Source: a virus | Virus record (IMG/VR): IMGVR_UViG_3300042484_000725 | Span: 1 to 27,009 of that record | Reading direction: 5' to 3' (one strand) | DNA length: 27,009 bases | Shown here: positions 1-27,009 of the stretch, piece by piece | Layout: every line of letters begins with the position of its first letter | Position numbering within the stretch: position 1 is the stretch's first letter | The notes under the pieces: generated by a model | Told to the model about the DNA's origin: nothing | The model's database searches: none | The model's input: the letters and a program-made list of their open reading frames with translations, nothing else | Position numbers and translations under genes: made by a program

Positions 1-87
1 AATAAAAAGGTCGTTACTAATCCAAAACAGGCTTTGGCTATTGCTTTATCCGAAGCGGGTATGTCTAAACCAAAGGGTAAGAAATGA
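1..87 (+). CDS. C-terminal end of a small basic phage protein (partial, DUF6496-like)
   Basis: An open frame enters from the left edge and stops at 85-87, giving 28 visible residues that end in a Lys-rich tail (MSKPKGKK). The segment NPKQALAIALSEAG resembles the C-terminal signature of DUF6496-type phage proteins, in which a K/P-rich stretch precedes QAIAIALSEA; that is a recollection of the family and no search was made. Function is unknown. Its stop overlaps the next start (ATGA at 84-87), so it is translationally coupled to the small-protein cluster that continues to 520. The true start lies outside the window. Confidence 0.6.
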   Translation, partial: NKKVVTNPKQALAIALSEAGMSKPKGKK

Positions 88-230
88 AACAAGGTCTCTA
101 CGCTAACATCAATGCCAAACAAGAACGCATCAAAGCGGGTTCTAAGGAAAAGATGCGTAAGGTTGGTTCTAAAGGCGCTCCTACTGAGGCGGCATTTAAG
201 GCTGCGGCTAAGACCGCAAAGAAGAAATGA
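84..230 (+). CDS. Small basic conserved phage protein, 48 aa
   Basis: The frame starts with ATG at 84 inside an ATGA overlap and encodes 48 residues beginning MKQGLYANINAKQERIKAGS and ending in AKTAKKK. It is strongly basic, with no membrane segment or cysteine. The core pattern (LYANI-AK, then K-AGS-EKMRK-GSKGAPT) is one I recognise from many environmental phages, where it sits among small genes near the head/tail junction. No biochemical role is known to me. It might bind DNA or act in the virion given its charge, but this is inference. The stop overlaps the start of the next gene. Confidence 0.7.
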   Translation: MKQGLYANINAKQERIKAGSKEKMRKVGSKGAPTEAAFKAAAKTAKKK

Positions 231-520
231 AATCTCCTGTTTGGCAAACAAAAGAAGGAAAAAACCCCAAGGGGGGCTTGAATGCCAAAGGAAGAGCATC
301 GTATAATGCAGAAACAGGTGGCAATTTAAAACCACCAGTTAAGTCGGGAGATAACCCTCGTAGGGCATCCTTTTTAGCACGAATGGGCAATATGCCTGGC
401 GCTGAGATGAAAGATGGAAAGCCTACCCGACTTTTACTTTCTCTTAGAGCTTGGGGCGCAACGTCCAAGGAAGACGCAAAGGCTAAGGCTAAAGCGATCT
501 CTAAGAGGAATATGAAGTGA
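227..520 (+). CDS. Conserved phage protein, DUF6321-like, 97 aa
   Basis: This 97-residue basic protein starts in an ATGA overlap at 227. The N-terminal half carries KNPKGGLNAKGRASYNAETG, followed by DNPRRASFLARMGNMPG and a Lys/Ala-rich C-terminus (SKEDAKAKAKAISKRN). The KNP-GGLNAKGRA and RRASFLARMGNM patterns match a family widespread in phage genomes that I associate with DUF6321; the assignment is from memory. No catalytic motif is visible. The high density of Gly, Pro, Lys and Arg suggests a nucleic-acid or virion role, but function is unknown. It lies between the preceding basic protein and the structural genes, and its stop overlaps the GTG start at 517. Confidence 0.7.
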   Translation: MKSPVWQTKEGKNPKGGLNAKGRASYNAETGGNLKPPVKSGDNPRRASFLARMGNMPGAEMKDGKPTRLLLSLRAWGATSKEDAKAKAKAISKRNMK

Positions 521-852
521 GACCAGTATCAGTCGGAATTAACCCAACAGCAAATACGCTGACAACTGTTTATACAGTTCCTACGGGTTATTACGCCAAG
601 TTTACTGTGATGTACATTCACAACACTGGTGGCTCGACTAAGCATATTACTGTTCAGTGGTATGACGCAAGTGCTGCCACAACCTTGGATATTCTTACTA
701 ACTACGACTTTACTTCAAAGCAATACCTCCAGTTTGATGGCAATGCTTATATCGTTTTAGAAGAAGGCGATAGAATTCAAATTACTACTCAAAGTGCAAG
801 TTCATTCAGTTTTATTGCAACATTTGAGGTTCAGGGAGCACAAAGAACATGA
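517..852 (+). CDS. Putative phage structural protein, beta-rich, 111 aa
   Basis: This 111-residue protein begins at a GTG inside a GTGA overlap with the preceding gene. The sequence is rich in Thr, Ser, Tyr and alternating hydrophobics (for example TVYTVPTGYYAKFTVMYIHN), which predicts a small beta-sandwich. It has no signal peptide or catalytic motif. Its position immediately before the adaptor gene, and its fold-like composition, fit a small head-decoration, head-fibre or tail-associated protein. I do not recognise a specific family, so the structural role is inferred from composition and location. The stop overlaps the next ATG (ATGA at 849-852). Confidence 0.55.
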   Translation: MRPVSVGINPTANTLTTVYTVPTGYYAKFTVMYIHNTGGSTKHITVQWYDASAATTLDILTNYDFTSKQYLQFDGNAYIVLEEGDRIQITTQSASSFSFIATFEVQGAQRT

Positions 853-1493
853 CCTACTTAGAACTTGTCAATGATGTTCTCACCCGTTTGCGTGAGACTA
901 ATGTTTCTACAGTCTCAGAAACAAACTATTCCGCATTGATTGGCAAGTTTGTCAATGATGCCAAGCGTCAGATTGAAGATTCCTATAATTGGAATGTCTT
1001 AGGACAAACAATTACAGTTACTACTACTTCTGGCACAAGCTCATACGCTTTGACAGGTGCGGGTCAGAAGTTTCGTATCAATGATGCTATTAACACTACC
1101 AGTGTTATTACCTTAGATAACACTACTGTTGCGGACATGAACCGCAAACTCAACTTTGGTACACCTTCACAGTCTATTCCTTCAGAGTTTTGCTTTAGTG
1201 GTGTAGATAACAATGGCGACACAAAGATTGATTTGTTCCCCGTTCCTGATGGTGTCTATACACTCAAGTTTGATGTAACTGTCCCACAGGCTAATCTGTC
1301 TGCTGATGGCACTTCAGTCAAAGTATTGGACTATTTGGTGACTCAAAGTGCTTATGCTCGTGGTTTGATTGAGCGTGGTGAGGACGGAGGCACTGCTTCT
1401 AATGAGGCTTATGCTTTGTTCCGTGGAATGCTATCTGACGCTATTGCATTGGAAAGCACTCGTTACCCTGAAGATAACTTTGTGGCGGTCTAA
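849..1493 (+). CDS. Head-tail adaptor protein (podovirus gp4/gp11-like, SU10-adaptor-like)
   Basis: A 214-residue protein. It opens with an amphipathic helix (MTYLELVNDVLTRLRETNV), has a second helix (IGKFVNDAKRQIEDSYNWNVL), then a Thr-rich beta region, and ends with helices (YARGLIERGEDGG, YALFRGMLSDAIALE). The order helix, helix, beta region, C-terminal helices is typical of phage adaptor or tail-tubular-A-like proteins that form a ring below the portal and open the DNA channel. Placement directly before a nozzle-like gene supports this. The gene overlaps the nozzle start by one base (TAATG). Specific family membership (SU10-type adaptor) is from memory. Confidence 0.7.
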   Translation: MTYLELVNDVLTRLRETNVSTVSETNYSALIGKFVNDAKRQIEDSYNWNVLGQTITVTTTSGTSSYALTGAGQKFRINDAINTTSVITLDNTTVADMNRKLNFGTPSQSIPSEFCFSGVDNNGDTKIDLFPVPDGVYTLKFDVTVPQANLSADGTSVKVLDYLVTQSAYARGLIERGEDGGTASNEAYALFRGMLSDAIALESTRYPEDNFVAV

Positions 1494-3037
1494 TGGCATC
1501 TCCTCTACAAAGTCAAAGCATTAGCGCACCAGGCTTTTTTGGCCTGAACACGCAAGACTCGCCCTTAGATTTATCTTCTGGCTTTGCTTTAACTGCTGTT
1601 AATTGTGTCATTGACCAATTTGGTCGTATTGGCTCAAGAGAAGGTTTCTCGCTTGTTAATTCTTCATCAGGAAATCTAGGCTCTAACGATGTGGGTGTGA
1701 TCCATGAGTTAGTTCAAACTGATGGCACTTTGACTGTTTTGTTTTCGGGAAACAACAAGTTATTCAAATTCGGCACTTCTAATGTAGTGACTGAGTTGAC
1801 CTATGGTGGTGGTGGTTCTGCCCCTACCATTACGGCAAATAACTGGCAGTGTGCATCTTTGAATGGCATTGCTTATTTCTTCCAAACTGGTCACGATCCA
1901 CTCATCTTTGATCCCGCTGTAAGCTCAACAACATTTAGACGGGTATCTGAGAAGTCAGGCTATGTTGGTACTGTTCCGCAAGCCAACATTGCTATCTCAG
2001 CGTTTGGTCGCTTGTGGGTGGCTAATACTGCTACAGACAAGGTAACTATTAGCTTCTCTGATCTGATTGCAGGCCATGTGTGGGGTGGTGGTACTTCAGG
2101 AACTCTGAATGTTTCTAGGGTATGGCCTAATGGTTCTGATGAAGTGATGGGTCTAGCGGCTCACAATGACTTCTTTTTCATCTTTGGCAAGAGGCAGATT
2201 CTTGTCTACTCTGGTGCTTCTACTCCCGCTTCTCTTGTCCTATCAGACACAGTAGGCTCTATTGGGTGTATTGCTAGAGACACCATTCAGTCAATTGGCA
2301 CAGATGTAATCTTTTTGTCGGACTCAGGTGTTCGTTCTTTGATGAGGACAATCCAAGAGAAGTCTGCACCCCTTAGAGACTTGTCTAAAAATGTTCGCTC
2401 AGATTTAACAACTTCTGTGGCGGGAGAGACTTTAGCCAATGTGAAGTCTGTTTACTCAGAGAAGAATGCTTTTTACTTGTTGTCACTACCAATATCAGCA
2501 AGCGTCTATTGTTTTGATACAAAGATGCAATTGCAAGATGGGGCTTTTAGAGTAACCAAGTGGGATTCAATTACACCAACAGCCTTGTACTCTCTAAGAA
2601 ATGGTGACTTGTATATTGGTAAACGAGGCTTTATAGGAAAGTATGGAACTTTCTTAGATAACACTTCTACCTACCGATTGAGCTACTTTACCAACCATGC
2701 AGACCTTGGTAATGAGAATCAGATTTCTATTCTTAAGAGAATTAAGACAATCATCATTGGTGGATCTAACCAGTTTGTGACGATTAAGTGGGGCTTTGAC
2801 TTTGCTGCCAATTATTTGTCAGGCAATGCTTTTATTCCTACACAACAGAACTATGAGTACGGCCTTGCTGAGTATGGAATAGCTGAATACTCTGGTGGAC
2901 TCTTGATTAAAACATTGGATGTGAACGCATCTGGTGCTGGCAAGGTTGTTCAAACAGGTTACGAAACCACTATCAACGGCACTCAACTGTCAATTCAGAA
3001 GATTGAAATTCAATCTAAGAACGGGAAAATATCATGA
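1493..3037 (+). CDS. Putative tail nozzle / stabilisation protein
   Basis: A 514-residue beta-rich protein starting in a TAATG overlap. The N-terminus (PGFFGLNTQDSPLDLSSGFA, then ALTAVNCVIDQFGRIGSREG) is the pattern I associate with podovirus nozzle or stabilisation proteins of the P22 gp10 / T7 gp12 type, which begin with a statement-like region followed by repeated beta-propeller strands. Internal segments such as AFGRLWVANTATDKVTISFS and FFFIFGKRQILVYSG fit propeller blades. It would form the distal ring of the short tail, holding the fibre or plugging the DNA channel. It sits between the adaptor and the fibre, the expected order. No enzymatic motif is seen. Confidence 0.68.
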   Translation: MASPLQSQSISAPGFFGLNTQDSPLDLSSGFALTAVNCVIDQFGRIGSREGFSLVNSSSGNLGSNDVGVIHELVQTDGTLTVLFSGNNKLFKFGTSNVVTELTYGGGGSAPTITANNWQCASLNGIAYFFQTGHDPLIFDPAVSSTTFRRVSEKSGYVGTVPQANIAISAFGRLWVANTATDKVTISFSDLIAGHVWGGGTSGTLNVSRVWPNGSDEVMGLAAHNDFFFIFGKRQILVYSGASTPASLVLSDTVGSIGCIARDTIQSIGTDVIFLSDSGVRSLMRTIQEKSAPLRDLSKNVRSDLTTSVAGETLANVKSVYSEKNAFYLLSLPISASVYCFDTKMQLQDGAFRVTKWDSITPTALYSLRNGDLYIGKRGFIGKYGTFLDNTSTYRLSYFTNHADLGNENQISILKRIKTIIIGGSNQFVTIKWGFDFAANYLSGNAFIPTQQNYEYGLAEYGIAEYSGGLLIKTLDVNASGAGKVVQTGYETTINGTQLSIQKIEIQSKNGKIS

Positions 3038-5064
3038 GTAACTACACAAAAAGTACCAATTTCGCTACTAAAGATAACCTCTCTCCTGGTGATCCACTTA
3101 AGGTCGTCCGAGGTACTGAGATTGATACTGAGTACAACAACATTGCCACTGCTATTGCGACAAAGACAGACAATGCTTCTGCCGCAATTACAGGTGGAAC
3201 GATTACTGGCATTACAGATTTAGCGGTTGCTGATGGCGGTACAGGTGCTTCTACAGCCGCAGGTGCTCTGAACAACCTATTGCCTAGCCAAACAAGCAAC
3301 GCTAATAAGTACCTTCAGACTGATGGCACTAATGCTACTTGGGATGCTGTAAGTCTTTCAACTGCTGACATCACAGGCACTTTAGCGGTAGCTAATGGTG
3401 GTACTGGTGTAACTAGCTCTACAGGCACAGGCTCAGTAGTGTTGTCAAACTCGCCAACACTTGTTACTCCAGTATTGGGAACTCCTTCTTCTGGTACAGC
3501 AACCAATCTAACTGGTTTGCCAATCTCTACAGGTGTGAGTGGTTTGGGTACGGGTGTGGCTACATCGTTAGCTGTTAATGTTGGCTCAACTGGTGCTCCA
3601 GTGGTTAATGGTGGAGTCTTAGGCACTCCTTCAAGTGGCACTTTAACGAACGCTACAGGGCTTCCTATCGGTACAGGTGTATCAGGATTGGGAACAGGTG
3701 TAGCAACCTTTTTAGCGACTCCTAGTAGTGCAAACTTAGCGGCTGCCTTAACTGATGAAACAGGAACAGGCTCTGCTGTCTTTGCGACTTCTCCGACATT
3801 GGTGACACCAGTATTGGGAACACCAACAAGCGCAACATTGACTAATGCAACTGGTCTACCCCTAACAACTGGAGTGACAGGAACTTTACCTACTGCCAAT
3901 GGCGGTACAAACCTAACATCATTCACATCAGGCGGTGTGGTTTACGCATCTAGTTCTAGTGCATTGGCTACTGGCTCTGCATTAAGTTTTGACGGAACTA
4001 ATTTGGGTTTGGGAGTTACTCCGAGTGCTTGGTTTTCAACTAGCAGGGCTATTCAAGTTGGCTCTGGTGGTGCAATAGAAGGCCGTTCAAATTTCGAGCC
4101 TTACATTAGCACTACATCAAACGCTTATTTGAATACAGCAGGAGAATATAAATATATTGCTACAGCGGAAGCAACTAGGTACTTGCAAGACTCTGGAACG
4201 CATAAGTTCTACACAGCCCCATCAGGCACAGCAGGGAACACCATCTCCTTTACTCAGGCGATGACTCTGGATGCAAGTGGGAATTTGGGTATTGGTACAA
4301 CTGCACCAGTTACAAAAGCGCATTTTGTTGCCACATCTGCTGGTGCTATTGCCACTCAACTAACAGTCCAGAACGCATCAGACTCAACTGGAACTGGTGC
4401 AAACATAGACTTTATTGGTTTGGCTTCTAGTTCAATTCCAACAGGTAGCGTTACTAATGTGCGAGATGGCGCTGGTGCTTATTCACTACGTTTTTCAACC
4501 TATGGAAGCTCTAGCAACGCAGAACGAGCCAGAATAACGTCAGCGGGTGAATGGCTTGTAGGAACTACGACAAATGCGGGAACTACTGTCGGCTCAAGAA
4601 TGTTTCCAACAGGTTTGATTCAAGGCACTAGGGCAGAATCAACCGATGCAACGACACAATTTGATTTGTATTCAACTGGTGCAAGCGCATATCGTTTCTA
4701 TGTAGGAATGGGTGGAACTATTTTTGCCACATCAATTACCATTTCTGCTATTTCTGACCAACGACTTAAAGAAAACGTGCGTGACCTTGATACTGGTCTT
4801 AACTCAATCATGGCATTACAACCAAGACGCTTTGATTGGAAAGAAGGTAAAGGCCAAGACAAAAAAGATGTTGCTGGTTTTATTGCCCAAGAGTTTGAAA
4901 CTGTTTTTCCAGAATGTGTAAGCACATCAAAAGCTGGTGCAGATGGTATTGAATACAAAAACATCAACCATGAAACATTGATTCCAACTCTTGTCAAAGC
5001 CATTCAAGAACAACAAGCAATAATTGAATCACTCAAGGCACGTTTGGATGCCGCTAATCTTTAA
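3034..5064 (+). CDS. Tail fibre/spike with C-terminal S74 intramolecular chaperone
   Basis: A 676-residue receptor-binding protein. Residues ~60-310 form degenerate Gly/Thr/Ser-rich repeats, with NGGTG turns and variants of SPTLVTPVLGTPSSGT recurring at least twice, typical of trimeric fibre shafts. Residues ~310-570 are a variable beta-rich region. The C-terminus is a peptidase S74 domain: the serine-lysine pair lies in SDQRLKENV at about S574 and K579, followed by FIAQEFETVFPE and INHETLIPTLVKAIQEQ. In this family the chaperone drives trimerisation and then cuts itself off before the serine. Length and domain order are normal. The start overlaps the previous stop (ATGA). Confidence 0.88.
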   Translation: MSNYTKSTNFATKDNLSPGDPLKVVRGTEIDTEYNNIATAIATKTDNASAAITGGTITGITDLAVADGGTGASTAAGALNNLLPSQTSNANKYLQTDGTNATWDAVSLSTADITGTLAVANGGTGVTSSTGTGSVVLSNSPTLVTPVLGTPSSGTATNLTGLPISTGVSGLGTGVATSLAVNVGSTGAPVVNGGVLGTPSSGTLTNATGLPIGTGVSGLGTGVATFLATPSSANLAAALTDETGTGSAVFATSPTLVTPVLGTPTSATLTNATGLPLTTGVTGTLPTANGGTNLTSFTSGGVVYASSSSALATGSALSFDGTNLGLGVTPSAWFSTSRAIQVGSGGAIEGRSNFEPYISTTSNAYLNTAGEYKYIATAEATRYLQDSGTHKFYTAPSGTAGNTISFTQAMTLDASGNLGIGTTAPVTKAHFVATSAGAIATQLTVQNASDSTGTGANIDFIGLASSSIPTGSVTNVRDGAGAYSLRFSTYGSSSNAERARITSAGEWLVGTTTNAGTTVGSRMFPTGLIQGTRAESTDATTQFDLYSTGASAYRFYVGMGGTIFATSITISAISDQRLKENVRDLDTGLNSIMALQPRRFDWKEGKGQDKKDVAGFIAQEFETVFPECVSTSKAGADGIEYKNINHETLIPTLVKAIQEQQAIIESLKARLDAANL

Positions 5065-5072
5065 AAGGAAAC
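5060..5072. repeat. 13-bp direct repeat, left copy flanking the HNH gene
   Basis: TTTAAAAGGAAAC spans the fibre stop codon and supplies the ribosome site of the HNH gene. An identical copy occurs at 5561-5573, exactly 501 bases later. Recombination between the copies would remove the HNH gene and leave the fibre gene followed directly by the DUF7936-like gene with its ribosome site intact. Confidence 0.85.
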
Positions 5073-5076
5073 TAAC

Positions 5077-5565
5077 ATGACCTTGACACAAGAAGAAGCA
5101 CACCGCTTGTTTGAGTACAAGGATGGTATTTTGCTTTGGAAAGTTAGACCTGCAATGCGTAAGCGTATTGGGGATACTGTTGGCGGTACAAATGGAACGA
5201 AAGAGCCGTATCTCAGAGGCCGATATAAAGAGCATAGATTTTTAGTTCATCAAGTTGTTTTTTTAATGCAACATGGGTATGTTCCAGAATGTATTGACCA
5301 TATTGATGGAAACATTCATAACAACAAAATTGAGAATTTGCGTGAAGTAACTAAATTGCAAAACTCTCACAATTGCAAAATAAGAAAAAACAATATTACA
5401 GGTATTCCAAATGTTACTTGGTACGCAAAAACTAATAGATATTTTGTAAAAGTTATGGCAAACAGAAAAACTGCTTTTACTGGATATTTCAAAGATTTAG
5501 AATTAGCAGAACTTGTAGCTTCAGAAGCTAGAACTAAATTCCATAATGGATTTAACAGATTTTAA
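5077..5565 (+). CDS. HNH endonuclease with AP2-like DNA-binding domain (probable homing endonuclease)
   Basis: A 162-residue protein. The HNH core runs from about residue 54 to 98: VHQVVF (H58), CIDHIDGN (D74, H75), NKIENLREVT and QNSHN. The C-terminal part, with GIPNVTWYAKTNRYFVKV and FTGYFKDLELAELVASEA, matches the AP2-like three-strand DNA-binding domain often fused to phage HNH homing nucleases. No zinc cysteine pairs are seen. It sits between the tail fibre and a small conserved gene, is visibly more A/T-rich than its neighbours, and is bracketed by a 13-bp direct repeat. It is probably a free-standing mobile gene that cuts genomes lacking it and contributes nothing to the virion. Confidence 0.87.
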   Translation: MTLTQEEAHRLFEYKDGILLWKVRPAMRKRIGDTVGGTNGTKEPYLRGRYKEHRFLVHQVVFLMQHGYVPECIDHIDGNIHNNKIENLREVTKLQNSHNCKIRKNNITGIPNVTWYAKTNRYFVKVMANRKTAFTGYFKDLELAELVASEARTKFHNGFNRF

Positions 5566-5573
5566 AAGGAAAC
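5561..5573. repeat. 13-bp direct repeat, right copy flanking the HNH gene
   Basis: TTTAAAAGGAAAC overlaps the HNH stop codon and supplies the ribosome site for the gene at 5577. It is identical to the copy at 5060-5072. Confidence 0.85.
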
Positions 5574-5576
5574 AAT

Positions 5577-5879
5577 ATGACAACCGCATACAACTGGACT
5601 ATCTCCCAACTTGACCGCAAAACAGCAGATGGCTTTGTAACGACAGCCCACTGGCAAGCCACAGCAGTAGATGGAGAACACACAGCCTCTATCTATTCAA
5701 CTTGTGGTTGGTCAGATGGAACTGTCAATGTCCCTTATGCGGATTTGACAGAAGCAACAGTTTTAAATTGGGTCTGGGAAACAGTTGATAAGACTGCGAC
5801 TGAAACTGCTTTAGCGGCTCAGATTGAAGCTAAGAAGAATCCTGTTAGCGCATCTGGCACACCTTGGGGTCAAGCATGA
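5577..5879 (+). CDS. Conserved phage protein, DUF7936-like, 100 aa
   Basis: This 100-residue protein starts after a clear AAAAGGAAAC ribosome site. Its sequence (WTISQLDRKTADGFVTTAHW, then ATAVDGEHTASIYSTCGW, and the end QIEAKKNPVSASGTPWGQA) matches a family I know as DUF7936, common in phages just after the tail-fibre gene. The fold looks beta-rich with one C-terminal helix. Function is not established; the position suggests a virion, fibre-assembly or fibre-attached role, but this is inference. Its stop overlaps the start of a 46-aa gene. Confidence 0.75.
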   Translation: MTTAYNWTISQLDRKTADGFVTTAHWQATAVDGEHTASIYSTCGWSDGTVNVPYADLTEATVLNWVWETVDKTATETALAAQIEAKKNPVSASGTPWGQA

Positions 5880-6016
5880 AGCTAGAACTAGACGTTAACG
5901 AGATTAGCTTTGTTTTGCAGACATTGGGAAACCTCCCATCGTCTAGTGGCGTGTGGCCTCTTATCGTTAAGATAAAAGAGCAAGCAGAGGCACAAGTGCC
6001 TAAAGAAGAGGAATAA
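5876..6016 (+). CDS. Small conserved phage protein, 46 aa
   Basis: An ATG at 5876 overlaps the preceding stop (ATGA) and opens a 46-residue frame: MKLELDVNEISFVLQTLGNL, then PSSSGVWPLIVKIKEQAEAQ, ending VPKEEE. This short pattern is recurrent after DUF7936-like genes in phages, which supports a real gene despite its size. It should fold as one strand plus two helices and has no membrane segment. No function is known. It is followed after five bases by the first putative ejection-protein gene. Confidence 0.72.
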   Translation: MKLELDVNEISFVLQTLGNLPSSSGVWPLIVKIKEQAEAQVPKEEE

Positions 6017-6021
6017 ATATC

Positions 6022-8145
6022 ATGGCCGTGACAAATAAAGAAATTGTAGATTTTCTAACATTAAATCCAGGCATTAGTGATGCCGATATTTTCGCGGCTA
6101 TGAGAAAGAACGGGATTTCTCCTAATCAACTCTCGACTGCTACAGGTCTTCCACTAAAAGACGTTATTGCCAGAATTTCACCATTACTTCCTAGGGATCA
6201 GGCAGTATTGCTTGGTGATACTTGGATTCAAGGCAATTATGCATATATGCAATCGGGCGAAGATAATCAACTTGGCCCACTTGAGAGTATTAACATATAC
6301 AAAACTACTGGTGGTGTAAACGACAAACTTCCTGTTGGTACTGATGTTCAAAACTATTCACCTACAGGTGAGTTTATCAATACAACTAAAACCAAAAAAG
6401 AACTTTCATTTTTTGGTGGCATAGTAGATGCACTTAAAGACCCAGTTGTTCAAGCGGCTATCTTAGGTGTGGCTGGTGGTGCTAGTGGATTATTTAGCGG
6501 TGGTGCAGGAACTGCGGCTACTGTTGGTACTACTGGTTTAACTGCGGCTGAAATTGCATCTTTAACTGCGGGAGACTTAGCAATAGGCGGTGGAGGTCTA
6601 GGAGCTTTTGCACCATTAACAGCGGCTGAAATTGCGGCATTAACTACTACAGATGTAGCTATAGGTGGTGGTGCTTTAGCTGGTACACCACCAGCAACTG
6701 TACCTGGCTTGCTAACACCTCCTATTGTTACTGCTGCTCCTCCAGTTGCCGTTGCTCCTCCTACCGCAGTGCCTCCAGCAGCTGTTCCCCCTGCCGCAGT
6801 TACTCCAACAGCAGTTACTCCAACAGCTGTTCCTCCTGCGGTTATTCCTCCAGTTGTAAGTGCGATAGCTGCTCCAGTTATTTCGAGTCTTATTACTCCT
6901 GCAAACGTAGCTAATTTAGTAAATACTGGTACTACTACTGCGGCAGGTCTTCTCCAACAACAGACTTCTCGTGAAGCGGCTCTTGCTGCCCAACAAAGGA
7001 TTGATGCTGAGACTGCTGCGGCTAAGACTGCGGCTCAGTTCCGTCCAATAGGAATGACTACTCGTTTTGGTACTTCACAGTTCCAAGTCGATCCAATAAC
7101 AGGTCAGTTGACAAGCGCAGGGTACACACTAAGCCCTGAAGCTAAAGCTCAACAAGACCGATTTGTTGCTTTGTCAAACCAAGGTTTAACTCAAGCAGAA
7201 CAAGCACAAGCCCAATTTGCTCCTTTGCAAACAAGCGCACAAAAATTGTTTGGTTTGGGTCAAGGTTATTTGAATGCTCAAAATGATCCTCGCTTGGCTC
7301 AAATTGCATCTCAATATCTTGCTCAGTCTCCTGAGAGCAAAATGCTTACTTCTCTTGGAAGTCAGTACATTGCACAATCTCCAGAACAAGTTGCTCAGAA
7401 CTATCTCAATCAACAGATGGCTTTGTTGCAACCTGGTCGTGAACTAGAGTTAGCTAATCTGCAAAACAGACTCCAACAACAAGGTCGTGGTGGTCTTTCT
7501 GTGGCTCAAGGCGGCACTTTGGGTGCTACGACTCCTGAACTACAGGCTTTGTATAACGCTCGTGCTCAACAAGAACTTCAATTGGCGGCTGGTGCTCAAC
7601 AAGCGGGTCAGCAACAAGTTCAATTCGGTGCGGGATTGTTTGGTACTGGTCAACAACTTGGAATGCAAGGTCAAGCATTCGGTATTGATACATTGGCTAA
7701 ACAGCAAGCCCTTGAACAACAGAGATTGGCACTTGGCACATCTCTTTACAACCAAGGTGCTCAGAATCTTGGTCAGTACTATTCAGGTCAGCAAGCCGCT
7801 TATGCACCTTATACGACTGCAATGGGTCAGGCTCAGGCTTTGGAAGCGGCAGGACAACAACCATTTACTTTGAGTGCAGGTCTTGGTCAAACATCCTCAA
7901 CGGCTGGTGGAAGAATGGGTACTTTGGGCTTAGAGGGTGCTAGATTAAGTGCTGGTTTGGCAACAGGTCAAGCCGCTACTACTAATCCTTATTCAACTGC
8001 TTTAGGTGGTTTAGCCGCTAATCCTGTATTTGGTCAAGTGGTTAGTGGATTGTTTGGCAATCAAGCAACAAGTGCATTAGATTTTAGTGCATACGGAACA
8101 GGTGACGCAGGTTTTAACAGAATGATCCAAGACATTTACGGATAA
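6022..8145 (+). CDS. Putative internal virion / DNA ejection protein 1 with Pro-rich linker
   Basis: A 707-residue protein. Residues 1-120 form a globular N-terminus (MAVTNKEIVDFLTLNPGISD). Residues ~140-220 are Gly/Ala-rich and hydrophobic enough to interact with membrane, and include two related copies of LTAAEIA. Residues ~220-275 are a Pro/Ala/Val tract built from five-residue units such as AAVPP, TAVPP and TAVTP. From ~310 to the end the chain is Gln/Ala/Leu/Gly-rich and probably helical. It is the first of three consecutive large proteins of this kind between tail and lysis genes, the place where podoviruses carry ejection proteins (T7 gp14-16 analogues). Specific homology is not recognised; the role is inferred from order and composition. 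Confidence 0.6.
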   Translation: MAVTNKEIVDFLTLNPGISDADIFAAMRKNGISPNQLSTATGLPLKDVIARISPLLPRDQAVLLGDTWIQGNYAYMQSGEDNQLGPLESINIYKTTGGVNDKLPVGTDVQNYSPTGEFINTTKTKKELSFFGGIVDALKDPVVQAAILGVAGGASGLFSGGAGTAATVGTTGLTAAEIASLTAGDLAIGGGGLGAFAPLTAAEIAALTTTDVAIGGGALAGTPPATVPGLLTPPIVTAAPPVAVAPPTAVPPAAVPPAAVTPTAVTPTAVPPAVIPPVVSAIAAPVISSLITPANVANLVNTGTTTAAGLLQQQTSREAALAAQQRIDAETAAAKTAAQFRPIGMTTRFGTSQFQVDPITGQLTSAGYTLSPEAKAQQDRFVALSNQGLTQAEQAQAQFAPLQTSAQKLFGLGQGYLNAQNDPRLAQIASQYLAQSPESKMLTSLGSQYIAQSPEQVAQNYLNQQMALLQPGRELELANLQNRLQQQGRGGLSVAQGGTLGATTPELQALYNARAQQELQLAAGAQQAGQQQVQFGAGLFGTGQQLGMQGQAFGIDTLAKQQALEQQRLALGTSLYNQGAQNLGQYYSGQQAAYAPYTTAMGQAQALEAAGQQPFTLSAGLGQTSSTAGGRMGTLGLEGARLSAGLATGQAATTNPYSTALGGLAANPVFGQVVSGLFGNQATSALDFSAYGTGDAGFNRMIQDIYG

Positions 8146-8154
8146 GGACACATC

Positions 8155-9459
8155 ATGGCAGAAAATATTGTAGCTAGTCTGTTCGGTCTAAGCCCCGAAA
8201 TGTATGGTGAACAGCAACGTAGAAGTGCTTTGCAAGAAGGTATTACCCTTGCTCAACTAGACCCTGCGGCTCGTGGTGCGGCAATGACCTATGCGGGTGC
8301 TAAAGGCTTTGCTGGTGCTTTGGGTGGTGCTATGGGCATAGAAGACCCACAACTGAAGATAATTAGTGCTAGAAACTCTATTGCCCAACAGATAGACCAG
8401 ACTAACCCTGAGTCGATCTTAAAAGGTGCTCAAATGTTGGCACAGATGGGAGATCAACAAGGTGCTATGGCTTTGGCTCAATATGCTCGTCAAGCGCAAA
8501 GTGAGATGGCTTTGATTCAACAGCGGCAAGCGGCAGGTCAGGCATCTTTGGCTCAAGCTACTCGTGAGCGTCAACAAGCAGTTCCAAAAGAAATTGTAAT
8601 TGCTAATGAGAAGGCTCGCATAACAGATCAGCTTGACCAACTTAGAATGCAAGAACCTACACCAGAAATTACTCGTGCAAGTCGCATACTCACAACACAA
8701 TTAGCTGAGTTAGACAAGTTAGATGATAAATCTAAGAGAACTGCTGTTGTTGGTAACGCTTTGGTAGACACAACTACTGGTGCAGAAATCTATAAAGGCC
8801 CAGATACACAAAAATACTCTGAGTTTGCCAAGACATTGATTGATGCGGGCTTGATACCAGGCACTGAACCCTTCCAAAAACGTATGCTTGAATACGCAAC
8901 TAAAAAGGTTGAAGGAGTTGGTAAAGGAACTGGCAATGTCACTATTGGTGGCATTAATGTTGATACTGGTGCGGCAGCTAAAAAGGCAAGTGAAGTAATT
9001 GGAACTAATCTAGCCAACATTGAAAGTCAGTTTTCCTTAAAGACTGCATTTGATGATGCTATCAAAATTGTCAATCAGGGCATCTATGCTGGTGCTTATG
9101 GCCCTGAAAAGCAATTTGTTGCTAAATTTACTGGTATTGGAAGCCCACAAAAGGTTGAAAATACTGAAGTATTTATGGCAAACATTGGTGAAATTGTTAT
9201 TCCTAGATTGCAACAGTTTGGTGGCAATGACTCTAACGAAGAGTTGAAATATTTACAAAAAGTTGTTGCTGGCGATTTAAGAATGGAGCCAAAAGCAATG
9301 TTGCGTGTTTTAGAAAGTGCTGAAAGAAAAACAAGGAACAACATTGAGCGACTGCAAAAACAAGTAAGTTCTGCTGGTAAAAATGAGCCTTTATCAACAG
9401 CACCAATAAATGCACCTCTTGGTTCTCCTCAAAATCCCATCAAATTGAAGGATAAATAA
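8155..9459 (+). CDS. Putative internal virion / DNA ejection protein 2
   Basis: A 434-residue mostly helical protein that starts after TAAGGACACATC. Residues 1-75 include QQRRSALQEGITLAQLDPAA and a small Gly-rich segment; residues 75-180 are Gln/Ala-rich heptad-like helices; residues ~285-410 contain a more ordered domain (for example NIGEIVIPRLQQFGGNDSNE) with a long charged helix near the end (ESAERKTRNNIERLQKQVSS). There is no signal peptide or enzymatic motif. It is the middle member of the three-gene putative ejection set and is likely packed inside the capsid, but this is inferred from context. Confidence 0.58.
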   Translation: MAENIVASLFGLSPEMYGEQQRRSALQEGITLAQLDPAARGAAMTYAGAKGFAGALGGAMGIEDPQLKIISARNSIAQQIDQTNPESILKGAQMLAQMGDQQGAMALAQYARQAQSEMALIQQRQAAGQASLAQATRERQQAVPKEIVIANEKARITDQLDQLRMQEPTPEITRASRILTTQLAELDKLDDKSKRTAVVGNALVDTTTGAEIYKGPDTQKYSEFAKTLIDAGLIPGTEPFQKRMLEYATKKVEGVGKGTGNVTIGGINVDTGAAAKKASEVIGTNLANIESQFSLKTAFDDAIKIVNQGIYAGAYGPEKQFVAKFTGIGSPQKVENTEVFMANIGEIVIPRLQQFGGNDSNEELKYLQKVVAGDLRMEPKAMLRVLESAERKTRNNIERLQKQVSSAGKNEPLSTAPINAPLGSPQNPIKLKDK

Positions 9460-9461
9460 TC

Positions 9462-11138
9462 ATGGCTACGATTTATGAATACAAAGGTGTTTCTTATGAG
9501 TTGCCTGATGGATTAAGTCAAGATGAGGCGTTAGCGAGAATCAAAAGTTCTTTACAACCCCAAACTGCTCAACCACAAGCTACACCTCCTTCATCTGGAT
9601 TCTTGATGGGTTTAAAAGACCCTATCACTGGTGTTGCTCAATTGCTTCCTCGTGCTTTAGCGGGTATCACAAGCCTAGGTGGAACAACGCCTAATCCTGT
9701 TAGCCAATACTTCTCTGAAGAGGCAAGGCGTCTTGATGAGATGGCTAAGGCTGAAGAGCAAGCATATCAAGCTCAACGTGAGGCTCAGGGTAGCTCTGGA
9801 TTTGATGTGGCACGATTGGGCGGCAATATCCTAAACCCTGCAAGTCTTGTACCTGCGGCTCGTGTGGCTCAATTAGCTAGGGCTAGAGGCTTATCTAATG
9901 TTGGTCAAGCAGTGGCTGGTGGTGCTGTTGGCGGTGCTATGCAACCTGTAGTTGGCGAAGGTACATTTGGTGAGCAGAAGGCTGAACAAGTGGCTTTAGG
10001 TGGAGTTACTGGCCCTATTGGTGAAAAGGTAGTTGCGGGTGCGGGTCGTGTTCTTAACCCATTAGTCTCCAAAGCAGAGCAAACAATGCGTGATCTTGGA
10101 ATTACGCCAACAACGGGTCAAACCCTTGGCGGACAATTTAAGACATTAGAAGAATTTGCTCAGAACTTGCCTTTGATTGGCTCAAGCATTGAGAATGCTA
10201 GACAACGAGTCTTGTTTGATTTTAACAAAGGCGTAATTAATAAAGCACTACAGAAGGTTGATGACAAGTTGCCTGCTGAAGTTGTCGGTCGTGATGCAAT
10301 TGCTTATGCTTCTGATGAAGTATCTAAGAAATACGATGATGTTTTATCCAAAATGTCATTTGACTTGGACTTTGCAACCACAAGCAATATTCTTGGTGCT
10401 TTGTCTAAGGCTAAAAGCCTAGATTCAAACCAAAGACAGCAGATTACAGAAACATTGAATGATGTAGTATTTGGTAAATTTGCAGGTCAAAAGATTGATG
10501 GTCAAACCTACAAAGGCATTGAGTCTGATTTACGCAAGAAAGCAAGCAACTATGCCAACAGTGCTACGGCATCTGAGCGTGAGGTTGGAGAGGCTTTAAC
10601 TGATGTTCTTGGAGCTATCAAGAAAGAGCTTTACTTCCAAAATCCTAAGCAAACATCTAAGTTGCGTAGGATTGATAGTGCTTATAGTGATTTGTCTGTC
10701 ATCAATGTAGCTGCGGCTAATTCTGGTGCTGACAATGGTGTGTTTACGCCAAAACAGTTTTCTACTGCTGTTCGACAACAAGACCAAACAAGACGCAAAA
10801 CATCGTTTGCAAAGGGTCGTGCAAAAGGACAAGAAATATCCGATGCGGCAGTCCAAGTTCTTGGCGACACTGCTAGATCAACCTTAGAGGGTCGTATTGC
10901 GGCTTCTGCTGTTGGTGGATTTGGATTGTTATCTCAGCCTCAAGTTGCTATTCCAGCGGTTGGTATTATTCCCCCCGCCTATAGCCCTAGTGGACAGGCG
11001 GCAATTGATATGTTGTTGCGTCAACGTCCAGAATTACTACAGCGTGTAGGCGGTATGCTTTCTCAACAATCTGCTCCAATTGGTTCAGTAATTGCACCAA
11101 GTGCTGTTGGTCAGTACAACCTTTCTGAGAGAAGGTAA
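9462..11138 (+). CDS. Putative internal virion / DNA ejection protein 3
   Basis: A 558-residue protein. The first ~35 residues (IYEYKGVSYELPDGLSQDEA, then LARIKSSLQ) form a short beta-beta-helix module that I recognise at the start of many phage internal or ejection proteins. Residues ~140-210 are Gly/Ala/Val-rich (GQAVAGGAVGGAM) and could insert into membrane. A long helical region follows (residues 210-470), and the tail end is Ala/Pro/Gly-rich. There is no transglycosylase or lysozyme motif, unlike T7 gp16, so any cell-wall activity must come from elsewhere. Its stop overlaps the next ATG (TAATG). Confidence 0.58.
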   Translation: MATIYEYKGVSYELPDGLSQDEALARIKSSLQPQTAQPQATPPSSGFLMGLKDPITGVAQLLPRALAGITSLGGTTPNPVSQYFSEEARRLDEMAKAEEQAYQAQREAQGSSGFDVARLGGNILNPASLVPAARVAQLARARGLSNVGQAVAGGAVGGAMQPVVGEGTFGEQKAEQVALGGVTGPIGEKVVAGAGRVLNPLVSKAEQTMRDLGITPTTGQTLGGQFKTLEEFAQNLPLIGSSIENARQRVLFDFNKGVINKALQKVDDKLPAEVVGRDAIAYASDEVSKKYDDVLSKMSFDLDFATTSNILGALSKAKSLDSNQRQQITETLNDVVFGKFAGQKIDGQTYKGIESDLRKKASNYANSATASEREVGEALTDVLGAIKKELYFQNPKQTSKLRRIDSAYSDLSVINVAAANSGADNGVFTPKQFSTAVRQQDQTRRKTSFAKGRAKGQEISDAAVQVLGDTARSTLEGRIAASAVGGFGLLSQPQVAIPAVGIIPPAYSPSGQAAIDMLLRQRPELLQRVGGMLSQQSAPIGSVIAPSAVGQYNLSERR

Positions 11139-11230
11139 TGAAAGACGGGCTGTTTGCTATTTCAGTAGCAGCCCTTCTTCTTTGTTTTGTAATTTTCTGT
11201 AGTTATATTATTGTTTGGGCATTTCCGTGA
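11138..11230 (+). CDS. Tiny single-span membrane protein, 30 aa
   Basis: An ATG overlapping the previous stop (TAATG at 11136-11140) opens a 30-residue frame that is almost entirely hydrophobic after MKDGL: VAALLLCFVIFCSYIIVW. It is a single transmembrane helix with a short charged N-terminus. Its own stop overlaps the GTG start of the next gene, which supports translation by coupling. It begins a run of small membrane-associated genes leading to the lysis cassette, so a role in lysis timing or in membrane modification is possible; no family was recognised. Confidence 0.55.
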   Translation: MKDGLFAISVAALLLCFVIFCSYIIVWAFP

Positions 11231-11340
11231 TCGCCTTTCTCTTGGCGGCAACCATAGAGTACCGATGTATTAAATGGACTTGGACTGGCGATGTTTACAA
11301 TCGCAAAGTAGTCTGTCTCAAGTGGGAGAGAAAGAAGTGA
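11227..11340 (+). CDS. Small conserved phage protein, 37 aa
   Basis: A GTG start at 11227 overlaps the preceding TGA (GTGA). The 37-residue product begins MIAFLLAATIEYRCIKWTWT and continues GDVYNRKVVCLKWERKK. It has a short hydrophobic N-terminus, two cysteines and a basic end. The W-T-GDVYNRKVVCL-W pattern is familiar from other phages at the same position, so I treat it as real. Function is unknown. The stop overlaps the GTG of the following gene, continuing the chain of coupled starts. Confidence 0.62.
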   Translation: MIAFLLAATIEYRCIKWTWTGDVYNRKVVCLKWERKK

Positions 11341-11834
11341 TCGATCCTATTACGGCTCTAGCTGGCATACAGTCAGCTATCTCGATGGTCAAGAAGGCAG
11401 CTAATGTTGCCAATGACTTAGGCTCACTTGCGCCCATGATTGGTAAGCTATTTGACGCTAAGTCTGTAGCTACCAAAGCTATGCTTCAGGCTAAACAGTC
11501 TGGCAAAGGCTCGAACATGGGTACGGCTTTGCAAATTGAGATGGCTTTAGAACAGGCTAGGGCGTTTGAAGAAGAGTTAAAGATGCTCTTCATGCAGACA
11601 GGCAAGATTGATGTTTGGCAGAAGATTAAGGCTCGTCAAGCAGAGATGGACTTGGCAGATGCCAAAGAGATAAGTGCATTAAAGGCAGCGGAAAAGAAAG
11701 CCAAACAGAAAGAACAAGAACAACTAGAGATTGGTTTGGCAATAGGTGGGATATTCTTTGTTTTGTTTCTAGTGTTTGTCGGTGTGAATGAATTGATGGA
11801 ATTCTGTGCAACTACTCGTAGATGTGGTCGATGA
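11337..11834 (+). CDS. Helical phage protein with C-terminal membrane anchor, 165 aa
   Basis: I choose the GTG at 11337 over the upstream ATG at 11274. It overlaps the previous stop (GTGA), follows a purine-rich GGGAGAGAAAGAA site, and gives a family-like N-terminus (MIDPITALAGIQSAISMVKK). Residues 1-120 are amphipathic helices, residues ~95-135 a charged Lys/Glu/Ala coiled-coil-like stretch, and residues ~136-155 one transmembrane helix (GLAIGGIFFVLFLVFVGV). The same arrangement is common in phages just before the lysis genes. The protein is likely membrane-bound with its helical part in the cytoplasm. Exact role is unknown. Confidence 0.68.
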   Translation: MIDPITALAGIQSAISMVKKAANVANDLGSLAPMIGKLFDAKSVATKAMLQAKQSGKGSNMGTALQIEMALEQARAFEEELKMLFMQTGKIDVWQKIKARQAEMDLADAKEISALKAAEKKAKQKEQEQLEIGLAIGGIFFVLFLVFVGVNELMEFCATTRRCGR

Positions 11835-11986
11835 ATGAGTATCAAAAGACCTTTGACTTATGCTTAAAAATCTTCGTTTACGGGGTAGTGGCTTTGTACT
11901 TCTTAGGTTTTCTGAAGTTCTTACCTGATGATCTGTCTGACAGAATTGTCAATCTTCTACTTGGAAAGGTTGGTCTTGGTAAATGA
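11831..11986 (+). CDS. Small membrane protein, 51 aa
   Basis: An ATG at 11831 overlaps the preceding stop (ATGA). The 51-residue product (MNEYQKTFDLCLKIFVYGVV, then ALYFLGFLKFLPDDLSDRIV) has one hydrophobic segment at about residues 10-29 and a soluble C-terminal tail. Its stop is overlapped by the ATG of the lipoprotein-like gene. It belongs to the compact run of small membrane proteins upstream of the spanins. No family was recognised and no function is assigned. Confidence 0.6.
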   Translation: MNEYQKTFDLCLKIFVYGVVALYFLGFLKFLPDDLSDRIVNLLLGKVGLGK

Positions 11987-12192
11987 AGTACTTACTTGTA
12001 TTTGTAGCTTTTATGCTACATGGTTGTGATGAAAAATATCGCTATTTTTGCCAAAACCCTGATAACTTCCATGCTGAACCATGTCAGAAACCTAGATGCC
12101 AATTCACTCAAACTTGCCCTGAGTACTTGGTTGCCCCTATCTTGGAGAAAAAAATCAATGATGTACAACCAGAAACAAAAGTTAACAACTGA
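11983..12192 (+). CDS. Small Cys-rich lipoprotein-like phage protein, 69 aa
   Basis: A 69-residue protein with a short signal (MKYLLVFVAFMLHGC); MLHG-C15 resembles a lipobox, with Gly at -1, so it may be lipidated after cleavage. The mature part has regularly spaced cysteines (YRYFCQNP, EPCQKPRCQF, QTCPEYL) that could form disulfides in the periplasm. The pattern KYRY-CQ-P followed by P-C-TCPE-L is familiar as a small phage family next to lysis genes. It is not an obvious o-spanin, since a better one is embedded in Rz downstream. The gene overlaps the next one by 35 bases. Confidence 0.65.
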   Translation: MKYLLVFVAFMLHGCDEKYRYFCQNPDNFHAEPCQKPRCQFTQTCPEYLVAPILEKKINDVQPETKVNN

Positions 12193-12676
12193 CGAAATCG
12201 AGGTAAGAATTTGGGCGTTTGTTGTGATTGCAGTCACACTTATTCTCACATTTATTGTTGCTGCTTTGCTTTATTCAGTCACTTTTGTCACTCAACCGAT
12301 CAAAAGCATGGCCCCGATTGACCAAGCCTATACAAAGATGCTGAACGACATTGTTCTGCTGATCGTGGGCGGTATCGGTGGCGTTATTGGTAAACGGGCT
12401 ATGTCTAGTGCCGCCAGAGCGTTTAATCCTCCACCAACGTGTCAACCAATGGGCTATGGAGGTGGCGGTTTTAACCCTTCCTATGGGTCTTCCTATGCCT
12501 CTCCGCAATCTGCGTATGGTTTGCCCTCTCAACCATTCGGTGCTATGCCTGTTTGGAAGAACCCAGAGTTGGATGAATCTTGGACACCTGGCCCTCCTCC
12601 CACTACGCCTCCTGACCACTTAGAAGACGACTATGAGCGTGAAGAATTAGCTAACGCAAGAAAAGAGGCTGAGTAA
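12158..12676 (+). CDS. Two-span membrane protein with Pro/Gly-rich tail, holin candidate
   Basis: The longest frame begins at 12020 but would overlap the lipoprotein gene almost entirely. I choose ATG-ATG at 12158/12161 because a GGAG lies about ten bases upstream and the product then starts MMYNQKQKLTTDEIEVRIWA. The protein (172 aa) has two transmembrane helices, near residues 19-42 (FVVIAVTLILTFIVAALLYS) and 64-79 (DIVLLIVGGIGGVIG), with a conserved-looking linker (VTQPIKSMAPIDQAYTKMLN). The rest is a soluble Pro/Gly/Ser-rich tail ending in charged residues. Placement directly before Rz/Rz1 and endolysin makes it a holin candidate, but the long tail is unusual and the role is unproven. Confidence 0.6.
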   Translation: MMYNQKQKLTTDEIEVRIWAFVVIAVTLILTFIVAALLYSVTFVTQPIKSMAPIDQAYTKMLNDIVLLIVGGIGGVIGKRAMSSAARAFNPPPTCQPMGYGGGGFNPSYGSSYASPQSAYGLPSQPFGAMPVWKNPELDESWTPGPPPTTPPDHLEDDYEREELANARKEAE

Positions 12677-13167
12677 TGTTACCTTTACCTTGGTTAATTG
12701 TGGGTGCTTTGGTATCTCTCTTTGGTACATACCAAGTTGGACACCACTATGGATGGCTAGAACGTGATGAGGACATGAAGATAGCCATTGCCCAAAAGAA
12801 TGAAGAAGCTCGTCAGATCGAGCAAAACATGACTGAAAAACTTTCTCAACAATCTGCCAAACTGAAAGAAGCTAATGATGCTATCAAGAAAAAGACTACT
12901 GCCCTTGCTGCTGCCAATCGTGCTGGCAAGTTGCGCCTCTGCCCCACAAGTAAGCTACAAGCCTCCTCAAATCCCTCCTCTACCATCGGAGATACAAAAG
13001 CAACCAGTCAATCTGATGGACAGGCTGACAGAGCTTCTGATGCCGAAAGAGCAACCATCGATGCCATCGCAGAAATAGTTGCCCAAGGGGACAAGAATAC
13101 TGTTGCACTTAATGCGTGTGTGGACTCGTATAACCAGATGAGAGACTTGTTGAATGATAAACGCTGA
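12676..13167 (+). CDS. Rz: Inner-membrane spanin subunit (Rz-like)
   Basis: A 163-residue type II membrane protein: an N-terminal transmembrane helix (PWLIVGALVSLFGTYQVGHH) followed by a long periplasmic helical region (residues ~30-85, Gln/Glu/Lys/Ala-rich, coiled-coil-like) and a C-terminal segment with two cysteines. i-Spanins bridge the inner membrane to an outer-membrane lipoprotein and disrupt the outer membrane at the last step of lysis. The identity is strengthened by the Rz1-like lipoprotein frame lying wholly inside it and by the endolysin gene that overlaps its end by 14 bases. The start overlaps the previous stop (TAATG). Confidence 0.8.
   Translation: MLPLPWLIVGALVSLFGTYQVGHHYGWLERDEDMKIAIAQKNEEARQIEQNMTEKLSQQSAKLKEANDAIKKKTTALAAANRAGKLRLCPTSKLQASSNPSSTIGDTKATSQSDGQADRASDAERATIDAIAEIVAQGDKNTVALNACVDSYNQMRDLLNDKR
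12875..13078 (+). CDS. Rz1: Outer-membrane spanin lipoprotein (Rz1-like), embedded in Rz
   Basis: A 67-residue frame read in the +1 register relative to Rz and lying entirely within it. It starts MMLSRKRLLPLLLPIVLASC: a basic signal peptide ending in the lipobox LASC with the lipidated cysteine at residue 20. The mature part is short and Pro-rich (PPQIPPLPSEIQ), as in o-spanins. In lambda-type systems the lipoprotein pairs with the tip of Rz across the periplasm. Ordinary alternate-frame shadows would not be expected to have a perfect lipoprotein signal, so the call is firm. Either of the two adjacent ATGs may be used. Confidence 0.82.
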   Translation: MMLSRKRLLPLLLPIVLASCASAPQVSYKPPQIPPLPSEIQKQPVNLMDRLTELLMPKEQPSMPSQK

Positions 13168-13750
13168 ACAACTCCGACAACTTCACATTGGTGAAGAGTG
13201 GGTAGATGCCCTAAATGCCACTTTTGAGCGTTTTGACATTTCCAATCCACTTAGAAAAGCCGCTTTCATTGGTCAATGTGGGCATGAATGTGCGAACTTC
13301 AGGATTCTTGAAGAGAATTTGAACTATCGTGCAGAGGCTTTGCAGAAGTTATGGCCTAAAAGGTTTGATGCTGCCAAGGCACAGGCTTGTCAGAGAAATC
13401 CAAAGCTCATTGCCAATACTGTTTACTCTAATCGCATGGGCAACAGGGATGAGGCTTCTGGTGATGGTTATCGTTTCCGAGGCCGAGGGTGTATCCAATT
13501 GACAGGCCATGCAAACTATTTCCATGCAGGTCAGGCTCTAGGTGTAGATTTTGTGATGCAACCTGAGTTGGTGGCTACTCCTATGTATGCGGCTCTTACT
13601 GCGGGATGGTTTTGGGACACACACAAACTCAATCAATATGCTGATTCCAAAGATTACAGAACTTTAACAAAGAAGATAAATGGTGGTTTTATAGGGCTAG
13701 AAGACCGCATAAAGCACATAGATCACGCTTTACTTGTGTTGGCTTCTTAA
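13154..13750 (+). CDS. Endolysin, GH19 (chitinase-like) muramidase family
   Basis: A 198-residue single-domain enzyme. The GH19 signature is clear: FIGQCGHECANFRILEENLN with the likely catalytic Glu45 after His44 and the nearby acidic pair at 53-54, then GDGYRFRGRGCIQLTGHANY (residues 104-122) lining the cleft, and INGG at ~175-178. Phage GH19 enzymes cut the glycan strand of peptidoglycan. There is no signal peptide or wall-binding domain, so release should depend on a holin, consistent with the two-span protein upstream. The gene overlaps Rz by 14 bases. Length is normal for one-domain phage GH19 lysins. Confidence 0.85.
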   Translation: MINAEQLRQLHIGEEWVDALNATFERFDISNPLRKAAFIGQCGHECANFRILEENLNYRAEALQKLWPKRFDAAKAQACQRNPKLIANTVYSNRMGNRDEASGDGYRFRGRGCIQLTGHANYFHAGQALGVDFVMQPELVATPMYAALTAGWFWDTHKLNQYADSKDYRTLTKKINGGFIGLEDRIKHIDHALLVLAS

Positions 13751-13785
13751 ACTAAACTGTAACAATTCTGCTATAAGGTGTTGAA

Positions 13786-14160
13786 ATGCCTAACATTCCT
13801 ACACCAGAAGATGCAAAACTTTTCGCACAAAGTGTCAGAAAGTGGCAGCAAATTCTTAGTCTGGGTGATTGGAGAATTGAAAAAGGAAGTAAACCAGCAA
13901 AGGCTGCTATGGCTTCTGTTGAGTTTAATACTTCTGCTCGATTGGCTACTTACAGACTAGGTGATTTTGGTGCTGAGAAGATCACACCTGAGTCTCTGGA
14001 TCAGACTGCTTTGCATGAGTTGCTTCATGTGTTTCTGCACGATTTAATGACTGTGGCGCAAGACCCTAAATCATCTCAAGATGAAGTGGAAATGCAAGAG
14101 CATAGAGTCATTAACCTTTTAGAAAAGTTACTGTCTAAGGATTCCAATGGGCGCACATAA
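13786..14160 (+). CDS. Small HExxH metallopeptidase-like protein
   Basis: A 124-residue protein with the zinc-protease motif HELLH at residues 77-81 (ALHELLHVFLHDL) and a later EHRVIN (E105) that could give the third ligand. Residues 15-30 (SVRKWQQILSLGDWRIEK) and the central beta segment with SARLATYRLGD match the layout of small phage zincins. The start follows AAGGTGTTGAA. It lies between the endolysin and a metallophosphoesterase and overlaps the latter by 14 bases. The substrate is unknown: host-protein cleavage, virion maturation or wall-peptide cleavage are all possible. The motif is certain, the role is not. Confidence 0.7.
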   Translation: MPNIPTPEDAKLFAQSVRKWQQILSLGDWRIEKGSKPAKAAMASVEFNTSARLATYRLGDFGAEKITPESLDQTALHELLHVFLHDLMTVAQDPKSSQDEVEMQEHRVINLLEKLLSKDSNGRT

Positions 14161-15133
14161 TGAAACCTGTACCGACATAGAGTTCATCCAACTATGGGGT
14201 CAACTTCAATCTGCACAAAGAATGGCAGAACACCTTGGTATAAACAACAGGGCAGTCCATTTACGCAGAAGGTGGATTGAAAAAGAATACAACATGACCC
14301 TCAATGCGAAAGACCATAGAGGGGATTTGTACAACAAAAACAGACCCAAGTCTTTCTCTCCTTTAAAGCAAGTAGAACTTGGCATCCTAGATGGCACTGT
14401 CATAGTCTTCTCAGATGCTCACTTCATACCTGGTCAACGAACAACAGCATTTAAAGGGCTTCTATGGGCTATCCAAGAGTTCAAGCCCAAAGCCATCATC
14501 TGTAACGGGGATGCGTTTGATGGTGCGTCTATATCACGCCATGACGTAACTGAACAACCTGCAACTACTGTTATTCAAGAATTAAAGGCTTGTCAGGGTG
14601 CGCTTAACGAAATAGAGGAGATTGCAAAGTCTGTCCGACATAATGTAAAGCTCCTGTTTACATGGGGCAATCACGATGTTAGGTTTGGCAATCGTTTGGC
14701 GCAACACGCACCACAGTACAAAGAAGTATTAGGTTTTAAGCTGACAGACCATTTCCTAGATTGGGAATTCTGTTGGGCGGTATGGCCTACCGAGGATGTG
14801 ATTATCAAGCACCGATACAAAGGTGGTGTTCATGCTACTCATAACAATACAGTTAACGCTGGTGTGTCAATCGTTACTGGACACTTGCATAGCCTCAAAG
14901 TCACGCCATTTAACGACTATAACGGCATTAGATACGGGGTAGATACAGGGACTTTGGCTGAGACTGATGGCCCACAGTTTACTTACGCTGAGATAAACCC
15001 TAGCAACCACAGATCGGGCTTTGCAGTGTTAAACTTCTTCAATGGTCAGCTTTTATGGCCTGAACTCGTCCATAAATTTGAAGAAAATCAGATTCAGTTT
15101 AGGGGTGAAGTAATTGATGTAGGTGCATTTTGA
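14147..15133 (+). CDS. Calcineurin-like metallophosphoesterase with N-terminal helical domain
   Basis: A 328-residue protein. Residues 1-50 are helical, with a helix-turn-helix look (SAQRMAEHLGINNRAVHLRR). From residue 85 the metallophosphoesterase motifs appear in order: FSDAH (D90, H92), NGDAFD (D122), GNHD (174-177), VHATH (H229) and GHLH (245-248). This full set binds two metal ions and hydrolyses phosphoesters. Similar phage enzymes are often encoded near late genes; suggested substrates are nucleic acid ends or small phosphoesters. It overlaps the peptidase gene and is followed by a tiny coupled membrane protein. Confidence 0.85.
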   Translation: MGAHNETCTDIEFIQLWGQLQSAQRMAEHLGINNRAVHLRRRWIEKEYNMTLNAKDHRGDLYNKNRPKSFSPLKQVELGILDGTVIVFSDAHFIPGQRTTAFKGLLWAIQEFKPKAIICNGDAFDGASISRHDVTEQPATTVIQELKACQGALNEIEEIAKSVRHNVKLLFTWGNHDVRFGNRLAQHAPQYKEVLGFKLTDHFLDWEFCWAVWPTEDVIIKHRYKGGVHATHNNTVNAGVSIVTGHLHSLKVTPFNDYNGIRYGVDTGTLAETDGPQFTYAEINPSNHRSGFAVLNFFNGQLLWPELVHKFEENQIQFRGEVIDVGAF

Positions 15134-15273
15134 GTGCTTGGCTAATCATCTTGACAGGGGCTATTTACGCCTATATTGCTGGTGAGCAGCTTTGGAAAGA
15201 TAACCCACACATGGCTATTGTGTACGCAGGGTACGCCTTTAGCAATGTGGGGCTTTATTTACTGGCTAAGTAG
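15130..15273 (+). CDS. Small membrane protein with TTG start, 47 aa
   Basis: A TTG at 15130 overlaps the preceding TGA (TTGA), and the 47-residue frame reads MSAWLIILTGAIYAYIAGEQ, then LWKDNPHMAIVYAGYAFSNV and GLYLLAK. It has two hydrophobic stretches (about residues 3-17 and 28-45) separated by a polar loop, a hairpin membrane protein. The pattern is one I recognise from phages, where it also starts in an overlap. Its TAG stop is one base from the end of the convergent leftward gene, with no clear terminator between them. Function is unknown. Confidence 0.6.
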   Translation: MSAWLIILTGAIYAYIAGEQLWKDNPHMAIVYAGYAFSNVGLYLLAK

Positions 15274-15274
15274 C

Positions 15275-15505
15275 TTATAGGCTTATTAGACATTTGTCCC
15301 TTGCAGGACAACTTCTGCCTTGGTAACAGTTCCCATGACAAGGTGGGCAAGACTTCATATCCCTCACAAAAGTGGCAAAACTCTGTGCTGTGTCACCAAA
15401 GGCTTTCATCTTGTCAAACTCCTTGGCAACCTCCTCAAGCACTTCGTTTCTGTCTGGTCTATCAATGAATTCATGGTCATTGAGCCATGTTCTGATGATG
15501 CCCAT
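15275..15505 (-). CDS. Small Cys-rich protein, 76 aa
   Basis: This 76-residue protein is the last gene of the leftward recombination block. The N-terminal part is helical and charged (NDHEFIDRPDRNEVLEEVAK); the C-terminal 25 residues contain a compact cysteine cluster (CPPCHGNCYQGRSCPARDKC), which may bind zinc. A GGGTGAG site precedes the ATG, which directly abuts the stop of the upstream gene (TAAATG). No family was recognised. Confidence 0.58.
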   Translation of the reverse strand: MGIIRTWLNDHEFIDRPDRNEVLEEVAKEFDKMKAFGDTAQSFATFVRDMKSCPPCHGNCYQGRSCPARDKCLISL

Positions 15506-15691
15506 TTATCTCACCCTGCGAAGAGGAAACTCTTGAGGTTTCTCAGGTGGTGGTGGCAGCATCTTCTCTGAAGGTGGAGTCCATCCATGCTTTCTCCAAA
15601 GTGCCTGAACATCTGATCCTGTAGACCATTTAAATTCTTTGTTTGCCACTGAAGGGTAACTAATCTTTGAATAAGGTGGTTTTTCTAACAT
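15506..15691 (-). CDS. Small Pro-rich conserved phage protein, 61 aa
   Basis: A 61-residue protein whose start overlaps the previous stop (TAATG read leftward). The distinctive part is VQALWRKHGWTPPSEKMLPP, followed by a Pro/Arg-rich end. The motif LWRKHGWTPPSE is one I recall from short proteins of many phages in the same type of early or recombination cluster. No membrane segment, cysteine or catalytic motif is visible. Function is unknown. Confidence 0.6.
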   Translation of the reverse strand: MLEKPPYSKISYPSVANKEFKWSTGSDVQALWRKHGWTPPSEKMLPPPPEKPQEFPLRRVR

Positions 15692-16023
15692 TATTTCGCT
15701 TTCATCACTCGTTGATTTCTGCCAAATTTGCCACGTTTGACACCCGTTACTTCAATTAAATCCTTGTCCAACAAAGCACGATACCTTGCTGTTATAGAGG
15801 AATATGGGTAGTTTGGATACATCTCTAGTATCTCGTCTGAAATACACCCCTCTGGATGGCTTTTAATGGCCTCGTAGACAAGACTTTCTAGCTTGGTGGT
15901 ATCAACTGCTTGAGCCGCCTGATGGCTCGTTGTAGGGTCTTCTTTGCGTACTAACTTAAAGGCTGGTGAGCCAAAGAATCTCTCTACTGCACCACCAAAC
16001 CATGTTTTATCTAATGTCATCAT
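15691..16023 (-). CDS. Winged-helix DNA-binding protein, 110 aa
   Basis: This 110-residue protein has an N-terminal extension followed by DPTTSHQAAQAVDTTKLESL and a winged-helix domain at about residues 45-105: LVYEAIKSHPEGCISDEILE, then SSITARYRALLDKDLIEVTG and a basic wing (KRGKFGRNQRVMK). This resembles MarR-like or replication-control winged helices of phages. It probably regulates transcription, perhaps of its own operon, or helps replication. Its ATG-ATG start follows AGGAGTTA and lies directly downstream of a long RNA hairpin (16039-16094), so expression may be controlled through that structure. Confidence 0.68.
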   Translation of the reverse strand: MMTLDKTWFGGAVERFFGSPAFKLVRKEDPTTSHQAAQAVDTTKLESLVYEAIKSHPEGCISDEILEMYPNYPYSSITARYRALLDKDLIEVTGVKRGKFGRNQRVMKAK

Positions 16024-16038
16024 TAACTCCTATTAGGT

Positions 16039-16094
16039 GAGGGGAAAACTGCTCGTCTGCAAGCTAGGAAAATCCTTTGCACAGCTCTCCCCTC
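16039..16094 (-). ncRNA. Long interrupted hairpin in the leader of the winged-helix gene
   Basis: Between two leftward genes the sequence folds into one long hairpin: GAGGGGA (16039-16045) with TCCCCTC (16088-16094), then 16047-16051 with 82-86, then TGCAA (16058-16062) with TTGCA (16077-16081), and AGGA/TCCT (16066-16069 / 16073-16076) closing an AAA loop. That is 21 pairs with small bulges. The one non-Watson-Crick pair is A-C on the plus strand and therefore G-U on the minus strand, which fits a leftward transcript. It ends 16 bases before the start codon. It may be a cis-regulatory leader or a processing site. Confidence 0.5.
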
Positions 16095-16108
16095 GGGTTT
16101 ATATTAAC

Positions 16109-16366
16109 TCAAAACGGCAAATCTTCGTCTTCAAAACTTGCCTTCTTAGGGGCTTGTTTTGGCTGATACTCTTCTTTAGGAGATACCGCTAACCCCATGA
16201 ATTTGCCTGACTTGCCCTCTTTGACCCATGCACTGAGCCAATAGTCTTTGCCATCAACAGTAATATTTCCTTTATAACTTGGAGCTTTTTCGTTCTCACG
16301 CTTGTCATTGCGGAAAAGTACGCCACTGTTATTCCGCTGCTCTTGTCGATTATTTTCCATTTTCAT
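16109..16366 (-). CDS. Small protein with SSB-like acidic C-terminal tail
   Basis: An 85-residue protein. The core (NSGVLFRNDKRENEKAPSYK, then ITVDGKDYWLSAWVKEGKSG and KFMGLAVSPKE) is beta-rich and matches a small phage family. The last residues (ASFEDEDLPF) closely resemble the DDDIPF-type tail with which bacterial SSB recruits repair and recombination proteins. It therefore could coat DNA or act as a recruiting adaptor beside the annealing protein upstream. The fold itself is not a recognisable full OB domain by eye, so ssDNA binding is inferred. It starts in an ATGA overlap with the HNH gene. Confidence 0.66.
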   Translation of the reverse strand: MKMENNRQEQRNNSGVLFRNDKRENEKAPSYKGNITVDGKDYWLSAWVKEGKSGKFMGLAVSPKEEYQPKQAPKKASFEDEDLPF

Positions 16367-16848
16367 ATTCCTTTATATGTCAATCCATTTAAAACTTTTC
16401 TAATTACAGAATTAGATACTTGGAATTGATCCGATAGTTTTGCTACAGAATCTTTTGTTAACTTAGATTGACGAATGACTTTAACCATGTCAACAGTTAA
16501 TTGCGCCTGACCATTTCTTGCGCCAATAGTTGCTACACCATGCTTAATAGAATCAGCAACATTTTCCTTTCTTGTCCCCCATCTTAAGTTTTCAAGCCTG
16601 TTATCTAACTTATTTCCATTGATATGCAGTACTTCGCAACCATCTGGACATTTGCCAACAAAAGCATGAAGAAGCAATCGGTGTTTGTAATAGGTCTTTG
16701 TTTTATCATTATTTGAAAAACTAACAACTTCATAACCAATTGTTGCAACAGTAAATTTCTTTTCTTTGCCATTCCTCCATAATCGACCATCTCTGGAGAT
16801 AAATGTATTAGGCAAAAAATCTATCGGGCGTATGTCTTCACTTTCCAT
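16363..16848 (-). CDS. HNH endonuclease with C-terminal helix-turn-helix
   Basis: A 161-residue protein. The HNH core is YKHRLLLHAFVG (H61), then CEVLHINGNKLDNRLENLRW (H75, N77, N88 region), typical of the HNH_3 family. The C-terminal 45 residues (NGQAQLTVDMVKVIRQSKLT, DSVAKLSDQFQVSNSVIRKV) form a helix-turn-helix of the kind attached to phage homing nucleases. It is inserted between the annealing protein and the SSB-tail protein in the recombination operon. It is AT-rich and starts immediately at the upstream stop (TAAATG), using a ribosome site inside the annealing gene. It is probably a mobile gene. Confidence 0.85.
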   Translation of the reverse strand: MESEDIRPIDFLPNTFISRDGRLWRNGKEKKFTVATIGYEVVSFSNNDKTKTYYKHRLLLHAFVGKCPDGCEVLHINGNKLDNRLENLRWGTRKENVADSIKHGVATIGARNGQAQLTVDMVKVIRQSKLTKDSVAKLSDQFQVSNSVIRKVLNGLTYKGI

Positions 16849-17457
16849 TTATAACTCCTTAGCCTTTTTCAAAGCACTTCTTACTTTGCTTGGCAATAAT
16901 GTCCATAAGGCGATTTTCTGTTGGTCATCAAGGTTCTCTCCTTCCAACTTATCCCAAGCTGCCTTGGGGTCACCTTGCTCACAGGTAGCAATCAATTCGA
17001 CTGCCATCTCTTGCAAGTACTGTAATTCCTCTGGAGGAATATTATCTTGTGCGCCCTGAGTAGGTGTAATCACTACTGATCTGCCCTCTTCAGGTAAGTC
17101 TTCACCCGCATAGATGTATAGACCCAAGCCATGCAGACTCAAAGCCTTTGTCATGCAACGCATGATGGCAGTGTTTACCGCAAACGCATCGGGAGTAGGG
17201 ATGGCCTTGTTTCTGTAGTCCATCACAGGCAACTGACAGGTCATTGGTTTGCCAAACATGGTAGCGGTAACGAACACCATTGCCGTACCATTTATGTCCA
17301 TGAAACACTTGTCGCCAAACATCTCTACTTTGTAGGTAGCGGTAGGATCAGCTTTGAGAGCTTCTGCCCATGCCCAAGCCCATGATAGGTAGGTCAGGTT
17401 GTTTTTCTTCTCTGTATGAGAATTGACATCTTTTTTAAGTAACGCTTCTATTGACAT
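16849..17457 (-). CDS. Single-strand annealing recombinase, Sak3/DUF1071-like
   Basis: A 202-residue protein. NNLTYLSWAWAWAEALKADP near the start, VEMFGDKCFMDINGTAMVFV in the middle, and NTAIMRCMTKALSLHGLGLY, then IYAGEDLPEE are the marks of the DUF1071/Sak3 group of phage annealing proteins, which pair complementary single strands during replication-linked recombination. The C-terminal ~60 residues are helical and variable. An AAAGGAGTTAAT site precedes the ATG. An SSB-tail protein downstream and RusA and Ref-like nucleases in the rightward block give a coherent recombination set. Family assignment is by motif recognition only. Confidence 0.82.
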   Translation of the reverse strand: MSIEALLKKDVNSHTEKKNNLTYLSWAWAWAEALKADPTATYKVEMFGDKCFMDINGTAMVFVTATMFGKPMTCQLPVMDYRNKAIPTPDAFAVNTAIMRCMTKALSLHGLGLYIYAGEDLPEEGRSVVITPTQGAQDNIPPEELQYLQEMAVELIATCEQGDPKAAWDKLEGENLDDQQKIALWTLLPSKVRSALKKAKEL

Positions 17458-17458
17458 A

Positions 17459-17647
17459 TTAACTCCTTTGATTTTCGTTTAACTCTTGTTGAATAATTTC
17501 TTTTTGTTGTTCAATATATAAATCCTTGAACTCGATAAAGTCTGCTTCTTGGCAGCAAACTATTTTATCCCCTTTGATTGCCAGGCAATAGGGGCAGTAG
17601 TGTATGTCTGAGAAATGTTCAGAATACTGTTCAAATAGTGTTTTCAT
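17459..17647 (-). CDS. Small putative zinc-binding conserved phage protein, 62 aa
   Basis: A 62-residue acidic protein with HYCPYCLAIKGDKIVCCQEA: a CPYC pair and a CC pair that could bind one zinc ion. The rest is a charged helix (EQQKEIIQQELNENQRS). The pattern is familiar in phage recombination clusters but has no function known to me. Its start overlaps the previous stop by one base (TGATG leftward). It is followed after one base by the annealing gene. Confidence 0.62.
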   Translation of the reverse strand: MKTLFEQYSEHFSDIHYCPYCLAIKGDKIVCCQEADFIEFKDLYIEQQKEIIQQELNENQRS

Positions 17648-17847
17648 CAGTGGAAACTTTCATAAGCCATTGTCCACAGAACATCACCTGCCAGATCGGT
17701 GAGCTTGTTCAACTCATCTTCTGTCAATGGTGTTCCATCTTCATAGCATCCACTTGAAAAGTAGGCATCAGAGAAGTCTGGAAAGTCTCTGCTATCTACT
17801 CCATCTACTTCTAGGTCTACAACCATTTTTCCATTAAGAATCGGCAT
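17647..17847 (-). CDS. Small acidic phage protein, 66 aa
   Basis: The longest frame begins at 17886, but I choose the ATG at 17847, 13 codons in, because AACAGGAGTAAAT lies directly before it, the same type of site as for the annealing gene. The 66-residue product begins MPILNGKMVVDLEVDGVDSR and is acidic (DFPDFSDAYFSSGCYEDGTP). It is the first gene of the leftward recombination operon. Acidic small early proteins can act as regulators or DNA mimics, but nothing specific is visible here. No family was recognised. Confidence 0.6.
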   Translation of the reverse strand: MPILNGKMVVDLEVDGVDSRDFPDFSDAYFSSGCYEDGTPLTEDELNKLTDLAGDVLWTMAYESFH

Positions 17848-17915
17848 ATTTACTCCTGTTAAGCGTGGGTTACTGTTTGCCCACACCGATAATGTGCCAC
17901 ACAGATTCCTGAATT

Positions 17916-17944
17916 TACATAGGGGTTTTCCCTAATTTACGCAA
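17916..17944 (-). promoter_or_regulatory. Candidate leftward promoter with palindromic operator in the spacer
   Basis: Reading leftward: TTGCGT, 17 bases, TATGTA. The spacer contains the inverted repeat TAGGG/CCCTA (17920-17934 on plus: TAGGG GTTTT CCCTA). It stands ahead of the leftward recombination operon. The hexamers are imperfect, so the promoter call rests mainly on its similarity in layout to the site at 24899-24927. Confidence 0.4.
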
Positions 17945-17970
17945 CTTTTTTATCATGTTAGGCTACTCGC

Positions 17971-18150
17971 ATGAAAACTGAAATACTTGAAAAAAGATGC
18001 GCTGAAGCCTTGCTTGGGTACTCTCAAACAATGGCAGATGCTTATACAACCGAACCAGAGGACTTTGATGCGGCTGTAACAGCTTTGCTTGCCAGAACGC
18101 TAGAACTCCATCTAAACCGAACAATCAACCTAGAGAACCTTTACAAATGA
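17971..18150 (+). CDS. Small helical protein, 59 aa
   Basis: An ATG at 17971 opens a 59-residue frame: MKTEILEKRCAEALLGYSQT, then MADAYTTEPEDFDAAVTALL and ARTLELHLNRTINLENLYK. It should be all helical and weakly acidic, with no membrane segment. It is the first gene of the rightward early block, divergent from the recombination operon, and its stop overlaps the start of the winged-helix gene (ATGA). A candidate -10 (TATCAT at 17951) precedes it. No family was recognised. Confidence 0.58.
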   Translation: MKTEILEKRCAEALLGYSQTMADAYTTEPEDFDAAVTALLARTLELHLNRTINLENLYK

Positions 18151-18509
18151 CCCAAGAAGCAGTTATCAGAGCATTACAAAACGGCCCACTTACTTCCTAT
18201 CAAATAGAGGATTTAACGGGCATACCAAGACTATCCATTGCAGCTTGTTGCACAAAAATGAGCTACAAGAAGAAACTAAAAATTGGCAAAATTAAGTTAG
18301 GTAGGTCTTGGGTTTCTCAGTACACCCTAGAGCCACACATGATTGAGGCTGAAAAGGTAGAAGAACCCCGTGATCTGCTAAACCCGTTTGACATCAGAAA
18401 CGCTAAAGGCATCTTCACTAAGGCTGAATATGCTTCTATGAACAACCAAGCTATTCGTTTGTTTGGCAGAAAACCAACAAATGAAATTACCAATAATCAA
18501 TTTATTTGA
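18147..18509 (+). CDS. Winged-helix regulator-like protein, 120 aa
   Basis: A 120-residue basic protein. Residues 1-65 form a winged helix: MTQEAVIRALQNGPLTSYQI, EDLTGIPRLSIAACCTKMSY and a basic wing with LGRSWVSQYTLE. The C-terminal half is polar and ends near FGRKPTNEITN. This architecture is common for small phage transcription or replication regulators. It is coupled to the preceding 59-aa gene and precedes the promoter and structured leader of the DUF1376 gene, which could be its target. DNA binding is inferred from the fold pattern. Confidence 0.65.
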   Translation: MTQEAVIRALQNGPLTSYQIEDLTGIPRLSIAACCTKMSYKKKLKIGKIKLGRSWVSQYTLEPHMIEAEKVEEPRDLLNPFDIRNAKGIFTKAEYASMNNQAIRLFGRKPTNEITNNQFI

Positions 18510-18510
18510 G

Positions 18511-18539
18511 TTTACAAAGTAGAATTAGTTTGATATTAT
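18511..18539 (+). promoter_or_regulatory. Strong sigma70-like promoter for the replication block
   Basis: TTTACA (18511-18516), a 17-base spacer, and TATTAT (18534-18539) match five of six consensus bases in each box. It lies just after the winged-helix gene and ahead of the DUF1376 gene. It is the best-looking promoter I found in the window. Transcription would begin near 18546, within the inverted repeat described next. Confidence 0.65.
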
Positions 18540-18607
18540 GGAATCCAGCTAGGTACGAAGTCATGAGCGTACCGAAAAGAGTTAACCCTTCTCCTGCTGG
18601 CAATTCC
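18540..18607. other. Three-way-junction inverted-repeat element at the promoter/leader
   Basis: Starting at the base after the -10 box, GGAAT and CCAGC (18540-18549) pair with GCTGG and ATTCC (18596-18600, 18603-18607) around a 2-base bulge. Inside are two hairpins: GGTACG/CGTACC (18552-18557 / 18568-18573) and an arm at 18574-18593 with loop TTAA. All pairs of the outer stem and first hairpin are Watson-Crick. The second arm has two A-C mismatches on plus that become G-U on minus. It may be an operator, a leader RNA (inner part only, if transcription starts near 18546) or a minus-strand RNA. Confidence 0.55.
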
Positions 18608-18625
18608 TTCAAAGGGTGGTTTTAA
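18563..18625 (+). CDS. Possible 20-aa leader peptide
   Basis: Within the leader of the DUF1376 gene an ATG at 18563 opens a 20-residue frame, MSVPKRVNPSPAGNSFKGWF, ending in TAA. The start has only a weak AGG about eight bases upstream. It ends 12 bases before the DUF1376 start, so it could act as a leader peptide coupled to that gene. Equally, the frame may be an accidental product of the structured sequence it spans. I have a vague, unchecked recollection of similar NPSPAGN-type short frames ahead of DUF1376 genes. Confidence 0.3.
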   Translation: MSVPKRVNPSPAGNSFKGWF

Positions 18626-18637
18626 AAAGCGGAATAT

Positions 18638-19402
18638 ATGCACTACTACCAGTTCAATATTGGTGACTACAACAGTCACACCATGCACCTTTCTGAGATA
18701 GAGGATTTGACCTACAGGCGATTGCTTGATTGGTACTATTTGCATGAATCTTCAATACCACTTGACTTAAATGAAATAGCTAGACAGATTAGGATGCGTT
18801 CGCATAGCGATTGCATTGCGACTGTATTGCAAGAGTTTTTTGAGCGCACTGCGGATGGATGGATACATCATCGTGCCAACAAGGAAATTGAGAAGGTTGG
18901 CGATAAATCTCAGAAGGCAAGTGCTTCTGCTAAAGCAAGATGGAGTAAACCAAAGGATGCGAACGCATTGCGAACGCAATCCGAAGGCAATGCTACACAA
19001 GACACAGTACACATAACACAAGACACAGAACACAAGAAGAGAGCAACTGTCGTTGCTTGCCCACCAGATGTTTCTCAACAAATTTGGAATGATTGGGTAG
19101 CCTTGCGTAAAAGCAAGAAAGCACCGATTACCCAAACTGTTTTGAATGGTGCTATTGCTGAAGCAAAGATACTTGGTTGGCCTTTGGAGAAGTTTTTGGC
19201 TGAATGGTGTAGCCGAGGTAGCCAAGGTTTAAAAGCAGAGTGGATTGTTAAACCAAACCCTGCCGACAAAGTAAGGCTCACTGTTGCGTCATCAAATGAG
19301 CCTGACCCTGCTTTGCTGAAGATTGCAGAAGATGCGAAAAAGGCAGCACCTATTCCGCTTGCAGTGTTGGCAAAAATGGCTGAGTTAAGGAGAAATGTAT
19401 GA
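18638..19402 (+). CDS. DUF1376 (YdaU-like) replication-type protein
   Basis: A 254-residue protein. Residues 1-85 are a DUF1376 domain: MHYYQFNIGDYNSHTMHLSE, then EDLTYRRLLDWYYLHESSIP and a winged-helix-like IARQIRMRSHSDCIATVLQE. A linker rich in Lys/Ser/Ala/Gln (residues 90-135) leads to a C-terminal helical domain (SQQIWNDWVALRKSKKAPIT, EKFLAEWCSRGSQGLKAEWI) similar to the C-terminal part of phage replication-initiator or helicase-loader proteins. It likely recruits host replication enzymes. No helicase or primase gene is seen in the window. The gene overlaps the methyltransferase start (ATGA). Confidence 0.75.
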   Translation: MHYYQFNIGDYNSHTMHLSEIEDLTYRRLLDWYYLHESSIPLDLNEIARQIRMRSHSDCIATVLQEFFERTADGWIHHRANKEIEKVGDKSQKASASAKARWSKPKDANALRTQSEGNATQDTVHITQDTEHKKRATVVACPPDVSQQIWNDWVALRKSKKAPITQTVLNGAIAEAKILGWPLEKFLAEWCSRGSQGLKAEWIVKPNPADKVRLTVASSNEPDPALLKIAEDAKKAAPIPLAVLAKMAELRRNV

Positions 19403-20502
19403 ATAAGATTGAATTTGGTGATTGCCGTGAAACTATGCGTAAATGGGCATCACAAGGCGTAAAGGCTCAAACTTGCATAACTAGCCCACCATATTACGGG
19501 TTGCGAGATTACGGGACTGCTAAATGGGAGGGAGGCGATCCTGACTGTGAACATTCCATCTCAATGCCTACTAAGTGGAATGATCCCAAGCGGGGATCAG
19601 TTGTTCTGCGCCCAGAGGTAGGACACAGAGGAGGTTCATCCTCAAACTGCCACCTTTGCGGTGCTAAACGCATTGATGAGCAAATAGGCTTAGAAGATAC
19701 CCCTGATGAATACATCAAAAACATGGTTGAAGTGTTCCGATGTGTTTGGGATGTGCTGGAAGACGATGGCACTCTATGGGTAAACATTGGTGACAGCTAT
19801 TGCAACAGCAATGGTTTCGCCAGAGCAAGTCCTGAGTATCAGCGTGAGGGCAGAAACAATATGCCAGCCAATGATAGAAAGTTAGACAAGTTACACGATA
19901 CGGGTTTGAAAACAAAAGACCTGATTGGTATACCTTGGATGCTTGCTTTTGCTTTGAGGGCAGATGGTTGGTATTTGCGTCAAGACATCATTTGGAGTAA
20001 ACCAAACCCAATGCCAGAGTCGGTGCAAGACAGATGCACTAAATCGCATGAGTACATCTTTTTGTTGAGCAAATCTTCAAAATACTATTACGACAGCGAA
20101 TCAATAAAAGAAAAGTCTATCCATGCTGGAGAGCAAAGAAGCTTCAACTCTCCCAAAAAAGCAATGAGAAATGTAGATGGGAAAGTATCAACTGGAAATG
20201 AACACCCAGATGCTTTGCCAATAGAAGTATCTGAACTGAAAAACAAAAGAAGTGTTTGGACAGTTAATCCCAAACCTTACTCTGGGTCACATTTTGCCGT
20301 TTTCCCAACAGAATTGATTGAACCCTGCATCCTTGCTGGCGCACCACTTGGAGGGATTGTTTTAGACCCATTCATGGGTTCAGGAACTACCGCACAAGTA
20401 GCCCAAGACCTTGGTAGGCAGTACATTGGGTGTGAGTTAAACCCTGAGTATGGAAAACTTCAAAAGAAACGTACAGCTCAAACATCATTGGATTTCGCAT
20501 GA
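19399..20502 (+). CDS. DNA methyltransferase, N4-cytosine/N6-adenine class, solitary
   Basis: A 367-residue enzyme. Motif IV comes first (TSPPYYGLRDYG, residues 29-40) and the AdoMet-binding motif I is at the C-terminus (DPFMGSGTTAQVA, residues 323-335, then IGCELNPEYG), the beta-class order. TSPPY is common in m4C enzymes but also occurs in m6A ones. An inserted segment with C50, H52, C84 and C87 may bind zinc. No restriction endonuclease is adjacent, so it probably protects phage DNA from host restriction or marks it for regulation. Its start and stop both overlap neighbours. Confidence 0.87.
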   Translation: MNKIEFGDCRETMRKWASQGVKAQTCITSPPYYGLRDYGTAKWEGGDPDCEHSISMPTKWNDPKRGSVVLRPEVGHRGGSSSNCHLCGAKRIDEQIGLEDTPDEYIKNMVEVFRCVWDVLEDDGTLWVNIGDSYCNSNGFARASPEYQREGRNNMPANDRKLDKLHDTGLKTKDLIGIPWMLAFALRADGWYLRQDIIWSKPNPMPESVQDRCTKSHEYIFLLSKSSKYYYDSESIKEKSIHAGEQRSFNSPKKAMRNVDGKVSTGNEHPDALPIEVSELKNKRSVWTVNPKPYSGSHFAVFPTELIEPCILAGAPLGGIVLDPFMGSGTTAQVAQDLGRQYIGCELNPEYGKLQKKRTAQTSLDFA

Positions 20503-20612
20503 GCCATGCAGACGCAATGAAACTACTGGATAAGGTGCGTGAGGGAGTGCCTTACCCTCTCCACCTGATAAACAAAGCATTGGAGTTAACTGGTGATCTG
20601 GAGCAGACGTAA
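20499..20612 (+). CDS. Small helical protein, 37 aa
   Basis: An ATG overlapping the methyltransferase stop (ATGA) opens a 37-residue frame: MSHADAMKLLDKVREGVPYP, then LHLINKALELTGDLEQT. It predicts two short helices with no cysteine or membrane segment. Coupled start and clean helical composition favour a real gene. It overlaps the next gene by 20 bases in a different frame. Function is unknown. Confidence 0.5.
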   Translation: MSHADAMKLLDKVREGVPYPLHLINKALELTGDLEQT

Positions 20613-20805
20613 TATTCAAGGCCCAAGCGATAGAGTAATCCTTGAGCAAGCAGAAGCAAGAGAGCTTTATCGGAATTGGGAAGGAAGTAAAAATCGTGAT
20701 CTCATTCGTGCCAGACTTGAGAGGGCCGAAAGAATCTATGGCATTGGTGCTAGAGACAGGATAAGGGAATATATGAACCGAATCAAAGATGGGACACTTC
20801 TATGA
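20593..20805 (+). CDS. Basic helical protein, 70 aa, GTG start
   Basis: A GTG start inside the preceding gene opens a 70-residue frame: MIWSRRNIQGPSDRVILEQA, then EARELYRNWEGSKNRDLIRA and RLERAERIYGIGARDRIREY. It is rich in Arg, Glu and Ile, with an amphipathic helix in the second half; overall basic. The stop overlaps the RusA start (ATGA at 20802), which supports translation. It could bind nucleic acid or partner with RusA, but no family is recognised. Confidence 0.55.
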   Translation: MIWSRRNIQGPSDRVILEQAEARELYRNWEGSKNRDLIRARLERAERIYGIGARDRIREYMNRIKDGTLL

Positions 20806-21230
20806 CATTTATGGTGACTTTCAAAGTAGACGCTAACCCTGTTGGCAAACAAAGGGCTAGATATGTCAAAAGGGGAAACTTTGTGCAAACCTACACCCCT
20901 GAGAAAACTAGAACCTATGAGACTTTAATCAAGGATTCTGCAATCGAGGCAATGGGTGCTTCCGAACCATTGGAAACCCCTGTTAGCCTTTATCTTTACA
21001 TTCGAGTGCCAATTCCTAAGTCATGCACCAAAAAGCGGTTAGAAGCCATTGATAACGGGTTAGAGAAACCAACAAAGAAGCCTGACGCAAGCAATATTCT
21101 AAAGAGCGTAGAAGATGGCATGAATGGGGTTGTCTACCATGACGATTCGCAGATCATAAACATCCACGTTACGAAGGTTTATTCGAGTCTGCCAGGCGTT
21201 GATATTTGCGTAAAAGAGTGCTTGGACTAA
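20802..21230 (+). CDS. rusA: RusA-family Holliday-junction resolvase
   Basis: A 142-residue protein. The RusA signature is complete: NPVGKQRARY near the N-terminus, then KKPDASNILKSVEDGMNGVV with D95, N98 and D105, and YHDDSQI with D114, D115 and Q117. These acidic residues bind magnesium and cut four-way junctions symmetrically. Phage RusA enzymes clear branched intermediates before packaging, which fits an annealing-protein-based recombination system in the same genome. Length is close to the usual ~120-140. The stop overlaps a palindromic operator-like sequence. Confidence 0.9.
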   Translation: MTFMVTFKVDANPVGKQRARYVKRGNFVQTYTPEKTRTYETLIKDSAIEAMGASEPLETPVSLYLYIRVPIPKSCTKKRLEAIDNGLEKPTKKPDASNILKSVEDGMNGVVYHDDSQIINIHVTKVYSSLPGVDICVKECLD

Positions 21231-21244
21231 GGGTTTGTCCCTAT
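21229..21244. promoter_or_regulatory. Operator-like palindrome AGGG-N5-CCCT
   Basis: Immediately after the RusA stop the sequence AGGG TTTGT CCCT (21230-21242) forms an inverted repeat. It resembles the palindromes at 17920-17934 and 24901-24918. No good promoter hexamers surround it, though the 62-base gap before the next gene is AT-rich. Confidence 0.4.
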
Positions 21245-21295
21245 TCCAAACCATAAACAATTTGATAACATTTAATTTTTAAACAGGAGTTAATG

Positions 21296-21532
21296 ATGAA
21301 TACATGGGAATTTGACACGACAATCGGACAAGGTAGTGAAGTAGTGACAGTTGTCTATGAATACGAAATGGATGAGGACAAATCCACCTATAACGAATCA
21401 GTCAAAGAAGTCTGGTTCTCTGGGCGTGATATTGTGGGATGTATGTCACAAGAGGCTTGTGCTGAATTGGAAATGGAAGCTGCAATGCGGTTTCAGAATC
21501 ACAAACTGAACTACAAGCAGGAGGATGTATGA
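21296..21532 (+). CDS. Small acidic phage protein, 78 aa
   Basis: Two adjacent ATGs (21293, 21296) follow AACAGGAGTTA. I choose the second because it gives a GGAG-to-ATG spacing of six, close to that of the annealing gene. The 78-residue product (MNTWEFDTTIGQGSEVVTVV, then YEYEMDEDKSTYNESVKEVW) is acidic and beta-rich at first, then helical (EACAELEMEAAMRFQNHK). A similar beta-then-helix acidic pattern is common in short phage early proteins, but I cannot name a family. The stop overlaps the next gene. Confidence 0.6.
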   Translation: MNTWEFDTTIGQGSEVVTVVYEYEMDEDKSTYNESVKEVWFSGRDIVGCMSQEACAELEMEAAMRFQNHKLNYKQEDV

Positions 21533-21717
21533 CCATAGAAGGCATTATCCGCATGGCAAAACAGGCAGGGTTTGCTGATGAAGAAATTGATACTTGTCAA
21601 CAGATACTTATACATTTTGCCAAACTGGTAGCAGAGCATGAACGCAATGAAATAATCGAAATTTTGGATGCTTCAACTGGGTATGTCCACATGGATGCGA
21701 TCAGGGAAAGAACATGA
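21529..21717 (+). CDS. Small conserved phage protein, 62 aa
   Basis: A 62-residue helical protein beginning MTIEGIIRMAKQAGFADEEI, with FAKLVAEHERNEIIEILDAS in the second half. The pattern of a short EEIIRMAREAGF-like helix followed by FA-LVA-AERE is very common in small phage proteins of early clusters and was recognised by that pattern. No catalytic residues or cysteine clusters are seen. It is coupled on both sides (ATGA at each end). The role is unknown. Confidence 0.65.
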   Translation: MTIEGIIRMAKQAGFADEEIDTCQQILIHFAKLVAEHERNEIIEILDASTGYVHMDAIRERT

Positions 21718-22037
21718 ACGAGCCTACACTTGCGATAGAGTTCATCATAAAAACAGCCCCGCTTTACGCCAAGGCTAAGTCTGATCGTATGTTTTTAGAA
21801 GAATATAGGCGATCAAAACACGCACAACTGAAAAGCCTTGCAGGGACTGAAGTGCTTGGAAAACAGGACACATTTGCTTATGCTCACCCTGAATATGTAG
21901 AAATACTGGAAGGAATAAGGGCAGCCGTTGAAATAGAAGAACGCTATCGTTGGCTAATGACAGCCGCACAAGCAAAGGTCGAGTGCTGGAGAACCGCCCA
22001 ATACTCAGCCCGCATGGAATTAAAGGCCACTACTTGA
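21714..22037 (+). CDS. Conserved helical phage protein, 107 aa
   Basis: A 107-residue, almost entirely helical protein: KAKSDRMFLEEYRRSKHAQL, then YAHPEYVEILEGIRAAVEIE, ERYRWLMTAAQAKVECWRTA and a basic end. I recognise the LEEYR-SK, YAHPEY-ELLEG-AAV-EEE-RW and A--K-E-WRT pattern from many phages of Proteobacteria, where it often lies next to recombination genes. The function is unknown; a structural or nucleic-acid-binding coiled coil is plausible. The stop overlaps the TTG start of the Ref-like gene. Confidence 0.72.
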   Translation: MNEPTLAIEFIIKTAPLYAKAKSDRMFLEEYRRSKHAQLKSLAGTEVLGKQDTFAYAHPEYVEILEGIRAAVEIEERYRWLMTAAQAKVECWRTAQYSARMELKATT

Positions 22038-22312
22038 ACAACAAACTAAGCGCAAAGCAAAGACTACACATAGGGAAAGTTAAGTTATTGCCGTGCTCAG
22101 TATGCGATCAGCCAGGCATTTCGGATGCTCACCATATTGAGCAAAAATTACAGTATTGCGTGATCGCCTTATGCCGTGATTGTCACAATAGCTGGCACGG
22201 AACTAAGGCTATATGGCGCATCAAAAAAATGGATGAACTAGCAGCCCTTGACGTTACCATTCGCAGATTGACGCAGGAAATGCCCCTAGAAGGCTATTCT
22301 GAGCCGTTTTGA
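22034..22312 (+). CDS. Ref-like recombination enhancement nuclease (HNH/zinc)
   Basis: The longest frame starts at 21950, but that overlaps the upstream gene by 88 bases. I choose TTG at 22034 in a TTGA overlap, which gives a typical family N-terminus (NNKLSAKQRLHIGKVKLLPC). The 92-residue protein has zinc and HNH-like residues: C21 and C24 (CSVCDQPG), H33-H34 (DAHHIEQ), C47 and C50 (CRDCHNSWHG) with H51 and H55. The match is to the nuclease domain of phage P1 Ref, a RecA-dependent nuclease. A role with the annealing protein and RusA is likely. Direct repeat GAGCCGTTTT spans the stop. Confidence 0.8.
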   Translation: MNNKLSAKQRLHIGKVKLLPCSVCDQPGISDAHHIEQKLQYCVIALCRDCHNSWHGTKAIWRIKKMDELAALDVTIRRLTQEMPLEGYSEPF

Positions 22313-22320
22313 GCCGTTTT
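22301..22320. repeat. Tandem 10-bp repeat over the Ref-like stop codon
   Basis: GAGCCGTTTT occurs twice in tandem (22301-22310 and 22311-22320); the first copy encodes the final residues and most of the stop context of the Ref-like gene. Gain or loss of a unit would alter only the sequence after the stop. Confidence 0.7.
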
Positions 22321-22353
22321 TTGGGGCTTGTCCATACCAACTATGCCAGACGT

Positions 22354-22375
22354 AAAAAAACCCTCCGTAGAGGGC
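22354..22375 (-). terminator. Intrinsic terminator between convergent blocks
   Basis: On the minus strand GCCCTC TACG GAGGG is followed by seven T residues (plus: AAAAAAA at 22354-22360, then CCCTC CGTA GAGGG to 22374). It ends the leftward small-gene cluster. The same hairpin followed by CTTTGG could also slow rightward transcription from the Ref-like gene. Confidence 0.78.
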
Positions 22376-22433
22376 TTTGGGGTTTATCGTTTTCCTGAGA
22401 GTATTCGTAGAACTAGAGCCAGACAAGCATAGA

Positions 22434-22631
22434 TCATAAAACGGCTAATGCTTTTCTAGTTTCTTTGATTTGCTCTTGAATAAATGATGCCCAATTTTGC
22501 GCTTCAAATTCATCAATTATCCAAATTGCATCAATTTTTAGATCGCTTTCAGTTTCACTAGCGGCCTCCCAATCCCCATGATCGCCTAAATTACACAATA
22601 ACCCGTCAGGGCTTAAAGCAAAATATATCAT
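22434..22631 (-). CDS. Small acidic protein, 65 aa
   Basis: A longer frame begins at 22643, but the ATG at 22631 overlaps the upstream stop (ATGA) and has GGGGGTCAGA before it, so I use it. The 65-residue product reads MIYFALSPDGLLCNLGDHGD, then WEAASETESDLKIDAIWIID and EFEAQNWASFIQEQIKETRK. It is acidic with a beta-rich first half and one C-terminal helix. It is the last gene of the leftward small-protein cluster, just before the terminator. No family was recognised. Confidence 0.58.
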   Translation of the reverse strand: MIYFALSPDGLLCNLGDHGDWEAASETESDLKIDAIWIIDEFEAQNWASFIQEQIKETRKALAVL

Positions 22632-22798
22632 TCTGACCCCCATAATTTAATTGCAGCTTGTTTGCACTGGTTTACTTGTTTTTTGGTTAACCCGTGGGCT
22701 ATTTGTTCCGCTAATTCAGCAGCTTGTTGCGCTTTTTGGTCATTAGGTGCAGTTAAAGCAAGAACCAGGCATTGTGTGAGTGCTTCAATTTGTGTCAT
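22628..22798 (-). CDS. Small helical protein, 56 aa
   Basis: The longest frame starts at 22846, but the ATG at 22798 has AAGGGGCTAAAA directly before it, the same site as the gene at 24637. The 56-residue product (MTQIEALTQCLVLALTAPND, then QKAQQAAELAEQIAHGLTKK) is a two- or three-helix bundle. The pattern A-LTTAL-LA-TAP followed by KAQQA-ELAEQIA is one I recognise in short proteins of unrelated phages and plasmids. Function is unknown. Its stop overlaps the next gene. Confidence 0.65.
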   Translation of the reverse strand: MTQIEALTQCLVLALTAPNDQKAQQAAELAEQIAHGLTKKQVNQCKQAAIKLWGSE

Positions 22799-22808
22799 TT
22801 TTAGCCCC

Positions 22809-23141
22809 TTAGAATTGACGATAAACGATTGAACTATCTGTCTCACCTATCAAAGCCCCTTGATCTGCTAAAAAATCAAGCACTTGCGCTTTTTGCTCAT
22901 CCTCACTCTGATTTTTATCTAATTCAATAGAACTATCATAATCCGCTGCAATAGTTTGCCAGTCTGACTCAGCAAAATCACAGCAAAGGCCAATGACGTC
23001 TAATTCTGAGTCCTCACCGCATGAGTTATCTATTTCCTCTATATGGTCAAAAAGAACCCGTAAACCTTGATAAGAAAAGTTATCGGGTCTAATTTTGTGG
23101 AAATAGTCGCAGAATTCTGAAAAGTAAACAGTTGTTTTCAT
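22809..23141 (-). CDS. Conserved acidic mobile-element protein, 110 aa
   Basis: A 110-residue very acidic protein: MKTTVYFSEFCDYFHKIRPD, then NFSYQGLRVLFDHIEEIDNS, ELDVIGLCCDFAESDWQTIA and a Gln/Asp/Glu-rich end. The combination FSY-GL--LFDY-EE followed by ELDVIALCC-F is widespread in plasmids and phages but lacks a known function. Its high net negative charge, position next to an antirestriction candidate, and spread across mobile elements suggest an anti-defence or DNA-mimic role; this is inference. It is preceded by the double-hairpin leader (23166-23209). Confidence 0.68.
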   Translation of the reverse strand: MKTTVYFSEFCDYFHKIRPDNFSYQGLRVLFDHIEEIDNSCGEDSELDVIGLCCDFAESDWQTIAADYDSSIELDKNQSEDEQKAQVLDFLADQGALIGETDSSIVYRQF

Positions 23142-23148
23142 ATTGAAC

Positions 23149-23220
23149 CTTAAAAAATATTGAACCCTAGGGAAACACCTAGGCCAATAACCCCCAATTA
23201 GAGGGTTATCAGTCTAAGCA
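23149..23220 (-). promoter_or_regulatory. Double-hairpin leader, copy C
   Basis: Reading leftward from 23220: TTAGACTG just after the upstream stop, hairpin 1 with nine pairs (23187-23195 with 23201-23209, loop AATTA on plus), then hairpin 2 CCTAGG / CCTAGG (23166-23171 with 23178-23183), a T-rich stretch and AAGG-TTCA before the ATG at 23141. The only mismatch is C-A on plus, hence G-U on the transcribed strand. It aligns with copies at 23650-23695 and 24141-24204. Confidence 0.65.
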
Positions 23221-23406
23221 TTAGGCGGCTAATCGTCTGTCTATTTCAACAATGGCACGATCTAGGCCGTTTTGACCTTGAAACCCGATAACAGCGCATC
23301 GTGTGGAATGGGTCAGGCCGTTTTTGTAAACCTCAAAACCCTTAGAGCCTAGGTTTAAAACCCAAAATTGGCCTTTTTCGTATGCAATATCTGATTCTTT
23401 ATACAT
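23221..23406 (-). CDS. Small conserved protein, 61 aa
   Basis: The longest frame starts at 23577, but that would overlap the upstream gene fully. I choose the ATG at 23406, preceded by AAAGGCTCACT. The 61-residue product begins MYKESDIAYEKGQFWVLNLG and continues SKGFEVYKNGLTHSTRCAVI, ending in a helix (GLDRAIVEIDRRLAA). The pattern Y-----G-WV-----FEVY--G-THS-R-A-IG followed by a helix is familiar from plasmid and phage small proteins. Beta-beta-helix folds of this size often bind nucleic acid, but the function is unknown. Confidence 0.66.
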   Translation of the reverse strand: MYKESDIAYEKGQFWVLNLGSKGFEVYKNGLTHSTRCAVIGFQGQNGLDRAIVEIDRRLAA

Positions 23407-23416
23407 AGTGAGCCTT

Positions 23417-23626
23417 TTAACTGTTTTGTAAACCATTAACAACAAAGTATTCGACATCATAGGCCGAGGGTAAGTGGCCTGAAATTGGCAAATTGTCAGC
23501 CCCGTAAACCATCCAGCCTTTAAGAGTACTTTTGAGGGTAAATTGTTTGCCGCTGGGTGCAACAATGATGCAACCATCTGCTACATGGCCTCGCATAGAG
23601 TGAAAATTGTTTGATGATGTTTGCAT
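23417..23626 (-). CDS. Small beta-rich protein, 69 aa
   Basis: A 69-residue protein, MQTSSNNFHSMRGHVADGCI, then IVAPSGKQFTLKSTLKGWMV and YGADNLPISGHLPSAYDVEY. It predicts several short strands and a C-terminal helix. The start follows AGGCGTTCA, the cluster's peculiar ribosome-site-like element, and a double-hairpin leader (copy B). Its stop lies just before the AAAGG of the next gene. No family was recognised; the general shape resembles the following gene. Confidence 0.6.
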   Translation of the reverse strand: MQTSSNNFHSMRGHVADGCIIVAPSGKQFTLKSTLKGWMVYGADNLPISGHLPSAYDVEYFVVNGLQNS

Positions 23627-23649
23627 TTGAACGCCTATGAGTTAAAAAT

Positions 23650-23695
23650 TAGATTCTAAGGGTATGAAACCCCTAGGCAATAGGGTAAAACCCTA
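23650..23695 (-). promoter_or_regulatory. Double-hairpin leader, copy B
   Basis: Hairpin 1 is TAGGGT AAA ACCCTA (23681-23695 on plus) and overlaps the upstream TAG stop. Hairpin 2 pairs CTAAGGGT (23656-23663) with ACCCCTAG (23669-23676), eight pairs around ATGAA; the single mismatch A-C on plus becomes G-U leftward. A T-rich stretch and ATAGGCGTTCA lead to the ATG at 23626. Confidence 0.65.
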
Positions 23696-23872
23696 GTTTT
23701 TATCGATTGAGTACATTGTGTGCCCGATTGTGATAACCATAGAACCCGATTCTATTAAAGTATCAATCCAGCTTCTATCAATTTTGCACCATTGTGCGCT
23801 ATCAATAGGCAATGATTTAATGGTTTGCCATCCGTGATTATCGGTTTTTTGATGTAATGAAATAGTTATCAT
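23693..23872 (-). CDS. Small protein, 59 aa
   Basis: An ATG at 23872, preceded by AAGGGGCTAAC, opens a 59-residue frame: MITISLHQKTDNHGWQTIKS, then LPIDSAQWCKIDRSWIDTLI and ESGSMVITIGHTMYSIDKN. Mixed strands and one helix (WCKIDRSWIDTLIESG), no charge bias. The ribosome site is the same type as used at 22798 and 24637, which supports the gene. Its TAG stop forms part of hairpin 1 of leader B, so translation could affect that fold. No family was recognised. Confidence 0.6.
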   Translation of the reverse strand: MITISLHQKTDNHGWQTIKSLPIDSAQWCKIDRSWIDTLIESGSMVITIGHTMYSIDKN

Positions 23873-23881
23873 GTTAGCCCC

Positions 23882-24127
23882 TTAAACCTTGTTAGCCCAC
23901 TGTAAACCCGCATCAGTGGCATGGTAGGTGTTTGCGTCAACATCATGAGTCAAAAACCCGTGACGTTCTAACGTGCTCATTATTTGCTGGAATTGATTTA
24001 ATGTTGCCCCGTGAGACATGAGAGCACTATAAATAACGCCACTGGGTGCACCAATAGAGTCTATGTTTGCAGCTTCAATTATTCCCTTGCCTATTGATTG
24101 CAAGGCTAAAATTTGCTGTTTTGTCAT
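23882..24127 (-). CDS. Small winged-helix-like protein, 81 aa
   Basis: An 81-residue protein: MTKQQILALQSIGKGIIEAA, then GAPSGVIYSALMSHGATLNQ, FQQIMSTLERHGFLTHDVDA and NTYHATDAGLQWANKV. Helix-helix-helix followed by a short strand pair (FLTHDVDANTYHAT) matches a winged helix of the MarR/ArsR type without metal residues. It may bind DNA and control the cluster; this is inferred from the fold. It is preceded by double-hairpin leader A, which contains a terminator-like stem, so its expression is probably regulated. Confidence 0.62.
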   Translation of the reverse strand: MTKQQILALQSIGKGIIEAANIDSIGAPSGVIYSALMSHGATLNQFQQIMSTLERHGFLTHDVDANTYHATDAGLQWANKV

Positions 24128-24140
24128 TGTGAACGCCTAT

Positions 24141-24204
24141 AAAAAAGTTGAAAAAACCCCAGTGAGACACTAGGCCATAAACCCCTAAAAAAGGGGCTTA
24201 CAGT
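24141..24204 (-). promoter_or_regulatory. Double-hairpin leader, copy A
   Basis: Leftward: TTAGACTG, hairpin 1 (24179-24186 with 24192-24199, loop AAAAA on plus), then hairpin 2 (24158-24164 with 24168-24174, loop AGA) directly followed by a run of six T. Both mismatches are A-C or C-A on plus and G-U on the transcribed strand. A second T-rich stretch and ATAGGCGTTCA precede the ATG at 24127. Layout matches copies B and C. Confidence 0.68.
24151..24174 (-). terminator. Terminator-like hairpin 2 of leader A
   Basis: CCTAGTG TCT CACTGGG, then G and six T residues on the minus strand, a standard intrinsic terminator shape. It sits between the ArdC-N-like gene and the next gene of the same cluster, so it may reduce read-through or act as an attenuator. 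Confidence 0.65.
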
Positions 24205-24208
24205 CTAA

Positions 24209-24514
24209 TTACTGAATTGGGTCAGTTTGTGAAATGTGAAATACAGTTGAACGCCTACAAAGCATGAAACTGTTTTCGCTGGTTTTGTCCTTTGCGGGTA
24301 TCCATGTAACAACTTTCACGCCCTTTTCACCCTTGCGAACTTGTCTATTCAGGGCTAACCATGCGTTATAGGTGAACACGTTTTCACGGGGAATAATGTC
24401 ATTGGCTGCAATTCCCTTATCTGCAAACCCTTGCAAAATTGCCTGGTAATTGGCTAACGAATCCCCGTTTTTAGCCCTGTTGAGTGATTCTAACGATTGT
24501 GTGATCTTATCCAT
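24209..24514 (-). CDS. Mini antirestriction protein: ArdC N-terminal-like domain only
   Basis: A 101-residue protein. Its second half, VFTYNAWLALNRQVRKGEKG, VKVVTWIPAKDK and STVFHISQTDPIQ, matches the conserved end of the ArdC N-terminal (ssDNA-binding) domain of antirestriction proteins and TraC-like primases: the W--L-RQVRKGEKG-KV pattern and VFHISQT are characteristic. The metallopeptidase domain that normally follows is absent, and the stop is followed by a leader hairpin, with no peptidase remnant. It may protect incoming DNA by coating single strands. The ATG at 24514 follows AAAGGGCGTTACATC. Confidence 0.7.
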   Translation of the reverse strand: MDKITQSLESLNRAKNGDSLANYQAILQGFADKGIAANDIIPRENVFTYNAWLALNRQVRKGEKGVKVVTWIPAKDKTSENSFMLCRRSTVFHISQTDPIQ

Positions 24515-24541
24515 GATGTAACGCCCTTTAAAAAATGTTAA

Positions 24542-24637
24542 CTATTTAACTAAAATATCAAAATAATCAAGTAAACCTATGCAAAGCATAAGACCGATTG
24601 CAATGGCAGCGGCATAGTCTAAAAATTGGTCATTCAT
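24542..24637 (-). CDS. Tiny single-span membrane protein, 31 aa
   Basis: The longer frame to 24754 is unlikely because it overlaps the upstream gene. The ATG at 24637 has TAAGGGGCTAAAA before it, identical in type to 22798. The product, MNDQFLDYAAAIAIGLMLCI, then GLLDYFDILVK, is one transmembrane helix with short acidic ends. Such proteins in early phage clusters can alter host membranes or block superinfection, but nothing specific is visible. Confidence 0.58.
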   Translation of the reverse strand: MNDQFLDYAAAIAIGLMLCIGLLDYFDILVK

Positions 24638-24647
24638 TTTTAGCCCC

Positions 24648-24830
24648 TTAAAGTGAGGGTGAATCGGTGCAAATACAAACGAACTGTTCGAATTTTGGTG
24701 CACCAAATAATGATTCCACAATGACGTTGCGGCCCGTGTGTGTGTAGCTAACAATTTTCATTGTTTTGCCATGTACTGAAATGTATTGGCCAATTTTGTA
24801 TTGACCTTTTGGGATAAATGCAAATTTCAT
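24648..24830 (-). CDS. Small beta-barrel-like conserved protein, 60 aa
   Basis: A 60-residue protein: MKFAFIPKGQYKIGQYISVH, then GKTMKIVSYTHTGRNVIVES and LFGAPKFEQFVCICTDSPSL. Alternating hydrophobics with G-Y-IGQYI and GK-MKI--YTHTGRNV predict a five-strand SH3- or OB-like barrel, a pattern I have seen in phage and plasmid small proteins. It is the first gene of the leftward cluster, behind the promoter-operator region at 24899-24927, with TAAGGGCTTTAAT before its ATG. Function is unknown. Confidence 0.62.
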   Translation of the reverse strand: MKFAFIPKGQYKIGQYISVHGKTMKIVSYTHTGRNVIVESLFGAPKFEQFVCICTDSPSL

Positions 24831-24898
24831 ATTAAAGCCCTTAGAGTTGACACTTTCACTTGAAAGTAAAGTAATTATCGGGTCAAAAAAAGAAAAAA

Positions 24899-24927
24899 CT
24901 ATTAGGACAAACCCTAATAAAGTACAA
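24899..24927 (-). promoter_or_regulatory. Candidate leftward promoter with palindromic operator
   Basis: Leftward: TTGTAC (24922-24927), 17-base spacer, TAATAG (24899-24904). The inverted repeat ATTAGG ACAAAC CCTAAT (24901-24918) covers the spacer and -10 box. A rightward -10 (TACAAT, 24923-24928) overlaps the -35 box, so divergent promoters may share one operator. The hexamers are imperfect. Confidence 0.42.
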
Positions 24928-24961
24928 TTATTTTAATTTATTTGTTTTCAGGGTTTAGACA

Positions 24962-25201
24962 ATGGCAAGGCCACCTAAGGTAGATACAGTGCAATTTAGG
25001 CGAAAGCTGGATAACCCTAAGCTGCAGATTCTATTGAGTGCTGGGCAAGGCAATATTAGTCAGGGTTTTGAAAACCTATTGAGCCTTTACCAACATTTGC
25101 ATGGCATCGGATATAGAACAGATAGCCCACTGGAAAGCATAGGGTTAGTAACTAACCTACCCGAAAAGAAAAGGGATAGCCCTAACCATGTCAATCAATA
25201 G
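24962..25201 (+). CDS. Small ribbon-helix-helix-like protein, 79 aa
   Basis: A 79-residue basic protein. The N-terminus MARPPKVDTVQFRRKLDNPK followed by LQILLSAGQGNISQGFENLL and SLYQHLHGIGYR could be a ribbon-helix-helix: a strand with alternating residues (VQFRRKL), helix 1, a Gly turn, and helix 2. The last 25 residues look disordered. It sits alone, divergent from the leftward cluster and next to a shared operator-like palindrome, an arrangement typical of an autoregulating repressor. No family match was confirmed; an uncharacterised plasmid- or phage-type protein is the alternative. Confidence 0.5.
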   Translation: MARPPKVDTVQFRRKLDNPKLQILLSAGQGNISQGFENLLSLYQHLHGIGYRTDSPLESIGLVTNLPEKKRDSPNHVNQ

Positions 25202-25361
25202 GGGACAAGGTAAGGGATAGATAGAGTAGACGGATAGACGGGAATAATTCAAGTACATCAAATTAGGTGCATCCGCTTCTTACGCTTGCATGAAATCTAA
25301 ATAAGAATCATTCGCATTTGGGTGGCCTGTATAGAAGCACAGTACTGTAAGGATAACCATG

Positions 25362-25417
25362 AGGGTAAACCCTATAAGGGTAAGTACGTAGGTAGAAACC
25401 CTTAGGTAAAAACCCTA
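25362..25417. repeat. Cluster of AGGGT/ACCCT repeats
   Basis: Five pentamers in 56 bases: AGGGT (25362) with ACCCT (25369) forming a tight inverted repeat, TAAGGGT (25375) pairing with ACCCTTA (25398), and ACCCTA (25412). The same pentamers form the operator-like palindromes elsewhere in the window. Confidence 0.6.
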
Positions 25418-25434
25418 TGCTGTATGGAAACACA

Positions 25435-25449
25435 GGGGGGGGGAGGGGG
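25435..25449 (+). repeat. G9-A-G5 run
   Basis: Nine G residues, one A and five G residues in a moderately AT-rich genome. The run may form a G-quadruplex, although only two long runs are present. Homopolymers of this length are prone to length errors in sequencing, so the exact count should be treated with care. Confidence 0.8.
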
Positions 25450-25522
25450 TAGCGTCTGTGTGTAGATATTTGTGGAGCCACCATCCCTCAGAAAAAGCTA
25501 AATTCAACTCCAAGGAGAACTA

Positions 25523-25891
25523 ATGGAACAATTGAAAAGAGGAAGAGGAAGACCAAAGGGAAGCGTCAAGATGACCATACAAAGGTTTGCTGACAATCCA
25601 CCCCTTGTACTACCTAAGACAGACCATCAACGTCTCAAGGAGCTTAAAGAGCTGATGATTAGGAGTGGAGGTAAGGACGTGGCTCAGAAGGTTATTGAGA
25701 TAGCCCTTAATGATGAGCATCCACATCAATTGGTAGCCCTGAAGATGTGTCTTGATAGGACTCTTCCTGTTTCTTTGTTTGAAAAGGACAAGAGTCAGAG
25801 AAGTGCCGTAACCATCAATATCACTGGTTTGGGACAAGAACCGATTATTGTTGATGAACAACCTGAAGACGTAGAGGCTAAATATGGCTGA
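25523..25891 (+). CDS. terS: Putative small terminase subunit
   Basis: A 122-residue protein. It begins with an AT-hook-like basic motif (KRGRGRPKGSVK, residues 5-16), then helices (HQRLKELKELMIRSGGKDVA, then KVIEIALNDEHPHQLVALKM) and a beta-rich acidic end. A DNA-binding basic N-terminus plus an oligomerising helical core fits small terminase subunits, and it lies directly before and overlaps the large subunit gene by eight bases. It would recognise phage DNA for packaging, possibly in the non-coding region upstream. Family assignment rests on position and composition. It has a strong AAGGAGAAC site. Confidence 0.68.
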   Translation: MEQLKRGRGRPKGSVKMTIQRFADNPPLVLPKTDHQRLKELKELMIRSGGKDVAQKVIEIALNDEHPHQLVALKMCLDRTLPVSLFEKDKSQRSAVTINITGLGQEPIIVDEQPEDVEAKYG

Positions 25892-27009
25892 TCTCAACTT
25901 CTCTCTACTTCCTTGGCAACAAGAGGTATTTAAGGATTCCACGAGGTTCAAGGTTGTGGCTGCTGGGCGTAGGTGCGGTAAGTCACGTATGGCGGCAGTT
26001 ACCCTTCTGATTGAAGGACTCAAGTGTCCACAAGGCTCTGCGGTTCTTTATGTTAGTCCCACTATGGGGCAATCAAGACAGATTATCTGGGACTTATTGC
26101 TAGACCTTGGTAGAGAGGTTATTCAGAGCAGTCACGTTAACAACCTAGACATTACCCTGATAAACGGGGCTAGGATATACGTTCGTGGTGCGGATAGACC
26201 CGATACCCTTCGTGGTGTCTCGCTGACCTATGCCGTTCTCGATGAGGTTGCTGACATTAAACCCGAAGCATGGGAACAGGTTATCCGAGCAAGTTTGTCT
26301 GATAAACGGGGGAGAGCACTCTTTATCGGCACTCCAAAGGGGAGAAATTGGTTCTACGATACCTTTAAGTTGGGTGAGAGTGAGGATGACCCTGATTGGA
26401 AGAGTTGGCACTTCACCACTGCTGATAACCCCTTGATTGACCAAGCAGAGATAGATTCCGCTAAGAAGACCCTAAGTTCCTTCGCTTTCAAGCAAGAGTT
26501 TATGGCTTCTTTTACGAATGCGGGTTCGGACATCTTCAAGGAAGAGTGGATCAAATACGGGGTAAAGCCTGAACATGGAAGCTATTACATCGCTGTTGAC
26601 CTTGCGGGATTCGAGGAAGTTGCCAAACAAGCCGCCAACGCTAAGAAGCGTCTGGACGAGTCTGCTATCTCAATCGTTAAGGTAACAGACGATGGAAAGT
26701 GGTTTGTTGAGAAGATTGAACACGGGAGATGGGACATCCGAGAGACAGCCTCTAAGATACTGATTGCCATTCGGGACTACCGCCCTTTAAGTGTGGGGAT
26801 AGAGAGGGGGGCACTAAAGAACGCTGTTTTGCCCTATCTTTCGGACTTGATGCGAAAGAACAACACCTATGCTCACATCGTGGATTTGACCCACGGGAAT
26901 AGAAAAAAAGCAGACAGAATCATCTGGGCTTTACAAGGTAGGTTCGAGCATGGCAGAATTGTGTTAAATTCGGAAGAAGATTGGGATGAGTTTGTAGACC
27001 AGTTAATCC
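25884..27009 (+). CDS. terL: Large terminase subunit (partial at right edge)
   Basis: The frame opens at ATG 25884 and runs without a stop to the window end, giving 375 visible residues. ATPase motifs: Walker A AGRRCGKS (27-34), Walker B AVLDE (117-121) with catalytic Glu121, and coupling motif GTPKG (149-153). The RNase H-like nuclease starts near YYIAVDLAG with D239 and continues with VGIERGA (E307). This is the motor that pumps DNA into the capsid and cuts it. The C-terminal part of the nuclease domain is missing. Portal and capsid genes would be expected next, beyond the window. Confidence 0.92.
   Translation, partial: MADLNFSLLPWQQEVFKDSTRFKVVAAGRRCGKSRMAAVTLLIEGLKCPQGSAVLYVSPTMGQSRQIIWDLLLDLGREVIQSSHVNNLDITLINGARIYVRGADRPDTLRGVSLTYAVLDEVADIKPEAWEQVIRASLSDKRGRALFIGTPKGRNWFYDTFKLGESEDDPDWKSWHFTTADNPLIDQAEIDSAKKTLSSFAFKQEFMASFTNAGSDIFKEEWIKYGVKPEHGSYYIAVDLAGFEEVAKQAANAKKRLDESAISIVKVTDDGKWFVEKIEHGRWDIRETASKILIAIRDYRPLSVGIERGALKNAVLPYLSDLMRKNNTYAHIVDLTHGNRKKADRIIWALQGRFEHGRIVLNSEEDWDEFVDQLI

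Follow-up and report, generated by a model that had tools for sequence, protein, structure and literature searches.

A repeated intercistronic RNA element of phages with two competing helices, a possible sensor of translation termination

Attenuators are known mostly from the 5' leaders of biosynthetic operons. In those of the trp/pyrBI type, two helices are mutually exclusive, a ribosome at the stop codon would cover one strand, and a terminator-like hairpin follows the stop at a distance of more than 20-30 nt. Phage T7 has intercistronic RNase III sites, for which we know of no alternative structure with the stop codon, and lambdoid phages carry boundary or linker sequences at the borders of their modules. 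Another phage RNA, put of HK022, measures about 70 nt and consists of two stem-loops (PMC9378689). Here, we describe a phage RNA family, named E. Like the trp/pyrBI attenuators, it combines mutually exclusive helices, a strand that a ribosome at the stop codon would cover and a terminator-like hairpin at a comparable distance. Unlike them, it lies between full-length genes and not in a 5' leader that encodes a short leader peptide (ordinary genes from more than 20 families precede it), occurs in several copies per operon, has a weak U-tract, is restricted to phages and uses only three pairing strands plus a constant hairpin. With the T7 sites it shares structured hairpins repeated between the genes of a phage operon, and with the lambdoid linkers a short sequence conserved at those borders where the gene content changes, although in E it is the RNA pairing rather than the sequence that is conserved. 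Two tandem stem-loops, a similar length and the phage context connect it to put, which is promoter-proximal, whereas E is intercistronic, repeated and bistable. E probably acts in cis on nascent RNA, as put does.

The whole of the DNA analysed here, referred to as the window, constitutes a single virus record in IMG/VR with a length of 27,009 bases. It encodes a structural protein at 1493-3037, relatives of which are encoded by 542 IMG/VR loci, as well as a Sak (annealing) protein. Cultured phages gave no DNA match to positions 22000-27009 of the window or to the E-bearing stretch of a further locus, L167. A leftward cluster (24830 to 22434) is made up of small, tightly packed genes, separated by -23 to 30 nt where no structured element intervenes and by 81, 66 and 82 nt at leaders 1, 2 and 3, respectively. 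The genes bordering the E copies are:

24209-24514, minus strand: gene for a stand-alone ArdC N-terminal-domain protein (PF08401, 101 aa), upstream of E copy 1
23882-24127, minus strand: 81-aa gene with no assigned function, downstream of E copy 1
23224-23406, minus strand: phrog_20712 gene with no assigned function, upstream of E copy 3
22809-23141, minus strand: phrog_9974 gene with no assigned function, downstream of E copy 3

The first of these proteins covers only part of the ArdC N-terminal domain (anti-restriction), and its relatives form the gene family that ranks second in frequency upstream of E.

An earlier note on this DNA had described a single layout in three gaps of the cluster. 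This holds for leaders 1 (24208-24128) and 3 (23217-23142), which are members of one phage RNA family, E; leader 2 belongs to a different one. The proposed structured RNA element is indeed repeated within one operon, yet it is not a single family across all three gaps. On the minus strand, copies 1 and 3 both run from the stop codon through TTAGACTG, hairpin 1, GGCC, hairpin 2, a T-rich stretch and a ribosome-binding site to ATG, and it is these two copies that share TTAGACTG after the stop, as had been observed. Their parts, in the order of the leftward transcript, are:

24125-24211, minus strand: E copy 1 (covariance model 82.4 bits; fold)
24211-24209, minus strand: stop codon of the ArdcN-like gene
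24208-24201, minus strand: TTAGACTG of copy 1
24175-24203, minus strand: hairpin 1 of copy 1, arms 24203-24192 and 24186-24175 (fold, covariation)
24158-24174, minus strand: hairpin 2 (P2) of copy 1, CCTAGTG/CACTGGG, followed by GTTTTTT
24164-24211, minus strand: helix P1 of copy 1, left strand 24211-24204 (stop plus TTAG), right strand 24173-24164
24127-24125, minus strand: ATG after copy 1
23139-23223, minus strand: E copy 3 (covariance model 79.8 bits; fold)
23223-23221, minus strand: stop codon before copy 3
23217-23210, minus strand: TTAGACTG of copy 3
23184-23212, minus strand: hairpin 1 of copy 3, arms 23212-23201 and 23195-23184 (fold, covariation)
23166-23183, minus strand: hairpin 2 (P2) of copy 3, CCTAGG/CCTAGG, followed by GTTCAATATTTTTT
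23173-23223, minus strand: helix P1 of copy 3, in which stop, spacer and TTAG face the 5' arm and loop of hairpin 2
23141-23139, minus strand: ATG after copy 3

Both copies fold better than shuffled sequences (z -2.9 for copy 1 and -2.4 for copy 3). In copy 1, P1 and hairpin 2 are mutually exclusive, P1 being interrupted; in copy 3, P1 is the centroid fold. The AGGCGTTCA-like element of the earlier note is present, not as a portion of the structured core but as a freely varying ribosome-binding site, i.e. AGGCGTTCA is a Shine-Dalgarno/spacer variant that stands beside AGGTGTT, AGGCTTT and AAGGTTC and is also found inside a gene at 24256. The gene starting at 24514 has a leader that consists of just the T-rich ribosome-binding site in a gap of 30 nt, in line with the same note.

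Leader 2 lacks TTAGACTG and has no covariance-model match over hairpins 1 and 2; the model meets it at the ribosome-binding-site end only (23659-23624, 15 bits, E-value 2.3). Its features are:

23627-23695, minus strand: leader 2, with the stop TAG within TAGGGTTTTACCCTA (23695-23681)
23676-23656, minus strand: second hairpin of leader 2
23680-23653, minus strand: promoter-like TTGCCT-16-TAGAAT

The signature of this family is AGGGN4-5CCCTATT with a second hairpin of near-constant length that varies with some compensation. Among the loci examined, AGGGTTTATCCCTATTGCCTAGGGGTTTCATGCCCCTAGAATCTAATTTTTAAC gave 25 distinct 45-nt matches, about 22 of them true members. Since the hairpin length, and with it TTGCCT-16-TAGAAT, is near-constant, a promoter is as likely as an RNA here, and leader 2 may be an internal promoter preceded by a palindrome. 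The AGGGN4-5CCCTATT palindrome begins at stop codons in both operons of the window, at 23695-23627 on the minus strand and at 21230 on the plus strand, and at many loci promoter-like hexamers and TAATTTTTAAC come after it. Clustered AGGGTAAACCCT-like repeats occupy 25340-25450 of the window, and similar AGGG...CCCT clusters occur in three other loci (L256, L269 and L290).

Further copies of E were abundant in IMG/VR. A first pattern, in which TAGACTG, CCC, GGG and TGGCCTAG were required and the stem was left free, matched 99 IMG/VR contigs and none of 84,980 bacterial and archaeal genomes, while with a less constrained pattern the number of IMG/VR contigs matched rose to at least 119. For two variant classes, class-specific patterns matched 33 and 53 stretches, respectively. 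A relaxed scan of the genomes gave three matches, none of which was scored by the covariance model, and the cultured-phage collection yielded nothing convincing. Among 36 long contigs (20-43 kb), 35 had a model match, and most carry one to five clustered copies in the sense orientation. The nearest GenBank relative by Sak protein, the environmental genome MW202710.1, has no E. A known RNA family was ruled out, as no family of Rfam 15 exceeded its gathering threshold (the best was a chance suhB match with 19 bits against 41), and no description of E was found in the literature, which was covered in part. The carriers are uncultured, probably freshwater phages, and the suggestion of a phage-specific element is borne out: nothing convincing appeared in bacterial or archaeal genomes.

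The earlier note had further proposed that the stems differ between copies while pairing is kept, and had named a covariance-model search as the check. Covariation proved statistically strong, and further copies are numerous, as described above. In the free part of hairpin 1, pairing is near perfect despite many changes, with 87 double-change cells versus 25 in shuffles that ignore relatedness (0/500 shuffles). The wobble pairs U7-G and G8-U are conserved in 189/189 copies. At hairpin 1 positions 9-12 of these 189 copies, 13 G-U and 0 A-C mismatches were counted in the sense of the transcript, just as the note had read the mismatches, which indicates that the selected molecule is the sense RNA (or a single strand). 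A protein operator or DNA palindrome was rejected, as different classes share one contig and pairs other than Watson-Crick appear as G-U on the sense strand alone. E as a promoter was likewise discarded, because the loop lengths of the hairpins vary and leave no constant hexamer spacing.

What the earlier note overlooked is that hairpin 2 competes with a second helix, which contains the upstream stop codon. This helix, P1, joins the stop codon, the spacer and NNAG to the 5' arm and loop of hairpin 2. P1 is paired in 75.9% of cells versus 60.0 +/- 1.8 in shuffles, and shows 62 double-change cells versus 24 +/- 4.7 (0/500 shuffles), relatedness being ignored in both comparisons; in slid registers, at most 54% is paired. 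The comparison was repeated with an independent script, and at least columns 1-6 of P1, i.e. the spacer positions, were never constrained by the search patterns. P2, in turn, covaries at stem pairs 3, 4 and 5 (p < 0.0005, relatedness ignored). Divergent copies of different classes sharing contigs revealed that three strands vary together, as UUAG/CCUAG/CUAGG, UAAG/CCUUGG/CCAAGG or UCAG/CCUGC/GCAGG. Position 43 belongs to both helices, and its base has a partner in each of them in 51/51 non-redundant copies, some of which came from class-specific patterns; the triples are UAU (32), CGC (12), AUA (2) and others. Classes B and C were first met without class-specific patterns and recur in a class-free scan.

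Taken in isolation, hairpin 2 is favoured by 5.5 kcal/mol. Once the stop and its flanks are included, the gap between the two states has a median of 2.5 kcal/mol, with values from -1.8 to 7.4. Since covariation supports both P1 and hairpin 2, and the two have bases in common and lie close in energy, E is bistable and possesses the mutually exclusive, conserved RNA helices that characterize an attenuator. Judging from covariation alone, a base triple rather than strand exchange would be compatible as well. P1 is interrupted in some copies, and an A-C mismatch within it is kept in 43/51 copies. A search for a G-C version of A5-C40 matched 13 contigs, of which only L138 and perhaps L317 resemble E; the mismatch is therefore genuinely kept. 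Both features count against a switch, the mismatch because a simple antiterminator has no need for it. Altogether, the structure of E is well supported, and both helices, their mutual exclusion, the fixed position of the stop and the phage specificity are established by computation.

In 22/23 unrelated upstream gene families, the stop codon precedes AGACTG by 2-7 nt. The next start follows at a variable distance of 19 to 61 nt. The fixed stop position may in part stem from genome compactness, since the family of leader 2 likewise begins at a stop codon. In the two window copies, hairpin 2 begins 34 and 37 nt past the stop. In E. coli, about 10 nt downstream of the ribosomal A site are protected, and a ribosome represses a terminator only if the latter lies within about 27-30 nt of the stop (PMC4824070). 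From this footprint and these distances, a terminating ribosome would mask the left strand of P1 and spare the terminator hairpin, a geometry that corresponds to that of an attenuator.

Hence, E could well be an intercistronic RNA switch of the attenuator type that senses translation termination, a reading which we favour tentatively. In the P1 state, the 5' arm and loop of hairpin 2 would be bound, across hairpin 1, by the stop, the next 2-7 nt and NNAG. In the P2 state, the same 5'-arm bases would instead pair with the 3' arm to form hairpin 2, directly followed by UUU; hairpin 1 would be present in both. P1 can form first during transcription, since its right strand is transcribed ahead of the 3' arm of hairpin 2. 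A ribosome that ends the upstream gene would then open P1 and mask its left strand while on the stop codon, so that hairpin 2 could fold behind the polymerase and make it pause or, in part, terminate. If no ribosome followed closely, P1 would persist and the polymerase would read on. In this way, each junction would adjust downstream transcription to the translation of the preceding gene. We infer the ribosome as the trigger and transcription as the output. In its general form, the proposal of a phage RNA switch at the junctions along an operon, in which one of two competing structures takes up the stop codon and transcription is tied to the completed translation of the preceding gene, is possible, albeit short of likely.

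The evidence on the output comes from the nucleotides that follow hairpin 2. Three positions, 2-4 nt past this hairpin, carry U in 89-94% of copies, and beyond them the composition falls back to background, a concentration that points to RNA polymerase. By a classical terminator score, hairpin 2 exceeds the threshold (score >0) in 18% of copies, the median lying below it. Window copy 1 is a weak intrinsic terminator by this score (d +6.4), copy 3 scores poorly (d -34), and the terminator at the end of the window operon reaches +16. Plain weak intrinsic terminators after genes, devoid of any switching, would account for hairpin 2 plus UUU and for copy 1 being above the threshold. They are very unlikely, however, as the conserved TTAGACTG, hairpin 1 and the P1 helix with its stop codon would be left unexplained. 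The weak scores rather favour pausing or partial termination at hairpin 2 under the control of translation, which may well be the output, though we propose it with reserve. The main rival is translational insulation or RNA processing, where E would block reinitiation, or where P1 (about 20 bp) would be cut by RNase III whenever ribosomes do not hold it open, thus releasing a separate mRNA unit per gene. Predicted structure just downstream of a stop codon reduces translational coupling (PMC12548453), the E gaps of 81-82 nt compare with -23 to 30 nt where structured elements are missing, and weak terminator scores are equally in keeping with this explanation. Nevertheless, neither two exclusive covarying structures nor the U directly after hairpin 2 would be needed for it, and we regard it as unlikely. 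Sequestration of the Shine-Dalgarno sequence by strand 2 was dismissed, since classes B and C (CCUUG, CCUGC) keep ordinary AGG sites with no matching change, as judged by inspection without a formal count.

Alternatively, E might be a cis-acting RNA that modifies RNA polymerase in the manner of HK022 put and suppresses pausing and termination. The similar size, the two adjacent stem-loops, the conserved primary sequence and the invariant wobble pairs would suit such a role. Yet put is located near promoters and acts over 10 kb, which would make repeated copies unnecessary, and wherever the upstream gene could be resolved, E nearly always comes after its stop codon. Moreover, the E model (R1) found no match up to an E-value of 10 in the HK022 early region searched (25000-40751), within which put is presumed to lie. 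The put-like role appears quite improbable. Least probable of all is that E is kept mainly as a recombination joint, whose short border homology would be used by Sak for the exchange of cassettes. Homology between contigs ends preferentially inside E, with 2,851 right ends in the 0-100 nt bin at E versus mostly 16-730 in other 100-nt bins (counts that include near-identical loci), and the window encodes Sak. A joint, though, requires sequence identity, whereas the stems of E differ with their pairing kept, and the asymmetry of G-U versus A-C indicates RNA. Gene exchange at E is probably a consequence of, and not the reason for, the RNA structure.

If the attenuator reading is true, E would be a compact RNA device, present in several copies per operon, that couples each gene to the translation of the preceding one and needs no known protein partner. 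A reiterated intercistronic attenuator at a gene's own stop would be new and a possible genetic part. With three-strand covariation over hundreds of natural copies, the mechanism is directly testable.

E is also a border where these phages exchange genes and marks the sites at which this happens. Altogether, 44 gene families flank E. Mosaicism is strong, the same upstream family preceding at least eight downstream families with the break inside E. Among the flanking families, the one met most often (about 209 aa) is similar to the beta sliding clamp of Acinetobacter phage 4316 (35% identity).
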